Below, piece after piece: positions 1 through 64,000 of a stretch of DNA of 64,000 nt. The notes beneath the pieces are model-generated. The model worked only from the letters and a program-made list of their open reading frames with translations, searched no databases and was not told the DNA's origin. Position 1 is the first letter of the stretch, and every line of letters starts with the position of its first letter. The position numbers and the translations under genes are program-made. The DNA is from an uncultured Lewinella sp. (lineage in GTDB: Bacteria > Bacteroidota > Bacteroidia > Chitinophagales > Saprospiraceae): positions 1 to 64,000 of the forward strand of contig CAJXPD010000014.1 of NCBI GenBank assembly GCA_913057785.1, read 5' to 3'.

Positions 1-1052
1 CTAAATGTATGGGTGCTAATACACTCGTATTTGGGTTGTGTTACTTCAGTGGGTTTACCGCTGATGTTTTTTACCATTTTGAAAGGCTCGGTAAATCCTG
101 CATCCTTAGCAACAGCCTTTATATAGTCGTTGAATTTCTGGTTGCTGATCTTAGGCAGTACCCCGTTGTACTTGTTTAGGATCGCCTCGACAATCGGGTG
201 CAAAGGGATAACGGCCTCTGTAGTCATTTGGCTTTTCTTGGTCTTAATCTTTATATATTGCTTCCCTCTTTTGTTCTCAATGCTGTCCGGGCCAATCTTC
301 CAAAGATCCTGAAAGCGTACACCTGTAAAAGCGTATACCAGGGCTAAATCTCTTGTTTTCTCTCTGTAGCCCTCTAGTTGCATATGGTACAAGTAATTCA
401 ATTCATCTAGTGTAAAATAGGTTTTATCGACTGGCTTCTCTGGTACGGTAAAATATAAGAAGCTATCGTTGTTGTGATACCCTTCTCTCTTTCCCTCCTT
501 CATTACTTTTTTCAATACCTTAATATATTGTCTTGCTGTGTTCGTTTGCATCGGTACGGCGTACAGGTGTTCTAGGAAGCGATAAAAGAAACTATCATTG
601 ATACCCTCCCAGTCAATCTTTGGTGCAAGCGCTTTTATGTGGTTTATAGTGGTTTGATAATGCTTCTTTCTACCGTCACTTAATTTCACTGATCTGTCTT
701 CAATAAAGCTTTGGAAGTAAGTCAAGAAAGATCGGTCGTCTTCTTGTGCTTCTTTCTTCTGTCGGATCTCATTCAGTTTGTCTCTGAAACCCTCTTTTGT
801 AAACTCCACCTCCTGCAGCTGACAAGAACGATAATATACCTTTGCTTCTTCCTCTAGTTTATCCAAAAGCATATTTAACAACTTGTAACCGGGCCAGTTC
901 CGTTTTGCTCTTTCCTTGCTGTCATCCCAGAATTTAGGGTTGATTTTCTCTCCTGTGCTGTACTGGATGGGTTTAGCTTGGCCGTATCGGAAGATTAGGT
1001 ATATTAGCGTCAGTTCTTTCTTTTTGCTGTGAAGGTTGAATTTAACAGTCAT
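1..1052 (-). CDS. Tyrosine recombinase (integrase), partial at left edge
   Basis: Site-specific tyrosine recombinase that would integrate and excise the element lying left of the window. The frame is open from the ATG at 1052 to base 1, giving 350 residues; the C-terminus with the catalytic Tyr lies outside. The N-terminal part (about residues 1-100) is the Bacteroidota-type arm-binding region starting MTVKFNLHSKKKELTLIY. It is followed by a SAM-like core-binding domain (about 105-205). The catalytic domain starts near residue 220 and shows TGVRFQDL, which carries the first catalytic Arg. The last visible residues are STHTF followed by an AG, consistent with the H-T-x-R-R box. The gene points away from a tRNA 3' remnant 200 bp to its right, the usual integrase arrangement at the end of a genomic island. 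Family assignment is sure; element type is not visible. Confidence 0.9.
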   Translation of the reverse strand, partial: MTVKFNLHSKKKELTLIYLIFRYGQAKPIQYSTGEKINPKFWDDSKERAKRNWPGYKLLNMLLDKLEEEAKVYYRSCQLQEVEFTKEGFRDKLNEIRQKKEAQEDDRSFLTYFQSFIEDRSVKLSDGRKKHYQTTINHIKALAPKIDWEGINDSFFYRFLEHLYAVPMQTNTARQYIKVLKKVMKEGKREGYHNNDSFLYFTVPEKPVDKTYFTLDELNYLYHMQLEGYREKTRDLALVYAFTGVRFQDLWKIGPDSIENKRGKQYIKIKTKKSQMTTEAVIPLHPIVEAILNKYNGVLPKISNQKFNDYIKAVAKDAGFTEPFKMVKNISGKPTEVTQPKYECISTHTF

Positions 1053-1153
1053 ATTGTAGGTTTTTAAAAGTATACGTTGATACGTACGTTGCCCTATATA
1101 CACTGAATTTTATTGAATTCCATGCATTTCCATTAAAAATACATTAAAAAAGA

Positions 1154-1186
1154 TTTGGAATAATGGAAAAAAATGTATTATATTTG
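1154..1186 (+). promoter_or_regulatory. Bacteroidota-type promoter reading out of the element
   Basis: TTTG at 1154-1157, a 21-base spacer and TATATTTG at 1179-1186 match the Bacteroidota primary sigma consensus (-33 TTTG, about 19-21 bases, -7 TAnnTTTG) closely. It points right, away from the integrase, and would start RNA near 1193. The transcript would cross the tRNA remnant and end at the terminator at 1290-1331, so it would be about 135 nt. Only a 32-codon frame (1240-1338) lies in it. Confidence 0.6.
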
Positions 1187-1252
1187 TAGTACAACACGAC
1201 AAAACAATATACAACATTGAAAATCAATTACATTATAAAATGAGGGAAAAAT

Positions 1253-1280
1253 ACAGGGTTCGAATCCTGTCGGGATCACT
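1253..1280 (+). other. tRNA 3'-end remnant, attachment site (attR) of the integrative element
   Basis: The sequence carries a T-arm (ACAGG, TTCGAAT, CCTGT) followed by a seven-base acceptor 3' strand CGGGATC and discriminator A, with no encoded CCA. Upstream bases (1187-1252) are AT-rich and do not form the rest of a cloverleaf, so this is only the 3' end of a tRNA. A tRNA with this end would start GATCCCG or a wobble variant. One extra G sits between the T-stem and loop (ACAGGG TTCGAAT), suggesting the left side is element DNA and the crossover lies in or near the T-loop. The intact tRNA should lie at the far left end of the element. Confidence 0.8.
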
Positions 1281-1289
1281 AAGAGCAAA

Positions 1290-1331
1290 AGCCGTAAATC
1301 ACTCATCGAGAGTAATTTGCGGCTTTTTTTG
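1290..1331 (+). terminator. Intrinsic terminator behind the tRNA remnant
   Basis: AGCCGTAAAT pairs with ATTTGCGGCT and the inner ACTC pairs with GAGT around loop ATCGA, followed by seven T. This is a textbook factor-independent terminator that originally ended the tRNA transcript. Confidence 0.85.
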
Positions 1332-1409
1332 TTTATAATCAGGGACTTATGAAGCGTTTATCAAACTTTGATCTCTCCGATCAGTTTCTCGGGATGTCCA
1401 GGGAATGTC

Positions 1410-3926
1410 CTATTTCTTCCGCTGCCGGGCATTATTCATTTCCTTAATATCCGCGTTTTGATCCGATTGCCCCAGGAGGTGTTCGCAAAAATAATCGCCC
1501 CGGAGCCAGAAAAAATATTCGTTCATGTTGCCGTAGCCGTGCCGCTGTCCCGGGAAAACAAAGTAGTCGAACCGTTTGTTGGCTTTGATCAAGGCCTGCG
1601 CCATCCGCACCGTGGCTGCCGGATGCACGTTATTGTCAATATCTCCGGTGGTGATGAGGAGTTTTCCTTTCAGATTGGCTGCAATATCCGGATTTTTATC
1701 GATGGCGTATTTGAAGACGATTTCTCCTTTATCATTTACTTCTTCTTTGACGCCGTGATGTTTTTCACTCCACCATCGGTTGTAGATGTTGTTTTCGTGG
1801 TTACCGGAAGAGGAGACGGCCACTTTAAAGAAGTCGGGGTAAACCAACATGGCTGCGGTGGACATGAAGCCTCCCCCGGAGTGGCCGAAGATGCCGACTT
1901 TATCCAGGTCGATGAAAGAATGCCGGTCGGCGAGTTGTTCGGCGGCGTATTTTTTATCGGCCAGGCCATAATCACGCAGGTTGCCGTAGCCGTAGTTGTG
2001 GTACCATTTGGAGCGGGCGGGGTGCCCCCCTCGATTGCCGATCGTGACGACGATGAAGCCGAACTGCGCTAGCCGGTCGAGGCGGTCCATGCGGCTGGAA
2101 AAAGATTTGTTGACGGCTTCCGTTTGTGGCCCGGGGTATACGTATTCGATCAGTGGGTACTGTAGCGTAGAATCAAAGTTAAAGGGCTTGTACATCACAC
2201 CGTACAGGTCAGTGATCCCATCATCGGCTTTGACGGTGTAGGGTTCGGGGAAGCGGTAACCTGTGGCTAAGAGCAGGGACAGGTCAGCCGTTTCGAGGTC
2301 CATGACCTTCTCCCCCTGATTATTGAACAAGCCTGAAGCTGGCACAGTATTGACACGGCTGTAATTATCCACCATAAAAGTCATGGGGTCATTGAGATTC
2401 GATTCATGGTTGTAGTTACCTGGATTGAGCAACTGTAGACCAGTGCCGTCGAAATTGATACGGTAGAGATGGTAGTAGTAAGGGTCTTCACCCTCCTCCC
2501 GTCCGTTGGCCCGAAAATACAGAACTCGGTTTTTGCTGTCGATGCCCTCAATGTTTTCACAATGGAAAGGTCCGGAAGTGATCTGATTCTTCAGGTTTCC
2601 TTCGGCGTCATAGAGGTAGAAATGAGCCCAGCCGTCCCGTTCTGACCAATGGATGAATTCCTTCCCGTTGTTGATCAGTCCCAGGGTACGGGTCTCTATG
2701 TAAGTGTTGAGGCGCTCTTCGATGAGCACTGTTACTTCCCCAGTAGTCGTATTAGCATAGCAGATGTCGATGCGCTTGAGATCGCGGCTGGTACGGGTGA
2801 AATATAGGCGCGAAGTATCCGGCGCCAGCCAGTAGCGCCAGTTCATAGCATTGTCGCGATCTGCCTTTTTTCGGGGCGCCGATAGGATAGATAGACTTTG
2901 GTCTTTGAAGGTGTCGACCTCGATCTGCATCCGGTTTTTAGTGGGAAAATCAAAGATGAACATTTCCTGCCGCGAGGCCTCTTTTTCACCTGCCATATGG
3001 TATTTGTAGGTTTCCAGGCGGGGCCGAGGCTTGGCAGTGTTATCAAGTACCCAAAGATCTTTGACTTTTCGTAGATCAGATCTTGTCATGGCAAATTTCT
3101 GTCCGCCCGGCGCCCAGGTTATTCTTACCTGCTTGCGTTTATCCTTGTTTTCTTCTAATTCTACATTATCTACCCCGCGATTACTGCCGCCAAATGCATA
3201 GTGTGCTTCCCCGTCGGTGGTCCACTGGTGTTCCACGATGGTGGAGTCTTTTTCGTCTTTTTGGGCTTTGAGGTAGTTGTCCCAATCCATCCAGTAGAGG
3301 TTGTGATTGCGGGAGAAAAGCACGTAGGAAGAATCGGGGGCGATGGAGGCCCACTTCGCATCTTCTTTTTTCTTTTTGAAATCTTCAATCAGGGTCAATT
3401 CTTGGCTGCGGAGATCATATTCGAAGTGCCAGACCTTGGGCACCATTTTTTTCTTTTTCTTTTTGTCTTGGCTGTCTTTTTTCTGTTCCATATCATCTTC
3501 CTCCTGGTCTTCGTCTTCCTCTTCTACTTCTACCAGCTTGCTGTTGACTTCCCACTTCAAGGTCGTTTCGTTCTTAATGAATTTTAGTTTTTGAATATTT
3601 AGATGCTGGGCGTCAAAAGGATCACCGGTAAGGCGGGACATATCGGCGGCGATCTTGACCACGTCAAAGAGATCCGTTTTGGTACGGCGAGATGGATCTA
3701 CCAGATACCAGCGCTTACCCTTTGAGGTTTCGTAGGTGTACCAAAAGCGATCGCTATTTTTCAGCCAGTGAGGACTGACTTTAGTAGAGAAGACCATCTT
3801 TTTGATGTGATCCGGTGAAAAGCGGGCGGCGAGTTCGTAGTTCGGTGTCGGTGTATTTTGTGCCGGTAGAATAGTGGTAATAGCTGCTGACAATAGCAGG
3901 CCAAGCAGAATAAGCTTTCTGTTCAT
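1410..3926 (-). CDS. Prolyl oligopeptidase family (S9) dipeptidyl-peptidase-like serine peptidase
   Basis: Secreted serine peptidase that probably trims dipeptides or oligopeptides in the periplasm. The frame is open from 4004, but the ATG at 3926 gives a clean signal peptide (MNRKLILLGLLLSAA...LPAQ), so I choose it (838 aa). Residues about 40-560 form the beta-propeller (DPP IV N-terminal type) with an unusual acidic then lysine-rich insert (VEEEDEDQEEDDM... then KKKKKK) near residues 145-170. The C-terminal 250 residues are the alpha/beta hydrolase with nucleophile motif GHSGGG, an Asp in TTGDIDNNVHP and the His in PGQRHGYGN, so the triad is complete. Neighbours are not functionally linked. 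Confidence 0.9.
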   Translation of the reverse strand: MNRKLILLGLLLSAAITTILPAQNTPTPNYELAARFSPDHIKKMVFSTKVSPHWLKNSDRFWYTYETSKGKRWYLVDPSRRTKTDLFDVVKIAADMSRLTGDPFDAQHLNIQKLKFIKNETTLKWEVNSKLVEVEEEDEDQEEDDMEQKKDSQDKKKKKKMVPKVWHFEYDLRSQELTLIEDFKKKKEDAKWASIAPDSSYVLFSRNHNLYWMDWDNYLKAQKDEKDSTIVEHQWTTDGEAHYAFGGSNRGVDNVELEENKDKRKQVRITWAPGGQKFAMTRSDLRKVKDLWVLDNTAKPRPRLETYKYHMAGEKEASRQEMFIFDFPTKNRMQIEVDTFKDQSLSILSAPRKKADRDNAMNWRYWLAPDTSRLYFTRTSRDLKRIDICYANTTTGEVTVLIEERLNTYIETRTLGLINNGKEFIHWSERDGWAHFYLYDAEGNLKNQITSGPFHCENIEGIDSKNRVLYFRANGREEGEDPYYYHLYRINFDGTGLQLLNPGNYNHESNLNDPMTFMVDNYSRVNTVPASGLFNNQGEKVMDLETADLSLLLATGYRFPEPYTVKADDGITDLYGVMYKPFNFDSTLQYPLIEYVYPGPQTEAVNKSFSSRMDRLDRLAQFGFIVVTIGNRGGHPARSKWYHNYGYGNLRDYGLADKKYAAEQLADRHSFIDLDKVGIFGHSGGGFMSTAAMLVYPDFFKVAVSSSGNHENNIYNRWWSEKHHGVKEEVNDKGEIVFKYAIDKNPDIAANLKGKLLITTGDIDNNVHPAATVRMAQALIKANKRFDYFVFPGQRHGYGNMNEYFFWLRGDYFCEHLLGQSDQNADIKEMNNARQRKK

Positions 3927-4088
3927 TAGTGAGTAGTTTTTTTCAACAGTAGCAAGATAATAGTTTTGTGGAAAACGGATGCTTAAGTTAGGCATAAGAG
4001 CCACTGGATTTTGCCAACGGCCCTATCCGTTTGATTATTTATCCAGAACTCTAGACTGATTACATCCTGCTCCAAAATCCAAAAGCTC

Positions 4089-5303
4089 CTACAGCCCTAA
4101 CACCCACGCCACAAAGATTCCAATATAGTTCCCCAACCCCAATCCTAGGATCGATAGAGAAATAGCCACGGGTAACAATTCTCGATTCTTGATAGAACTT
4201 GCCATTTGCACCACAAAGGGAGGCCCCATGGTAGCAGCGGTACTACTTAGGATAAAGCTATCGGAGTCAATTCGAAATAGAACGGCCAGCAGGTAATGCA
4301 ATCCTACGATACCGATCAATACCAAGGCATTGAAGACCAAATAACTGCTTCCCATTGAAATGAGTTCTGTGAAATCTGCTAGGAAGCCGGCTGCCAATCC
4401 AAAAATCAATAAGAGATACTGCGCATAGTTGAAAACACCCTTTAACAGTCTAATGCTGGGGATAAAGGATAAGCCAATGCCGAGGGTGGTTAGCGTCAAC
4501 ATCAGAATGGTTTGATTGGGTTCTCCCTTGCTATCTGGAAAGAACGAAGCCAATGCCGCAGATAGAGCAACTGCCCCTAAGCCTAGTAGGGTAGCGATAA
4601 GCAAGGGTCGGATGCTAGTCCATTGCCATTGTTTAGGAGGAAAAGGTAAGTCGGGCATTTGACTACTTTCCCCAATAAGTTGCGCGCTAGTTTGCTTAGA
4701 TTGAAAATTGGGTAACAACCGGCCTAAAATCGGTTTGCCCAAGGAGAGTAAAAACAAAAAGTAAAGCCCGCTGCAAAGGGCATCCGTCGCATTGAGTAAA
4801 AGAAAAAGCTGGTCATCTGCCGCCAAGGCCTTGCTGATCGCGACCATATTTGGCGTTCCGCCAATGTATACACCGGCCATCATACCGGCCGTCGTTTCAA
4901 CTTGCTCTAAGCTGCCTTCATACAAATAACCCATCGTGATCGTCACCACCAAAACAGCCAAAACGCCTAGTAGGAAGGCTTTCGTAATCTTACCCGTATA
5001 TTGCAACCATTCCGTCACATCGCATAACATTAGCAGTAAGGGAATAGCCAGCAATACGGATGTGAATGCCGTTATTTGCGAGGTAGTGGCTATAGTACCC
5101 GCTAGGGCTTCCGCTGATTCGCCCGGTAACCAAGACCAAAGCCAAAGTGATTTGGTGTTTCCCAATAACATACCGATACCATAGCAAAGAACAATATCAC
5201 TCAAAAACCGATTTATTTTCAGCTGCCGACTCAACTTCATTAACCATATGGGCAGCAAAAGAAAAAGCAGTATTTGAATGATAATGGCGATCGTAACACC
5301 CAT
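4089..5303 (-). CDS. DUF819 family integral membrane protein
   Basis: Polytopic inner-membrane protein of 404 residues with about ten hydrophobic helices. It resembles the DUF819 family (YjcL-like), which is predicted to be transporter-like but has no established substrate. Two internally related halves are suggested by glycine-rich re-entrant-type segments, for example GVYIGGTPNMVAISKAL near 150 and SSTAATMGPPFVVQMA near 365. It lies 170 bp downstream of the PLP enzyme on the same strand and may be co-transcribed with it, but no shared substrate is evident. Confidence 0.75.
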   Translation of the reverse strand: MGVTIAIIIQILLFLLLPIWLMKLSRQLKINRFLSDIVLCYGIGMLLGNTKSLWLWSWLPGESAEALAGTIATTSQITAFTSVLLAIPLLLMLCDVTEWLQYTGKITKAFLLGVLAVLVVTITMGYLYEGSLEQVETTAGMMAGVYIGGTPNMVAISKALAADDQLFLLLNATDALCSGLYFLFLLSLGKPILGRLLPNFQSKQTSAQLIGESSQMPDLPFPPKQWQWTSIRPLLIATLLGLGAVALSAALASFFPDSKGEPNQTILMLTLTTLGIGLSFIPSIRLLKGVFNYAQYLLLIFGLAAGFLADFTELISMGSSYLVFNALVLIGIVGLHYLLAVLFRIDSDSFILSSTAATMGPPFVVQMASSIKNRELLPVAISLSILGLGLGNYIGIFVAWVLGL

Positions 5304-5473
5304 ACGTTTACCCTACTTTTAGAAACTTGGCGACTATTAATATTCCCAAGGTCCCAACGAATGATTCATATTTATCCTAATTCCCTCTATAGAACATTTG
5401 GAGACATCATTGTCCATATCCCCCGTCTTGTTCTCATTTTCTGGCTCCGAAAGCAAACGCCAGATAGGAACGC

Positions 5474-6934
5474 TTATGCACCGGAAAACATCTTGTTCAC
5501 AAAGGCAACTAGTAATTTATCTCGTTGCGCTGGTTCTAAGGTATTCAAGATATTATTGATGATTAGAAAATTATCCGGTATACCTTTATCATCGGTGCCA
5601 AGCAGTTGTTCTAAGCTGTCCAAGGTGGCTGGTGTGAAATTGGCAAGCAATCCTTGAAGCATCTCTGGGGTGAGCATGGCCAGCATGGGATGAGGCGCTT
5701 TTGCCTCCGTCTTTAATTCTGCTACTGCGGTTTTCAAATCTTCCATCATGGGAGCCATGTGCGGTACGTTGAAATGTGTAATGGAAAGATGAATACTCGC
5801 TTCAGACACGGCCGATTTTAACTGTGCCTGAATGAACCAACCTTTTTCTTTCATCCGTTCTACCAACTCAAAGACGTTGACCGCCGCTGAATTGGAGGCG
5901 AAACACAAAAGACTGATGTCAGGACTTCCCAATAGATCTAACTCTGGAATGTCCTTTAAGGCTTCAATTACTATATCTCGACCATCCATGCAGGCTTTTA
6001 CAGCCTCTTTATAACCTTCTATACCCAAAAACTTGAAGAGACTCCAAGCTGCTGCCATCGGTCCCCCCGTTTTACTCGACAATACAGTGGGGTTAATAAT
6101 GGAGTAGCCGGGCCAATCGGACCAGCTAAAGAGCTGATACTGTCGGAGCTCTTTATTTCTGTAGATCACAGAAGAACACCCTTTGGGTACATATCCAAAC
6201 TTATGTAAGTCACAGGAAATAGAGGTGACCCCCGGAACACTAAAATCAAAGGCAGGTATTGGATAATCCAACATTTTGGCAAAAGGAAGAAACATCCCAC
6301 CTACACAAGCATCTACATGGCAGAGTAAGTTGTTGGCTGCGGCCAAAGCTGCAATGGCTTCAATATCATCGATTACTCCATGCGCATAAGAAGGGGCAGA
6401 ACCTGCTATCAGAATGGTTTGATCGGTAATAGCTGCTTCCATCGCATCCACATCGGCCTTGAAGGTGCTCTTATCCACAGGCGTCATCTTCACTTTCACA
6501 TTTAAATAATGACCTGCTTTTTGAAAACAAGGATGGGCCGTTTCTGGAATTATGATTTCAGGTTCAGTAATATGTGGAAACAGATGACGAGCTCGATCTC
6601 TTGCTGTTTTTACGATCAACATAACACTTTCAGTCCCCCCACTTGTGCAGTTACCCACCGTCTCACTATCTCCATTCAACAGATCAGCGACCATCCCAAT
6701 TACTTCCTTTTCCAATTGTAATAAACTCTGAAATTGAGTCGGGTCTAAGCCATTTTCCGTCAGATAGAGCTTATACGCTTCTTCTGCCAACTCATGGGCT
6801 TCAGGAATGGTATGATAGACATAAGCCATCACTTTCCCTGACTGCCAAGGTAAATCATCCTTTTTCAGTTCTTTTAGGGCCTTGTATACCGTCTCTTTAC
6901 TTTCCGGTTTAGCGGGAAATTTCAAACTGCTCAT
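5474..6934 (-). CDS. PLP-dependent decarboxylase/lyase, sphingosine-1-phosphate lyase-like
   Basis: Fold-type I PLP enzyme of the group II decarboxylase superfamily. Start taken at the ATG at 6934 (MSSLKFPAK) rather than 6973; 486 residues. Features match the S1P-lyase branch: NCTSGGTESVM (PLP phosphate site) near 105, AHPCFQKAGHY near 143, HVDACVGG (Asp contacting the PLP pyridine) near 225, and SISCDLHKFGYVPKG with the Schiff-base Lys near 260. The last about 65 residues (after MLAMLTPEMLQ) are a helical tail not usual in the family. Substrate could be a phosphorylated long-chain base or an amino acid; the sequence cannot decide. Sphingolipids occur in many Bacteroidota, which makes a lyase reasonable. 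Confidence 0.8.
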   Translation of the reverse strand: MSSLKFPAKPESKETVYKALKELKKDDLPWQSGKVMAYVYHTIPEAHELAEEAYKLYLTENGLDPTQFQSLLQLEKEVIGMVADLLNGDSETVGNCTSGGTESVMLIVKTARDRARHLFPHITEPEIIIPETAHPCFQKAGHYLNVKVKMTPVDKSTFKADVDAMEAAITDQTILIAGSAPSYAHGVIDDIEAIAALAAANNLLCHVDACVGGMFLPFAKMLDYPIPAFDFSVPGVTSISCDLHKFGYVPKGCSSVIYRNKELRQYQLFSWSDWPGYSIINPTVLSSKTGGPMAAAWSLFKFLGIEGYKEAVKACMDGRDIVIEALKDIPELDLLGSPDISLLCFASNSAAVNVFELVERMKEKGWFIQAQLKSAVSEASIHLSITHFNVPHMAPMMEDLKTAVAELKTEAKAPHPMLAMLTPEMLQGLLANFTPATLDSLEQLLGTDDKGIPDNFLIINNILNTLEPAQRDKLLVAFVNKMFSGA

Positions 6935-7315
6935 TTTTATATTTTTTGTGAAATAGGACCAACTTCCATCCAATGCACGCCAATGTGGCTCACAATATCT
7001 TAATAATTGGCGATGAATTACATGAGTAGGATATGATTAAGAAGATCAGGTAGGAGTAATGTCGGATTCCTTAGTTGTGTGGATAAGGTCTAAGTGGAGA
7101 AAGTGATCCAGGACCTTGCATCTGTCCTGGAATGTCGAGCTAGGTCTGGCTAAGGACAATGTGCCATGGTCCAGCGTTTATCAGCCAAAGGTTGGAACTA
7201 AGGACCGATGGCTATGACATTGAACGGAGCATATCCAGTCTAACCATAATGGCTTGCTCGAAAAAAGGAATAAAACACGATGAGTATCTAAAACAGTAAT
7301 GCCAAAATTAACTCC
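6935..7315. other. Intergenic stretch, nothing coding recognised
   Basis: About 380 bases between two minus-strand genes. It must hold the promoter of the PLP enzyme, though no clear consensus was found. A 7-bp hairpin (CCAGGAC and GTCCTGG at 7107-7129) is present without a T-run. Confidence 0.5.
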
Positions 7316-7963
7316 CTACCCAAACCTCCTCATATACCCCTCATCCATCAAATCCAAAAAATACTGATCCCCCTTAGTATCGCCATAACCGTAGGATTTC
7401 GAAAAGTCGGTGAGTTGAAATTGAGCTAAGAGTCGATGAACTTTTTCCTCACCATAGCAATTCTTGCCAGAGATCTTGCCAGTAATTTTCCCATTCTCGA
7501 CTTCATATTCAGTACCGATCAAAAGGTAGTTATTGACGCGGCACCATTCGGCCAGCCAGATGGGAGAGGAGGCGGTGAGGATAACAATCTGATGCTTATT
7601 TTCTTGGTGGTAGTTGAGTTGAGCGAGCGCTTTGGAGAAGCAGATGTTTGGTAGAATCGTTTTTGAAAAGGTGGCGCCATGCTGTTGAAGGTCTGCTTCT
7701 GGGTAGCCTTTGTAGAAATGGCTAAAGATGATCTCTTTGAAGGTTTGGTTGTCAATGTTTTTGAGGAAGTATCGAAGTAGGGAAACGCCATTGAGGAGGA
7801 ATCCAAGGTATAGGCGCACACTCCCATGTGTCATTCGGATGAATTCCAGAAAGGTGTCTTTGTTGGTTATCGTACCATCGAGGTCAAAGACGGCTATTGC
7901 CTTTTTCGAAGAATCTACTGTAGCCACGGGGTATAAATTATTACGGCAAAGAATAATATCCAA
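7316..7963 (-). CDS. HAD-IB family phosphatase, partner of the UbiA enzyme
   Basis: Haloacid dehalogenase phosphatase of the SerB-like IB subfamily, 215 residues. Motif I is FDLDGTITN, motif II is ILTASSP, and the C-terminal acidic motif is YGYGDTKGD. ATG at 7963 overlaps the end of the upstream UbiA gene by 49 bp; a GTG at 7927 (VATVDSSKKAI) gives only a 13-bp overlap and may be the true start. Translational coupling with UbiA fits the known pairing in which a UbiA-type enzyme makes polyprenyl-phosphate-5-phosphoribose and a phosphatase removes the 5-phosphate. The specific role is inferred from this neighbourhood. Confidence 0.82.
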   Translation of the reverse strand: MDIILCRNNLYPVATVDSSKKAIAVFDLDGTITNKDTFLEFIRMTHGSVRLYLGFLLNGVSLLRYFLKNIDNQTFKEIIFSHFYKGYPEADLQQHGATFSKTILPNICFSKALAQLNYHQENKHQIVILTASSPIWLAEWCRVNNYLLIGTEYEVENGKITGKISGKNCYGEEKVHRLLAQFQLTDFSKSYGYGDTKGDQYFLDLMDEGYMRRFG

Positions 7964-8790
7964 ATGAATAGTACAATCTGAATGAAGGCATCTTTGAGGA
8001 GAATCTTGGTGGGAGATCCGCTTCTCTGTTCCACAATAGCGATCTGGATGAAGCGCATGATCCCAAGGAATACAAAAATCGAACTTAGATAGAGCTTATC
8101 AGAATTAAATTGTGTGATGACCTCTGTTGAAACGCTGTACATAATGTAACAGATCAAACTGGTCACCGCTGTGAAGACCAAGGTTAAATTGATGAACTCT
8201 AGATTGTATCCCGCCAGGGAAGGGCGAATTTCCCCGGATCCATTGTTCGCAATGATTACTTCAGATCGACGCTTGCCTAGGGCCAGACCGATGGACAATA
8301 AGAAGGTCATGAGGATCAACCATTTAGAAATAGCAATTCCGGTGACAGCACCTCCAATCAATACCCGGAGTACGAAGCCAACACTAATACAGGTGATATC
8401 TACAATTGCTATGTGTTTAAGAATAAAGGTGTACAAGATATTCAAGACAATATAACCCGCTATATACTCATATCCTAGATCGAAAAAGATAGCGGGAATC
8501 AAGGCCATGGAAGAAAGGAGGAAATAGTAGATCCAGGCACTAGCAATTGGTACAGCACCGGATGCAATAGGCCGATTTTTCTTTTCTGGGTGATTTCTAT
8601 CCCGATCTACATCTTTGATATCGTTGAGGACATAGATAGAAGAGGCCGCAAAGCTAAACAGGAAAAAGGTGGCCAAGGCACTGATGTCATTTGTCATCGA
8701 ACCCAATTGGCCCGAAAAGAAGAGCGGCGTAAAGATAAATAGGTTCTTAACCCAATGACTAGGCCTGGCGAGTTTAATGTAGCTGTTCAT
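7915..8790 (-). CDS. UbiA-family transferase, decaprenyl-phosphate phosphoribosyltransferase-like
   Basis: Membrane prenyl/phosphoribosyl transferase, 291 residues with about eight transmembrane helices. The first Asp-rich motif is NDIKDVDRDR followed by HPEKKNRPIASG, and the N-terminus LARPSHWVKNLFIFTPLFFS resembles the Rv3806c/DprP-type branch rather than quinone-biosynthesis UbiA. A second Asp motif is weak, as is usual for this branch. It sits between a HAD phosphatase (overlapping) and a GT-C glycosyltransferase (19-bp gap), suggesting a lipid-linked pentose donor pathway for a surface glycan. Quinone or heme synthesis is less likely given the neighbours. Confidence 0.8.
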   Translation of the reverse strand: MNSYIKLARPSHWVKNLFIFTPLFFSGQLGSMTNDISALATFFLFSFAASSIYVLNDIKDVDRDRNHPEKKNRPIASGAVPIASAWIYYFLLSSMALIPAIFFDLGYEYIAGYIVLNILYTFILKHIAIVDITCISVGFVLRVLIGGAVTGIAISKWLILMTFLLSIGLALGKRRSEVIIANNGSGEIRPSLAGYNLEFINLTLVFTAVTSLICYIMYSVSTEVITQFNSDKLYLSSIFVFLGIMRFIQIAIVEQRSGSPTKILLKDAFIQIVLFIWILFFAVIIYTPWLQ

Positions 8791-8809
8791 AATTGATCAA
8801 GAAGTTTAA

Positions 8810-10069
8810 TCAAGTTTGAATATTTGTAAAATCATAGTAGAACAAGGAACCTACATAGAGCAGTATCTCTGTTGCAATGAAGAGCAGGACATACTTGGAA
8901 TTGATGAAATCGTGACTTGTCTTTTTATCGTAGAATAGTATGACCACAATGAAGATCAAGGGGTCTACATATCTTTGGAATAATTGCAGGGAGATCGCCA
9001 AGGCGAAGACAATCAACAGTAGGTAATAATTCTTCGTAAAGTTTCCCCTTAGGAAATAGAAGATGAGTAGTAGACCAACGTAACTTAAGCCGAGAAAGGC
9101 AATAATGTCCAAGGGCTGTGGTAGTTTGCCGAGTAACTTAGGAATCAGCCCTCCTCTGATGGAATCTAAATCTAAGCCTAACTGATAGTAAGTTAAGATA
9201 TAGGCTAAGCCCACACCAACCATCAGAATCAACTCATTCCGAGTGATCTTGATGAATTTTCCAAAAAATAGATACAGCGCAATAGGGTAGAGGTAAACCG
9301 GAAACACTGCCAAAGTAAAGGGTATGGTGAGGATAAAACTCTGATTCTGCATCTGATCCTGAAACATCGGTGGAGTCAATCCTTGCCATAGATTGAAAAG
9401 GTACAGGGCAGGGAGCATATAGAAACAGTTGGCTACTGTAAATACCGCCATCTGCTTTAGGTTAGGAAGATGTGGTAGGCTCCGGAAGTAAAAGAAGAAA
9501 GGCACCCAGAAGTAGAATTGCCGGGTATAAAAGGTGCCGAAGGCCAACAACATCGAAAGTATGAACAAGGGCAAACTCTTCTTCGAAATGGCTCGATCGT
9601 TGAAAATTAAAGCCAGGATCAAGAAGAAGTAAGGAAGGTTATCTGTTATCAGCGAAAATCCAGATCCGCGATAGTAGGGGCTACTGAGAAATGCCGCAAT
9701 AATCAATACCACGGTGGAAAGCTCATACTTTTTCTGCTTACTTAGGTAGTAGAACAGCAGACAGACGGTTGCTACTATAAATAAGAAACTGATGAATCTT
9801 AAAACAACGGGATTTTCCGATATGGTTTGATAGAAAAAAGCATAGATCAAATGGTAGGTCGGAAAGGTAGCAGACTTATAATCTTGTATAACCTCGAAAA
9901 ACGGGTTGGTAGCAAAGTCAACGATAGTAGGGTAGTGCCAGTTGATCTCATCAGATACCAACCTGGAGGTTACGGCATCCATCATGAAAAAAGCCACCCC
10001 ATAGTAGACTATAATAAACCCCAAAACCAGATAGTGTAGAACGCTAATCTTCTGCTGTGTTGCTAACAT
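8810..10069 (-). CDS. GT-C fold membrane glycosyltransferase, ALG10/DIE2-like
   Basis: Polytopic membrane protein of 419 residues with about eleven hydrophobic helices. The first large loop has the GT-C acidic motif (VSDEINWHYP, residues 37-46) followed by YKSATFPTYHLIYAFF, a layout like the DEIFH...TTPPGLY segment of eukaryotic ALG10 glucosyltransferases; a further TRQFYFWVPFF segment near 180 resembles the RQTNI-type ALG10 motif. It probably transfers a sugar from a polyprenyl-phosphate donor on the outer face of the membrane. First gene of a three-gene minus-strand operon with UbiA and the HAD phosphatase, which may make its donor. Acceptor unknown. Confidence 0.65.
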   Translation of the reverse strand: MLATQQKISVLHYLVLGFIIVYYGVAFFMMDAVTSRLVSDEINWHYPTIVDFATNPFFEVIQDYKSATFPTYHLIYAFFYQTISENPVVLRFISFLFIVATVCLLFYYLSKQKKYELSTVVLIIAAFLSSPYYRGSGFSLITDNLPYFFLILALIFNDRAISKKSLPLFILSMLLAFGTFYTRQFYFWVPFFFYFRSLPHLPNLKQMAVFTVANCFYMLPALYLFNLWQGLTPPMFQDQMQNQSFILTIPFTLAVFPVYLYPIALYLFFGKFIKITRNELILMVGVGLAYILTYYQLGLDLDSIRGGLIPKLLGKLPQPLDIIAFLGLSYVGLLLIFYFLRGNFTKNYYLLLIVFALAISLQLFQRYVDPLIFIVVILFYDKKTSHDFINSKYVLLFIATEILLYVGSLFYYDFTNIQT

Positions 10070-10611
10070 TAGTGTTGTTTTGATGTAGAGCGATAGCGCT
10101 AAATCGTGTTTGTTAAAATTCTAGCCTTCACCCAGGAGCCAAGGATCAATAATTCTATAGCTTGACCTTTACTTATTCTTTTAGCCTAATTATTCTTATA
10201 TCATATAATCTTGACCTAATAGCAGGAGCCGTACCTATGAAGTAGTAAAGACGGCTTCTTAATGCTATCTCAGTCAAATTGGGTACCAGGTACCGAATGA
10301 ATTATAAGTGGGGACTTGAGTGCTGCAGTGAAATCAGCAGCAGGGGAATTTACTCGGGGGAAAGTATTAGTAGTGTGTACTCAACGGGCTTATACGAAGT
10401 TGACCAGAAAAGGTTTGGAAATGTATTTGCTTTTTTCCAATTCTTCAGTAAAGGTAAAGATTAATCTTTTTAGGTGCTATAGTTTTCACGTCTTTTCGGG
10501 ACCAATTAGCAAAAAGATCATGCTATAGGAAATGTAGTGTGGTTACATTGTTCTTGCCTGATTGTGGACCGGAGGGATGAACTCCCATTCATTAAGATCA
10601 ACAACAGCCTT
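10070..10611. other. Long intergenic stretch, no gene supported
   Basis: About 540 bases between minus-strand genes. It holds two overlapping plus-strand frames (10279-10464 and 10316-10528) with no recognisable protein features, and a GGTACC-A-GGTACC repeat near 10281-10293. The upstream region of the glycosyltransferase operon must lie at 10070-10250; no convincing consensus promoter was seen. Confidence 0.45.
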
Positions 10612-12891
10612 TTAATTTTCCTCCTTCGGACTAGGCCCTAAATCAAATACCAAATGTCCTCCCTCCACCAGGTCTTTAAAGGATATTCTTGGTTGTTCCA
10701 GCCTTTTGCCATTCAAATGAATACTCTGGATGTAGACATTCTCTTTGGAGTTATTTCTCGTCTCAATTATCAGTTGTTTCCCACTATAGTAGGTGGTATC
10801 CAGCGATACGGTGATCTTATCAAATAGGGGCGTAGTGAGATCTACGGGTAGATCGGCCGAGGTGCCTCCGTTCATTTCAAAGAGACCCATTGCGGATATT
10901 ACATACCAGGCTCCCATCTGGCCTTCATCTTCATCGCCATCCCAGCCGTGGTAGGGGGTATCTCCATAGAATATGTCCAGCATTCTTCGGCTGTATTGTT
11001 GCGTTAGCCAAGGCTTGCCCGAGTAATTGAATAGGTAGGCCGCTTGCATGTTGGCCTGATTACCATGATTGATATAGTATTCATGAGCTGTCTTTCTCGA
11101 TCGGTCGAATGCGTGGGCAGCGAATCCTTTACTTTCTGCATGGAGAAAACCTTTTTCAAGCCTAGCATTGAAGCTATCTCGACCGAGTAGCTCTACTAGG
11201 CCAGCAATATCGTGGGGAATGTACCAAGAATATTGCCAGGAATTTCCTTCAGAGAAGGAGTAGCCAGACAAGGGATCGAAATCTTTTATCCAGTAGCCGT
11301 TGGAGTCTCTGGGAGTAATGAAGTTGAAGTCGGGATGCCAAAGGTTTTTCCAGTTGTTGGAGCGCTTGAGGTGAAACTGGTAGTCCTCTTGCTGATCAAA
11401 GGCCTTGGCAAGTTGGGCAAAGCAGTAGTCGGAGAAGGCGTAATTCAGGGTACGGTCGGTTCGACTGACGTCGAAGGGCACGTAGCCCAAGCGGGTGTAG
11501 ATATCCAGCTGATCCATTCCAGCCAAGCCAGAAAGCGGCTGTCTGGCTCCCTGGGTACTTACGGTGTTCTTCAATGCTCGGTAGAAGAGGTCCTGATCAT
11601 AATTACGAATTCCTTTCATGTAGGCCGCCACCATCAAGGCCACCTCGTGCGTAACTTCCATCACTCCCGTATGTTCAAGTCCTGTGGGACCATTGTTAGT
11701 CCATCCCGTCTTATCAAAGAGCTCGAGCTGAGTGTTAACCCAATTATTCATTACTTCGGGCGTGATGAGCGACCAGAGCCCATTGAGATTCCAATAGGAG
11801 TTCCAGAAGGCGTCGCCTCCGTACATGACCTGCCCCACCGGCAATTGCTGAATTCTTTCCATCGGGTCGCGATATCGCCCATCTACATCAGACCAGGTTT
11901 GTTTTTGTGCATAACTTCGGTATAGGTTGGTGTAAAACTTCTTTTTGTCTGTCTCGGTTCCGCCCTCAACCTGGATTTTACTCAATAGACGATTCCATTC
12001 CGCTTTAGCCTCCATTGCCACCGCATCAAAATCCCAATCAAGGGGACCTAGTTCCGTTTCCAGGTTCTTTCTCGCCCCATCCAGATCGACCATAGATAGG
12101 CCCGTCTTCAATAATATTTGTTCTCCTTCGTTGGTGTCAAAAGTTACATAAGCGCCTACATCAATACTGTCCCGAATTCTTTCAATTCCCTTTTGGATGC
12201 CTTTCCCCGCTGACCATCCATTGAAGCTGTTAAAGGGTTTGTTTAACTCAATTACGAAATAGAGAGTATAGTCCCCATAATAGGTTTTAGAAGTTGAATA
12301 GCCCTCTAGTGTTCGATCATTCACCTTCGTAATCTGCGCATCTTTTAAGACGGATTGATACTCATCTGGAAATTCTAGATCGATCATAATCCGGGCATCC
12401 TCCAACTCTTCAAAGGTATACCGATGAAAACCACAGCGCGTAGTTGCGGTCAGCTCTGCCTTGGCGGAGGCATCATATAAATTGACGGAATAGTATCCCG
12501 GTTGTGCCTTTTCCGTATGCTTTTCAATTCTGGAATGATAGCTAGCCCCAGCCCCTCGATATGCTGCATCAACTGGATTGTCAGTAAAGGTCAGGTCTTG
12601 GGCAGCCGGCATGATGGCCAGTCCCGACATCGTCCAGGCATGAATGTGGCTAAATGCGCTCACATTGCTAATAGAATATTCATAGCCCCCCATCCAAACA
12701 TCTCCCTGATTATCAGGTCCTAACTGAACCATACCGAAGGGTACACAGGCATAGGGACCCAGCATCCAGCGAGAGTTGGAGGTCCCGATAAAAACATCGA
12801 CATAGTCAACGGGCTGTTGTTGGGAACAGCTAAGGTGGATAAGGGCCAAGCTATAGAGAATGGGGGTAAGGCGTCTAAATCTCCTTTTCAT
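10612..12891 (-). CDS. GH92 family alpha-mannosidase, lipoprotein
   Basis: Exo-acting, calcium-dependent inverting alpha-mannosidase family typical of Bacteroidota. 759 residues starting MKRRFRRLTPILYS, with lipobox LIHLSC (Cys about 23), so membrane-anchored, probably surface or periplasmic. The N-terminal beta-sandwich begins with VDYVDVFIGT and NTHP-equivalent GPYACVPFGMVQLGPDN; GGYEYS, FSHIHAWTMSG follow. The catalytic (alpha/alpha)6 domain has GLEHTGVMEVTHE, YWNLNGLWSL and the C-terminal GWDGDEDEGQMGAWYVISAMG block containing the conserved acid residues. Length matches the family. It stands alone, without SusC/SusD, so its glycan (N-glycan, mannan) cannot be read from context. Confidence 0.92.
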   Translation of the reverse strand: MKRRFRRLTPILYSLALIHLSCSQQQPVDYVDVFIGTSNSRWMLGPYACVPFGMVQLGPDNQGDVWMGGYEYSISNVSAFSHIHAWTMSGLAIMPAAQDLTFTDNPVDAAYRGAGASYHSRIEKHTEKAQPGYYSVNLYDASAKAELTATTRCGFHRYTFEELEDARIMIDLEFPDEYQSVLKDAQITKVNDRTLEGYSTSKTYYGDYTLYFVIELNKPFNSFNGWSAGKGIQKGIERIRDSIDVGAYVTFDTNEGEQILLKTGLSMVDLDGARKNLETELGPLDWDFDAVAMEAKAEWNRLLSKIQVEGGTETDKKKFYTNLYRSYAQKQTWSDVDGRYRDPMERIQQLPVGQVMYGGDAFWNSYWNLNGLWSLITPEVMNNWVNTQLELFDKTGWTNNGPTGLEHTGVMEVTHEVALMVAAYMKGIRNYDQDLFYRALKNTVSTQGARQPLSGLAGMDQLDIYTRLGYVPFDVSRTDRTLNYAFSDYCFAQLAKAFDQQEDYQFHLKRSNNWKNLWHPDFNFITPRDSNGYWIKDFDPLSGYSFSEGNSWQYSWYIPHDIAGLVELLGRDSFNARLEKGFLHAESKGFAAHAFDRSRKTAHEYYINHGNQANMQAAYLFNYSGKPWLTQQYSRRMLDIFYGDTPYHGWDGDEDEGQMGAWYVISAMGLFEMNGGTSADLPVDLTTPLFDKITVSLDTTYYSGKQLIIETRNNSKENVYIQSIHLNGKRLEQPRISFKDLVEGGHLVFDLGPSPKEEN

Positions 12892-13297
12892 GTGGGTCGG
12901 TGGTTGGTTATCGTTTGCTTATCCTACTATTTGATGGTTACAGTTACCTACACTAAAAAGGTAATACTAATTAGCTGAATTTGTAAATTTTGATCAGCCT
13001 GTGATCTTTACGATAGCAGCAACGACCATCCTAAACTAGAAGATTATGTTTGATTTGGCGAAGGGATGTTTTACTTGTGCGGGTAGGATAGTAGAAATAA
13101 CAAGGGCTACTGGTGGTATAATATTCGCATAAAATAGCTATTTGTCTAGGTCGTACTTAGGTAATGATAGAGTAAGGGAGGGAAACATTGCGTTAAATTT
13201 AGCCTACAATGAGTTCAAAAGGAATTTCAATCCTTAAGTTTAATCTGGAATAAACCATTTGATTCCCCAACTTCTTCACCCCGTCAAAAAGAATCCG
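12892..13297. other. Divergent intergenic region
   Basis: About 400 bases between the minus-strand GH92 gene and the plus-strand secreted protein. It must hold promoters for both; no close consensus match was found. Nothing else recognised. Confidence 0.45.
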
Positions 13298-14230
13298 ATG
13301 CTGAACCTGACCAACTTACACCCAAAAATGCTCATCCATCTGCTAAGCTTCCTATTGCCCATCTACAGTATTGGACAGACGGTCGAAAATGTGCCAAGGG
13401 CCTTTGCCCAGCTGAGCGTCGAACCTGAATTGATTTTATTGGATAACGCCATCAATGTCCCAACTGAAAGTGGGCATCTGCAGGGTGTTCAATGGGTGGA
13501 GGTGGGTGCATCAGAAAAGCTTTTGATATCGGGGAGTTCCCGACATACAGCCTATTTATTGCAAGCCAATTTAGATACGAAGAAAACTGAACTATTAATT
13601 CCTTTGATGCGAGAACCTTTTCGCCATGCTGGAGGAATTCAGGTTAGTGACTCCCATCTAGTGGTTGGAATAGAAGATAACCACCTGAAAACCATCGCAA
13701 AACTAGCATTGTATCAAATTCATGGGGATTCTGCCTTGCAAATCACGCCGAGTCTAAGTATCCATAGAGAAGGCGCTGTCGAAAGATACACCGCCGGAGC
13801 CACGGGCTTAATTCAACTAAACGGCCAATATCTGGTAGTGGTGGGCAATTGGGATAGTCGGAATTGGGATTTTTATTTGATCGATCCGGAAATGGAGAAC
13901 TGGGACCTGATTGAGAGCTTTGATGCTCCAGCGGATTGGGCAAGTTATCAGTCGATTAATCTCATCAAAGATCAGGATCAGGTTTATGCAATTGGGCTCT
14001 ATGGGGCAGGAGATGTGGGGCGGGCAGATCTAATTTTGATTAGTAACAGCCACGTCTTTAAGCCAGTTATGTCTAAGATTTCTAGCAAAGTATTTCATTG
14101 TGTTGGAGGTGTTGATTTCAATACAGCTGCAGGCATACAGGTTGATTCAATTGGGAATCTTCATCTATGGGCTACGCAGCGGGATGCTTTCCAGCAGATT
14201 TCGGTAAATAGGTATGCTCCCAAAAAGTAA
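13298..14230 (+). CDS. Secreted protein of unknown function
   Basis: Predicted 310-residue exported protein. A TTG at 13259 would extend it, but ATGs at 13298 (MLNLTNLHPK) and 13328 (MLIHLLSFLLPIYSIGQ, an ideal signal peptide) are better starts. The mature part has regularly spaced short beta segments (for example LLISGSSRHTAYLLQANLD, LIQLNGQYLVVVGNWDSRNWDFYLID, HLWATQRDAF) that suggest a small beta-propeller. No catalytic motif is visible. It does not overlap other genes and is transcribed away from GH92. Confidence 0.6.
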   Translation: MLNLTNLHPKMLIHLLSFLLPIYSIGQTVENVPRAFAQLSVEPELILLDNAINVPTESGHLQGVQWVEVGASEKLLISGSSRHTAYLLQANLDTKKTELLIPLMREPFRHAGGIQVSDSHLVVGIEDNHLKTIAKLALYQIHGDSALQITPSLSIHREGAVERYTAGATGLIQLNGQYLVVVGNWDSRNWDFYLIDPEMENWDLIESFDAPADWASYQSINLIKDQDQVYAIGLYGAGDVGRADLILISNSHVFKPVMSKISSKVFHCVGGVDFNTAAGIQVDSIGNLHLWATQRDAFQQISVNRYAPKK

Positions 14231-14556
14231 GATAGTTAGGTTAACTTCATTACTCCACTGCCAAAGGGATCAAGAAATTATCTTCCAAAAGTTCAAATAT
14301 TTCACTTTTTTGATAATTTTATGTATATTTGTAATCGTAAAAGTTATTTATAGGGAGTTAAAACGCGCTACCCTACCTAAACAATTCAAGATGACTTTTT
14401 TCATGTCTGGTCTCTACTGAGGTAGTAGGCTGAGTACTTCTAGTCAATTCCTTTTGTCTGATTTTTTGACAAATAAGGCAAACTGGGGCTGTAGGTTATT
14501 TTCACATAGCCTGATAAGTCATTGGATCTTGATTAACACCTAATAGCTAAATCGAA
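14231..14556. other. Intergenic region with promoter and long leader
   Basis: About 325 bases. It contains a consensus-like promoter (listed separately) whose RNA would carry a roughly 220-nt leader before the next gene. The leader has a nine-codon frame at 14391-14420 and a possible CTACCT/AGGTAG pairing, neither convincing as a regulatory element. Confidence 0.4.
14300..14331 (+). promoter_or_regulatory. Bacteroidota-type promoter
   Basis: TTTC at 14300-14303, 20-base spacer, perfect TATATTTG at 14324-14331. Predicted start about 14338. It reads toward the 104-residue membrane protein gene at 14557 and the small genes after it. Confidence 0.5.
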
Positions 14557-14871
14557 ATGGCAGGAAACCTGAAAAAGGAGATGAATTCGTACAGCAACGA
14601 GCGAATTCAAAACATTATTAAACAACAAAACTTCTTTGGCATTGAGTCGGTTGAGATGGCCAAATCTATCGCCAAGGAACGTGGGATTTTATCAGAAGAA
14701 CAAATGGTTCAGATTGAAAGGGATGTCAGGCAGAGCGTGGCAGCTAGGAAAGCTACCCCGTATACGCCCAAGACCGTAGAAGCCTCGCTTAGCTACGGTA
14801 CGGCTTTGTTCCTTCTTTTTATTCTAGTTCGTTGGGCTTACAAACTCGTATTTCTTTCCAACCACCTTTAG
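14557..14871 (+). CDS. Small membrane-anchored protein, unknown
   Basis: 104 residues starting MAGNLKKEMNSYSNERIQ. The N-terminal 60 residues are soluble and helical (SVEMAKSIAKERGILSEEQ), a layout like short helical scaffold domains that precede a membrane anchor; one transmembrane segment follows at about 80-98 (ALFLLFILVRWAYKLVFL). It is the first of a run of small plus-strand genes, 19 bp before the next membrane protein. No family recognised. Confidence 0.55.
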   Translation: MAGNLKKEMNSYSNERIQNIIKQQNFFGIESVEMAKSIAKERGILSEEQMVQIERDVRQSVAARKATPYTPKTVEASLSYGTALFLLFILVRWAYKLVFLSNHL

Positions 14872-14890
14872 TAACTAAAACCCCATAAGC

Positions 14891-15229
14891 ATGCTTGGAC
14901 TTCTTTTGATTTACCTACTAGGAAAGTACTTTTATGATCTTGCACTGGAATACAATAAACCGCCTTGGAAATATGCCGTGATAGGTGTCCTGAGCTATTA
15001 TCTAGGCATTGCCTTAGGCGGCGGTTTTATGGGGATCATGTTAGAATGGACCTCTCCCGGATCTGTTGATAGAATCAATGACTTCCTATTGGGCTTAATC
15101 TGCATCCCATTTGGGCTACTGATGGCAAAGCTAACGTATATCCATTTACAGAAACGATTTGCGAATCCGCCTCGGAGGAAGGACTCCAGCTTAGCGACAT
15201 CAATTTTAGATGAAGAGTTTATGACTTAA
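14891..15229 (+). CDS. Small integral membrane protein, unknown
   Basis: 112 residues with three hydrophobic helices (about 1-18, 28-50, 66-86), a glycine-rich second helix (IALGGGFMGIM), and a basic, charged C-terminal tail. It follows the previous small membrane protein by 19 bp and is probably co-transcribed. No family recognised. Confidence 0.55.
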   Translation: MLGLLLIYLLGKYFYDLALEYNKPPWKYAVIGVLSYYLGIALGGGFMGIMLEWTSPGSVDRINDFLLGLICIPFGLLMAKLTYIHLQKRFANPPRRKDSSLATSILDEEFMT

Positions 15230-15329
15230 ATTCTTGGATTTTTTCTGGGATACTCTTAATCTGATGAGGTTGCGTGGAGGGGCTTACAAACTTTTATATG
15301 TATTTATAAATGTATCATTCCGCTAGCTA

Positions 15330-16046
15330 ATGCACAGGGTAATGAAAAATGACCTTAACCTATTGATCGAGGCTTATCGCCAGGAAGTTCTCTATCTTGA
15401 AGATGAAATGAAAAAGAGTGTTGAACAGCTCGATTTCAAAGCTGCAGCACTTTTTCAAGCCAATTATAATTACAGTCGTGAAAAATTAAGGGTATTAGAA
15501 CGATTAGAGGATCCTAGCATTGATCAACGGGAAGATCTAAAGTTACAGATTGCGTTTTTGCAGAAGTGGGTAGATCAGGTAAAGGAGTCTAATATTGTAG
15601 GGTATGGACCTCAAAAAGAATTAGAGAGGTGTCACCGGGAATTATCAAAATTACAGGAGCAGGGGAAACCGGCCTGGCTCGATGGAGATGAACTACTAAT
15701 CTGTATTGAGAAATTCTTGAACCTACAGATATCAACTTTTGACCTGGTGCTAGATGAATTGGTACTACAGATTAGTAATAAAGATCAACAGCTGCAGCTA
15801 GCAATCCTGACTAAAGGAATGAAGAAAACCAAGTTGGGGATATTCATGAGTCACATAGGTAAGGGGAAACTTGGGCAGATGGGATTTGAGATGGATAAGT
15901 GGCAGGCCACTGCACTTTTGAGTAAACTATCCGATCTATCGTCTCTTGCCGTTTTGCAACTGCTGGCCACGGTTATTTTTGAAGGCCTTTCATACTACAG
16001 CGGAAGTGCAGCTTGGATTAGATACACTGAACGAAATTCGGGATAA
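15330..16046 (+). CDS. Helical protein with UVR-like motif, unknown
   Basis: 238-residue soluble protein. A second Met at residue 5 (MKNDLN) is an alternative start. Residues about 20-50 (LEDEMKKSVEQLDFKAAALFQANYNYSREKLRVLERL) fit the pattern of a UVR/UvrBC-type helical hairpin, a protein-protein contact module seen in UvrB, UvrC and Clp adaptors. The remainder is predicted helical, and the C-terminal third (LATVIFEGLSYY) may bind a partner. No enzyme motif. Function unknown. Confidence 0.55.
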   Translation: MHRVMKNDLNLLIEAYRQEVLYLEDEMKKSVEQLDFKAAALFQANYNYSREKLRVLERLEDPSIDQREDLKLQIAFLQKWVDQVKESNIVGYGPQKELERCHRELSKLQEQGKPAWLDGDELLICIEKFLNLQISTFDLVLDELVLQISNKDQQLQLAILTKGMKKTKLGIFMSHIGKGKLGQMGFEMDKWQATALLSKLSDLSSLAVLQLLATVIFEGLSYYSGSAAWIRYTERNSG

Positions 16047-16153
16047 ACTTAATGCCTATTAAATGAAAACCCTCCAGGACTTTGTAAATTTAATCTTGCC
16101 AAGCCACTTTTGGCATCGGTCAGCTAAGATCATACTCTCCAAATGCTAACACC

Positions 16154-16741
16154 ATGAAGATTCCTATTTTATTGTCTCTAACCCTCCTCCTAAGTTGCAG
16201 GCCAGGCAGTGAAGATCGTGATGTATCTGGTTCGGTTGAAGGTTCTTCCATTAGGGAGTCAAATTTGAAGTCTGAAAGCCTGTTAGAAACAGTTTCTTTT
16301 CGTATTGTAATTGATGCCTCACCGGAAACCGTCTACAATACCCTTACTGATCCAGCAAATTTCAAAACATGGACTGCTCCCTTCCAACCTACCTCCTACT
16401 TCGAAGGGGAATGGAAGCAAGGTTCTACCATACATTTCCTTTCTTTGGATGAAAGCGGAAACCGTATGGGGTTGATCAGTAAGGTTATAGAGAATGTTCC
16501 TTTTGGGCAAATAACTTTGCAGCATTTTGGTCTTATTCAGGAGGGTAAAGAAATCACGGATGGAGAAGAAGTAGAGGCTATTAAAGGTGCAATTGAACAA
16601 TATACTTTTGTCTCAAAAGGTGGACAAACGGAGTTAGAAGTCAAGACAGAGATATTCATTGAACTCAAGGACTATTTCGAAGAAACTTGGCCTAAAGCCC
16701 TTCAGGTTTTGAAACAGCTTTGTGAAAATCAACCAACTTAA
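16154..16741 (+). CDS. SRPBCC-domain lipoprotein
   Basis: 195 residues. Lipobox LLLSC (Cys about 15) indicates a lipid-anchored protein. Residues about 50-195 have the START/SRPBCC (AHSA1-like) layout: FRIVIDASPETVYNTLTDPANFKTWTAP at the start, a central beta-sheet, and a C-terminal amphipathic helix (LKDYFEETWPKALQVLKQL). Such folds bind hydrophobic ligands; an exported, lipid-anchored version is uncommon. Followed by the ankyrin gene after 9 bp and another SRPBCC protein. Confidence 0.7.
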   Translation: MKIPILLSLTLLLSCRPGSEDRDVSGSVEGSSIRESNLKSESLLETVSFRIVIDASPETVYNTLTDPANFKTWTAPFQPTSYFEGEWKQGSTIHFLSLDESGNRMGLISKVIENVPFGQITLQHFGLIQEGKEITDGEEVEAIKGAIEQYTFVSKGGQTELEVKTEIFIELKDYFEETWPKALQVLKQLCENQPT

Positions 16742-16750
16742 CCTACTATT

Positions 16751-17074
16751 ATGGCTGCAGGTGATTGGAAGGACATGCTATCAGCAGTACAAGAAGGGGA
16801 CTTGGAACTGGTCAAGTATCACTTGGAAAAAGGTGTTAATCCGAACTATCAACACCCCGAATTCTTAACTACCCCGTTGATAGAGAGCATCTCTTTTCAA
16901 CAATATGAGATTGCTAAGTATTTGCTGGACAATGGGGCTGATCCAACCTTAAAAGCTGGATTTAGTCTGGATAGTCCTCTTTCGGTTGCGAAGCAGACCA
17001 AGAATAGAGAATTGATAAAATTGCTTAAATCCTACTTACCTAAGAAGCCCTTTTGGCAGAATTTTTGGAAATAA
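16751..17074 (+). CDS. Ankyrin-repeat protein
   Basis: 107 residues with about three ankyrin repeats: MLSAVQEGDLELVKYHLEKG, TPLIESISFQQYEIAKYLLDNGADP and SPLSVAKQTKNRELIKLLKSY. No signal peptide, so probably a cytoplasmic protein-binding module. It is positioned between two SRPBCC genes on the same strand with gaps of 9 and 27 bp. Confidence 0.8.
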   Translation: MAAGDWKDMLSAVQEGDLELVKYHLEKGVNPNYQHPEFLTTPLIESISFQQYEIAKYLLDNGADPTLKAGFSLDSPLSVAKQTKNRELIKLLKSYLPKKPFWQNFWK

Positions 17075-17101
17075 TCCGCTCCCAACTCAAAACTTCTCAA
17101 G

Positions 17102-17566
17102 ATGACAAAATTGCCCGACACTGCAACTGCACAGATGTTTATTAGAAAACCTCTAGCATTGGTTTTCAATGCTTTTATAGATCCCCAGCTTACCACCAAG
17201 TTCTGGTTTACAAAAAGCACAGGAAAATTGAAAGAAGGCGAAAATGTGATTTGGACATGGGAAATGTATGACTTGGATGTACCAGTGCAGGTGAAGAAAA
17301 TTAGCCCATTGCAAAACATCCAGATCGAATGGGGAGAAGGCAGTGATTTGTCGGTTGCCAACTGGGAATTTAAGTCCTTTGGGGAAATAGGCACCTATGT
17401 TACGATTACCAATTACAATTTCATCGGGTCACCGGCTGAGGTCGTCAATAAGGTGATAGATTCTACTGGGGGCTTTACCTTGGTCCTTGCAGGCCTAAAA
17501 GCGTGGTTGGAGCATGGAGTAGAATTGAACTTGATTGGGGATAAGTTTCCAAAAGAGGTCACATAG
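17102..17566 (+). CDS. SRPBCC (AHSA1-like) domain protein
   Basis: 154-residue cytoplasmic protein with the activator-of-Hsp90-homologue/SRPBCC layout: an N-terminal strand and helix (MFIRKPLALVFNAFIDPQLTTKFWF), a strand pair with GENVIWTWEMYD, and a long C-terminal helix (FTLVLAGLKAWLEHG). Ligand unknown. It is distinct from the lipoprotein SRPBCC at 16154, so this is not a simple tandem copy. Confidence 0.8.
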   Translation: MTKLPDTATAQMFIRKPLALVFNAFIDPQLTTKFWFTKSTGKLKEGENVIWTWEMYDLDVPVQVKKISPLQNIQIEWGEGSDLSVANWEFKSFGEIGTYVTITNYNFIGSPAEVVNKVIDSTGGFTLVLAGLKAWLEHGVELNLIGDKFPKEVT

Positions 17567-17617
17567 GTATTATACTCCAAAATATGTGCAAACTCTAATA
17601 GCTGGAAATCAATACTT

Positions 17618-18298
17618 ATGAAAGTGTTTCTATATGGGCTAGCACTAGGTTTTTTTTGCCCGTTGGCCCTATTTTCTCAAACAAGCCAATATCTAGAAAT
17701 AACCGTAGAGGATACCCTAATGATCAATGCCACGGGTATGCTCTATCAAATCTTCCTGTACGATAATGGCTCCTTCAGCGATTTAAACCAAGAGAAATCT
17801 TACAAGCTCATGGGTAAGAAAGAACTGGAAGCAATTATCAGTGAATTGAATATTCAAAGGTATAAAGATTACGCCACGGAATTCTCGGCACATATCTCTA
17901 AGCAAACCCAGACTACGGAGTTAGTAGTATTGATTGATGACCTCAATCTTCTAAAGCGTTTCTCTGAACGCTTAAAGAGCTATAACAACGTACACGGGAA
18001 TGTTCTGGAGTACAGGTTTGAACGGCACCCAGAAGCAGAAATGACATTGATGCCAAGGGTGCTTAAAAAAGGATTCAAGAAGGCCAAAAGAATTGGAGAA
18101 CTAGTCGACAAAGAAATAGGGGAACTCTTATCGGTGGAAGAAGAACATATGGAGAATCTTCAACCACAAGCACCATACTCATCTGCAGACTGGACAATTT
18201 ATCCTCCATTAAGCGCCTTACCGAGTGAAGCATCCAAACCCAGAAAAGCACGTTTGATCGTAAGAAAGCGAGTCAAATTGAGGTTCGCCTGGAAGTAA
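17618..18298 (+). CDS. Secreted protein of unknown function
   Basis: 226 residues with a signal peptide (MKVFLYGLALGFFCPLALFSQ). The mature part starts SQYLEITVEDTLMI and contains a two-strand, helix pattern. The last about 30 residues are lysine/arginine-rich (KPRKARLIVRKRVKLRF). Nothing recognisable as a family; a periplasmic role is likely from the signal peptide. Confidence 0.55.
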   Translation: MKVFLYGLALGFFCPLALFSQTSQYLEITVEDTLMINATGMLYQIFLYDNGSFSDLNQEKSYKLMGKKELEAIISELNIQRYKDYATEFSAHISKQTQTTELVVLIDDLNLLKRFSERLKSYNNVHGNVLEYRFERHPEAEMTLMPRVLKKGFKKAKRIGELVDKEIGELLSVEEEHMENLQPQAPYSSADWTIYPPLSALPSEASKPRKARLIVRKRVKLRFAWK

Positions 18299-18358
18299 GG
18301 GTGATATTCTAGCGTGATTTCCGGATATTCGCAGAGAAAATAAAACGAAACCAATCAT

Positions 18359-19351
18359 ATGAATAGGAGAGAGTTTGTTGAGTACTCGTCAGGAGGAATA
18401 GGAGCGCTTCTGTTGCCCCAACCCATCCTTCAATTTACCTCTTTTTCGAATACGGATACCCTAAGCTTCGGCCTTGTCACCGATGTACACCACGGCATGC
18501 TTCCCGATACCCAATCACGCCTCGAAGAATTTATTGAAGAGGCAAAAGCAAGACAGGTGGACTTTGTTATTCAGCTGGGAGATTTCTGTCATCTGGAAGA
18601 AAAGAGCAAAAGCTTTCTAAGGGTTTGGAACACTTTCGACGGGAATAAATATCACGTTTTGGGAAACCACGACATGGATTTGTGCTCAAAGGAGGAGATT
18701 ATGGATTTTTGGGGTATGGATTCCAACTACTATTCCTTTGTGGAGAAAGGAATTCGTTTTATCGTGTTGGATGCCAACTTCCTGTATAAGGATGGGCAAT
18801 ATATTCCCTACAACAAGGCCAATTTTTATGTAGACAGTACTCTGCGAACCTTTATTGATGAGGAGCAGATCGAATGGTTCGAAGGAGAGTTGTCGGCCTC
18901 CGAACTTCCAACCATTGTCATATCTCACCAAAGCTTATGGCATTACCAGTCTGGGGTGAAAAATCGATTGAGCTTGCAGCAGATAATGGAGCAACATACT
19001 GATAAGATGATTTGCTGCTTAAATGGCCACAATCATATTGATTTCCATCATCAACAGAATGGTATTCATTACCTGGAAGTGAACAGCATGTCTTACCAAT
19101 GGTTGGGAGATAAATATAAAACGAACCGTTATCCCGCCGAATTACTAAAAGATTATAAATGGCTGGCCCATTTGGCTCCCTACCAAGACCCTTTGTATGC
19201 TTTTGTGGAAATAAAGCCGGAGGGGGTGTTGTCAATGACTGGAAAGAAGAGTGAATGGTTGTCTCCTTCTCCCGCAGAGATGGGCGTGCCCGCTCAAACA
19301 TTTGGAAATCAATATTCTGCAGAAATATCTGACTATAAAATCTCATTTTAA
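18359..19351 (+). CDS. Calcineurin-like metallophosphoesterase, Tat-type signal
   Basis: 330 residues. N-terminus MNRREFVEYSSGGIGALLLP has a twin-Arg-like RREF motif, suggesting export of the folded metalloenzyme. Dinuclear metal motifs are complete: DVHHG (D-x-H), GDFCHLEE (GD), GNHDMD (GNHD), a His in VISHQSLW, and GHNHIDFH (GHxH). Substrate (phosphodiester, cyclic nucleotide or lipid phosphate) cannot be read. It is separated by 60 bp from the upstream hypothetical and 16 bp from the following GNAT gene. Confidence 0.85.
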   Translation: MNRREFVEYSSGGIGALLLPQPILQFTSFSNTDTLSFGLVTDVHHGMLPDTQSRLEEFIEEAKARQVDFVIQLGDFCHLEEKSKSFLRVWNTFDGNKYHVLGNHDMDLCSKEEIMDFWGMDSNYYSFVEKGIRFIVLDANFLYKDGQYIPYNKANFYVDSTLRTFIDEEQIEWFEGELSASELPTIVISHQSLWHYQSGVKNRLSLQQIMEQHTDKMICCLNGHNHIDFHHQQNGIHYLEVNSMSYQWLGDKYKTNRYPAELLKDYKWLAHLAPYQDPLYAFVEIKPEGVLSMTGKKSEWLSPSPAEMGVPAQTFGNQYSAEISDYKISF

Positions 19352-19367
19352 TATTAGGGGTAGAATT

Positions 19368-19910
19368 ATGAGTTCGATACAAATCACTCCCTTACAAATT
19401 GAAGATATTACGCCCTTCCTGACCTATCTTGATGATCATCTTTCTGACAATGGGTTGGGTGATACTCCTTTGTTTCAGCCCTTAAGCCGCATCGAGTCCA
19501 AGGTCCCAGAGGCTCTACGAAATAGTTTCCAGTTTGGCATGGAAATGCCAATTCAAGAAATGGGTTGGCGGCGGGTGTGGGTAGCCAGAAGGGAGGATGG
19601 AAGTATCGTCGGTCATATTGATCTTAGAGGGCGCCTGGAGCGGCACGCTCTTCACCGGGCGATGCTGGGAATGGGGGTAGATCGAGATCATCGACGACTC
19701 GGGATTGGTCTCCTTTTGATGGAGACCGCGTTTCGGTGGGCGCAGGAAAAAGCTCAGTTGGAATTCATTGATTTACAAGTCCTTTCTCATAACCAGGCGG
19801 CTATTAAGCTATATGAAAGAAGCGGATTTCACCGGATGGGTGAGATCGTGGATATGTTCCGGATTGATGGTCACTCCTATAATTACACCTATATGTCTAA
19901 GCAATTCTAG
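19368..19910 (+). CDS. GNAT family N-acetyltransferase
   Basis: Start taken at ATG 19368 (MSSIQITPLQ), 180 residues; an upstream start at 19251 would overlap the phosphoesterase by 100 bp. The acetyl-CoA binding motif is LGMGVDRDHRRLGIGLLLME (R/Q-x-x-G-x-G/A near 105-115), followed by VLSHNQAAIKLYERSGFHRMGE. A typical single GNAT domain; acceptor unknown. Confidence 0.85.
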   Translation: MSSIQITPLQIEDITPFLTYLDDHLSDNGLGDTPLFQPLSRIESKVPEALRNSFQFGMEMPIQEMGWRRVWVARREDGSIVGHIDLRGRLERHALHRAMLGMGVDRDHRRLGIGLLLMETAFRWAQEKAQLEFIDLQVLSHNQAAIKLYERSGFHRMGEIVDMFRIDGHSYNYTYMSKQF

Positions 19911-20009
19911 CAGGTGGTAGCCTGTATCTTTTCCGATATTTTCCATTTACAGTATGAACTTGGATATTCCATGGTGGGTAGCAGAGCCTCCAGGAACTAT
20001 TCCAATGAA

Positions 20010-20040
20010 AAAGTGTGTATGAATAAGGAACACACACTTT
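20010..20040 (+). promoter_or_regulatory. Hairpin abutting a start codon
   Basis: AAAGTGTGT (20010-20018) pairs perfectly with ACACACTTT (20032-20040) over 9 bp; loop of 13 nt includes AAGGA. The stem ends 4 nt before the ATG at 20045, so it could mask ribosome entry or act as a weak terminator (no T-run). Confidence 0.45.
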
Positions 20041-20044
20041 CAGT

Positions 20045-20539
20045 ATGCAACATCTAGAGACCGATCGATTAACATTTAGACGCTGGGAGAAAACGGACTT
20101 CCCTGCCTTATCTGCTTTTTATGCCAAAGAACACAATGCTCGTTTTGTTGGCGGAGTGAAAAAAGGAGAGGTGGCTTGGCGTCTAATGGCTACTTATCTA
20201 GGTCACTACCATCTAATAGGTTATTCCTATTTAGCTATGGAAGAAAAGCACAGTGGCAAGTTTGTAGGGACGGTCGGACTTTGGAATTCTGATCCTTGGC
20301 CTGAACCTGAGCTCGGGTACTGGTTAGTACCGGAAGGCCAGGGGAAGGGCTACGGTGTGGAAGCAGGTTTGGTGGTAAAGGACTACGCGCTAAATACCTT
20401 GAAGTTACCTAGCCTTGTTAGCTATATAGATCCGGCAAATGAGCCTTCTAAAAGATTGGCGAGACGATTGGGAGCGCGGTATGATGGGACTCTACAGTTG
20501 TTAGAGTTTGGTCTCCATGAAGTGCATCGGCATTTTTGA
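20045..20539 (+). CDS. GNAT acetyltransferase, RimJ/RimL type
   Basis: 164 residues. Begins LETDRLTFRRWEKTDFPALS, typical of the Acetyltransf_3 subgroup. The CoA-binding segment is LGYWLVPEGQGKGYGVEAGLVV, then YIDPANEPSKRLARRLGAR. Substrate unknown. Sequence is unlike the GNAT upstream, so not a recent duplicate. Confidence 0.85.
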   Translation: MQHLETDRLTFRRWEKTDFPALSAFYAKEHNARFVGGVKKGEVAWRLMATYLGHYHLIGYSYLAMEEKHSGKFVGTVGLWNSDPWPEPELGYWLVPEGQGKGYGVEAGLVVKDYALNTLKLPSLVSYIDPANEPSKRLARRLGARYDGTLQLLEFGLHEVHRHF

Positions 20540-20563
20540 CTTCTCAACCATCAAAATAGATAT

Positions 20564-21565
20564 ATGAAAATCAGTCTTTCAGTTCTAGTGTTTCTCCTAG
20601 CAAGTATATCAATGTTGGGTCAAAACCTCCTAGTTAATGGAACCTTTGAAAAGAAAGAACAAGGGTTCGCTGAAGGCTGGACTAGACTTAAAGGAACACC
20701 CGATTATATCCATCTAGATGACACCTCAAATGCAAATGTCATCGCACAACGTCAATTTATTGACCTAAAGGGCCAGAACCGTGGCTTTATGGGCATGGTG
20801 TTGACGCAAAGAGGTTCGGAAATCTTTCAACAACAGCTATCTGCGCCGTTAAGCAAAGGGGAAATCTACGAGCTATCAGTTAAGGTCCTTGCAGGTATGT
20901 GGTGCCGACCAGGTTTCGAACTCATTACAGCAGCGGTAAGCCCGATTCCTTTAGCCTTACCCATAAAATACCCGGTAAAGTGCTTGAAATTACGGGCGGC
21001 AACAGAGCATATTCCTTTCGGTGAATGGACAACGGTAAAGGTTATATTCAAAGCGAAAGGTAATGAACGCTTTATCACCTTTGGAAACTTCAATGGAGAG
21101 AATTCTACCTTTATTAAGTCAGCCGGAGAACTTATAGAACTGGGAACTGAAGCATCCTGCAGCTATCTCATTTTTGATGACGTAAGACTAGAATTAGCCC
21201 AGCGACCTAAGGCAAAGAAGGCACCTGCTAAAATCATTTTGGAGGATTTCCTTTTCGCGTCGGGCAGCTTTACCCTATTTCCAGAATCTGCACCGATGCT
21301 TGATTCTATCTTTCAATCCCTATCAACTATTGAGAAGAAAATCACCATAACCGGCTATACAGATAACGTCGGATCCATCGAAAGCAATAAGATCCTTTCC
21401 TTGAAAAGGGCTGAAGCCGTAAAGAAATCATTGATCAGTAGAGGTTTTCCTGAAGACAGAATAAACACAGAGGGCTTGCAAGAACTAAATCCAATCATGA
21501 GCAATGATACGGCCTTCGGAAGGCAGAAAAATAGAAGAGTAGAAATCACCATTGATGAAGACTAA
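20564..21565 (+). CDS. OmpA-like peptidoglycan-binding outer-membrane protein
   Basis: 333 residues with a signal peptide ending near SMLGQN. The N-terminal 200 residues look like a beta-sandwich (NLLVNGTFEKKEQGFAEGW start, as in carbohydrate-binding-like folds that open many Bacteroidota surface proteins). The C-terminal about 110 residues are an OmpA domain: ITGYTDNVGSIESNKILSLKRAEAVKKSLISRG and ending NRRVEITIDED. It likely ties the envelope to peptidoglycan. It overlaps the next gene by 11-14 bp. Confidence 0.85.
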   Translation: MKISLSVLVFLLASISMLGQNLLVNGTFEKKEQGFAEGWTRLKGTPDYIHLDDTSNANVIAQRQFIDLKGQNRGFMGMVLTQRGSEIFQQQLSAPLSKGEIYELSVKVLAGMWCRPGFELITAAVSPIPLALPIKYPVKCLKLRAATEHIPFGEWTTVKVIFKAKGNERFITFGNFNGENSTFIKSAGELIELGTEASCSYLIFDDVRLELAQRPKAKKAPAKIILEDFLFASGSFTLFPESAPMLDSIFQSLSTIEKKITITGYTDNVGSIESNKILSLKRAEAVKKSLISRGFPEDRINTEGLQELNPIMSNDTAFGRQKNRRVEITIDED

Positions 21566-22499
21566 GTTAACAAAACACCAGCTCCTATTTTGCCTGATAT
21601 TTTTGCTATTGGGAGCTTGTACGGTCAAGGATAAGACGAGTTCTCTTTACGAGCGATATCTAACGAATGATATCCCCACGGATATACCCGAGTCCTATTT
21701 ACCTGTAGGCACGCTGGATGGAAACATAACCCATCAAGGTGTATTTTCGCCTGATTATGAGACGTATTACTATACCGTCTCAGACCCTAATTTCACCCAG
21801 TTTATAGTTAAACAGATTACCAAACAGGACAATGAATGGTCAAAGCCGAAGAGTGCTTTTTTCAATACTGATTTCAATGAGCATGGCCTCAGCTTTAGTC
21901 AAGATGGAAATACACTTTTCTTTAGTTCTACGCGCCCGCTCCCGGATGTAGATACTACATCTACTTGGCATTTATGGCAGACTCAACGAGTCGGTGGACA
22001 TTGGGGAGAACCAGTTCATATAGATATTCCCAATTTACGTGGGCAATTGACTTCTCATCCTTCGATTGCTCTGGATGGGACACTTTATTTTCATTCCAGT
22101 AATCCGGATTATACGCAGATGAGAATCTATCGATCCGAACCCGAACCCGATGGACGATATTTAGCAGCTACTAAAGTGAGAATACCTGGGCTGAGCGAAG
22201 TCGAGTCTTGTACTCCCTATGTTGATCCACAAGAAAGATTTATTCTATTCGCGATTATTGGCGACGAATTAGAACTTGCGGTTAGTAAAAGAAGGGAGTC
22301 AGGGAGTTGGGGAAACGTGCAAAAACTGCCGGCCAGTATTAATACGAAGGGACAAGGAAATCCACAGGTCTCTCCCGATGGCGAATATCTTTTCTTTGCC
22401 GCTGGGGATTTTTCTAAAGGGCAGGGGGAGATCAAATGGATTGAGTTAGCAGCAATTCTTCAGCCTTTGAACTTACAATCAAAAAGTACCGTCCAATGA
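21555..22499 (+). CDS. PD40/WD40-like beta-propeller lipoprotein
   Basis: 314 residues from ATG 21555 (the TTG at 21552 is less likely). Lipobox LLLGAC (Cys about 21). The mature part has repeats of the TolB/WD40-like PD40 type, with blade motifs such as GVFSPDYETYYYTVSDPN, GLSFSQDGNTLFFSSTR and NPQVSPDGEYLFFAAGD. Probably binds a partner on the membrane surface. Translationally coupled with OmpA upstream (11-bp overlap) and overlapped by the next lipoprotein (ATGA), so the three form a likely operon. Confidence 0.8.
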   Translation: MKTKLTKHQLLFCLIFLLLGACTVKDKTSSLYERYLTNDIPTDIPESYLPVGTLDGNITHQGVFSPDYETYYYTVSDPNFTQFIVKQITKQDNEWSKPKSAFFNTDFNEHGLSFSQDGNTLFFSSTRPLPDVDTTSTWHLWQTQRVGGHWGEPVHIDIPNLRGQLTSHPSIALDGTLYFHSSNPDYTQMRIYRSEPEPDGRYLAATKVRIPGLSEVESCTPYVDPQERFILFAIIGDELELAVSKRRESGSWGNVQKLPASINTKGQGNPQVSPDGEYLFFAAGDFSKGQGEIKWIELAAILQPLNLQSKSTVQ

Positions 22500-23083
22500 G
22501 AGCCCTCTTACTATTACTCCTATTCACATCGATTACTTCTTGTATAGGTACCGAATCTACACCCAAAGAAGCCGGATCTCGCCTAGAGTTAGTCCCAGAA
22601 CCCGATCGGGAACTCCGATTGGAGTATGAAAGGAAAGAGCCGTTCCTGGCCATGAGTACGGATAGTTTATGGCAGTACTTGGTTTTCGAAAAGGGGGGCT
22701 GCTTAACAGGCGGACAATACATGGTAGAAGGCCAGCGGGATAACAGAAACTGCGTAATGACAGCTGCCGAAGAATGGGAGATTTTCTTCCATCGATCCCA
22801 ATATGAACTTACGGACCTTTTGTTATCCAAGCTACCTGATACTGCTACGACCAGCATTCACACCTGCCCCTTTTTCAATGCCAGTGAGGGGGAAGTCGCA
22901 GTTTACGCCCTACAACGTATCTACGAAACCAATTGGTTCGACTTTGAGGTCTTCCAGCCCTATCAGGATAGTGTAGGAGAAGGTAATCACCAGGCCTGGT
23001 TACAAACTGTTTTACAAGAAAAGGCTCCAAGGGCAAAACTTCGCAACTACTGGGCAGGCTTGGCCAAGAATGGAAAGATTTAA
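22496..23083 (+). CDS. Lipoprotein of unknown function
   Basis: 195 residues; lipobox ITSC (Cys about 16). Contains several Cys (GGCLTGG, NCVMT, HTCPFF) that may form disulfides after export. Start codon overlaps the stop of the PD40 lipoprotein by 4 bp. No family recognised. Confidence 0.6.
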   Translation: MRALLLLLLFTSITSCIGTESTPKEAGSRLELVPEPDRELRLEYERKEPFLAMSTDSLWQYLVFEKGGCLTGGQYMVEGQRDNRNCVMTAAEEWEIFFHRSQYELTDLLLSKLPDTATTSIHTCPFFNASEGEVAVYALQRIYETNWFDFEVFQPYQDSVGEGNHQAWLQTVLQEKAPRAKLRNYWAGLAKNGKI

Positions 23084-23175
23084 GAATCTAGAGTCGAGAC
23101 TGTTAAGTTGCTAGGAAGCCTAGATGGATGTTTCTAATTTCTGAACAGTTGCCAAAGTATACTGGCAGAATGGAG

Positions 23176-24393
23176 TTAGTTGGAAAGGTTCAGCTCATTC
23201 AAATAGAGTACCTCTGTCTCAAACCCGATCCTATTGACACCACTGACTTTAATGAGGATTTCAAAGTAGGTAGGAAGATACCCCAATTCGGCTTCCATAT
23301 ACTCCTCGATCTTAGTCATCTTACTCTTCCTAACAAAATTGCGGAGGGATTCGGAAGCTGCTGTATCCCATAAGCCCCCAAATAGGAGGATGGTATTATC
23401 ATTAGGGCCAGGATATTTGGCAATAAGTCCATAGTCCGTGTGTTGCTCATCCGGGTCACCTTGCGGTCGGAAAGTTAAGGTATCTACTCCCTTAGGTAGC
23501 AGATATCGATTGGGTTGGTCACTATTGTATACAAATTCACTTTTATCGAAGTAGGTATTGAATATCCCAGCCGTCTTTTGCATTCCAACAAAAATAATAT
23601 TGTAGTCATGCATGTCCTGAGCGGCCATGTCGGAACTGGGCCTTATACTGAACTCTTTTTTCGGATGGAAGAGTTTAGTTAGACTGTTGATCCACTCGCT
23701 ACTTCCATTGATAAGGTGCGTATAGCTGGTCTTATGGAGCTGTTTGCCCTTATGGATAGGCCGTTCTTTGTACTCCTCAAATTGCGCTTTTGAATTAATG
23801 TCCGGTATTCGTACATTTCTTGTCTCTCCACTAAGCGAGTCTATTTCGGAAAAAATAAACAAATCCCCAAGTACGACTTGTATTGGCTTTTCATCATTGA
23901 AGAAGTCCTTCCAGAAAATAGAGTTGGAGAAATCATCGGGAGGAGTTCGCTCATTTCTGAAGAAAAAGAGAGCATTGGCGATCAAAGAAAAGATTAATAC
24001 AAGCAATAAAGGCCAAAGGAGCCTACCCGGATTCAAATTCCGAAAGGCAAAACTCGACTGCTGCTCCCGTTGAATGAACTCTACCTTGTATCCACCTTTG
24101 GGGATGGAGAGCACATAAGTCTCCTCCTTTCCTTGATTTTGATAATACTGATCTAGCTTTTTTCTCAGGTGGTAGATGTATACTCTAATTTTGGAAGTGT
24201 CAGTTTTAGCAAAGTTGCTTCCCAGCAAATGTTCCGCGATAGCTTGCTCCTTGGGTATGGTGCCTGATCTGGTACTTTCCACAAGAAAACGAAGAAGCCT
24301 AGCGTAAGTGGACGAGGCACCCAATGCATCACTTTGTTCTATCCTATCTAGCAATGCAGTGAGTTCTTTCTTAGATATGATCTCGACGTCCAC
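23176..24393 (-). CDS. Membrane-anchored winged-helix regulator with periplasmic sensor
   Basis: 405 residues. Residues about 1-105 form the winged-helix domain common in Acidobacteria, Planctomycetes and some Bacteroidota: ALLDRIEQSD, LLRFLVESTRSG, AIAEHLLGSNFAKTDTSKIRVYIYHLRKKL, ending SIPKGGYKVEF. One transmembrane helix (about 125-148, LLLVLIFSLIANALFFF) places the C-terminal 255 residues in the periplasm, so this is a ToxR/CadC-type one-component design. Divergent from the PSCyt1/DUF1553 gene with a 275-bp gap that holds a perfect palindrome, so it probably controls that cluster. Confidence 0.75.
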   Translation of the reverse strand: MDVEIISKKELTALLDRIEQSDALGASSTYARLLRFLVESTRSGTIPKEQAIAEHLLGSNFAKTDTSKIRVYIYHLRKKLDQYYQNQGKEETYVLSIPKGGYKVEFIQREQQSSFAFRNLNPGRLLWPLLLVLIFSLIANALFFFRNERTPPDDFSNSIFWKDFFNDEKPIQVVLGDLFIFSEIDSLSGETRNVRIPDINSKAQFEEYKERPIHKGKQLHKTSYTHLINGSSEWINSLTKLFHPKKEFSIRPSSDMAAQDMHDYNIIFVGMQKTAGIFNTYFDKSEFVYNSDQPNRYLLPKGVDTLTFRPQGDPDEQHTDYGLIAKYPGPNDNTILLFGGLWDTAASESLRNFVRKSKMTKIEEYMEAELGYLPTYFEILIKVSGVNRIGFETEVLYLNELNLSN

Positions 24394-24485
24394 GTATGTC
24401 TAATTCACAAAACTTGAAATGGGTTAAACATCTGGTTTACTTGAAGAGGCCGATTTACCAGCTCTGAGGTAGCTTTGAATGGTTT

Positions 24486-24508
24486 TTAACGGTTAAAATA
24501 ACCGTTAA
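24486..24508. promoter_or_regulatory. Perfect palindrome, candidate operator
   Basis: TTAACGGTTA, AAA spacer, TAACCGTTAA: two 10-bp arms, no mismatch. It lies 93 bp upstream of the regulator start and 160 bp upstream of the PSCyt1/DUF1553 start, in the divergent region. Likely the operator of the regulator at 23176. Confidence 0.55.
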
Positions 24509-24668
24509 TTGATCAGACTCAGCGTAAATCTAAGTAAATTTCTTCTGCCTTAGGGATTCTGTATCTTAGAGATGCTGTGCGCATTTCCAAAGGAAGTTTT
24601 TAGACTTCATTACTGGATTCGCTATGCTATTGTGCAAAACGGAAATCTACCGAAAACTTTAACAAGAA

Positions 24669-27600
24669 ATGACCGATTGGTTTACAAAGCTCACTTGTTT
24701 TTTTCTCTTTTTTCTAGTGACAGCTTGTGGCCCTGAGCTACCTGATAGTGTGGTAATGGCTGAAGCTAATCTTCCGGAGACCGTAGATTACAACTTCCAT
24801 GTACGGCCCATTCTATCTGATAAATGCTTTGCTTGCCATGGCCCTGATGCAGAAAATCAGCAGGCAGGCCTAAGACTTGACCGTGCTGAAGATGCTTACA
24901 GGGCCCTAGAAAGCGGAAAGGGACCAGCCATTGTGCCCAAACATCCGGCGAAAAGTGAGGCTTTTGTTCGAATCCTATCCACAGATGCCGAGCAAGTCAT
25001 GCCTCCCCCCGATTCACATCTCAAACTTTCTTCCGAAGAAATAGCGATCATCAAAAGATGGATAGAGCAAGGCGCACAATACAAGCCACATTGGGCATTC
25101 GTTCCTCCTATCAAACCCTCCCTGCCCGAAGTGCAGAACGAGCATTGGATTAGGCAACCCATCGATCACTACGTATGGGATAAGCTGCATCGATCAGGAC
25201 TGAAACCTGCCGAGATGGCATCGAAAGAGACCCTCATTAGGAGAGTGACCTTTGACCTTACCGGTTTGCCTCCGACCCTGCAGGAGATCGATGATTTTGT
25301 AAATGCTACCGCCGATGAAGATGCCTACGAAAAACTGGTCGATAGATTGCTACGCTCTCCGGCCTATGGGGAGCGAATGGCCGCAGATTGGATGGACGTC
25401 GCCAGATACGCCGATAGCGATGGCTACCTAGATGACAAACACCGAGCCTTCTCCCCTTGGAGAGATTGGGTGATCAATGCCTTTAACCAAAATATGCCCT
25501 ATGATCAATTTATCTCATGGCAGATTGCTGGAGATCAGATTCCAAATGCTTCTAAGGAAAGTACCCTGGCTACTGCCTTTAACCGATTACATCGAAAAAA
25601 CTCAGAGGCGGGAATTGTGTTCGAGGAATATCGGGTGGAGTATGTGGCGGATCGAACGAATACCCTAGGCAAAGGAATTCTTGGCCTTTCTTTGGAATGT
25701 GCCCGCTGTCACGATCACAAGTATGATCCAATATCTCAAAAGGATTATTACCAACTTTTTGGATTCTTCAATAGCACCTTTGAGATCGGCTCTCCCGTCT
25801 ATGGACCTGGCCAGGTACCTGGACCTGCCATGTTGCTATCTACGGAAAAAGAGGATGCGGAGCTTGAGAAGGTCAAGGCCATGATCAAGGGAAGGGAACA
25901 GAAGCTAGAACGTCAACATACTCAAGATGAAAAATTTGAGGCCTGGTTTGCAGCCTTAGATGGTAATTATTCCTTGCAGGAGGAAATCGGAAAGGCCAAT
26001 ACAGCTTACTATACTTTTGATAAAATTGAGCCGACAGCAAAGCCGCAGCAATTTATATCACAGAATCAAAAAAGCCGACAGCTACCTGCTCAACTTGTTG
26101 AGCCGATACATAAAGAGGGAGTAAAGGGTAAGGCCCTATATGTAAGTGATTATAATAGAATTCAATTAGGTGACAAGATTGGTTGGTATGATCGTACTGA
26201 TGACTTTTCCTTTCAGTTGTATCTGAAACCAGATACAATTTATCATGAGGCTGGCATCCTCTGGCATTCAGAGGATCTTAGACTAGGTCTAAAGGGGTAT
26301 TCTCTCCACTTAGCCAATAATAGAGTGCAGTTCATTATGGCCATGTCATGGCCTCAGAATGCGATTCAGGTGACCACCCAAAGAAGCCTTGAGGCCAAGA
26401 GATGGAGCCAGGTTACGGTGACCTACGACGGCTCTAGCAAAGCAGCGGGAGTATCGATCTTTATTGATGGAGAAAGGCAAGAAGTGGTAGTCGATTATGA
26501 TAACCTCTATAAAAGCATCCTTTTCCAACCCGATATTCACACCTACGGATTCAGGGGGATGACACTGGGAGCGCGAGATAAATTTATTCCTTTTAAACAA
26601 GGAGGACTGGATGAAGTAAAGGTCTTTGATCGACAGCTGTCTGATATTGAAGTACTTCATTTGTATGATCCAGCAAGGACCAGGGAAATATTGGCTGCGA
26701 AGGCATCCAATGAGAAGACCTGGAGAGATCATTACTTTCTGGTGAGGGATGAAGGAGTGGCAAGAGCAAGACAAGAACTGAAACAGGTCCGAGACGAAGA
26801 AAATGCGTTGATTAGTAATATAGCCGAGGTAATGGTAATGGGTGACTTGCCGAAACCCCGATCAACCTTTGTACTGGACCGAGGTTCCTATGATGCTCCA
26901 GCTGAAGAGGTGGAGCCTTCTACTCCAACTGCTGTTCTGCCTTTCAATGAATCCTACCCAAAGAATAGGTATGGCTTGAGTCAATGGCTTTTCCAGGAAG
27001 ATAACCCGCTGACGGCGCGAGTATTTGTCAATAGAATCTGGCAAATGCATTTTGGTAAGGGCATCGTCCGTACCTCGGATGATTTTGGTGCGCAAGGTAG
27101 CCTACCAACGCACCCGGAGCTTTTAGATTGGCTAGCTGTCTACTTCATGGAAAATGATTGGGATATCAAGGCTCTACATAGGTTGATCGTCACTTCAGCT
27201 ACCTATCAGCAGAACTCCAAGGTGACTAAAGATCTATTAGAAAAGGATCCTGAGAATATACTCCTATCTCGTGGACCACGCTATCGGATGCCAGCGGAAA
27301 TGATCCGTGATAATGTATTGGCTGTGAGTGGCCTCTTAGTACAGCAGCAGGGCGGTTCGAGTGTTTACCCTTACCAACCGGAAGGACTTTGGGATGTGCT
27401 TACTACTAAACATTGGGCCTATCGCTATTTACAGGAAGACGGGGATGGTTTGTATCGAAGAAGCATTTACACGATCTGGAAAAGGCAATCTCCTCCGCCC
27501 TACATGCAAATTTTTGATTTAGATGATCGGGGTGATTGTGAAGTCAATCGGAGAATGTCCAGTACCCCATTGCAGGCTCTAAATCTGTTAAATGATCCCC

Positions 27601-27908
27601 AGTTTGTGGAAGCCTCTCGGGTATTGGCCGAGCGACTGTTAAAGACGGAAACGGAGCAAAGTAAACGCCTGGAAAAACTATTCCGCTTACTTACCGGCCG
27701 AAAGCCAGATCATACCGAAAGGCAGATGTTAGCAGACTTCTATCAGGATGAATTGAAACACTTTACGGAACAAGAAGAAGAAGCACTGGCTTATATGAAC
27801 AATGGAGCACAAGATTGGGATAAGAGCTTGAAGACAAACGAAATTGCTGCCTTGGGGGTAGTGGCTAATTCCATTATGAACACCACTGAGTCTTTCACCA
27901 AGAAATAG
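24669..27908 (+). CDS. PSCyt1-DUF1549-LamG-DUF1553 (PSD1) planctomycete-type cytochrome protein, lipoprotein
   Basis: 1079 residues. Lipobox LVTAC (Cys about 20). Domains in order: planctomycete cytochrome c domain near 40-110 (CFACHGPD haem-type motif), DUF1549/PSCyt2 about 155-370 ([26 protein letters not shown], and a second Cxx[13 protein letters not shown]), a LamG-like concanavalin fold about 440-670 ([41 protein letters not shown]), then DUF1553/PSD1 about 745-1040 ([34 protein letters not shown]). Usually encoded with DUF1501 proteins and sulfatases in degraders of sulfated polysaccharides. Enzymatic activity is not established. Confidence 0.9.
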
Positions 27909-27939
27909 GACAAACTGTTGCAAACTTAAGTTAGAAACC

Positions 27940-29308
27940 ATGCAGGTATTTGAACAAAATAGACGAAGAAACCAAACGAGGAGAGATTTCCTGAAAACAT
28001 CAGGAATGGGATTAGGAGCTTTCGCCCTTTCCAGCCTCTTAGGCAGTGATGTATTAGCCAATACGGTAACATCTACGATAGGCAATAATGGCGGAGTACT
28101 AGGGCAAGGCCATTTCCCAGCCAAGGCGAAAAGAATCATCTATTTGTTTCAGAGCGGAGGTCCTTCACAGATCGAAACCTTCGACTATAAACCTGCCCTA
28201 GAGAAATGGCATGGCCAAGAAATTCCAGACTCTATACGAGGGACCCAGCGGAACTCGGGTATGGTGGCCAGCCAGTCCACTTTCCCCTTGGTGTCCTCGA
28301 TCTACGACTTCAAGCAATATGGTAAATCCGGAGCATGGGTGAGTGAGCTATTTCCTTATACAGCACAGATCGTTGATGAATTGTGTATCGTTAAATCCCT
28401 CTATACGGAGGCTATCAATCATGAACCCGCTGTTATGTTTGTGCAGACAGGTTCTATGATCAGTGGTAGACCTTCGATTGGGTCCTGGTTAAGTTATGGC
28501 TTAGGGTCAGACAATGATAATCTGCCTAACTTCGTAGTAATGACCTCTCATGGCGGGGGCGGGCAGCCGCTTAACTCTCTTGCCTGGGGAAGTGGGTTTT
28601 TACCCTCTCATCATCAGGGCGTTCAGTTTCGTTCTGGGAAAGAACCAGTTTTGTTCCTGAATAATCCACATGGTGTCCATCGCGAAGATCGTCGGAGGGC
28701 TCTAGACCGCATCAAGGCCTTCAATGAACATCAGTTGGATATGTGGGGAGATCCGGAGATCAATTCCAAGATCAACCAATACGAGATGGCCTTTCGCATG
28801 CAGGCCTCAGTGCCGGAGACTGTAGATGTCTCCAATGAGCCTGATTATATCTATGAGCTATATGGAGATGATGTAAAAATACCAGGTACGTATGCTAGGA
28901 ACTGTTTGCTAGCAAGAAAATTGGCGGAGCAAGACGTGAAGTTCATCCAGCTCTATCACACTGGTTGGGATCAGCATGGGGGCCTTCCAAGAGGTATTCG
29001 CAATCAAGCTCAAGATACAGATCAGGCTACGGCCGCCTTGATCAAAGACCTGAAATGGCAGAGATCATCATCCGGGGTGTTTTACGATGTGGATGGCTGG
29101 GGCAGGAGTGAAACCCGGGATTGTCTATGGCGAAACCGATGAGTTTAGCTATAATGTGGTTAAAGATCCAGTACATGTTCACGACTTCCAGGCTACCCTG
29201 ATGCATCTGCTAGGGATAGACCATGAACGGCTCACCTTCAAATACCAAGGGCGTAGGTTTCGCCTAACCGATGTGCATGGACATGTGGTGAAAGATATAT
29301 TAGCCTAG
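27940..29308 (+). pseudogene. DUF1501 protein broken by an internal deletion
   Basis: The reading frame runs to a stop at 29142 (400 aa) from ATG 27940 and then the conserved end of the family continues in another frame, 29060-29308. Tat-type start QTRRDFLKTSGMG. Intact conserved blocks: IYLFQSGGPSQIETFDYKP, TSHGGGGQPLN, and GWDQHGG. At 29053-29060 the frame-1 segment TAALIKDLK is joined directly to (frame 3) [18 protein letters not shown]. Family members have about 25-30 residues between, including the W/GGEFGRT block; here they are missing and the frame shifts. So a deletion with frameshift, not a simple stop. Partner of the PSCyt1/DUF1553 gene 31 bp upstream. An assembly artefact remains possible. 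Confidence 0.85.
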
Positions 29309-29334
29309 GAGATAATCGCCTTCCTACTCATCGG

Positions 29335-30882
29335 TCAATCGACTGCCGAATCAAATCGCTTCATCCAATCCTTTCGCTCCTGGCTGAAGAAATAGGCCTT
29401 TGACTTAAAAGGAGGAATGTGATGTTCTTGAAGTTCGATTAAAGAAACCTCAGGTAAATCAATGGGATTTGCAGGGATGTGCTCAGCTAGTTCTTGTTTT
29501 ATTTCTTCATACCCGTCTCTGATGGCAAGGTTATGCCACTCTTCTGGATCTTCGGATAAGTCATACAATTCCTCGGAATCGTCAATGTAGCGAATGTAAT
29601 GCCATTGGCCATATCGAATAGAGTAGCTCCCGTAATCATAGGTGGTGACGACGGGACGTTGGATAACGGTATCTGGGTTTTCTAAAATTGGACGTAGGGA
29701 TTGACCATCGAAATCCGTACGAGGAGGTAAGCGGCAAAGATCAACCAGCGTGGGATAGATATCCATTAAAGAGGTGAGGTTGGTTGTGGTCTTCCCGTTC
29801 ATTGAGCCCTTTGGCATCACTTCTGTACCTTCGGGCACCTTCATCATCATAACCGTCCGGATGACGTTTTCCCAAAGCGCAAATTTTCGCCAGTGCATTT
29901 TTTCTCCCAATTGCCAACCGTGATCCGACCAAAGTACAACGATGGTATTGTCTGCGTAAGCACTCTCGGCTAAGTTCTTGAGTAAACGGCCCACCATTTC
30001 ATCGGCAAAGGCCACAGAAGCCAGGTAGCCTTGAATGGCCTTCTTCCATTCACCCGCTTCTACCACGTGCTTATGGTAATTACCTCCACGCCTGATCAAT
30101 TCTTTTGCCACCATTCCTAAATCGGTGGTGTCTCCTTCTATGATTTTGGGTAGTTGAATGTCCTCTAATGGAAAGCGATCAAAGTACTTTTGGGGTACAT
30201 ACCAGGGGACGTGTGGACGGTATATCCCGCAAGCCAAGAAGAAGGGCTTCTCATGTTTTATTTGTAACAGTTTAGAAATGTAGTCTACACTGGCAAAGTC
30301 TCCCATCTCCTCATCGGGAATAGAAAGACCTGCCCAGTCGAACATATTGTACATGTATTTGAAGCGTGGCATGTTCGCAGGTCTGGTAGGTGGAAAGTTG
30401 TCATCCGGCATAGGCTTTCGAATGCTGGGATAATAATCATCCCATCCCAAAGTATCGACCTGTTGATAGTGGAAGATCTTACCAGCTCCCGCGGTGTAAT
30501 ACCCGTTTTCTCTAAAATGTTGTCCAATGGTTTTAACAGCTTGCAATTTAGGTACGGTACGCCAGTCTTGGTAGTTAGAGTACATGCCTGAATTGTAGGT
30601 GTGTAGGCCAGTCAGTAGGGCAGAACGGGAGGGGTTACAGCCTGGGCTTGGGCAATAGTTTCTAGAGAAGTTTACCGCTTCTTTGGCAAATTTTGTAAGG
30701 TGTGGAGTTACCGTTTGCGGATGTCCGGAAAGGGGAGCAACCCAATCATTGAGATCATCGATCGAGATGAATAGTACATTTGGGTGTTCTTGAAGCTCCG
30801 ACTGCGAAGCGTTGGAACAAGCATCAAGGCCGAAGCTTAGCAGAATGAGATAGGCTAGGGTAGGTAAAGTTAAGATCTTCAT
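29335..30882 (-). CDS. Sulfatase, iduronate-2-sulfatase-like
   Basis: 515 residues. Lipobox LDAC (Cys 22). Metal-binding SIDDLNDW near 40-46; formylglycine motif CNPSR with Cys 82; iduronate-sulfatase-like segments GIYRPHVPWYVPQKYF and SDHGWQLGEKMHWRKFALWENVIRT. These resemble the S1_7 type (iduronate-2-sulfatase-like). Substrate: a 2-O-sulfated uronate or hexose, not decided. Convergent with the DUF1501 gene, 27 bp away, a pairing common in sulfated-glycan loci. Confidence 0.9.
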   Translation of the reverse strand: MKILTLPTLAYLILLSFGLDACSNASQSELQEHPNVLFISIDDLNDWVAPLSGHPQTVTPHLTKFAKEAVNFSRNYCPSPGCNPSRSALLTGLHTYNSGMYSNYQDWRTVPKLQAVKTIGQHFRENGYYTAGAGKIFHYQQVDTLGWDDYYPSIRKPMPDDNFPPTRPANMPRFKYMYNMFDWAGLSIPDEEMGDFASVDYISKLLQIKHEKPFFLACGIYRPHVPWYVPQKYFDRFPLEDIQLPKIIEGDTTDLGMVAKELIRRGGNYHKHVVEAGEWKKAIQGYLASVAFADEMVGRLLKNLAESAYADNTIVVLWSDHGWQLGEKMHWRKFALWENVIRTVMMMKVPEGTEVMPKGSMNGKTTTNLTSLMDIYPTLVDLCRLPPRTDFDGQSLRPILENPDTVIQRPVVTTYDYGSYSIRYGQWHYIRYIDDSEELYDLSEDPEEWHNLAIRDGYEEIKQELAEHIPANPIDLPEVSLIELQEHHIPPFKSKAYFFSQERKDWMKRFDSAVD

Positions 30883-31010
30883 ACGACTAGATTTTGAGCG
30901 GGTATGGGTTCGTGATTAAAGTTAGACAGAAAGAAACGTAAACACTTGGCTTGGAATATCTTTTTCTTTGCTACCTAGGGAAATGGGGAGGGTTTTTATA
31001 AATTGCTAGT

Positions 31011-31496
31011 ATGAATCCTACATTCAAAGAGGTACAACGTTTCACCCAATGGTGGATCTGGGCTTTACTCATCGGCATTACCCTCATTCCCATCTATGGT
31101 GTGCTACAGCAAGTTGTATTTGGGCAAACTTTCGGGGACAACCCTATGTCCGATACGGGCTTACTCATCTTCCTAGTTTCAATGTTAGTTTTTGACTATT
31201 GCTTCTGGATGCTTAGGTTGATCACAGAGATCGATGCGACCACTATTAAAATCAATTTCTTTCCATTGGCAAAGCGAGAAATTCGATGGACCGAAGTGAA
31301 AACTTACCAGATTGTGGATTATGGCTTTGTTGGTGGTTGGGGTATTCGTTTGGGAACTAAGTACGGTACCGTGTACAATACCAAAGGTAGGATCGGGCTG
31401 GCCTTGGAATTAACGGATGGCAAAAAGTATTGTATCGGTACGCAGAAGGAGGAGGAAATGGCTGTATTTTTGCGTGAAATGGAAGGAGAGAAATAA
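31011..31496 (+). CDS. Membrane protein, DUF6141-like
   Basis: 161 residues, two transmembrane segments (about 15-37 and 47-68) followed by a PH-like beta domain (ITEIDATTIKINFFPLAKREIRWTEVKTY, GGWGIRLG, GLALELTDGKKYCIGTQ). The N-terminus FKEVQRFTQWWIWALL and DNPMSD fit DUF6141. Role unknown. Confidence 0.6.
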   Translation: MNPTFKEVQRFTQWWIWALLIGITLIPIYGVLQQVVFGQTFGDNPMSDTGLLIFLVSMLVFDYCFWMLRLITEIDATTIKINFFPLAKREIRWTEVKTYQIVDYGFVGGWGIRLGTKYGTVYNTKGRIGLALELTDGKKYCIGTQKEEEMAVFLREMEGEK

Positions 31497-31810
31497 AGCG
31501 CTCTATAGCTCACTTTTTAGCCTATTTCTCCTAGTTTTTTCGTATATTAGAGGTGTCGAAAACGCGCTTACATGTCAACTCTATTTCAAGGAAATTGCTA
31601 TCCTATTTTATCCTTTCAATGTCAGATTAAGAGTACATTCCTGGCCCTGGCCTCCTTGTTGAAGGCTATAGTTTGCTAGAATACTTCCGACTCAGGTACA
31701 GTCATTGTAAAGAGGTATATAGCTATGCTATTTCCTTGGATTGTAAGCCCATCTCTCGCGCTCTGTTTTTATTAAAATTTGTTTTCCACACCTAACATCT
31801 ATTAAAGCTT
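31497..31810. other. Intergenic stretch, nothing recognised
   Basis: About 314 bases between two plus-strand genes. No coding frame, hairpin with T-run or consensus promoter found. Confidence 0.4.
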
Positions 31811-32395
31811 ATGATCGTTTGGAGAAAATTGGGAATTCTTGGACTAGTTATTCCAGTAGGTCTGGCTATGTCCCTACAATTATTGTTTGGTAGTTTGCCT
31901 TTATTGGCAGCAATCGGATATTTGATCGGCGCTATTCCGGTCTGGTTACTTGGGAAAAAATGGAATGATGCTATTGATCAGCAAAATCAAATGAACTTAG
32001 ATCAAGGAAGAATTATGAAACACTCCTTGTTTTGGATTCACCTTGAATACTGGGCCTGGATCTTCGGGCTTGTTGGCTTTACCATCTTGCTAGATTCTAC
32101 CGTACTCCCCATGGGAATAGACTCGCAGCTTAGCATCTGGGGTATCGGCATCCTGTTGGTCATTGCTTATCAGATTTACAAAGGAAGAAATCGAATAGCG
32201 AGTTTAATCTCCAAAGAGGTAGAACCTCAAGCTGAGGCGGCAGGCAAGTCATCTACTATTCCGTTAACGTTTAAGCCTTCAAAGCAGGAAGGAAATGAAA
32301 GAGAACGAATACTCAGAAATTACAAAACCGAAGACCATCGCAAATACATGCCAAAGCCAAGTGAGGATAATGCAAATTCATTAGGGATGCCCTAA
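31811..32395 (+). CDS. Integral membrane protein, unknown
   Basis: 194 residues with four hydrophobic helices in the first 130 residues (LGILGLVIPVGLAMSLQLLF, LAAIGYLIGAIPVWLL, WAWIFGLVGFTILL, IWGIGILLVIAYQIY) and a soluble charged tail (about 130-194). No family recognised. A strong hairpin follows its stop. Confidence 0.6.
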   Translation: MIVWRKLGILGLVIPVGLAMSLQLLFGSLPLLAAIGYLIGAIPVWLLGKKWNDAIDQQNQMNLDQGRIMKHSLFWIHLEYWAWIFGLVGFTILLDSTVLPMGIDSQLSIWGIGILLVIAYQIYKGRNRIASLISKEVEPQAEAAGKSSTIPLTFKPSKQEGNERERILRNYKTEDHRKYMPKPSEDNANSLGMP

Positions 32396-32402
32396 TAGAA
32401 TG

Positions 32403-32433
32403 GCCTATCAATGGTGTTGTACCATTGGTAGGC
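32403..32433 (+). terminator. Hairpin after membrane-protein gene
   Basis: GCCTATCAATGGT, loop GTTGT, ACCATTGGTAGGC: 13-bp stem with one G-T pair, beginning 8 bases after the stop. T-run is weak. Confidence 0.5.
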
Positions 32434-32556
32434 TACCTTTCAATTTGGACTGAAGCGGCTCCAACACATAATTAAAAAAGTACACTATTATGTGTCCTTT
32501 TTTAGCTAACACATCAAGACTCGACAAAATAGGTTACTTATTGGTCAAAAAAGGTC

Positions 32557-32587
32557 TTTCCTTTATCACTTGTGCTGTTGAATTTTG
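32557..32587 (+). promoter_or_regulatory. Candidate promoter of the P450 operon
   Basis: TTTC (32557-32560), 19-base spacer, GAATTTTG (32580-32587), near the TTTG and TAnnTTTG consensus. It would start RNA about 35 bases before the P450 start at 32630. Confidence 0.4.
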
Positions 32588-32629
32588 TAATCAATAATAA
32601 ACCAGGCTTTACCACAAAGATTCTTCAGC

Positions 32630-33790
32630 ATGAAAAAAAGTGCCTTATCAGACCCTTTCGAAGAAGCTCGCTTGCGAGAAGGGCTAGGTTATATGAATGA
32701 CCAGGATGATCCGGTCGTTATGGTCCTTCGCCATAAGGATGTGAGGAAATGTGCGCACCAATGGCAGAAGTTCCAATCTGGAGCAAAACCGGGGCGTATC
32801 GTCGTTCCCTCCGAGGTAAATATCCGAGAAACAAGACAAATCCCTTTTGAACTGGACCCACCACAACACGGCCAGTATCGAGCTGTAGTAGAAAAATGGT
32901 TTAAGCGCCCGCTAGAGGCGGTCTATCAAGAAGCGCTCAAAGTTCAAATCGATGCCTTAATTGATGAGGTAATCGGAATGGAAAAAGTGGAGGTCGTTAG
33001 CGGGTTTTCTCTTCCTCTGCAATCCCGAGCTCTTACGCTCCTATTGAATATTCCCTACGAAGAGGCAGAGACTTGGATAGCTTGGGGTACGCATGTATTC
33101 CGAAGCGAAGGGGAAGCTTTAGATGGAGACAAAGCTGCCATTTTATACGATTATATCGATCAGCAAATTGATCAGGCGATAGCAAATCCTGGGGATGATC
33201 TGTATTCAGTTTTATTGCGTTCTGAAGTGGAGGGGAAAAAGCTTACTCGGGAGGAAGTGAAAGGTGTGATGATCTTAACCTTTGCTGGAGGCCGTGATAC
33301 CGTGATCAATGCTGTGACCAATTCCATTGCCTACTTCGCAGATCATCCAGCTGCTTTGGAAAGACTAAGACAGGAACCTGAAATTATGGGCAAGGCCGTG
33401 GAAGAATTGATTCGCTACTTTGCCCCTTTGACCCATATGGGGCGGGTTGCGACCGAGGATATACAGGTTTGCGACCATGCCGTGAAAGCTGATAGTCGGA
33501 TTTCCCTCTGCTGGGCTTCCGCCAATCGCGATGCTTCCGTTTTTGAAAAACCGAATGAAGTAGTCTTGGATCGGAAACTCAATCCTCATCTCAGTTTTGG
33601 CTTTGGTCATCATAAGTGTCTTGGAGCCACACATACCCGCCAGATCATGAAGATCCTACTCCGTTCCCTCACCGAAAAAGTAAAATCCATTAATATCATC
33701 GATACGGAGGAAAATATCGAGGAATGGGGCAAGTTTAACCGCAAAGTGGGCTATCACAGCATTTACGTTTCTTTCAACAACAACTCCTAA
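32630..33790 (+). CDS. Cytochrome P450 of a class I system
   Basis: Soluble bacterial P450 of 386 residues, no membrane anchor. I-helix oxygen-binding motif AGGRDT near 223-228, K-helix ELIR, haem loop FGFGHHKCLG with the Cys thiolate ligand at about residue 330. C-terminal tail after the haem loop is short, 54 residues. Followed after 12 bp by a ferredoxin and after another 12 bp by its reductase, so it is a self-sufficient operon with NAD(P)H, FAD reductase, 2Fe-2S, P450. Nothing in the sequence fixes the substrate. In agar/porphyran-degrading marine Bacteroidota such three-gene clusters (CYP236A type) demethylate 6-O-methyl-galactose; this is the leading hypothesis here. Confidence 0.95.
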   Translation: MKKSALSDPFEEARLREGLGYMNDQDDPVVMVLRHKDVRKCAHQWQKFQSGAKPGRIVVPSEVNIRETRQIPFELDPPQHGQYRAVVEKWFKRPLEAVYQEALKVQIDALIDEVIGMEKVEVVSGFSLPLQSRALTLLLNIPYEEAETWIAWGTHVFRSEGEALDGDKAAILYDYIDQQIDQAIANPGDDLYSVLLRSEVEGKKLTREEVKGVMILTFAGGRDTVINAVTNSIAYFADHPAALERLRQEPEIMGKAVEELIRYFAPLTHMGRVATEDIQVCDHAVKADSRISLCWASANRDASVFEKPNEVVLDRKLNPHLSFGFGHHKCLGATHTRQIMKILLRSLTEKVKSINIIDTEENIEEWGKFNRKVGYHSIYVSFNNNS

Positions 33791-33802
33791 AGCAAAACTA
33801 AA

Positions 33803-34111
33803 ATGGCAAAGATTACTTTCATCACCAGTGATGGTGAAACTACCATGGTAGAAGGGACAAGCGGTTCCGTGATGGAACTGGCAGTGCAAAACAATATCCA
33901 AGGAATCGATGGTGACTGCGGGGGCGTATGTTCTTGTGCGACCTGCCACGTCCACGTTGATTCACGATTCGTGGAGCGAACCGGCGAAGCAAGCGAGATT
34001 GAGATGGATATGCTGGAACTCGATGATAACGTCAATGAATTCAGTCGCTTATCCTGCCAGCTAAGCATCAGCGAAGAACTAGATGGATTGATTTTGCGGG
34101 TAGCAAAATAA
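33803..34111 (+). CDS. 2Fe-2S ferredoxin, adrenodoxin-like
   Basis: 102 residues. Cluster ligands in CGGVCSCATCHV (Cys 39, 45, 48) plus the Cys in LSCQL near residue 86, the adrenodoxin/putidaredoxin pattern used by bacterial P450s. Lies between the P450 and the reductase with 12-bp gaps and should carry electrons from one to the other. Confidence 0.93.
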   Translation: MAKITFITSDGETTMVEGTSGSVMELAVQNNIQGIDGDCGGVCSCATCHVHVDSRFVERTGEASEIEMDMLELDDNVNEFSRLSCQLSISEELDGLILRVAK

Positions 34112-34123
34112 AGAGACCAAACC

Positions 34124-35377
34124 ATGTCAGCCAAGCAATCGAAAAACGAAGCCTGCATCATTATTGGAGCTAGCCATGCTGGTGTAAACTGCGCTTTCGC
34201 GCTCCGCCGTGAAGGTTGGGAAGGGCAGATCCTGCTGATTGATGCGGATCCACATTTACCATACCACCGCCCGCCTTTATCCAAAACCTTTTTGACAGAG
34301 GAAGGAGATATTGAGAAAATTGCCTTGCGACCAGCGGCCAGCTATGAGAAAGAAGAAATCGAGCGAATCGCAGGAAGGGTATCGGCAATTGATCGAATGA
34401 AGAAGCTGGTAATACTTAAGGACGGCCGATCTTTTTCCTACCAACAGCTAGTCATAGCCACCGGGGCTCGCCCCTTAATCCCCCCAATCCACGGATTGCA
34501 GGACAATCAGCGAGTTTTTACCTTGCGCCATGCCGCAGACATTGTCCAGATCCGGGAAGCTCTACAAAGTAGCCCAGACAAACGGGTGGTGATTATTGGA
34601 GGCGGCTATATTGGCCTTGAGTTAGCAGCATCTTTATCAAAACTGAGAGCGAAAGTCGCCCTGCTAGAGCGGGAAGAACGCCTCCTAGCCAGGGTGACGG
34701 CACCAGAGGTATCTGACTTTTTCTTGCACCTGCATCAAGCTAAGGGAGTGGAGATTTGTAACGGAAAGAATGTCATTTCAATACGGTCAGCAGTTGATTG
34801 TTCTGAGGTAGAATGCGCGGATGGTACTCTTTTCGAAGCTGATCTGGTTATCCTGGGCGTGGGGATTAGGGTGAATACCGAATTGGCCGCCGATGCCGGG
34901 CTGGAGATCGAAAATGGTATCAAAGTAGATGATACTACCTGTACCACGGATCCACATATTTATGCTATTGGCGACTGTAGTTTTCACTATAATTCTTACT
35001 ACGACACCTTTGTCCGGCTAGAGTCCGTTCAGAATGCCGTGGATCAAGCCAAAGTTGCCGCCGCAAATATCTGTGGCAAGCACACGGTATATGATGCTCT
35101 ACCTTGGTTCTGGTCCGATCAATATGATATCAAGCTGCAGACCGTTGGCCTTTTCCAGGGATATGATGAAGCCATCATCAGAGAAGAAGTAGGAAAGGAC
35201 AATTGCTTTTCCATCTGGTATTTCCGAGGGGCCCAATTACTAGCAGTGGATGCGGTGAATAATGCCAAGGCCTATGTAGTTGGAATGAAGCTGCTGAAGG
35301 AGAAACCCCTAGTAGATAAGACCAAAATTTCCGATCCTCACTCACCCCTCAAACCTGCTCTTCTCCTAGAAACATAG
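34124..35377 (+). CDS. FAD-dependent ferredoxin reductase
   Basis: 417 residues, putidaredoxin-reductase type. FAD site IIIGASHAGVNCAFALRREG near 9-28, NAD(P) site VVIIGGGYIGLELAAS near 153-168, second FAD contact YAIGDCSF near 283, and a C-terminal reductase domain (YDALPWFWSDQYDIKLQTVG). Completes the three-gene P450 chain. The stop at 35377 is followed directly by the left direct repeat. Confidence 0.93.
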   Translation: MSAKQSKNEACIIIGASHAGVNCAFALRREGWEGQILLIDADPHLPYHRPPLSKTFLTEEGDIEKIALRPAASYEKEEIERIAGRVSAIDRMKKLVILKDGRSFSYQQLVIATGARPLIPPIHGLQDNQRVFTLRHAADIVQIREALQSSPDKRVVIIGGGYIGLELAASLSKLRAKVALLEREERLLARVTAPEVSDFFLHLHQAKGVEICNGKNVISIRSAVDCSEVECADGTLFEADLVILGVGIRVNTELAADAGLEIENGIKVDDTTCTTDPHIYAIGDCSFHYNSYYDTFVRLESVQNAVDQAKVAAANICGKHTVYDALPWFWSDQYDIKLQTVGLFQGYDEAIIREEVGKDNCFSIWYFRGAQLLAVDAVNNAKAYVVGMKLLKEKPLVDKTKISDPHSPLKPALLLET

Positions 35378-35600
35378 CCCTCCCCAGCCCGTGTGGGTAT
35401 TTTCTACCAACACATAACCTTAGCCGTAAAAGATCCTCCTCCTACAATCTATATTGATATTTTCCACCAACACCCTGCGACCCTCGAGCCCTCAATGCCT
35501 CCCCCTATAAATGCAAACCCTATGTTAAAACCAATCAAAAGAGAGGTATCTCCTCCTGGTATATCTTAATTTGATAGAGCCTCGAAAATGCAAACTCCTT
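35378..35600 (+). repeat. Direct repeat, copy A (flanks ATPase gene)
   Basis: Begins right after the reductase stop. Core 35502-35595 matches 37524-37617 at 83 of 94 bases by hand alignment. It starts with a GTGTGGGT...ACCAACAC hairpin (35391-35413) and has a second decayed copy of the same motif (about 35453-35473), so A is about 40 bases longer than B. Confidence 0.75.
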
Positions 35601-35750
35601 TAACCAAGGAATTCTCGACGCTAATAGTTTTAAGATTTAAATCCTATTAACGACAGCTTCCTTGTTCTACTTTTTAGGACTCAGGATTTTGTGGGGCATG
35701 ATTAGACCACACGCCCAAGCGACTTGCGCCAAATATTGTATTAGTCAATT
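35601..35750. other. Intergenic, between repeat A and ATPase stop
   Basis: About 150 bases without a supported gene. A 20-codon frame starts at 35588 inside the repeat end (ATGCAAACT), probably a remnant. Confidence 0.4.
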
Positions 35751-37304
35751 TTACAGGTTGAAATCATCCATGATCTGGAAATCAGGCCTATCCGGAAATG
35801 GGTATACACAGAAGGAAACCGGTGCAGTGCGATTGATGTTTAGTTTGGAATAGAACAGTGGGTGTATAACACAAGCATCCTTCTCGTTGATAAATAGCCG
35901 GTCCCTGACGGCAAATTCAAAGTCAGCTCGAATGATCTTTGATTGATGATCCGTATTTCCTCTCTTGCGCCCAACTATACCCAATTCGATCACTAGCCTT
36001 ATAAATTCTGATTGGGAATATTCACCATGACTCCAGTGTCCGGAGGTTCTCTTTGCAGATTTATGTAATTCGTTACCCATGAATTCCATAGGCAACCCTT
36101 CCAGGGAGGAAATGATGTCTCCGGTGTTCGCTTGTATCCCAATGTAGGAGTTAATTAGTTCGTCTGCCAGATCAATTTCCGATGACAGGACCCCTTGTAC
36201 AATCGTAGCAGGAGAAAACTTAGGAAACTCTCCTTTAGCCATGGCAAGACTAGCAATCTTGTTGCATACGAAGATCAATTGCCTCGGTCGGAGATGGGTG
36301 TGCCTTAAAATGTAAGGAAAAGTGTTCTCCTCTATTCCTCGAGTATTGATCAGGGTCTTCCCGAAGTAAGGTAGCCAGAGTTTCTTGTATACTTCTTTAT
36401 GTGAGTCCCAATTTATCTGATCTTCTTTGAGTTGAATTAAATCCCTTAAGTTCAAGAACTTGAAGAAGCGCCAGCAAATGAGTCGCATGAGATCCTTTGG
36501 CCTCCAATACATGTAGAGTGGATTGCGAATGTATTTTAGGGTGTTGGTGATAAACTGTTCCTTGATATAGGGGAAGATCTCATCAGCAATACAGACTTTC
36601 AGGTGTATGCCGCGTACCGCATATCGGATATTGAACTCTGAAGCACATTGGATTAGGGCAGCAGTGATCCACATTTCGTAGTAACTGTTAATGGCGTACT
36701 GCTCCCTGGAATCTATTACGATGAATAGGGGAGCCTTGGATACAATTTCCAAGACACGCTCCTTGGCTTTTTCTATCCTTCTGCTGTTCTGTTTATCTTG
36801 AATCATCTGGATAATGTCATCTCCTGTTGACATATCGACTTTATTCAGGACCCCCCGAAGTACCAACTTAATGAAGTTGGAGGTTGTCAGATCCTTATCA
36901 TCGGTTTCGACGGCCCGACGAATAGTCCCACTTTTGTCCTGTAGTTTTTTGAAAATCATCTGCCAGATAATAAAGTCCCAGATTTCGACCAACTTCTGAA
37001 TGGCTAACTCTTGGGAATATTCAAGGCGTTTAGCGATATCAAATAATTCGGTATTGTAATTTTCCGCTCTACCTACATTCACATAATCGGAATTAGGGTA
37101 GGTGTCTTGATAGAGGAAGTGCTGCATTAGTGAGGACTTTCCGCTACCTCGCCGGCCAACGATCAAGTAGTTGTCAAGAGATAAGGCACCAGCAACAAAG
37201 GGGGTATGATCAAAAAAATATTCTTCCCATTTGTTACCCAGCAGTGCGATTTCATTTTCAAAGCTGATTTCACCGAAGGGGTGAATTAGAGTGGAAGTCA
37301 GCAT
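35751..37304 (-). CDS. P-loop ATPase, Sll1717-like, unknown role
   Basis: 517-residue soluble ATPase. Walker A is GRRGSGKSS near residues 50-58; Walker B-like hydrophobic strand with acidic residue is PLFIVID near 195. Its layout (HPFGEISFENEIALLG, then FFDHTPFVAG) resembles the poorly characterised Sll1717 P-loop family. C-terminal part is a helical domain with HTHLRPRQLIFVCNKI. It is alone on the minus strand and bracketed by direct repeats, so it may be an inserted, self-contained unit, perhaps defence-related; that is speculation. Confidence 0.65.
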   Translation of the reverse strand: MLTSTLIHPFGEISFENEIALLGNKWEEYFFDHTPFVAGALSLDNYLIVGRRGSGKSSLMQHFLYQDTYPNSDYVNVGRAENYNTELFDIAKRLEYSQELAIQKLVEIWDFIIWQMIFKKLQDKSGTIRRAVETDDKDLTTSNFIKLVLRGVLNKVDMSTGDDIIQMIQDKQNSRRIEKAKERVLEIVSKAPLFIVIDSREQYAINSYYEMWITAALIQCASEFNIRYAVRGIHLKVCIADEIFPYIKEQFITNTLKYIRNPLYMYWRPKDLMRLICWRFFKFLNLRDLIQLKEDQINWDSHKEVYKKLWLPYFGKTLINTRGIEENTFPYILRHTHLRPRQLIFVCNKIASLAMAKGEFPKFSPATIVQGVLSSEIDLADELINSYIGIQANTGDIISSLEGLPMEFMGNELHKSAKRTSGHWSHGEYSQSEFIRLVIELGIVGRKRGNTDHQSKIIRADFEFAVRDRLFINEKDACVIHPLFYSKLNINRTAPVSFCVYPFPDRPDFQIMDDFNL

Positions 37305-37462
37305 GACCTACAGTTTTAAAGCGATTAGAAAAATTCTGTTGCTTTTATGGTGTTCGAATGGATTTAAGGGGTGTTTTGCAGTAGAGTATCTTATTTATTA
37401 ATTACACTTTTAGATCATTTGTTACAGCCTAAAGGTGAGCTTTTACGGATGTACTAGGTCGA

Positions 37463-37617
37463 TAGCCTCCCCCGCCGGTGTTGGTATTTCCCACCAACAC
37501 TGACCAGCGCCCCCAAAGCATAACCCCTGTAAATGCAAAACCTATGTTAAAACGAATCTGAAGAGAGGTATCTCTGCCTGGTATATCCTAATTTGATAGA
37601 GCTTTGAAAATGAAAAC
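37463..37617 (+). repeat. Direct repeat, copy B (flanks ATPase gene)
   Basis: Contains the perfect hairpin GTGTTGGT, ATTTCCC, ACCAACAC (37478-37500) and the 94-base core (37524-37617). Same orientation as copy A, 2.0 kb away. It ends 15 bases before the start of the next gene, so in this copy it doubles as a 5' region. Confidence 0.75.
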
Positions 37618-37632
37618 GATAAAACTATGCAG

Positions 37633-38049
37633 ATGAATTTACCAAAACCTTTCCTACTCACACTTCCTATTTTCGTGTTGCTATTGGCCATCTATGGATT
37701 TAGCATGCAGAAACCCCAGGCTAAGGAGTTAATGACCTTGGTGGTGTCCTATGAAAATGGAATCCAGCTCTTGGTGCAGAGCCAGGCAGATGGAACATGC
37801 AAAAAGCAGGCCTTTATCGCTAGTAGTGCAAGACAGCGGTTTAAGCAACAGTACAAAACACCGGGTGTGGCCTATGAGGAATTACCACTGAAAGGACGGT
37901 ATGACAATACGGCGATTTTGGCACGGATCCAAGCTTTGACCAAGGAGGGGTGGCAGTTGGTAAGCCATGATTATTCGATGGCAATCGGTGATCCGATCGA
38001 CGAGCCTTGGAACAAAGAGCGAGTGTCCTTCTATTTGTTTGAACGTTGA
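37633..38049 (+). CDS. Small membrane/secreted protein, DUF4177-like
   Basis: 138 residues from ATG 37633 (ATG 37627 also possible). One N-terminal hydrophobic segment (PFLLTLPIFVLLLAIYGF) acts as anchor or signal. The C-terminus has the short strand/helix pattern LTKEGWQLVSHDYS that recalls DUF4177. Unknown role; repeat B directly precedes it. Confidence 0.55.
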   Translation: MNLPKPFLLTLPIFVLLLAIYGFSMQKPQAKELMTLVVSYENGIQLLVQSQADGTCKKQAFIASSARQRFKQQYKTPGVAYEELPLKGRYDNTAILARIQALTKEGWQLVSHDYSMAIGDPIDEPWNKERVSFYLFER

Positions 38050-38059
38050 AATGAAGATG

Positions 38060-38079
38060 CCCCGAGCCTTGGGGTTTTA
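38060..38079 (+). terminator. Terminator after the small protein gene
   Basis: CCCCGAGCCTTGGGG followed by TTTT, 11 bases after the stop at 38049. Confidence 0.5.
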
Positions 38080-38127
38080 TACCCTGGGACCGTTGGAGCC
38101 AGCAGGAAGGGCTCCTCGATTCTCTTC

Positions 38128-38859
38128 TCAAAGCAGGGCATTCATCAGTTCTTCCTTGTAAGCCTTAGCGACTGGGATTTTCTGACCCGCAATGATTACT
38201 TGGCCAGGTTCTACCACCTCTATATGCTGTAAAGAAATGATGTAGGACTTGTGCACCTTGAGGAATCCGGAGCGTGGTAGGAGCTCTTGTAATTGACTCA
38301 TATTCAGACGGGAAATGATCTTCTGCCTGCTGGTGTGGAAAAAGACGTAGTTGCCATTTTTTTCTAGGAAAAGAATGTCAGCAGGAGAAACCTTATAGAG
38401 CTTAGAACCACTTTTAACATAAATGAAATGGTGTCCCGTAGAAGGTTGAGTTGGTGAGCTATTGAGAGCGGCAGGGATAGCTATTCCTTGTTTTAACTGC
38501 CAGGATTCTCGTGCCTTGAGCGCCGCTTTAAAAAAGCGATCAAAGGAGATGGGCTTCAATAGGTAGTCTACCGCATTGAGGTTATAGCTTTCTACGGCAT
38601 ATTTAGCATAGGCGGTTGTGAAAATGATCATAGGATTTGGACCTATATACTCCCGAAATTTCAAGCCCGATAAACTCGGCATATTGATGTCCAAGAAGAT
38701 TAAGTCCACCTGATTGTCTTGAAGCCATGAAATAGCTGCCAAAGCGTCTCGGAAAGATCGCTGCAAGGTCAAGAATGGAATCTTCTTGACATGTAGCTCG
38801 ATGATCTCTAAGGCTTTAGGTTCATCTTCTACTGCGATGGCTATAAGTTGCTCGCTCAT
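38128..38859 (-). CDS. LytTR response regulator
   Basis: 243 residues. REC domain with phosphoacceptor Asp in VDLIFLDINMPSLSG and a conserved Lys in YLLKPISF; C-terminal LytTR DNA-binding domain with FIYVKSGSKLYKV, ILFLEKNGNY and FLKVHKSYIISL. Partner of the LytS-type kinase 10 bp upstream, together a two-component system. Stop lies near the convergent small-protein terminator. Confidence 0.95.
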   Translation of the reverse strand: MSEQLIAIAVEDEPKALEIIELHVKKIPFLTLQRSFRDALAAISWLQDNQVDLIFLDINMPSLSGLKFREYIGPNPMIIFTTAYAKYAVESYNLNAVDYLLKPISFDRFFKAALKARESWQLKQGIAIPAALNSSPTQPSTGHHFIYVKSGSKLYKVSPADILFLEKNGNYVFFHTSRQKIISRLNMSQLQELLPRSGFLKVHKSYIISLQHIEVVEPGQVIIAGQKIPVAKAYKEELMNALL

Positions 38860-38869
38860 GCTTAGATTT

Positions 38870-39943
38870 TCATGGTTCCTTCAAAGCAAACAGAGTCAGC
38901 TTTACTTCAAAAGTATCATTCCCATTGATTATCTGCAAATCATGACTGTCGGAATAGATTAAGGCTAAGCGACGCCTGACGTTTTCCAAACCAATACCAG
39001 AAGACTCCTGTAGATCATTCAATTGTTGCTCAAATTTGGAGTTGATTAGATGAAATACAATCTGGTGTGCATCAGCTTTTAGTTTAATCTTTATGAAGGA
39101 GCTTTCCTGGAGGTAAATCCCGTGTTTGAAGGCATTCTCTACAAATGGAATCAAGATTAATGGGGCAATCTCCTGTCTGGAATAATCTCCTTCAATATTT
39201 AGACTGATCAGTACATCATCATTTTCGTCCAGCCGTAGTTGTTGTAGTTCAATGACACTTTGCAGGTAGGCAATTTCCCGGCTCAAGGGAACGCGATCCG
39301 CATTGGCTTCGTGCAGCATGTAGCGCATCAGATTGGATAATTCTGAGATCCCTTCTGCCAACGACTGTTCGCCGCTTTTCTCTGCTAAGGCAAATAAATT
39401 GTTTAGGGTATTAAAGAGGAAGTGTGGATTAACCTGTGCTTTCAAAAACTGCAATTCTGCACTGAGTTTTTCCTGTAGTAATGCCTGTTTTTGCTTTTCG
39501 TTGTGTAGATAATTCTTGCCTAGGACATAGGCAGAGGATAGACCTAGGTAGATAAGGCTAAAGAGGATATTTAAGGGCGTAATGATCAAGGCTCTGCGGG
39601 GGCGCTCAGCTAGATCAAGTTCGAAATTTAGGCTATTTAGTCCCCGTTCCATTAGGTGTGCAGCTAGGAGGAGCAGAAGTAACTCTAGCAAATAATGAAG
39701 ATATCGTCTTTTTTGCAGGAGTTTGGGAAAGAGTAGCAAACTATTGATATAGAACACGATCGCTTTGGTGATAAGAAAAAACAACACTGGCCAATACAAA
39801 TAGTAGAATTCTATTCGAACTTCCTTCACACCGTCAACAATTTCCACGAGGCTTCTATTCACCGCGAAAGAAACCAGGAAGATCCAATAGCTTACTAGCC
39901 AGAACCCGATATGTAAAGGGATTTCCCAAAACGGTCGCTTCAT
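38870..39943 (-). CDS. LytS/YehU-type sensor histidine kinase
   Basis: Start at ATG 39943 (MKRPFWEIP), 357 residues; an upstream start at 40033 adds 30 residues. Four transmembrane helices in the first 150 residues, then a His_kinase domain with phosphoacceptor His in QVNPHFLFNTLNN and an ATPase end GIGLENVRRRL. Cognate of the response regulator at 38128. Divergent from the serine hydrolases with about 215 bp between, so those may be targets. Confidence 0.93.
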   Translation of the reverse strand: MKRPFWEIPLHIGFWLVSYWIFLVSFAVNRSLVEIVDGVKEVRIEFYYLYWPVLFFLITKAIVFYINSLLLFPKLLQKRRYLHYLLELLLLLLAAHLMERGLNSLNFELDLAERPRRALIITPLNILFSLIYLGLSSAYVLGKNYLHNEKQKQALLQEKLSAELQFLKAQVNPHFLFNTLNNLFALAEKSGEQSLAEGISELSNLMRYMLHEANADRVPLSREIAYLQSVIELQQLRLDENDDVLISLNIEGDYSRQEIAPLILIPFVENAFKHGIYLQESSFIKIKLKADAHQIVFHLINSKFEQQLNDLQESSGIGLENVRRRLALIYSDSHDLQIINGNDTFEVKLTLFALKEP

Positions 39944-40158
39944 AAGGTGAATATCAGGATTTTTTGAAACGCGTGGGGGCACTTTTGCAAAATTGGTAGG
40001 AAGTGTTCTCTTTTTGGTATGAAAGGGCAGCAACTTGGGAAATCACATTTTTGGAGCCTTTGCTGTCAAATTGATCGTGCTAGATAACATTGTCCATTTC
40101 GCTTCTGTTCTCCGACTTATCTTGACCCTAATTCTGAAATCCAAAACTGCGCGATCCT

Positions 40159-41649
40159 ATGAGAAGTTTTCTGTCCTCGACCCTAGTTCTGTTAGCTGTA
40201 TCTATTAGCCTTTCTGGCCAACAATTGGGCCCCCAGACCTTAGATGATCTAGAAGGAAGTCCGGCTGGAAGTAACGTAATCCGATTTCTGAAGGCCATCA
40301 ATGCGACGGAAACCTTCGCTGCGGAAGACCTTCCGCAAATCTTTGCACAATCCCTTATCGAAAAACGGGGAACGGCAAGATTGCTAGATGTAATGGCTGA
40401 CATCAAAGCACATGAGGGCCTGATTGAATTATACGAAGCTGAGCGTACGAGCACCTTCCGATATGAACTCAAAGCCAAAGGACTAAAACTAGATGAATGG
40501 ATTGATATTAGCCTAGAATTAGAGGATCAACCGCCCTATAAAATTAAGGCACTCCATGGTTTGGACATCTCATCGATCCCAGCCAAAACGACTACACCTA
40601 TGTTAGGTCCGGGTAAAGGCGTAGAGATTCCCACATTTGAAGGAAAGGTAGATGCGAAGAAGTTCCAGGAATTGGATCAATGGATTCAAGCTAAAGCCGA
40701 TCAGCATCAGTTTTCAGGAGTAGTACTGATCGCCAAAGATTTTAAACCACTTCTTCACAAAGCTTATGGTATGGCCAGCAAGCGTTATCAAGTGCCCAAT
40801 ACGACTGAGACAAGATTTCGATTAGCCTCAATCAGCAAGATTTTTACAGCAACAGCGATTCTGCGGCTTGCGGAGCAAGGGAAGTTGTCTTTGGATGACA
40901 AGTTGGGTAAGTACTTGGCGGTAGAGGAGTTTGCAGATCCAAGAGCTAAGGAGGTTAAAATTCGTCATTTACTGAATCACCAATCGGGTTGGGCTAGCTA
41001 CTGGAACGTTCCTGATTACACAGAAAACCGCTTACAATTGCGATCTGTAGCTGATTATATGTCTTTCATCAAAAAGCTTCCGTTGACTTTTGATCCGGGT
41101 ACTAAAACAGCCTATAGCAATTCAGGATATGTGGTACTTGGAGCCGTGGTCGAAGCGGCTTCCGGAATGGATTACTACGAATTTATTGATCAGGAAATTT
41201 ACAAGCCTGCTGGTATGTCTCATTCCGGAAGCTTTGAATTAGACCATATCGTGGAAAACCTGGCCACTTGCTACACGAATTATGACTATCGATCTGAAAG
41301 GGTCGGTAAGGATTACCCCTTCGAAAACATTTTCTTCAGTGCTCCTAAAGGCGTGCCAGCTGGTAGCAGCATCTCAACTACTGGAGATCTATTGAAATAC
41401 CTGAAGGCGGTCGTCTCGAACAAAGTTTTGAATGCTACATCAGTCAATTTTTTACGGGCTCGGAATGGGTCCGCAGGCAAGCCTGGAGATTTCATTTTCC
41501 ATAATGGTGGAGCTCCTGGCAGCAATACCTGGATGCAGTGCAATGTGGAAAATGGGTATTCCATCATTGTCCTAGGAAACTATGACCCGCCTACTTCGAC
41601 CAAAGTGGTTCGGCACATCGGTAAGGTGCTACATCTACAGGTTTTATAG
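40159..41649 (+). CDS. Serine beta-lactamase-fold hydrolase with N-terminal SPAG domain
   Basis: 496 residues, signal peptide ending near SLSGQQ. Residues about 25-130 are an accessory domain beginning LDDLEGSPAGSNVIRFL and ending PPYKIKALHGLDIS. Residues about 165-490 are a class C beta-lactamase/D-aminopeptidase fold: SISK (Ser-x-x-Lys nucleophile motif), YSNSGYVVLG (Tyr-x-Asn), HNGGAPGSN (third motif region). Probably a peptidase or esterase acting outside the cell, not an antibiotic resistance enzyme. Its accessory domain is shared with the next gene. Confidence 0.9.
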   Translation: MRSFLSSTLVLLAVSISLSGQQLGPQTLDDLEGSPAGSNVIRFLKAINATETFAAEDLPQIFAQSLIEKRGTARLLDVMADIKAHEGLIELYEAERTSTFRYELKAKGLKLDEWIDISLELEDQPPYKIKALHGLDISSIPAKTTTPMLGPGKGVEIPTFEGKVDAKKFQELDQWIQAKADQHQFSGVVLIAKDFKPLLHKAYGMASKRYQVPNTTETRFRLASISKIFTATAILRLAEQGKLSLDDKLGKYLAVEEFADPRAKEVKIRHLLNHQSGWASYWNVPDYTENRLQLRSVADYMSFIKKLPLTFDPGTKTAYSNSGYVVLGAVVEAASGMDYYEFIDQEIYKPAGMSHSGSFELDHIVENLATCYTNYDYRSERVGKDYPFENIFFSAPKGVPAGSSISTTGDLLKYLKAVVSNKVLNATSVNFLRARNGSAGKPGDFIFHNGGAPGSNTWMQCNVENGYSIIVLGNYDPPTSTKVVRHIGKVLHLQVL

Positions 41650-41738
41650 AAATTTTGACTTGCTAATCCTATATCTGTCTTTTCAAAGGGCAACAGCACT
41701 CCATTGTATTGGACCAGTTTCTGAATAAAACTTTAATT

Positions 41739-43997
41739 ATGAAAAGCATCTTGCTAAGCTTTCTTCTACTATTCCTTACGAGTGGTTTTACTATCGCTCA
41801 ACAACTCGGCCTCCAAACACTTGAACAACTCCAAGAAAGTCCCGCTGGTAATCGAATCTTGACTTTTGTTAGTACGGTGAATGATGCAGGGACACCTACG
41901 GAGGATTGGGTGCGTACCAACTTCAGTCCAAACCTATTGGAGAAGCTCGGCGTCAAAGGACTGCTTAGTTTTATTGGTCAAATTAGAGAGATGGATGGGG
42001 GATTGCAGATCTATGATGCTACCAGGAAAGAGGTATTTGCCTATAAGATGAAGGCAAAAGGTACCCGCTCTGGAAACTGGGTGGATATGGACTTTCTTTT
42101 TGAAGAAGAGCCACCATATCGAATTCTAGGATTTGGCTTAGATATTTCAGAGGAACCCGCACAAGCACAACAAGCACTCTTTCCTACAAAGGGAGTATCG
42201 TTTGGAACGGGAAGCGATAAGTCTACCGATTTCACCCCGATTCCATTGCCCAGCACTCCGGCCGGCAGACGGTTAGCAGAACTAATCGCTTCTTTTGAAA
42301 ATGGAGATTATGAAAGCTACCTTAAGGAAAACTTTGCATCCTCTTTCTTCGAACAGGTTCCTTTCACTGAGGCCTTGGCAATGACTGAAGAAATAGCCTT
42401 GGAAAGTAGAGGATATCGAGTTCATAGTCTGCTGCAAGATTCCGCTCATTTGATTGAGGTATTGGCCTATGCACGGAATATGGGTGGTTGGCAGAAGCTG
42501 TTCTTGCAGACGGATGTTGAAACTCCACATCAGATAGCGATGGTCGGTATAGATATGGCAAAACCGCCTGGCTTTGATCCTAAGGAGGCACAGCGGAATT
42601 TGGTGGAAAAGACGCTTTCTAGTCCGCATCCCAAAGGTCGACTATGGGTAAAGGGAGAACTGGGGGAGAAGTTGGATCAATTCTTAACCGCCGAGTTCAA
42701 ACAGGGATTTTCGGGAGCTGCCCTAGTGGTGAAAGGTGGGGAAAAGGTATTGTACAAGGGGTACGGGCTGGCCAACCGCGCGAACTTATATCTCAATACT
42801 ACCGAAACACTTTTCGATGCCGGTTCTATCATGAAAGATTTTACGGATGCGGCCATCTTGAAATTGGAGGCATTAGGTAAACTGTCCTTGGAGGATCCAA
42901 TATCGAAATTCTTGCCGGGCGTGCCGGCAGATAAGCAAAGGATAAGCATCCATCATTTGCTATGGCATGCTTCGGGTTTAGTGGGAAATCATAGCCCACA
43001 TGATGATACAGAGATGTCCTTTGAAAGGGCACTGGCAGAGATTCTTCAGGCTCCGCTGCGGTTTGAACCGGGTAGTGATCGGCAATATTCTAATTCGGGC
43101 TTTACGGTTCTCGCAGCCATCATTGAGAAAGCATCTGGACAAGCCTATCTAGACTATATTGAGCAGGAGATTGTTGCTCCAGCAGACCTGGAAGGTTGGG
43201 CTTATTTCGGTCAGAAAGAACGCATGCAGGCTGATCAGGTGGCCTTGGCCTACGATGGCCTTGATCGAGGAAGTTACAATGATCCCTACCAAAGAGCACT
43301 ACCCGGATGGCAAATTCTAGGAGCTGGAGGTATTTGCTTGAGTTTAGAAACCTTGTACCAGTTCTCGATGGCCATTAAGGCTGGAAAAGTGATGCCTCCC
43401 AGTGCTACCAAGAAATTCCTGGAGGTTTATAACCCTGCAAGAACGGGCAAATTTGAAACCCCAACTCGCCTCTTTGGAGGAGGTAGTGATATTGGCTTTA
43501 CCATGCTCTGCTTGGACTTTCCTGAAGAAGATGCTTATGTCATTATGGCTTCCAATACCGGGAACTTCAAGAACCCTACCATGGCTGACCCCTTAGCCAA
43601 TCTATTCTTAGGCAGAAAGCTAAGTACTACAAAAGAACCTTTCCAGCCCAGAACCGCCCAGCAGTGGGGCTTGCCGGAAACACCAGCAGGCCAACGTGCG
43701 GTCGAGTTGCTTAATATTGTGTCTGCAGGGAATTCAGCTACTTTTGGCTCTTATGCGAAGAAAGCTTACGCAAGGAAGTTTTACGATGCCTATTCCGAGC
43801 AGATGCACATTCAATTTTTGAAAGAAGTAGCTTCTATCTTGGAAGGGCCACCGAAGTTGAAGAAAATTCAAAGGACAGGAGAAGATGAGTTGAGTTTCTA
43901 CATGGATGCTTTGGAAACTGGCGAAAGCCTTAAGGTGTCTATTAAGACAACATCACAAAAGCCACATCAAATAGAAAGTCTTTCAATAGGGCAGTGA
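41739..43997 (+). CDS. Serine beta-lactamase-fold hydrolase with three SPAG domains
   Basis: Start at ATG 41739 (the TTG at 41709 is unlikely), 752 residues, signal peptide ending near TIAQQ. Domain order: SPAG domain 1 about 26-140 (LQESPAGNRIL...ILGFGLDIS), SPAG 2 about 167-290 (STPAGRRLAELI...AMVGIDMAKP), beta-lactamase fold about 305-630 (SIMK, YSNSGFTVL, GGGSDIGF), SPAG 3 about 640-750 (ETPAGQRAVELL...IESLSIGQ). So it is a paralogue of 40159 with extra copies. Functional site intact. Convergent with the TPR-LuxR gene 11 bp beyond its stop. Confidence 0.88.
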   Translation: MKSILLSFLLLFLTSGFTIAQQLGLQTLEQLQESPAGNRILTFVSTVNDAGTPTEDWVRTNFSPNLLEKLGVKGLLSFIGQIREMDGGLQIYDATRKEVFAYKMKAKGTRSGNWVDMDFLFEEEPPYRILGFGLDISEEPAQAQQALFPTKGVSFGTGSDKSTDFTPIPLPSTPAGRRLAELIASFENGDYESYLKENFASSFFEQVPFTEALAMTEEIALESRGYRVHSLLQDSAHLIEVLAYARNMGGWQKLFLQTDVETPHQIAMVGIDMAKPPGFDPKEAQRNLVEKTLSSPHPKGRLWVKGELGEKLDQFLTAEFKQGFSGAALVVKGGEKVLYKGYGLANRANLYLNTTETLFDAGSIMKDFTDAAILKLEALGKLSLEDPISKFLPGVPADKQRISIHHLLWHASGLVGNHSPHDDTEMSFERALAEILQAPLRFEPGSDRQYSNSGFTVLAAIIEKASGQAYLDYIEQEIVAPADLEGWAYFGQKERMQADQVALAYDGLDRGSYNDPYQRALPGWQILGAGGICLSLETLYQFSMAIKAGKVMPPSATKKFLEVYNPARTGKFETPTRLFGGGSDIGFTMLCLDFPEEDAYVIMASNTGNFKNPTMADPLANLFLGRKLSTTKEPFQPRTAQQWGLPETPAGQRAVELLNIVSAGNSATFGSYAKKAYARKFYDAYSEQMHIQFLKEVASILEGPPKLKKIQRTGEDELSFYMDALETGESLKVSIKTTSQKPHQIESLSIGQ

Positions 43998-44008
43998 TGT
44001 TCTCGGTT

Positions 44009-45643
44009 TTAAAGGGTGGCGATGAACTCAGTCAGGTTCGTATCACGTTCCAGATGAAGTTTCTTGCGGAGACGATAGCGATTGGTATGCACGCTTTCTA
44101 CCGAAATCCCCATCAACTTGGCCATGTCCTTACTGGAAAAATCCAGTTTAATCAGGGCGCATAGGCGTTTGTCCCCCTGCGTGAGTTTTGGGAATTTGAC
44201 CTCTAGGCGTTGGTAGAAATCTTGGTTCACCGCAATAAATCGAGTTTCAAATTCTTCCCAGTTTTGAGAGTTGCTGCTGTTGATAGAACGTACTATCTGT
44301 TTGACATTTCTGGCGCTCATATCTCCATTCTGCTGCGCTAGTTTGTCTTTGAGGTTAGATAGGAATTCATCTTTTTCAATGAGCTTGAGGGTGGAGGCAG
44401 CCAGCTCTTTATTCTTCATTTCAATCAACTCATTCACTTTCTGAATCTCCAATTCACGTTCCCGCTTGATCATTTGCTTTTCCGACCTATGTTTGCTTCT
44501 GACGTAATTAAAGTAGAGAATACTGATCAGAATAACGAAAAGGATACTGACCAGCAAGATTATCCGCTGTAGAAGCCAGAGGCTGCTTTGGTGTTCGAGT
44601 TCAGTAAGTCTTTTTTCTTGGAGTAGTTCCGTTATTCGCTCTTGTTCGGCTCTATAGGCATCCTGGATTTCTAAGAGCGGCCGATTGTTAGCGCTTCGGC
44701 TATCAAAATAGGCAGCATCGAGCATTTTTTCAGCTTTCAGCTGATTGTAGGCCTCTAGGTAATCTCCTCGTTCTAGATATAGATTGGCAAGTCGCTGATG
44801 GATCAGTGGCGAAAAATCCTTGTGGCTATTGAAGTCGGTCGAGATCTGTAAGGCTTCGCGATAACTTTGCTCAGCCTGGTCCATATTGTTTAGGGCCAGA
44901 TAGGTATCTCCCATATAGGTCTTTAGGAGGACTCGGTAACCCGGTTGAAATTCGGCGAACCAAGGGAGTAGATCTTCATAAATGCCCAGGGCCGCTTCGT
45001 ATTTTCGTTCTGCTTTAAATTGAAAAGCTTTTTCGAACTGGAGAAACCGAAGTAGTGGCTTGTGCTCCTGGGTATGCAATTGGAAACAGCTATCCAAATA
45101 GACGGTCGCCAATTCAGGCTCGGCGAATTCCCGATAGGTAGCAAGGTAGGGGTAATAACTTTTGATGAGATTAGTTTTCTCGACTATTCCATCTTTGACC
45201 AAGCGTTTATTCAGTTCGAGCGACAGGTCAAAATATCGCAAGGCCTCGTCTTTCCGTTTGTAGAAGCTGTAATATCTCCCCAGTCTTACGTATAGAAGAA
45301 CCTTGTTCTTTTCATCCTGTGTCTTGTCCGCTAACAATAGTCCAGTCCAAAGTTTGTCATAAGAGTCCTTATAACTAGCCTGATTGCCACTCACGGTGGC
45401 TTCGTCCATCAATACTTTAATAGCCCTCGAAGTGTCTCCTTGTTCAAGTAAGCGATGACGGCAAATCTGTAAGAGATACAGGGCGCTATCTGGATTCTGA
45501 AATCTAAGATTCCAGGCTTTTTCTCTTAACACTTCATTCATCATCACCGTCATGGAATCCACTGCCGATAAGCCTTGCTTCGGCAGGAAAGCCATGAGCG
45601 CTGTCAAGCCAAAAATCCACCACTGTCTAGTTATAAAATCCAT
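44009..45643 (-). CDS. TPR-LuxR transcriptional regulator, membrane-anchored
   Basis: Start at ATG 45643 (MDFITRQWWIFG), 544 residues with an N-terminal signal/anchor (WIFGLTALMAFLP). Residues about 70-340 contain tetratricopeptide repeats; one transmembrane helix (about 355-380, LQRIILLVSILFVILISILYF) then a coiled coil, and a C-terminal LuxR-type HTH with SSKDMAKLMGISVESVHTNRYRLRKKL. Typical Bacteroidota design in which a periplasmic TPR sensor drives a cytoplasmic HTH. It is divergent from the dehydrogenase operon (213-bp gap) and may regulate it. Confidence 0.88.
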   Translation of the reverse strand: MDFITRQWWIFGLTALMAFLPKQGLSAVDSMTVMMNEVLREKAWNLRFQNPDSALYLLQICRHRLLEQGDTSRAIKVLMDEATVSGNQASYKDSYDKLWTGLLLADKTQDEKNKVLLYVRLGRYYSFYKRKDEALRYFDLSLELNKRLVKDGIVEKTNLIKSYYPYLATYREFAEPELATVYLDSCFQLHTQEHKPLLRFLQFEKAFQFKAERKYEAALGIYEDLLPWFAEFQPGYRVLLKTYMGDTYLALNNMDQAEQSYREALQISTDFNSHKDFSPLIHQRLANLYLERGDYLEAYNQLKAEKMLDAAYFDSRSANNRPLLEIQDAYRAEQERITELLQEKRLTELEHQSSLWLLQRIILLVSILFVILISILYFNYVRSKHRSEKQMIKRERELEIQKVNELIEMKNKELAASTLKLIEKDEFLSNLKDKLAQQNGDMSARNVKQIVRSINSSNSQNWEEFETRFIAVNQDFYQRLEVKFPKLTQGDKRLCALIKLDFSSKDMAKLMGISVESVHTNRYRLRKKLHLERDTNLTEFIATL

Positions 45644-45856
45644 GAATACAATATCATTTTCACAAAATCTCAATTCTGAATATAAATATCTAAATTATGT
45701 CCCAGGCATAGTGAATTGCTCAAGACGAAATCACGCCTGTTCAGTTTTTGTCTAGTTAATTCTTGCCGATCTTTCGGATTATCAGCTGATTTTTACTGCA
45801 TTGTTGAGGTGCCGTATTTCAGGCTGTCTATTTATTTACAAATCATCAAAACTTAC

Positions 45857-46873
45857 ATGAAAGCCACATTTTACGAAGGTCAACACACCTTTTCGGTAGC
45901 AGAAACCGAGATGGAGTCACCAGGTAAAGGTGAAGTTCGTATCAAGGTCGCGTATTGCGGCGTTTGCGGTACTGATGTCCATATCTACCATGGAATGATG
46001 GATAAACGGGTGCAAATTCCTGTGACCATTGGACATGAAATGTCCGGAGAAATTGATGCTATTGGAGAGGAAGTTTCTGGTTATCAAATCGGAGATAAAG
46101 TGGTAGTTCGACCACTAGACAATCGAGCAGAAGAAGCTTCGGATAAGGGGTTTAGCCACATCTGTAAAAAGCTCAAGTTCATCGGAATTGATAGCCCGGG
46201 AGCGATGCAGCAATATTGGAATGTTCCGGATTTTACCCTTCATAAATTACCTAAAGCAACTGATCTGAAACTAGCAGCCTTGGTAGAACCACTGTCTGTT
46301 GCTTGTCATGATGTGCGATTATCGGAGCTACGTAAGGGAGAGGTTGCTGTAGTGCTTGGCGGCGGTCCTATCGGGATGCTAGTAGCCTTGGTTGCCAAGG
46401 ATGCCGGAGCTAAGGTGTTCATCTCAGAAGTGAACCCAAAGCGGATTAAGCTGGCGGAAGAAATGGGATTCACGGTGGTAAATCCAGTCGAAACAGATCT
46501 TGTACAGTACATCGATGCACAGACGGAGGGGTATAGGGCTGACGTCGTCTTTGAGGTGGCAGGAGTACAGCCCGCCATCGACGTGATGACGGAAGTGGCT
46601 GGAATCCGAGGGCGAATCGTCATGGTGGCTATACATGGACAAGCCAGGCCAGTAAATCTGTTCAAGTTCTTCTGGAAGGAATTAAAGTTGATTGGAGCTA
46701 GGGTATACGAACCAGAAGATTATGAAAAAGCGATAGAGCTGATTACGAAGAATGAATTGCCATTCTCCTCCTTGATCACCGCTGTGCAGCCCTTGACGAG
46801 TATTCAGCAGGTATTTGAAAACATTGACAAAAATCCAGATGGCATGAAGGTGTTACTGGATTGCCAAAACTAA
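45857..46873 (+). CDS. Zinc-type medium-chain dehydrogenase lacking the structural-zinc lobe
   Basis: Start at ATG 45857 (MKATFYEGQHTFSVAETEMES), 338 residues. Catalytic zinc site CGVCGTDVH and GHEMSGEI are intact and the Rossmann motif GGGPIGMLVALVAKDAGA is present. The four-Cys structural zinc loop (C-x2-C-x2-C-x7-C) is absent: the segment after VVVRPLDN has only one Cys (SHICKKLK). First gene of a long plus-strand operon; overlaps the KduD start region closely. Probably oxidises a sugar alcohol, sugar or sugar acid; substrate unknown. Confidence 0.85.
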   Translation: MKATFYEGQHTFSVAETEMESPGKGEVRIKVAYCGVCGTDVHIYHGMMDKRVQIPVTIGHEMSGEIDAIGEEVSGYQIGDKVVVRPLDNRAEEASDKGFSHICKKLKFIGIDSPGAMQQYWNVPDFTLHKLPKATDLKLAALVEPLSVACHDVRLSELRKGEVAVVLGGGPIGMLVALVAKDAGAKVFISEVNPKRIKLAEEMGFTVVNPVETDLVQYIDAQTEGYRADVVFEVAGVQPAIDVMTEVAGIRGRIVMVAIHGQARPVNLFKFFWKELKLIGARVYEPEDYEKAIELITKNELPFSSLITAVQPLTSIQQVFENIDKNPDGMKVLLDCQN

Positions 46874-46887
46874 TCACCAATATAAAG

Positions 46888-47658
46888 ATGAGTGTACTTG
46901 ATCAATTTAAGTTAGACGGTAAGCTAGCCCTGGTTACGGGCTGCAAAAGAGGAATCGGGAAAGCCATGGCCATTGGTTTGGCAGAGGCTGGAGCCGATAT
47001 TATTGGTGTTTCGGCTTCTCTGGAATCCTCAGGAAGTGAAGTGGAAAAGGAAGTGCAGGCGCTGGGCCGAAATTTTACGGCATACCAATGTGATTTTTCT
47101 GATCGAAAGGCCTTGTACGCCTTTATTGAGCAGGTCAAAAGTAATCACGATATAGTGGATATATTGGTGAATAATGCAGGATCAATTCTCCGTGCCCCCG
47201 CCCTTGAACATCCGGATGAATATTGGGATAAGATCGTCGAAATCAACCAAAACGCCCAGTTCATCTTGTCCCGAGAGTTGGCTAAGGGCATGGTAGAAAA
47301 GGGGTATGGGAAAATCATTTTTACTGCCTCCCTGCTGACCTTCCAAGGAGGGATTACCGTACCGGGCTATGCGGCGAGTAAAGGGGCTATCGGCCAGTTG
47401 ACTATGGCTCTTTCCAATGAATGGGTCGGAAAAGGGATCAACGTGAATGCCATTGCACCTGGATACATTGCTACCGATAATACAGCAGCATTACGAGCTA
47501 ATCCTGACCGGAATACCGCTATACTAGGAAGAATTCCAGCGGGCCGTTGGGGGACGCCAGAGGATTTCAAGGGAGCGGTGGTCTTTTTGGCTTCAGCTGC
47601 CTCGGATTATATGAGTGGCTCGATTATGCTAGTCGATGGAGGCTGGATGGGGCGATAA
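46888..47658 (+). CDS. kduD: SDR oxidoreductase, KduD-like (2-deoxy-D-gluconate 3-dehydrogenase family)
   Basis: Start at ATG 46888 (MSVLDQFKLDGKLALVTG), 256 residues. Classical SDR motifs: TGCKRGIGKAMA (NAD site), NNAG, catalytic Ser in TASLLTFQGG and YAASKG (Y-x-x-x-K). Resembles 2-deoxy-D-gluconate 3-dehydrogenase/2-keto-3-deoxy-sugar dehydrogenases of uronate catabolism; here it may act on another ketodeoxy acid. 14 bp after the Zn dehydrogenase stop; the pair fits sugar-acid catabolism. Confidence 0.85.
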   Translation: MSVLDQFKLDGKLALVTGCKRGIGKAMAIGLAEAGADIIGVSASLESSGSEVEKEVQALGRNFTAYQCDFSDRKALYAFIEQVKSNHDIVDILVNNAGSILRAPALEHPDEYWDKIVEINQNAQFILSRELAKGMVEKGYGKIIFTASLLTFQGGITVPGYAASKGAIGQLTMALSNEWVGKGINVNAIAPGYIATDNTAALRANPDRNTAILGRIPAGRWGTPEDFKGAVVFLASAASDYMSGSIMLVDGGWMGR

Positions 47659-47673
47659 GAATAATAAGAGCAA

Positions 47674-47721
47674 AGAGGCTGGAGCTTTTGTCCAGGAAGT
47701 AGGATGAAAGCTTCAGCCTCT
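47674..47721 (+). terminator. Hairpin between KduD and dctP (attenuator or terminator)
   Basis: AGAGGCTGGAGCTTT pairs with AAAGCTTCAGCCTCT (14 of 15 with one G-T) around an 18-nt loop. Lies mid-operon with a T-run 8 bases on, so it may partially terminate and set the ratio of dehydrogenases to transporter. Confidence 0.55.
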
Positions 47722-47788
47722 AGATCATAGTTTTTGATGCTATTCATTCTGATTTCCGCCCAAGGAACATTAGAATAACTTCTACAAA

Positions 47789-48769
47789 ATGAAACGAATT
47801 CTAAACTTCTGGCTAATCCTACTTAGCGTGGGCTTCTTGACAGGCTGTTCTTCAGCATCTGAGGCAGACTATCTGTTTCGAGTGAGTCTTTGGGCCAACG
47901 AAGAGCATACCTGGTACAAAGCTTTTCTTCATTTTGGCGACCTGTTGGCGGAACGTTCTGAAGGTAGGATGAAAGTGGAAGTTTATCCTTCGGAACAGCT
48001 AGCGAAAGAGAAGGAGTCCATTCGTTTGATTCAAGCAGAAGTGATCGAAATGACGGTCACCGCATCCTTACTCAGCAACTGGATTGAGATAGCAGCCTTT
48101 TGTGAATTACCATTCCTCTTACGAGATACAACAGATAAAAATGCGCTGTTATATGGACCCATCGGAGAAAAGATTAAGGAAGAGATTCTGGATAAGACCG
48201 GCCTTAGACCCGTAGCTGTATTTGAACGAGGGCCCCGCCACCTAACATCTAACCGGCCGATTAGGCATCCCGATGATTTACAGGGGCTAATCCTACGGGT
48301 GCCCAGTGTTCCTTCCTTTGTAACAGCTTGGAGTGCCATGGGAGCCAAACCAACACCGATGGCCTTTTCTGAGGTTTTTACCTCTTTACAACAAGGTACG
48401 ATAGAAGCTCAAGAAAACCCTTTCGAGTTAATCCTTAATGCTGGTTTTCCGGAGGTACAACAATACGTAAACCTCACGGAGCATGTGATGAGTTGGAGTT
48501 ATCCCGTAGTGGGGGAGAAACAATTTCAGCGTTTACCTGCAGATTTACAGGCAATCTTTTTACAGGCAGCCCAGGAAATGCAGGCTTATGAGCGGCGTCT
48601 TTTTTTGGAAAGCGAAAAAAAGGTACAAGATGAATTGAAGTCAAGGGGAATGAAATTTATCGAGGTAGACAAAGATGCCTTCGCAGCCGAGTGTGAAGAG
48701 GCCATTTTTAATAGCCTTTCCCCAGAAAGCCAGGAATTATATAAAGAATTTCAGGCTTCAAGAAAATAA
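47789..48769 (+). CDS. dctP: TRAP transporter solute-binding protein (DctP), lipoprotein
   Basis: 326 residues; lipobox FLTGC (Cys 20). Family motifs: AKEKESIRLIQAEVIEMTVTA, LRVPSVPSFVTAWSAMGAKPTPMAFSEVFTSLQQGTIEAQENP, the conserved Arg in LRVPS that binds the carboxylate. Delivers a carboxylated solute, probably a sugar acid, to DctQM. Lipid-anchored because the host is Gram-negative with periplasmic anchoring. The two membrane subunits follow. Confidence 0.93.
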   Translation: MKRILNFWLILLSVGFLTGCSSASEADYLFRVSLWANEEHTWYKAFLHFGDLLAERSEGRMKVEVYPSEQLAKEKESIRLIQAEVIEMTVTASLLSNWIEIAAFCELPFLLRDTTDKNALLYGPIGEKIKEEILDKTGLRPVAVFERGPRHLTSNRPIRHPDDLQGLILRVPSVPSFVTAWSAMGAKPTPMAFSEVFTSLQQGTIEAQENPFELILNAGFPEVQQYVNLTEHVMSWSYPVVGEKQFQRLPADLQAIFLQAAQEMQAYERRLFLESEKKVQDELKSRGMKFIEVDKDAFAAECEEAIFNSLSPESQELYKEFQASRK

Positions 48770-48847
48770 TTCTACTAGGATAAGTTTTGTGATTACTAAC
48801 AGGATAACTGCATAGCACATAGCCTGTCGAAGAACCAAAATAACAAG

Positions 48848-49309
48848 ATGGAAAAAGCTATTTCACGTCTACTCAAATACGGGACCTTAGTCAGTACCTA
48901 TGCGCTAATCGGGAGCGTACTGCTGCAGATTTTTGCCCGTTTTTTTCTATCCAATACGCCTCCTTGGACAGAAGAAGCATCGCGTCTTTTCTTCATTTAC
49001 GCCACGGCTTTTGGAGCAGGATTAGCCTTTAAATCTCATTACTATGTGCATCTTGATGTGTTTTACAACAAGCTATCTACTTCGGTACAAAAGGGAATAG
49101 ATGTTTTGATTCCAGTGCTAGTGTTGGCGCTCTTCGCTTTGATGAGTATCTATGCTATTGGGTTTGTACGGCTAGGTTACTTTGAGTTTTCGCCCAGTAT
49201 GAAGATGAGAATGTCCATTGCCTTCTTAAGCATGTTTATCATGGGCGCATCGATAAGTTATTATGCCGCAAAAGATTTGCTGAAAGCTCTTAAAAGACAG
49301 GCCATATGA
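48848..49309 (+). CDS. dctQ: TRAP transporter small membrane subunit (DctQ)
   Basis: 153 residues, four transmembrane helices with the family sequence FARFFLSNTPPWTEEASRLFFIYATAFGAG. Start ATG 48848; its stop overlaps the DctM start (ATGA). Confidence 0.93.
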   Translation: MEKAISRLLKYGTLVSTYALIGSVLLQIFARFFLSNTPPWTEEASRLFFIYATAFGAGLAFKSHYYVHLDVFYNKLSTSVQKGIDVLIPVLVLALFALMSIYAIGFVRLGYFEFSPSMKMRMSIAFLSMFIMGASISYYAAKDLLKALKRQAI

Positions 49310-50580
49310 TAGTTGCTTTAATTCTTGTTTTTATCGCTTGTCTGGTGCTTCGTTTTCCGATTGCTTTTGCTCTGGGCTTGGCCTGTTTGGTCTACCTTTT
49401 GTTAGCTGGATTCCCACTTATTGTACTACCCATGAAGATGTACTCCGGGATCGATGTCTTTGTCCTCTTAAGTGTACCTGGCTTCATTCTGGCGGGTAAT
49501 CTGATGAATCATGGAGGTTTGACGGAGAAGATTATCAACTTCTGTAACCATTTGCTAGGACACATTAGAGGAGGGTTAGCCTTGGCGAATATTGGAGCAT
49601 CTATGTTGTTCGCAGGTATTTCTGGTACAGCGGTATCGGATACAGCTAGTATTGGTTCGGTTATGATTCCTGCGATGAAGCGGGAGGGCTACGGTGAAGG
49701 TTTTTCCTGTGCTATCACAGCCGCTTCTTCCACCGTAGGCCCGATTATACCGCCGAGTGTTCCGATGATTATAGCCGCGACTTTAAGTGGATTGTCGGTG
49801 GGAAAGTTATTTCTAGCGGGAGCGGTGCCTGGCTTCTTATTAGGAGTAGGTTTAATGGTGGTGGCCTATTTCATTTCGGTGAGAGAAAACTACCCGAAGC
49901 ATCCTCGCAGTAGTCTAGCACAAATAGCCAAAAGTTTTGTGGATACCTTTTGGGCTTTGCTTATGACCTTCATCATTTTATTTGGAATTATCGGTGGCGT
50001 ATTTACACCAACGGAAGCCTCCATTATTGCCGTCGTTTATGCCGTTTTGGTCGGACTTCTGGTGTATAGGAAACTGAATTTTCGCAAGATACAAGTGATT
50101 GTATTAGATTCAATGAAGACCTCAGCCTCTCTGATGGTCTTAATTGGTTTTGCCAATCTGTTTGGCTGGATTTTAGTTACAGAACGATTACCGCAACTGA
50201 TTTCTACGGAAATCCTCGGTCTTACTACCAACAAGTACCTAGTGTTACTCCTGATCAATTTGCTTTTGATCTTTGTCGGGACCTTTATGGAGACTATTGC
50301 CGCCCTTTTGATCCTGTTTCCCATCCTACTTAAAGTGGCGGGCTCCGTAGGGGTAGATCCTATTCACTTTGCGGTTATCGCTGTCTTGAATCTAATCATA
50401 GGACTGACTACTCCACCTGTTGGCGTCTGCCTATTTGTTGCTTCCAGTATTGGAAAAGTGTCGATCGGGAAAGTCAGTAAGGCAAGCCTACCTTTTCTAG
50501 CCGTTAGTTTGATCGTTTTGATCCTAGTCACGCTAATTCCAGAATTATCCCTGTTTTTACCTCAATTAATCATGGATTAA
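49306..50580 (+). CDS. dctM: TRAP transporter large membrane subunit (DctM)
   Basis: 424 residues, about twelve helices, with family motifs MPVFVLLSVPGFILAGNLMN-like segment (FVLLSVPGFILAGNLMNHGGL), GISGTAVSDTASIGSVMIPAM and SVPMIIAATLSGLSVGKLF, plus LTTPPVGVCLF. Sodium-coupled import channel. Overlaps dctQ by 4 bp; a sulfatase starts 7 bp after its stop, placing the transporter inside the sulfatase/GH117 operon. Confidence 0.95.
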   Translation: MIVALILVFIACLVLRFPIAFALGLACLVYLLLAGFPLIVLPMKMYSGIDVFVLLSVPGFILAGNLMNHGGLTEKIINFCNHLLGHIRGGLALANIGASMLFAGISGTAVSDTASIGSVMIPAMKREGYGEGFSCAITAASSTVGPIIPPSVPMIIAATLSGLSVGKLFLAGAVPGFLLGVGLMVVAYFISVRENYPKHPRSSLAQIAKSFVDTFWALLMTFIILFGIIGGVFTPTEASIIAVVYAVLVGLLVYRKLNFRKIQVIVLDSMKTSASLMVLIGFANLFGWILVTERLPQLISTEILGLTTNKYLVLLLINLLLIFVGTFMETIAALLILFPILLKVAGSVGVDPIHFAVIAVLNLIIGLTTPPVGVCLFVASSIGKVSIGKVSKASLPFLAVSLIVLILVTLIPELSLFLPQLIMD

Positions 50581-50587
50581 ATCAAGC

Positions 50588-52495
50588 ATGCTGATGACCC
50601 AATTACATAGCACGTCAATCCATGAATTACAATGGCCATTTTGCTTTCGGCAGGTCTTTGGACTATTGACCATACTGCTTTCGTTGGCAGCCTGCCAAGA
50701 TGCTGCCAAGCAGGAAGTTCTACAGCGCGAAAGACCTAATGTCATTTTGATACTCACTGATGATCAAGGTTATGGTGACTTCAGCTGTCATGGTAATCCG
50801 TACGTGAAAACTCCACACATGGACTCGCTTTTTCAACGGAGTATACGATTTAGCAATTTTCATGTAGACCCTACCTGCGCGCCGACTAGAGCCGCTTTGA
50901 TGACGGGGCGATACGCCTCTAGGGTAGGGGTGTGGAAGACCTTTAAGGGACGTCACCATCTGAGGGAAGGGGAGTCGACCATGGGAGAGGTTTTCAAAGC
51001 CAATGGATATCGAACAGCCATTTTCGGGAAATGGCATTTAGGGGATAACTATCCGTTTCGGCCGATGGATAGGGGTTTTGAAGAAAGTTATATTCATGGC
51101 GGAGGCGTGATCGGGGAAGCCCCGGATTATTGGGGCAACGATTACTATGATGACACTTATTTTCGCAATGGGAAGCCAGAGGCAACTACCGGCTATTGTA
51201 CCGATGTCTGGTTTAATGAAACCAAGAGATTTATCTCAAAATCTGAAGAGCGCCCTTTCTTTATCTACTTGCCACTGAACGCGCCGCATGGCCCATTTAA
51301 AGTGCCTAAACGTTATGTCGCCCCCTATTTAAATGATCCCGAAATTCCAGAGCAACGAGCCTGGATGTACGGCATGGTGGCTTCCATCGATGAAAACCTA
51401 GGGGAGTTGCGGGAATTCCTAGAAAACAAGGGACTGGCTGAAAATACTTTGTTGCTCTATATGACGGATAACGGAACCGCTGCTGGCGTCTCCTTTAAGG
51501 ATGGAAAGGCCGGGTTTCAGGTGGCCAACGGCTACAATGCGGGAATGAGAGGAAGAAAAACCACCCCCTTTGAAGGAGGGCATCGGTCAGCCTTTGCCAT
51601 GTACTGGCCGGCTAAGTTCGGTAGCGAAGAAAGAACCGTATCAAGCTTGACGGCACACTTGGATATCCTCCCCACTTTGATTGATGTACTGGACATGGAC
51701 TGGGAAGCACCGCTGCCTTTTGATGGACAAAGTCTTCTCCCATTAATCGACCCCGAAGCTGGGGTTTCATTCCCCAAACGCACGCTGTTTGTACACAATC
51801 AGGTGGCCTTTGGAAAGAATGCCGTAGGCGATCAACCACAAAAATATTTGGACTACTGCGTCATGACGGAGGATTGGCGGCTGGTGGGCCAAGCGCTTTT
51901 TGATATACAAAATGATCCTGGCCAAAAGATCAACCTTGCACCGCAGCACCCGGAAGTGGCAGCCACCCTTCAGGAAGCCTACGAAGGCTGGTGGGAGGAT
52001 ATCGACGACCAATTCCATGAGTACTGTCGAACCATTATTGGATCACCTAAACAAGAGGTTGTTCAATTAGACTGTCAGTTTTGGCACGGCGAAAAAGCAC
52101 TGTACAACCAACGTCATGTGAGGAATGGGCAATTGACCAATGGCTTTTGGGACCTTAAAGTAGCACAAAAGGGGAAATACCAAATTGAGTTGCGGCGCTG
52201 GCCGAGAGAGCTAGATCTGGCCATGGATGCCGCTTTCCCCACCCCTGAACAAAACCCGGAACTTGAATTTATGAAGGATCAGGCCCGGCAGCTGCCCAGT
52301 CAAGTACTTCAGCCTGTGCATGCCAAACTGGAGTTGGGAGAACAATCGTTTTCCAGTGCCATATCACCTGGACAGAAAGCTGTGACTTTCGAACTAGAGC
52401 TAGAAGAGGGCCCGGTCGAACTACAGACCTGGCTTACCGACGGAGATGGCCGGACTTGGGGGGCCTACTATGTATACATTTCTTTAGCAAACTAA
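50588..52495 (+). CDS. Sulfatase with extra C-terminal domain
   Basis: 635 residues; lipobox LAAC (Cys 36). Metal site ILTDDQGYGD, formylglycine motif CAPTR with Cys 97, second metal region MTDNGTAAG. C-terminal about 150 residues after the sulfatase fold (from LDCQFWHGEKALYNQ) form an additional beta domain. Belongs to the S1 formylglycine sulfatases, long type; substrate not determinable. 20 bp before the GH117 gene. Confidence 0.9.
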   Translation: MLMTQLHSTSIHELQWPFCFRQVFGLLTILLSLAACQDAAKQEVLQRERPNVILILTDDQGYGDFSCHGNPYVKTPHMDSLFQRSIRFSNFHVDPTCAPTRAALMTGRYASRVGVWKTFKGRHHLREGESTMGEVFKANGYRTAIFGKWHLGDNYPFRPMDRGFEESYIHGGGVIGEAPDYWGNDYYDDTYFRNGKPEATTGYCTDVWFNETKRFISKSEERPFFIYLPLNAPHGPFKVPKRYVAPYLNDPEIPEQRAWMYGMVASIDENLGELREFLENKGLAENTLLLYMTDNGTAAGVSFKDGKAGFQVANGYNAGMRGRKTTPFEGGHRSAFAMYWPAKFGSEERTVSSLTAHLDILPTLIDVLDMDWEAPLPFDGQSLLPLIDPEAGVSFPKRTLFVHNQVAFGKNAVGDQPQKYLDYCVMTEDWRLVGQALFDIQNDPGQKINLAPQHPEVAATLQEAYEGWWEDIDDQFHEYCRTIIGSPKQEVVQLDCQFWHGEKALYNQRHVRNGQLTNGFWDLKVAQKGKYQIELRRWPRELDLAMDAAFPTPEQNPELEFMKDQARQLPSQVLQPVHAKLELGEQSFSSAISPGQKAVTFELELEEGPVELQTWLTDGDGRTWGAYYVYISLAN

Positions 52496-52515
52496 ACTAA
52501 TTAAATACTAAACGG

Positions 52516-53754
52516 ATGAAACGAAACGAGTACCAATATACCCTAAAATTCTTCTTAAGAGGGATACCGCTGCTGGGCCTGCTGGCATTCCTTATAGCTT
52601 GCGAGACCACCACGGCACCTCCCGTGACGGAGGAATCCCCTGAAATCACCGATGAAAAACTAGATCAGTTAGGCATTACCAATCGGGATAAATTGAGTGC
52701 TGCTTCCAAACGAGCCTTAGATTGGCCTGATCTAGGGAATGAATGGTTTATCGAATTCAAGGTGCATGATCTCAAGGGTGATTTAGCCTATGAAGAAGGG
52801 GTGGTTAGGCGTGATCCTTCAGCAGTGATCCAGGTGGATGGAAAGTATTTTGTTTGGTATTCCAGGAGTACTGGCACCACTCAAGGATTTGGAGGAGATA
52901 TTGAAAACGAAAAGGTCTTCCCATGGGATCGCTGCGATATCTGGTATGCCACTTCAGATGATGGTTGGACTTGGAAGGAGGAGGGTATGGCAGTGCCTCG
53001 TGGTGAAAAAGGAGCCTACGATGATAGGAGTGTTTTCACAACCGAGATACTACAGCACGGCGGGAAATACTACCTCACCTATCAGACTGTGAAGTCTCCT
53101 TATGTCGTCAGAGTGAAGAACCAAGTTGGCTTGGCTTGGGCTGATTCTCCGCATGGGCCGTGGACCAAGAGTGAGGAGCCCATCCTGAGTCCAGCTGATA
53201 ATGGCGAGTGGCTAGGGGAAGAGGATAACCGCTTTATGGTGAAGAAAAAAGGAGACTTTGATAGCCATAAAGTGCATGATCCCTGCTTACTTTTCTACAA
53301 TGACAAATTTTACCTGTACTACAAAGGGGAACAGATGGGGGAAGAAATCACCTTCGGTGGACGCCAAATTAGACATGGTGTAGCCATCGCAGATAATCCC
53401 CTGGGCCCATATGTTAAATCTCCTTACAATCCGATTTCCAATAGTGGACATGAGATTTGTGTCTGGCATCACAACGGCGGGATTGCTTCTCTGATTACCA
53501 CAGATGGTCCTGAAAAAAATACGATCCAATGGGCACCTGACGGTATAAATTTTGAGATACAATCCGTGATTAAGGGGGCTCCACATGCGATTGGACTAAA
53601 TCGTACACTTGACACCGAAACAGAGCCAGCTGGCGCGCTGGAATGGGGCCTTACGCATCAATACAAGAGCCGAGACTATCAATATATTCGACGATTCGAA
53701 GGACGAAGAAGGACCACCCACACTGCGCTGGGCGCTAGCTCTAAGAGAAATTAG
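52516..53754 (+). CDS. GH117 family 3,6-anhydro-L-galactosidase
   Basis: 412 residues; lipobox LIAC (Cys about 29). Sequence follows the GH117 five-bladed propeller: [16 protein letters not shown] near 68, [23 protein letters not shown] near 94, [11 protein letters not shown] near 170, [22 protein letters not shown] near 254, [19 protein letters not shown] near 310 and [13 protein letters not shown]. The enzyme removes 3,6-anhydro-L-galactose (or an analogue) from the non-reducing end of neoagaro-oligosaccharides. Lies between two sulfatases, so the substrate is likely a sulfated or desulfated galactan. Confidence 0.88.
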
Positions 53755-53775
53755 ATCAATAATATTGCTGTTGCT

Positions 53776-55170
53776 ATGAAGTTCACTCAACTCTTGCTTG
53801 TCTTGCTTTTTTGGGGAAAGGTAATCCTTGGAGCGGGGCAAGAAGCTAGTGCCCCACCGAATATCATCCTAATTCTGTCTGATGATGCCGGTTATGCTGA
53901 CTTTGGCTTTCATGGCGGGAAATTGGTAGCTACGCCTAACCTAGATCAAATGGCAGCTGAAGGAATTCGTTTTCCGCAAGCCTACGTCACCGCTGCCGTC
54001 TGCGGACCGTCTAGAGCGGGTATGATTACTGGCCGATACCAGCAGCGATTTGGATTTGAGGAAAATAATGTTCCAGGTATTATGAGCCCTGCTGGTCTGC
54101 AAGGCGAGGAAATGGGCTTGCCCCTGGATCAAAGGACCCTACCACAATATTTGAAGCAGCAAGGGTATCGTACGGCTCTTTTTGGAAAATGGCATCTAGG
54201 CGGGGCCGATCGTTATCATCCGACCAAGCGAGGATTTGATGAGTTCTATGGTTTTCGTGGTGGGGCAAGAAGCTACTATCCGTACGTAAACGAAGGGGCT
54301 TCGATCCAAAATCGTTTGGAAAGGGGATTCGGTCGATATGAAGAGCATGAAGGCTATTTGACGGATGTATTGGTGGAGGAAGCCAATGCTTTTATGGAGC
54401 GAAATCAATCTCGGCCTTTTTTCTTTTTCTTGTCCTTTAATGCGGTCCATACGCCCATGCATGCGCTCGAGGAAGATTTGGCTAAAGTTCAAGGTTTCTC
54501 AGGTAAAAGGAAAAAGTTAGCCGCCATGACCATGGCATTGGATCGCGCTTGCGGTAGACTTTTCAAAAAGTTGAAAGAGCTAGGCTTGGATGAAAATACC
54601 TTAATTGTTTTTACCAATGATAATGGCGGGCCTAGTGATGCCAATGAATCTGTCAATGATCCCTTAAGCGGGACAAAAGCCAACCACCTGGAAGGCGGTA
54701 TAAGGGTGCCATTTCTAATGCGATGGCCAGGGAAGCTCCAAGCTGGGCAAGTCTATCCACATCCAGTAAGTACTCTAGATTTGCTACCTACTTTCCTAGC
54801 AGTGGCTGGGGGAGACATTAACCAGCTGCCCGGATTGGATGGAGTGGATCTGATGCCCTATTTGACCGGAGATAATAAGCCCCGACCACACCAGGTGCTG
54901 TATTGGAAGAAAGAAACGCGAGCAGCCATTCGCAATGGCGATTGGAAGCTTATCCGATTTCCTGATCGACCGGCAGAACTTTATAAGTTAAGTGAGGATA
55001 TTAGTGAGGTCAATGATCTGGCGGTCCAACATCCAGATAAGGTTCGAGCCCTTTTCAAGGAGCTCTTCGCCTGGGAGTTGGAATTAAAGCGACCACTATG
55101 GCAACTTGAAAGAAAATATGAAGGCTTGGCCGCTAAACGGATGGATAATCATCGGAAGAAAAAGAAATAA
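53776..55170 (+). CDS. Arylsulfatase-type sulfatase
   Basis: 464 residues, signal peptide ([21 protein letters not shown]). Metal site [13 protein letters not shown], formylglycine motif CGPSR with Cys 76, TNDNGGPSD second metal region, and [10 protein letters not shown] near the end. S1 family. Last gene of the plus-strand run that begins with the dehydrogenases; followed by a bidirectional terminator and the convergent sialidase. Confidence 0.92.
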
Positions 55171-55187
55171 GCTCGTCTTTATCAAGG

Positions 55188-55244
55188 CCAACAAGCATGC
55201 GGAGGGAGGAGCGTGCCACGGAGCGATCTCCGAATGCTTGTTGG
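55188..55244. terminator. Bidirectional terminator between convergent genes
   Basis: CCAACAAGCATGCGGAG pairs with CTCCGAATGCTTGTTGG, 17 positions with a single mismatch. Lies between the sulfatase stop (55170) and the sialidase stop (55259). Confidence 0.7.
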
Positions 55245-55258
55245 GCTCCTGTCGAACT

Positions 55259-56377
55259 TTATTCTAGATCTTTTATAGAAATTAGCTCAAAGGCAATGCC
55301 TTCATAGGCAGAAGACTGGCCGCCTTCATATAGGATTCCGATCTTTTTCCCTTTCAATAGAACCAGATCAGAATAGGCAGATGGCCCCGCATGAATTAAG
55401 AGGGATTTATGCCATGTCTTGCCATTGTCTTTACTCAGTCGTAACGTCATACGTTCACGCTTTTCCTGACTGGCAGGATTGGAGAAATACAACCTATTTT
55501 TTCTTCCCCCTTTCAAGTTCCCAATTAAGCTTGCTTGACAAATGGGTTCGATTAGGGTGGAATCATCTGTAAGGGTAGACCAATTTATGCCACCGTCTGT
55601 ACTTTGCGACAGCTTGCGATTTTTTTGGGTGCGGTCATAGTTGCGCATGTTCAGCAGCAATGCTCCGTCCCCCGTTTCTGCGACACTGCATTCATTCACT
55701 TGGTGCTGTGGTGTAGATCCACCGAGCTTCCAGGTTTCGCCCAAGTCGTCAGAGTAGATGGTGTGAGAATAGTAGTGTTTGCTTTCAGCTTCGATATGGT
55801 CACAGGGTATTACCAGTCTATCCCGATATCCACTTCTCTTCGTGAGCTGAATACCATGGCAAGGGCCAGTAGCATACCAGGTCCAATTCGGCTTTTTGGT
55901 GCTACTGGTAATTTCCTTTGGAGTGCTCCATGACTGGCCTTCATCGCTAGATTGGGTGATGAAGATCCGCCTAGTATCCTTACTGGTTCCGGCGATAATA
56001 TCCCGTTCATGATCGCTTCCAAGATTCCAAGTCATCAAGAGAAAAATGGTGCCATTGCGTTTTTCCAAGATCGGCGCAGGATTACCACAAACATTTTTGC
56101 CATCGTCCCAGATCACCTGCATCTTGCCCCAGCTTTTGCCGCCATCCTGACTTGTCCGCATGACCAGATCAATGTCACCCGTGTCGGAACAAGAGCCTTT
56201 GCGCGCTTCCGCAAATGCTAGAAGATGACCCTTTGCCGTGGTGACGAGGGCTGGAATGCGGAAGCAAGCATACCCTTCCATGCCTTGCTCAAATAAATAA
56301 TTGAAAGATTTCTGACTCCTTAGCGGAAGGCAGGAGAACAACAAGCAGAAACCTAGCAGGCTGCGTTTACAGAACAT
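55259..56377 (-). CDS. Exo-alpha-sialidase family (GH33)
   Basis: 372 residues with a signal peptide (MFCKRSLLGFCLLFSCLPLRS). Six-bladed sialidase fold signs: YACFRIPALV (FRIP Arg), EARKGSCSDTGDIDLV (Asp and Glu-Arg), Asp boxes SQDGGKSW, SSDEGQSW, SDDLGETW, STDGGINW, SKDNGKTW, then NECSVAETGDG and LNMRN (Glu and second Arg), and SAYSDLV with catalytic Tyr. Active site looks complete. It might act on sialic acids, KDN or related ulosonic acids. Last gene of a two-gene minus operon. Confidence 0.9.
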   Translation of the reverse strand: MFCKRSLLGFCLLFSCLPLRSQKSFNYLFEQGMEGYACFRIPALVTTAKGHLLAFAEARKGSCSDTGDIDLVMRTSQDGGKSWGKMQVIWDDGKNVCGNPAPILEKRNGTIFLLMTWNLGSDHERDIIAGTSKDTRRIFITQSSDEGQSWSTPKEITSSTKKPNWTWYATGPCHGIQLTKRSGYRDRLVIPCDHIEAESKHYYSHTIYSDDLGETWKLGGSTPQHQVNECSVAETGDGALLLNMRNYDRTQKNRKLSQSTDGGINWSTLTDDSTLIEPICQASLIGNLKGGRKNRLYFSNPASQEKRERMTLRLSKDNGKTWHKSLLIHAGPSAYSDLVLLKGKKIGILYEGGQSSAYEGIAFELISIKDLE

Positions 56378-56380
56378 ATA

Positions 56381-57613
56381 TTACTTTTTTAGTTGGTTTT
56401 CGTACCAGATGACACCTAGTCCTTCACTGTTTGTGCCGTAGTTTTCTTCACAGATTAAGATGTCAAGATCTCCATCTTGATCTAGGTCTACCAGCTCCAC
56501 TTTATCATATTTAGCTACATGATTCCCGGAAATACTCCGAAATTTAGTCCCAGAGCTAGAGGCAAGATCCTTGCCGTCTAACCATACCAAACCGTCTAAT
56601 GGTATTTTCCCTGTATTTGAACTTAGGACGAGGTCTGGCTTATGATCTCCATTTAAATCGCCAGCTACTATTGATTTGGGACGTTCCATGTCTGTAGGAA
56701 TTGGAAAATGAGTGGTTGTCCAGTTTTGAGTTTGCTGTTGGTCCCCACTTGACTTGAAAAGACTTATGTGACGATCCGTCCAGTCCACCGCCAATACCTC
56801 CTTTCTCCCGTCCCCGTCCCAATCAAGCCAGTCTATGAACATGACTTCTTTGCCCTGTGCTCCGATCCAGTGATTGGGCCAAGGCTTCTCCCAGCTACCT
56901 GCTCCCCCGTTTTCCAACCAACGGCAGCCTTGTAAGTTTCCTCGCCGATCACTAATTAAAAGATCGAGGTCTCCATCTCCGTCCATGTCTGCTGGAATAA
57001 TCGACATGATCCAACCCACCTGACTAATGGGGTGCCATTTCCATTCTTCCAGGTTTTTTGGATTAGCGGCTATCTCTAGCCACCCGATGGCAGCGCCCTT
57101 CCCTTTACCGGCTGCTACAATCACAGATTTCTGCGGTCCTAAGGAAAAAGGAATAGCATACATCCATTGCATAAGTCCGTCAGCTACAGGCACGCTTTCT
57201 TGGCGCCACTGCACTTCTTTCCTCGCAGAACCTGCCCAATGCGTATACAATTTCCGTTCTTTCCCTTCTGTACAGGTCAGAACCTCCATAGGATTTTTTC
57301 CATCCAAATCTACAAACACCGCGTCCTCTACAGCTGGAGTTTCTCCTACTGTCATTTGTGGCCACTTATTCTTGACATTTGCTTTACCAGGATGCAGATA
57401 CACCTTGGTTAGTCCTCCCTCTTCCCATCCCGTTACTATGTCTGGCAGACCATCTTCATTCCAATCGGCTAATTTCACCCCATCCGCCCCAGAAGAAGAA
57501 TCGTCGATGGTATGCCGGGGCCACTGGAGGGTAGTGGCTTGCTCCAAAGTTGAATCAGCAGAAGGGGAGAAAAGAAGGATGGAATATAGTAATAGCAGGT
57601 ATAAAGACTTCAT
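56381..57613 (-). CDS. FG-GAP/VCBS repeat protein
   Basis: 410 residues with a signal peptide (MKSLYLLLLYSILLFSPSADS). Contains at least five calcium-binding D-x-(D/N)-x-D motifs (DWNEDGLPD, DMDGDGDLD, DWDGDGRKE, DLNGDHKPD, DLDQDGDLD) spread through a beta-propeller. Likely a surface binding partner. Separated by 3 bp from the sialidase stop-side gene, so co-transcribed; a sugar-binding role is possible. Confidence 0.85.
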   Translation of the reverse strand: MKSLYLLLLYSILLFSPSADSTLEQATTLQWPRHTIDDSSSGADGVKLADWNEDGLPDIVTGWEEGGLTKVYLHPGKANVKNKWPQMTVGETPAVEDAVFVDLDGKNPMEVLTCTEGKERKLYTHWAGSARKEVQWRQESVPVADGLMQWMYAIPFSLGPQKSVIVAAGKGKGAAIGWLEIAANPKNLEEWKWHPISQVGWIMSIIPADMDGDGDLDLLISDRRGNLQGCRWLENGGAGSWEKPWPNHWIGAQGKEVMFIDWLDWDGDGRKEVLAVDWTDRHISLFKSSGDQQQTQNWTTTHFPIPTDMERPKSIVAGDLNGDHKPDLVLSSNTGKIPLDGLVWLDGKDLASSSGTKFRSISGNHVAKYDKVELVDLDQDGDLDILICEENYGTNSEGLGVIWYENQLKK

Positions 57614-57814
57614 GTGCCCGTACTTGAAAAGTTACAGTTGGTTTTGGAAGGAATCCTGAGTAAGTAAGATATTAATTCTAGTATATTGTAGGAAGTGTGT
57701 GTACATAATTATGCTATAAGTTTTGACGGTCAGTTTCCCATCTGTGCCATTGATCAAATACGAAGGTTCAATTGTACTAACATGCTGCTTAGAAAAACCA
57801 ACACAACAAACAAG

Positions 57815-59314
57815 ATGAAATTCAAACTTCTTTACCTCCATCGCCTGCTTGGGGCTCTGATCCTCTGCCTTTCCCTGCAAGCTTGCAGAGACAGCGTTCA
57901 AACTGCCAATGGTCCTTATTTTGGAAATGGCGTGCACAACGGTTGGGCGGACCAAGGCTCGATCAGTCTTTGGACTAGGTTGACGAACCGACCCGATGGC
58001 AATATGACCGGTGCTCAGTTTCTCGACATCAGTGGGCAAGATCATAAAAGACTCAGGAAATTAACCAACATTGATTCGCTGGAAGGGACCCAGCTCCCCG
58101 ATGGCTTTACCCTGGATGATATGATTGGTGCGTGCCCAGGGGCCACAGGAGAAGTACAATTGATATACTATCCGGAAGGACAGGCAAATAAGCCAAAGAC
58201 TATTGCTTGGAAAGCGGTCGATCCATCGAAAGACCATACCTTGCAATGGAAGCTCACGGATCTTCTACCTGGCACGCGGTACCGATTAGAACTTCAGGCG
58301 CGCCCGGGACCGGACGCTGCTCCTTCCGATACCTTAGAGGGAGGTTTCTTCACGCCACCAGCAGTTGATGATGATAAAGAAGCTATCCGATTTTGTGTAG
58401 TCACCTGTCATGACTTTATACGGAGAGATGATCCAGACAATGGGCATAAGATTTATCCTGCCATGGAAGCGCTAGAGCCTGACTTTTATGTCCATGCCGG
58501 AGATATTGAATACTACGATAAGCCGCATCCTTATGCCATGACAGAGGCTTTCATGTTTTTCAAATGGAATAGACTCTTTGCCTTGCCCTTCCAACGGTCG
58601 TTCTTTAATCAGCACACTACCTATTTTATGAAGGATGATCACGATGCCCTATCTAATGATGCCTTTCCGGGTATGACCTATGGCACGGTAGCTTATGAGC
58701 GCGGCTTGGATATCTTTGATAAGGAGCAGTTTCCCACTAACGATAAACCGTATAAGACGATTCGTTGGGGCAAGGATCTGCAGATATGGATTGTGGAAGG
58801 TCGGAACTACCGAAGTAAGAATACAGATCCAGATGGACCGGGGAAGACGATTTGGGGAGCGGAACAAAAGCAATGGTTCTTTCAAACCGTTAGCGCTTCC
58901 GATGCCACTTTCAAAATCTTGCTTACTTCGACACCGATACTAGGGCCTGACCGCAAGAATAAAAGCGATAATTATTCCAATAGTAATTTTCAGCATGAGG
59001 GTAGGGAAATTCGCGATTTCATTAATGATCAGGAAAACTTTTTCATTTGCAATGGGGATCGACATTGGCAATACGTGACTCATTATGAAGGGACCAATCT
59101 TTGGGAGTTTAGTTCTGGAGCGGGGGCCGACGGTCATGCCAGTGGATGGAAGCAAAAAGATGTCCGCCCAGAGCATCGTTTTCTTCGAGTAAAAGGTGGA
59201 TTCCTGAGCGGGACGGTAAGTAGAGAAGAAGGAACGCCAAAGTTAGTTTTTCAGCATCATGATGTAGAAGGTAAAGTGATGCATACTGAGGAGTTCGTGG
59301 CTAGGGAGGATTAG
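57815..59314 (+). CDS. PhoD-like phosphodiesterase/alkaline phosphatase, lipoprotein
   Basis: Start at ATG 57815 (MKFKLLYLHRLLGALIL), 499 residues; lipobox LSLQAC. N-terminal beta-sandwich (ISLWTRLTNRP, LLPGTRYRLELQ), then metallophosphatase core with VTCHDF, HAGDIEYYD, FMKDDHDALSNDAFPG, ICNGDRHWQYVTHYEG. Belongs to PhoD-type. Lies within the sulfatase cluster; it may scavenge phosphate or act on a phosphorylated glycan. Divergent from the FG-GAP gene. Confidence 0.9.
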   Translation: MKFKLLYLHRLLGALILCLSLQACRDSVQTANGPYFGNGVHNGWADQGSISLWTRLTNRPDGNMTGAQFLDISGQDHKRLRKLTNIDSLEGTQLPDGFTLDDMIGACPGATGEVQLIYYPEGQANKPKTIAWKAVDPSKDHTLQWKLTDLLPGTRYRLELQARPGPDAAPSDTLEGGFFTPPAVDDDKEAIRFCVVTCHDFIRRDDPDNGHKIYPAMEALEPDFYVHAGDIEYYDKPHPYAMTEAFMFFKWNRLFALPFQRSFFNQHTTYFMKDDHDALSNDAFPGMTYGTVAYERGLDIFDKEQFPTNDKPYKTIRWGKDLQIWIVEGRNYRSKNTDPDGPGKTIWGAEQKQWFFQTVSASDATFKILLTSTPILGPDRKNKSDNYSNSNFQHEGREIRDFINDQENFFICNGDRHWQYVTHYEGTNLWEFSSGAGADGHASGWKQKDVRPEHRFLRVKGGFLSGTVSREEGTPKLVFQHHDVEGKVMHTEEFVARED

Positions 59315-59335
59315 TAATTCGTTCTAGGTAGATTA

Positions 59336-59380
59336 GCATCCGAAGTTCCACCTATCCAAAAAGAAAGGAACTTCGGATGC
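59336..59380. terminator. Bidirectional terminator between PhoD and sulfatase
   Basis: GCATCCGAAGTTCC pairs perfectly with GGAACTTCGGATGC over 14 bp around an A-rich loop; an outer GTAGATT/AATCTAC pair extends to 59328-59394. Between convergent stops at 59314 and 59391. Confidence 0.7.
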
Positions 59381-59390
59381 CACTGCGAAT

Positions 59391-60968
59391 CTACTTGTCT
59401 TGGTCCCGGATGTCATTGAGCAATGCTTGTAATTCTTCCACTATCTCGGTTTGTTCTTGGAATAAATTCTTCGTTTCCCCAATATCTTCTTTCATATTGT
59501 ATAGCTGCCCGCTTGGCTCTCCTGGTGCTGGATCGATAATATTTGGCTTAGAAAAACCGCCAGACCCTCGTTTTTCAATGAGCTTCCAATCTCCTTTGCG
59601 AATAGCGAAAGAATTACGAGAAGAATGATGTACGATAGCTTCTTGCCCTGGAACAGTATCTGTTTTTCCTAGGTAAACGGGCAGTAGGTTATGACTATCT
59701 GGACCTTCATTGGCAGCTAGATTAGTCCCGGTAATGGCAGCAACTGTTGCGATTAAGTGTGTTAAGGTTGTGGTGGCATCACTGGTACTCCCCGCTGCGA
59801 TTTTTGTAGGCCACTTAGCAATATAGGGAATGCGATGACCTCCATCCCAGGCATCCGCTTTCATACCCTTCAGTTGGCCGGCCGAACGGTGCTCATATTC
59901 TTCAATTAGGGCAGGTGTCCAAAAAGGACCATTGTCACTAGTAAAGATTACCAGCGTATTTTCTTCGAAGCCTTGATCTGCTAGCGCTTGCATCACGGCC
60001 CCTACTTGATCATCTACCATTTTTACAAAATCACCATAGTTACCTGCTCCTGCGGAATCTTTATAGTCAGCCGTTGGCACCCATGGTGTATGAGGGGCGG
60101 CAAGTGGGAGATATAGGAAAAAGGGAGTGTCTTGGCTTTGACGCTGAATGAACGAGACGGCTTTATCCTTGAAAGTGGGTAAAACTTGGGCCATCTCAAA
60201 GCCGGGAGCAATACGACCTGCCCTCCAAAACGCCTCGGTATATCCAGTATTAAGGTCGTTCCCAGCGGTATAGTCTGAGGGAATAGCAACGAGGGAATCA
60301 TTTTCCAAGAAACAATAGGGATCCATATCCAAGGAGGCCGGAAGGATGTAAGAATAGTCAAATCCATGTTGCAATGGACCATCCGTTGGTTTGCGACTAA
60401 AATCTATCAGGTCAGGGTTCATTTCCGTAACAATGCCAAATTCACTTTTGTCCGTTCCCTCAGCATTAAGAAAATCCTCAACCCCTTCCTTAATTACCCA
60501 ATCCAATCCCAGGTGCCACTTACCCACAACCCCTGTCTGATAGCCCTTCCTTTTCAAGAAAGAAGCCACAGTTGTTCGATCCTTTTCAATTAAAGCTCGT
60601 CCATATCCCCGCAGCACACCTCTGGGAAGTTTACTCCGCCAGCAATATCTCCCGGTGAGAATACCATAGCGAGTAGGTGTACAAACGGAGGACGGGGAAT
60701 GAGCATCTGTAAAACGCATCCCAGCCTTAGCCAAGGCATCTATATGAGTGGTTTGAATTTCGGAGGCGGGGTTGTTGGCGGAGACGTCGCCATAACCTAG
60801 ATCATCAGCCAGAATATAGACGATATTCGGAAGGGCTTCCTTTGCCTGTTCCTGATCACTTGGCTTTTCTGGATTACAGGCTATCAATAGGAGAGACAAG
60901 CAGAAAAATGTAGTAAGGATTCTCACGATTTGTATTTTTGATGGTTCTCTGACAATTTTTGTTGCCAT
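59391..60968 (-). CDS. Arylsulfatase-type sulfatase, lipoprotein
   Basis: 525 residues; lipobox LLIAC (Cys 31). Metal site ILADDLGYGD, formylglycine motif CTPTR with Cys 96, GRYCWRSKLPRGVL after it, second metal region TSDNGPFW. The length and sequence are typical of arylsulfatase A-like S1 enzymes. Third gene of a sulfatase-only minus-strand run. Gap to the next sulfatase upstream is 32 bp. Confidence 0.92.
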   Translation of the reverse strand: MATKIVREPSKIQIVRILTTFFCLSLLLIACNPEKPSDQEQAKEALPNIVYILADDLGYGDVSANNPASEIQTTHIDALAKAGMRFTDAHSPSSVCTPTRYGILTGRYCWRSKLPRGVLRGYGRALIEKDRTTVASFLKRKGYQTGVVGKWHLGLDWVIKEGVEDFLNAEGTDKSEFGIVTEMNPDLIDFSRKPTDGPLQHGFDYSYILPASLDMDPYCFLENDSLVAIPSDYTAGNDLNTGYTEAFWRAGRIAPGFEMAQVLPTFKDKAVSFIQRQSQDTPFFLYLPLAAPHTPWVPTADYKDSAGAGNYGDFVKMVDDQVGAVMQALADQGFEENTLVIFTSDNGPFWTPALIEEYEHRSAGQLKGMKADAWDGGHRIPYIAKWPTKIAAGSTSDATTTLTHLIATVAAITGTNLAANEGPDSHNLLPVYLGKTDTVPGQEAIVHHSSRNSFAIRKGDWKLIEKRGSGGFSKPNIIDPAPGEPSGQLYNMKEDIGETKNLFQEQTEIVEELQALLNDIRDQDK

Positions 60969-61000
60969 AGAAGGTTTTTGATGTGAAAGGTAGACAAGAG

Positions 61001-62596
61001 CTAATCTTGCAGCTTAGCTTTGCCATACTTTGGATTGTATTTCCCCCGCTCTTTAAAGCCATCGAACTCCCTCATACCCGCAAACCTAGGGTAGCTTTCG
61101 AAGATGTCTCCGGTACCTAATACCCTAGGATCTCTTTGTTGCTTTAGGGCCTCAAATAGTTGAGCTTTCAGCTCTTCTTTTTTGGCCAAAAAGGCAGGTT
61201 CATCTGCTAGATTCTTTATACAGGCTGGATCAACCTGGATCTGATAGAGCATTTCTTGTGGTCTTTTGGCTACCGCTAATTCATAGAACTTGGGCATATC
61301 CTCTCGATGGTCTAGAATAAATGACTTACTAGGTGCTGGATCGATGTCATGAAAGCCACCGGCCATCGACTTGAAGCCTTGCGGGGCAACATGATCGGCA
61401 GGGAACTTGACCTCAGGGTCACCTGCAGGCCAACGCGTAGAATCAAAATTATGGATATATAGAAAGTCAGCTGTTCGAATAGCTCGGGCAGGATAACCGA
61501 AGTTGTCAGGGCGAGCATGGGTATGGCGCTCTCGTCCAGTCAACACAAATTCCCTTTGCGGGGGCGGTGTTTCTGAGGATGGAACGCTGAGCAGTGATGT
61601 CATACTTAGGCCGCTTATATTGGGTAGAGGGGCAGCTCCAGTCATTTCCAATAGGGTAGGCGCTAAGTCAATCAGACTGACGACTTGCTTTCTTTCTTCG
61701 TTTTTGACGATTCCTGGACCCGCCATGATCAATGGTATATGTGTACCATATTCATACAGATTGGCTTTGGCAGAGGGAAAGGCCATGCCATTGTCTGAGG
61801 TGATGATCACAATAGTGTTTTCCAACTCTCCTTTCTCTTCTAGTAGAGATAACATCCTACCCAAATGTTGATCAAACCATTCAATCTCCAGATTATAATC
61901 CAAAATATCATCACGAATAACACTATCCTCCGGTAAAAATTGGGGTACCTCTGCATTAGCCAACTTCTTCCCCGCTTTCCTTCCTGAGCCCGCTTCAAAC
62001 ACCCTATGCGGCTCGTGACAACCATACCAGAAGAAAAAAGGACTATCAACTTGCCGTTGCTCGAGGAAGGCCTCGAAGTTGGCGGCATAGTTTCGTCTGT
62101 TAATACCCGCGTACGGCACAGTATCATAGTTAATTTCGTTAAAGACTGGACCCACCGGGTTTTCTGGCCAACCGGCATCTTTCCAATTACCAGGTCCCCA
62201 AGGTTTTCCGGTATACCCCAACTGATAGCCCGACTGCCTTAGTTGCTGTGTGAAGACTGGAAATTTTCTCGGAAAATAGCTGCTGTGTGTACCGGCTTCT
62301 TCTAGTTGCCAAATATTGAGTCCCGTTAAAATGGCTGCTCGGGAGGGACTACATTGTGGGGCTGCGCAAAAGGCATTGGTAAATCGCACCCCTCTTTTGG
62401 CAACTCCATCTGTAGCTGGAGTTAAGAGTTCCTTGGCACCGTAGATTCCCGCGGAGGGGTAGGACTGATCATCGGAAATGGCAAAGAGGATATTAGGACG
62501 AGCGGGCTCCTCTTCCGCCGCTGGTTGGCAGGAAAAGCCCAGTATTGCTACCAGGAATATGGCTATTTGTGTAGTAAAGGGGATTGAATGCTGCAT
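61001..62596 (-). CDS. Sulfatase, sulfamidase-like, lipoprotein
   Basis: 531 residues; lipobox LGFSC (Cys 23). Metal site FAISDDQSY, formylglycine motif CSPSR with Cys 82, GLNIWQLEEAGTHSSYFPRKFPVF (a heparan sulfatase/sulfamidase-like segment), ITSDNGMAFP second metal region. Different from both neighbours in the cassette, so the three sulfatases are not tandem copies. Substrate unknown. Confidence 0.9.
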   Translation of the reverse strand: MQHSIPFTTQIAIFLVAILGFSCQPAAEEEPARPNILFAISDDQSYPSAGIYGAKELLTPATDGVAKRGVRFTNAFCAAPQCSPSRAAILTGLNIWQLEEAGTHSSYFPRKFPVFTQQLRQSGYQLGYTGKPWGPGNWKDAGWPENPVGPVFNEINYDTVPYAGINRRNYAANFEAFLEQRQVDSPFFFWYGCHEPHRVFEAGSGRKAGKKLANAEVPQFLPEDSVIRDDILDYNLEIEWFDQHLGRMLSLLEEKGELENTIVIITSDNGMAFPSAKANLYEYGTHIPLIMAGPGIVKNEERKQVVSLIDLAPTLLEMTGAAPLPNISGLSMTSLLSVPSSETPPPQREFVLTGRERHTHARPDNFGYPARAIRTADFLYIHNFDSTRWPAGDPEVKFPADHVAPQGFKSMAGGFHDIDPAPSKSFILDHREDMPKFYELAVAKRPQEMLYQIQVDPACIKNLADEPAFLAKKEELKAQLFEALKQQRDPRVLGTGDIFESYPRFAGMREFDGFKERGKYNPKYGKAKLQD

Positions 62597-62624
62597 GATG
62601 TTGAATTGATTTAAGCTTCGGCTG

Positions 62625-62669
62625 AGCTATAGACTTCGGAAGTCTCAAAGACTTCCGAAGTCTATAGCT
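62625..62669. repeat. 21-bp perfect hairpin between two sulfatase genes
   Basis: AGCTATAGACTTCGGAAGTCT (62625-62645), CAA loop, AGACTTCCGAAGTCTATAGCT (62649-62669). No T-run on either side, and it overlaps the stop codon of the upstream gene by two bases, so it is unlikely to be a simple terminator. A REP-like or processing element is possible. Each arm is itself a near-palindrome. Confidence 0.75.
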
Positions 62670-64000
62670 ATTCCCAAGAATCCCGGAGGATGACTTCCAT
62701 AATAGGATCATCAGCATCTGTATCACCAACTTCTGTGCGAAGTTGGAGCAGTGCTGCCTTCATTTCCAGGATTTTGGCCTGGTATTTTGGATCTGCATAG
62801 GCGTTTTTAACCTCCTCCGGGTCTTTTTGAAGATCGTAGAACTCCCAGGCAGGAGAGGTAGCGTCCTGATGTGATCCAGGTTTATCCAGGGGTTGCCCGT
62901 AGAAGAAGGCCAATTTGTATCGTTCATCTCGGATACCGAAATGCGCCGGTCGATTCGTTTGATGGAGCCAATAGCGATAATACATCTGCTTTCGCCAATC
63001 TGAAGGTGTCTTTGCTTGGAGGTTTTTACGGAAGCTTTGCCCGTGGAAAGAATGGGGAAGCTCAACATTGGCATAGTCTGCAAAAAGAGATGGGAAATCT
63101 AGATTGAGGATCATATCGGCATTGCGGCTACCAGCTGCTATCTCTGCCGGATAACGAATTACAAATGGCATACGCAGGGCTTGTTCATAGATCATCCGCT
63201 TATCAAAAAATCCGTGTTCCCCAAGAAAGTAGCCTTGATCAGCAGTATAGATCACGATGGTGTTTTCTGCCAATCCTTTTTGTTCAAGGTAATCTAGAAT
63301 CTTACCAATATTGTCGTCGATGGCTGCTCCGGATCGGATGAAGTCTTTGACAAATTTCTGATAAATCTTTTTGCGAGCTGCTAGGCTGTCTAAACCTTCT
63401 AGAGAAAAAGGTATACCGGGGTATCGCGCACTTTTCCCTTCCTCCACTCTTTTGCTGTCTTGCACCCAACGCTCCCCCAGTCGCCAAAGCTGTTGCCCAT
63501 CAAAGGAACGCCCACTGTAGGCGGGGCCAAAGTCGTAGAGAGAGGAAGGTTCCGGTAATTCCACCTCTGCGAGGAGGGATTGGTGGCGAGCCGGGTAATC
63601 AAAAGGCTCGTGCGTGGCTTTGAAGTGGGTCATGAGAAAGAAGGGCTTCGTGGCACTCCTGTTTTCTAACCATTGAATGGAAAGATCGCCAATGACATCA
63701 GATGAAAATCCCTCATAGGTCTTACCTCCCTCTTCCCAGTTTTCACGAGTCTTCAAAATGGGGTTATGATAACGTCCCTGACCGGGCAAGACATTGAAAT
63801 GATCAAAACCACTAGGTGTTTTCTTCAGGTGCCACTTGCCAATGAGGGCGGTCTGATACCCGCTTTTCTTAAGTACCTTGGCTATATTCATACTATCTGG
63901 CTCCAGGGCCTCTGAGAGGGTATACACGCCATTTTGGTGACTGTATTGACCTGTCATAATGCTGGCCCGGCTCGGGGTGCAAATGGAGTTGGTACAAAAT
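62668..64000 (-). CDS. Sulfatase, partial at right edge
   Basis: About 444 visible residues; the N-terminus is beyond base 64000. The formylglycine motif CTPSR is visible at 63984-63970 region before MTGQYSHQNGVYTL, followed by IGKWHLKKTPSGFDHF. The second metal region is YTADQGYFLGEHGFFDKRMIYEQALRMPFVIRYP, as in iduronate/other S1 sulfatases of mono- and oligosaccharides. First of three successive minus-strand sulfatases. Confidence 0.9.
   Translation of the reverse strand, partial: FCTNSICTPSRASIMTGQYSHQNGVYTLSEALEPDSMNIAKVLKKSGYQTALIGKWHLKKTPSGFDHFNVLPGQGRYHNPILKTRENWEEGGKTYEGFSSDVIGDLSIQWLENRSATKPFFLMTHFKATHEPFDYPARHQSLLAEVELPEPSSLYDFGPAYSGRSFDGQQLWRLGERWVQDSKRVEEGKSARYPGIPFSLEGLDSLAARKKIYQKFVKDFIRSGAAIDDNIGKILDYLEQKGLAENTIVIYTADQGYFLGEHGFFDKRMIYEQALRMPFVIRYPAEIAAGSRNADMILNLDFPSLFADYANVELPHSFHGQSFRKNLQAKTPSDWRKQMYYRYWLHQTNRPAHFGIRDERYKLAFFYGQPLDKPGSHQDATSPAWEFYDLQKDPEEVKNAYADPKYQAKILEMKAALLQLRTEVGDTDADDPIMEVILRDSWE

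What the first reader, a model, noticed from the sequence alone, without database searches (positions are those of the whole stretch)
35378..37617. ATPase gene bracketed by about 150-bp direct repeats
The lone Sll1717-like P-loop ATPase is on the minus strand between two same-orientation repeats whose 94-base cores match at 83 of 94 positions. Copy B is immediately upstream of a small gene, copy A follows the P450 operon. This looks like a compact inserted cargo or a duplicated 5' region that took in the gene. An isolated ATPase in such a setting is a candidate stand-alone defence or conflict gene.
Basis: partly seen in the sequence, partly recalled or inferred. Interest (0 to 1): 0.75.

Follow-up and report, generated by a model that had tools for sequence, protein, structure and literature searches.

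The report
Acquired ATPase between duplicated gene leaders
In this bacterium a single ATP-burning protein gene sits in a spot where a close relative has none, and the stretch of DNA in front of the next gene now lies on both sides of it; this looks like ordinary gene gain with a local duplication, and nothing shows that the gene is a defence gene.

Summary
A 94-nt core (83/94 identical, same strand, 2,022 bp apart) brackets an intact 517-aa Sll1717-family P-loop ATPase (NF047389, E 7.9e-50). The pair is far beyond chance, and no third copy was found in the window or its genome. The core is the upstream (leader) region of the small gene 37627-38049: two congeners, G001 and G002, each have one copy, before that gene's ortholog. 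G002 is an empty site: reductase gene, 139 bp with one leader copy, small gene, no ATPase. The ATPase is not found in G001 either, but its assembly breaks in this gap. So the ATPase is most simply a lineage-specific gain, with the leader duplicated in the same lineage. No recombinase, tRNA or long terminal inverted repeat was found. ATPase homologs at 37-49% identity are scattered over four phyla as solo genes without a recurrent defence partner in the few loci examined. The predicted fold resembles Orc/Cdc6-, TnsC- and STAND-type ATPases. Three distant family members carry SEFIR/TIR- or deoxyribosyltransferase-like N-termini (weak matches), so a conflict role stays possible but is not shown here. 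'Duplicated 5' region that took in the gene' is supported; 'mobile cargo' and 'defence gene' are not.

The parts
35454..35595 (+). Copy A of the leader repeat (94-nt core 35502-35595); points towards the 3' end of the ATPase gene; no small-gene remnant was detected after it
37481..37617 (+). Copy B of the leader repeat (core 37524-37617); upstream region of gene 37627-38049
   Evidence: one counterpart each in G001 and G002, in front of the same gene
35751..37304 (-). 517-aa P-loop ATPase, Sll1717 family; Walker A GRRGSGKSS, aspartate 198, RPRQL motif; predicted Orc/Cdc6-, TnsC-, STAND-like fold
37627..38049 (+). Small gene, 140 aa, no Pfam family; found in 3 of 40 genomes searched (own, G001, G002)
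35391..35413 (+). Dispersed palindrome (hairpin), copy A side; a second, decayed one at 35454-35473
37476..37502 (+). Dispersed palindrome (hairpin), copy B side, 10-bp stem, folding z -3.5
34124..35377 (+). Ferredoxin reductase, last gene of the P450 cluster; left flank conserved in G001, G002, G003
35596..37480 (.). DNA between the repeats; no convincing match in G001-G003

Best explanation
A lineage-specific gain of a horizontally spread solo Sll1717-family ATPase in the gap between a P450/ferredoxin-reductase gene cluster and a small genus-restricted gene. The bracketing repeats are two copies of that small gene's own leader (presumed promoter) region, duplicated in the same lineage. Copy B still lies before the small gene; copy A is a duplicate facing the ATPase's 3' end. 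Most likely route (inferred): the incoming DNA joined at the leader by short homology (single crossover, or one-ended homology-assisted illegitimate recombination), or the leader was tandemly duplicated in a hairpin-rich, duplication-prone gap and the gene landed between the copies. Shown: the duplication, its restriction to this locus, the empty site in G002, no ATPase match in the sampled congeners, intact motifs. Inferred: gain rather than loss, order of events, route, source, and that the ATPase works as an AAA+/STAND-type switch.
For: Empty site: in G002 the reductase gene ends at 5100 and the small gene starts at 5240 of L029, with one leader copy and no ATPase between. The 21-nt heart of the core, up to 3 mismatches, occurs 2 times in G000 (A and B), once in G001 and once in G002, in the relatives before the small gene; the only other match in these four genomes is one 3-mismatch site in G003. 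ATPase: no match in the 3 congeners or the 21 other same-family genomes, a weak one (E 9.8e-6, 25%) in 1 of 15 same-order genomes. Of 104 aligned positions, A and B share 21 that differ from G001, so the duplication most simply postdates that split; A and B differ at 21, where G001 agrees with B at 12, A at 6, neither at 3. G001 shows its own expansion of the leader's hairpin half, at least 3 units over two contig ends, the native one included. Subfamily at 37-49% identity in Bacteroidota, Chloroflexota, Calditrichota and Gemmatimonadota, the window row unresolved among them.
Against: Only one clean empty site; G001's assembly breaks inside the array, so its gap is not read through, and G003's contig ends 116 bp after the reductase (G003 is 80% complete). 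Loss in several congeners instead of gain is possible. The 12 to 6 polarity is small. Shared A/B differences could also come from gene conversion. Nothing ties leader duplication and ATPase insertion to one event. Copy A shows no continuation into the small gene (75-117 of 300 shuffles score as well). That the leader is a promoter is inferred; the sigma-70-type scan found nothing there, but does not cover Bacteroidota promoters.
Confidence: 0.75

Rival explanations
1. The ATPase with one repeat is a small site-specific mobile element and the repeats are its attachment sites.
For: Direct repeats flank a compact insert with an empty site in a relative.
Against: No recombinase gene recognised inside or nearby; no tRNA in the window; no other copy of ATPase or core in the own genome; core absent elsewhere in four genomes but for one 3-mismatch match in G003; the nine subfamily loci lie in different contexts, except L096 and L098. 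Those loci were not scanned for flanking repeats.
Confidence: 0.05
2. The gene is a stand-alone conflict/defence ATPase, a STAND-like sensor, kept because it protects against phage.
For: Patchy family: 14 of 395 phylum genomes above cut-off, the own one included. Three of the 15 other loci above cut-off have long effector-like N-termini: L088 (TIR_2 1.7e-5, under Pfam's cut-off; bSEFIR 2.8e-8), L089 (bSEFIR 2.2e-14, no TIR family in Pfam), L076 (nucleoside-deoxyribosyltransferase-like, under cut-off). Fold rows include RdrA, BrxC and TnsC. Strong PADLOC matches among 56 subfamily neighbours trace to a D12 DNA methyltransferase (L099), a protein kinase (L101), an IetA-like ATPase (L098) and an MzaA-like protein (L103). 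Among 102 family neighbours one matches ThsB, one RtcR, one DolB, one PDC-M37B, two mad3.
Against: The window protein has no recognised effector domain and only weak PADLOC hits (0.001). The four traced subfamily matches are one each, at four different loci, two of them generic enzymes (methyltransferase, kinase). Other neighbours include PriA, a CDP-alcohol transferase, polyprenyl synthetase, EamA, a tRNA methyltransferase and a mechanosensitive channel. Two genera keep the gene beside PriA at 72% identity (L096, L098), though a third member of that family, L097, 77% identical to L096, lies elsewhere.
Confidence: 0.25
3. Repeats and ATPase are independent: a hairpin-rich gap that tends to duplicate its leader, as in G001, happened to receive the gene.
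For: G001 carries an array of the leader's hairpin half and no ATPase in its assembly. A second lineage-specific block, 38100-44000, lies on the other side of the small gene without flanking repeats of 24 nt or more.
Against: G001's extra units stop at AAATGCA and lack the downstream part of the 94-nt core, so they are not the G000 duplication.
Confidence: 0.35

Closest known systems
P-loop ATPase, Sll1717 family (NCBIfam NF047389)
   Same: Whole-length match, 170.3 bits against a cut-off of 75; Walker A, aspartate and RPR motifs kept
   Different: 15-20% identity to 13 other family members above cut-off; belongs to a distinct subfamily, 37-49% identical, with a C-terminal YPFPDxPD motif
Orc1/Cdc6-, TnsC- and STAND-type AAA+ ATPases
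   Same: Predicted fold: VIA Z 11.5 (1fnn), 11.4 (7ufi), 11.4 (2qen); Foldseek top rows Orc/Cdc6 (E 1.1e-3). Pfam ORC-CDC6-like matches several family members, one (L083) at its cut-off (27.1 vs 27)
   Different: 7-13% identity and rmsd 5-9 A in those rows; no match to solved structures by sequence at E 0.001 or better; no Pfam family for the window protein; substrate unknown
bSEFIR (PADLOC model)
   Same: Two distant family members, L088 and L089, match it over N-terminus plus P-loop
   Different: The window protein has no such N-terminus and no bSEFIR match was reported for it up to E 1

Membership tests
NF047389 P-loop ATPase, Sll1717 family | Score above NCBI's curated cut-off over the model's length | tested here: met
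   170.3 bits vs 75, model 1-452 of 454
NF047389 P-loop ATPase, Sll1717 family | Intact Walker A and conserved D/W/R/PR positions | tested here: met
   G50, G53, G55, K56, D198, W267, R279, P340, R341 invariant in 14 rows
Mobile element bounded by direct repeats (att-type) | Own or nearby recombinase | tested here: not met
   None recognised among nine genes at 31.8-41.6 kb (three without a family, one of them the ATPase); the only ORFs of 60 aa or more inside the insert are the ATPase and two short ones of 61-63 aa
Mobile element bounded by direct repeats (att-type) | Further copies of element or repeat core | tested here: not met
Known anti-phage defence protein | Match to a PADLOC model at a convincing score | tested here: not met
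   Best E 0.001, 16 bits
Known anti-phage defence protein | Protects a host against phage | not testable with these tools
   Needs an experiment
Orc/Cdc6-TnsC-STAND AAA+ fold | Confident structural match | tested here: inconclusive
   No Foldseek E at or below 0.001; VIA Z up to 11.5 but all 50 rows shown lie within 2 of it

The most novel reading that the evidence does not exclude
The subfamily is an undescribed solo AAA+/STAND-like conflict switch that spreads across phyla, and at this site the duplicated leader is functional: copy A fires antisense into the ATPase's 3' end while copy B drives the small gene, tying expression of the acquired gene to that of its host neighbour.
Probability: 0.06. 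Interest if true: 0.6.

Novelty: new member of a known kind. Interest (0 to 1): 0.3.

Why it matters
It also points to a cross-phylum ATPase subfamily of unknown function: searches of the held papers for 'Sll1717' and 'Sll1717 family' found no paper. Distant relatives carry SEFIR/TIR-like domains, which makes a function test worthwhile.

Tried and rejected
Remnant of the small gene after copy A: rejected; local scores 22-25 are reached by 117, 99 and 75 of 300 shuffles against the three orthologs.

RNA element in the leader: no Rfam match at E up to 5 near the repeats (the two matches listed are weak snoRNA ones at 39 kb), and folding z-scores of the two leader copies are -1.3 and -0.1 (G001 -1.1, G002 -1.8). 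Only the short palindrome before copy B folds well (z -3.5); the one before copy A gives -1.7.

Genome-wide repeat: the hairpin part is dispersed, the core is not. Foreign base composition: the ATPase stretch is 41-44% G+C, lower than the P450 genes (about 47-50%) but like the DNA to its right. Promoter/terminator scan: 1 promoter-like site against 5.7 by chance, 3 terminator-like against 2.3; Bacteroidota promoters are not covered by it.

Second block 38100-44000 as a product of the same process: no flanking repeats of 24 nt or more.

Literature: 'Sll1717' and 'bSEFIR' gave 0 papers; 'Sll1717 family' had 0 occurrences in each of the 10 papers listed of 193 that held 'P-loop ATPase' or it. Papers on homology-facilitated illegitimate recombination and SEFIR domains were seen only as search listings with abstract starts. 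No paper was opened.

Not traced: one of the 47 PADLOC families, and the proteins behind ThsB, RtcR, DolB and PDC-M37B; of that set traced only C3a214 (L081) and one of the mad3 matches (L082).

Full report
OBSERVATION. Two same-strand copies of a 94-nt core, 35502-35595 (A) and 37524-37617 (B), agree at 83 of 94 positions. No other offset in the window gives a direct ungapped 94-nt pair with 76 or more identities. The wider alignment scores 173 against at most 41 in 1,000 dinucleotide shuffles. Between them, on the minus strand, lies an intact 517-aa gene that matches NF047389, P-loop ATPase of the Sll1717 family, at E 7.9e-50, 170.3 bits against a cut-off of 75.

WHAT THE REPEAT IS. It is the upstream region of the small gene 37627-38049. 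That gene, without a Pfam family, was found in 3 of 40 genomes searched: its own, G001 and G002, all of one genus. In G001 and G002 one copy of the core lies in front of the ortholog. The 21-nt heart of the core, with up to 3 mismatches, occurs twice in G000 (A and B), once in G001, once in G002 and, at 3 mismatches, once in G003 at a place not looked into; the reversed control has 1 match in all four genomes together. About 30-40 bp upstream of the core is a different thing: a palindrome, GTTGGTNTTTTCNACCAAC, found dispersed in the genus. With up to 2 mismatches to GTTGGTATTTTCTACCAAC there are 18 in G000, 17 in G001, 10 in G002, 1 in G003, 0 in G004 and G006; controls 1, 0, 0, 0, 1, 0.

EMPTY SITE. 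In G002, contig C43, the reductase gene ends at 5100 and the small gene starts at 5240: 139 bp, one leader copy, no ATPase. In G001 one contig ends about 200 bp after the reductase and another begins 397 bp before the small gene; both ends hold units of the leader's upstream half plus a palindrome, so the assembly seems to have broken in an array, and the gap is not read through. The G003 contig ends 116 bp after the reductase. The ATPase protein is not found in G001, G002 or G003 nor in the 21 other same-family genomes; of 40 genomes only the own one and, weakly (E 9.8e-6, 25%), G026 match. With the DNA 35378-37640 as query, matches in G001-G003 fall on the leader and hairpin parts or, between 35596 and about 37460, reach no better than E 0.10.

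AGE AND ORDER. Of 104 aligned positions, A and B share 21 that differ from G001 and differ from each other at 21; at these G001 agrees with B at 12, with A at 6, with neither at 3. The duplication therefore looks younger than the split from G001, though not recent (gene conversion could mimic this); the excess of changes in A fits a relic but is small. G+C of the ATPase stretch, 41-44%, is below the P450 genes and like the DNA to its right. What follows copy A is not a detectable remnant of the small gene. The small gene has a second lineage-specific neighbour block at 38100-44000: a LytTR response regulator, a histidine kinase and two beta-lactamase-family genes. In G001-G003 this block has only short matches, at most 176 bp, and no flanking repeats of 24 nt or more were found around it; in G001 the equivalent of window 44009 onwards follows the small gene directly. 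The neighbourhood is variable in general.

THE ATPASE. Family level: 14 of 395 phylum genomes, the own one included, have a match above cut-off (16 loci). I fetched the surroundings of all 15 other loci. The closest relatives, 38-42% identical, came from 4 of 394 other genomes of the class. A scan of named genomes gave eight loci, 37-49% identical: five new ones from Chloroflexota (3), Calditrichota and Gemmatimonadota (the last incomplete), and three on contigs of the same lengths as. In a tree of 13 of the 23 rows of alignment A4 the ten subfamily rows form one supported group in which the window's place is unresolved: no sign of descent within Bacteroidota alone. No homolog was found in phage or plasmid records or viral contigs.

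NEIGHBOURS OF RELATIVES. Pfam was given 17 neighbours of the nine subfamily loci listed. They are a mix: PriA, CDP-alcohol phosphatidyltransferase, polyprenyl synthetase, EamA, a tRNA methyltransferase, a mechanosensitive channel, a D12 DNA methyltransferase, a contractile-injection tape-measure homolog, others of unknown role. L096 and L098 share synteny beside PriA with 72% identical ATPases; L097, 77% identical to L096 and of the same family, lies elsewhere. In PADLOC at 1e-15, 47 families matched among 56 subfamily neighbours, each of the 25 shown with 1 member. accounts for 46 of the 47 with four proteins at four loci: the D12 methyltransferase of L099 (11), a protein kinase of L101 (30, 25 of them shown), an IetA-like ATPase of L098 (4) and an MzaA-like protein of L103 (1). 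Of 102 family neighbours, mad3 matched 2 and twelve further families 1 each, ThsB, RtcR, DolB and PDC-M37B among them. There was no matched control set, so enrichment was not tested; what is missing is a recurrent partner.

FOLD AND POSSIBLE MECHANISM. AlphaFold2 gives a confident model (pLDDT 89, pTM 0.89; alignment A4 of 23 rows holds 13 of the 15 distant loci, L088 and L089 left out). Foldseek's first rows are Orc/Cdc6 proteins (E 1.1e-3), with RdrA, TnsC and BrxC further down among many AAA+ proteins; VIA gives Z 11.5 for Cdc6, 11.4 for TnsC, 11.4 for the Walker-type ATPase PABY2304. Pfam's ORC-CDC6-like family matches several family members weakly, one (L083) at its cut-off. An AAA+/STAND-type nucleotide switch with a C-terminal helical and winged-helix-like part is my inference. 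Of the 15 other loci, Pfam saw 14 ATPases (L080, 83% identical to L079, was not given). Effector-like N-termini turned up in L088 (TIR_2, under cut-off; bSEFIR in PADLOC), L089 (bSEFIR only) and L076 (deoxyribosyltransferase-like, under cut-off) (only these three ATPases were given to PADLOC besides the window's). The window protein has none.

VERDICT. A lineage-specific gain of a cross-phylum solo ATPase, bracketed by a locus-specific duplication of the next gene's leader. The route is inferred: joining by short homology at the leader, or insertion between already duplicated leaders. A mobile element with attachment repeats is unlikely. A defence role is open; the context examined neither shows nor excludes it.

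Noticed in passing
window 35391-35413, 37476-37502; L107-L126: Dispersed palindrome GTTGGTNTTTTCNACCAAC, with flanks that by eye also vary in a pair-keeping way; 18, 17, 10 and 1 copies in four genomes of the genus, none in the two other genera searched.
   Followed up: partly
window 38100-44000: Block with LytTR regulator, histidine kinase and two beta-lactamase-family genes, only short matches in three congeners; in G001 the small gene is followed directly by the equivalent of 44009 onwards.
   Followed up: partly
L096:6437-7966 and L098:5948-7678: A contractile-injection tape-measure homolog (PF19268 in L096; the L098 protein is 28% identical to it over 221 aa) lies two genes upstream of the ATPase relative, PriA downstream.
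   Followed up: no
L088:5760-8078, L089:7953-10289, L076:7088-9457: Sll1717-family ATPases with SEFIR/TIR-like or deoxyribosyltransferase-like N-termini, possible immune proteins.
   Followed up: partly
L030:1-312, L043:4735-4929: Array of the leader's upstream half plus a 41-nt tandem repeat in G001; both contigs end in it.
   Followed up: partly
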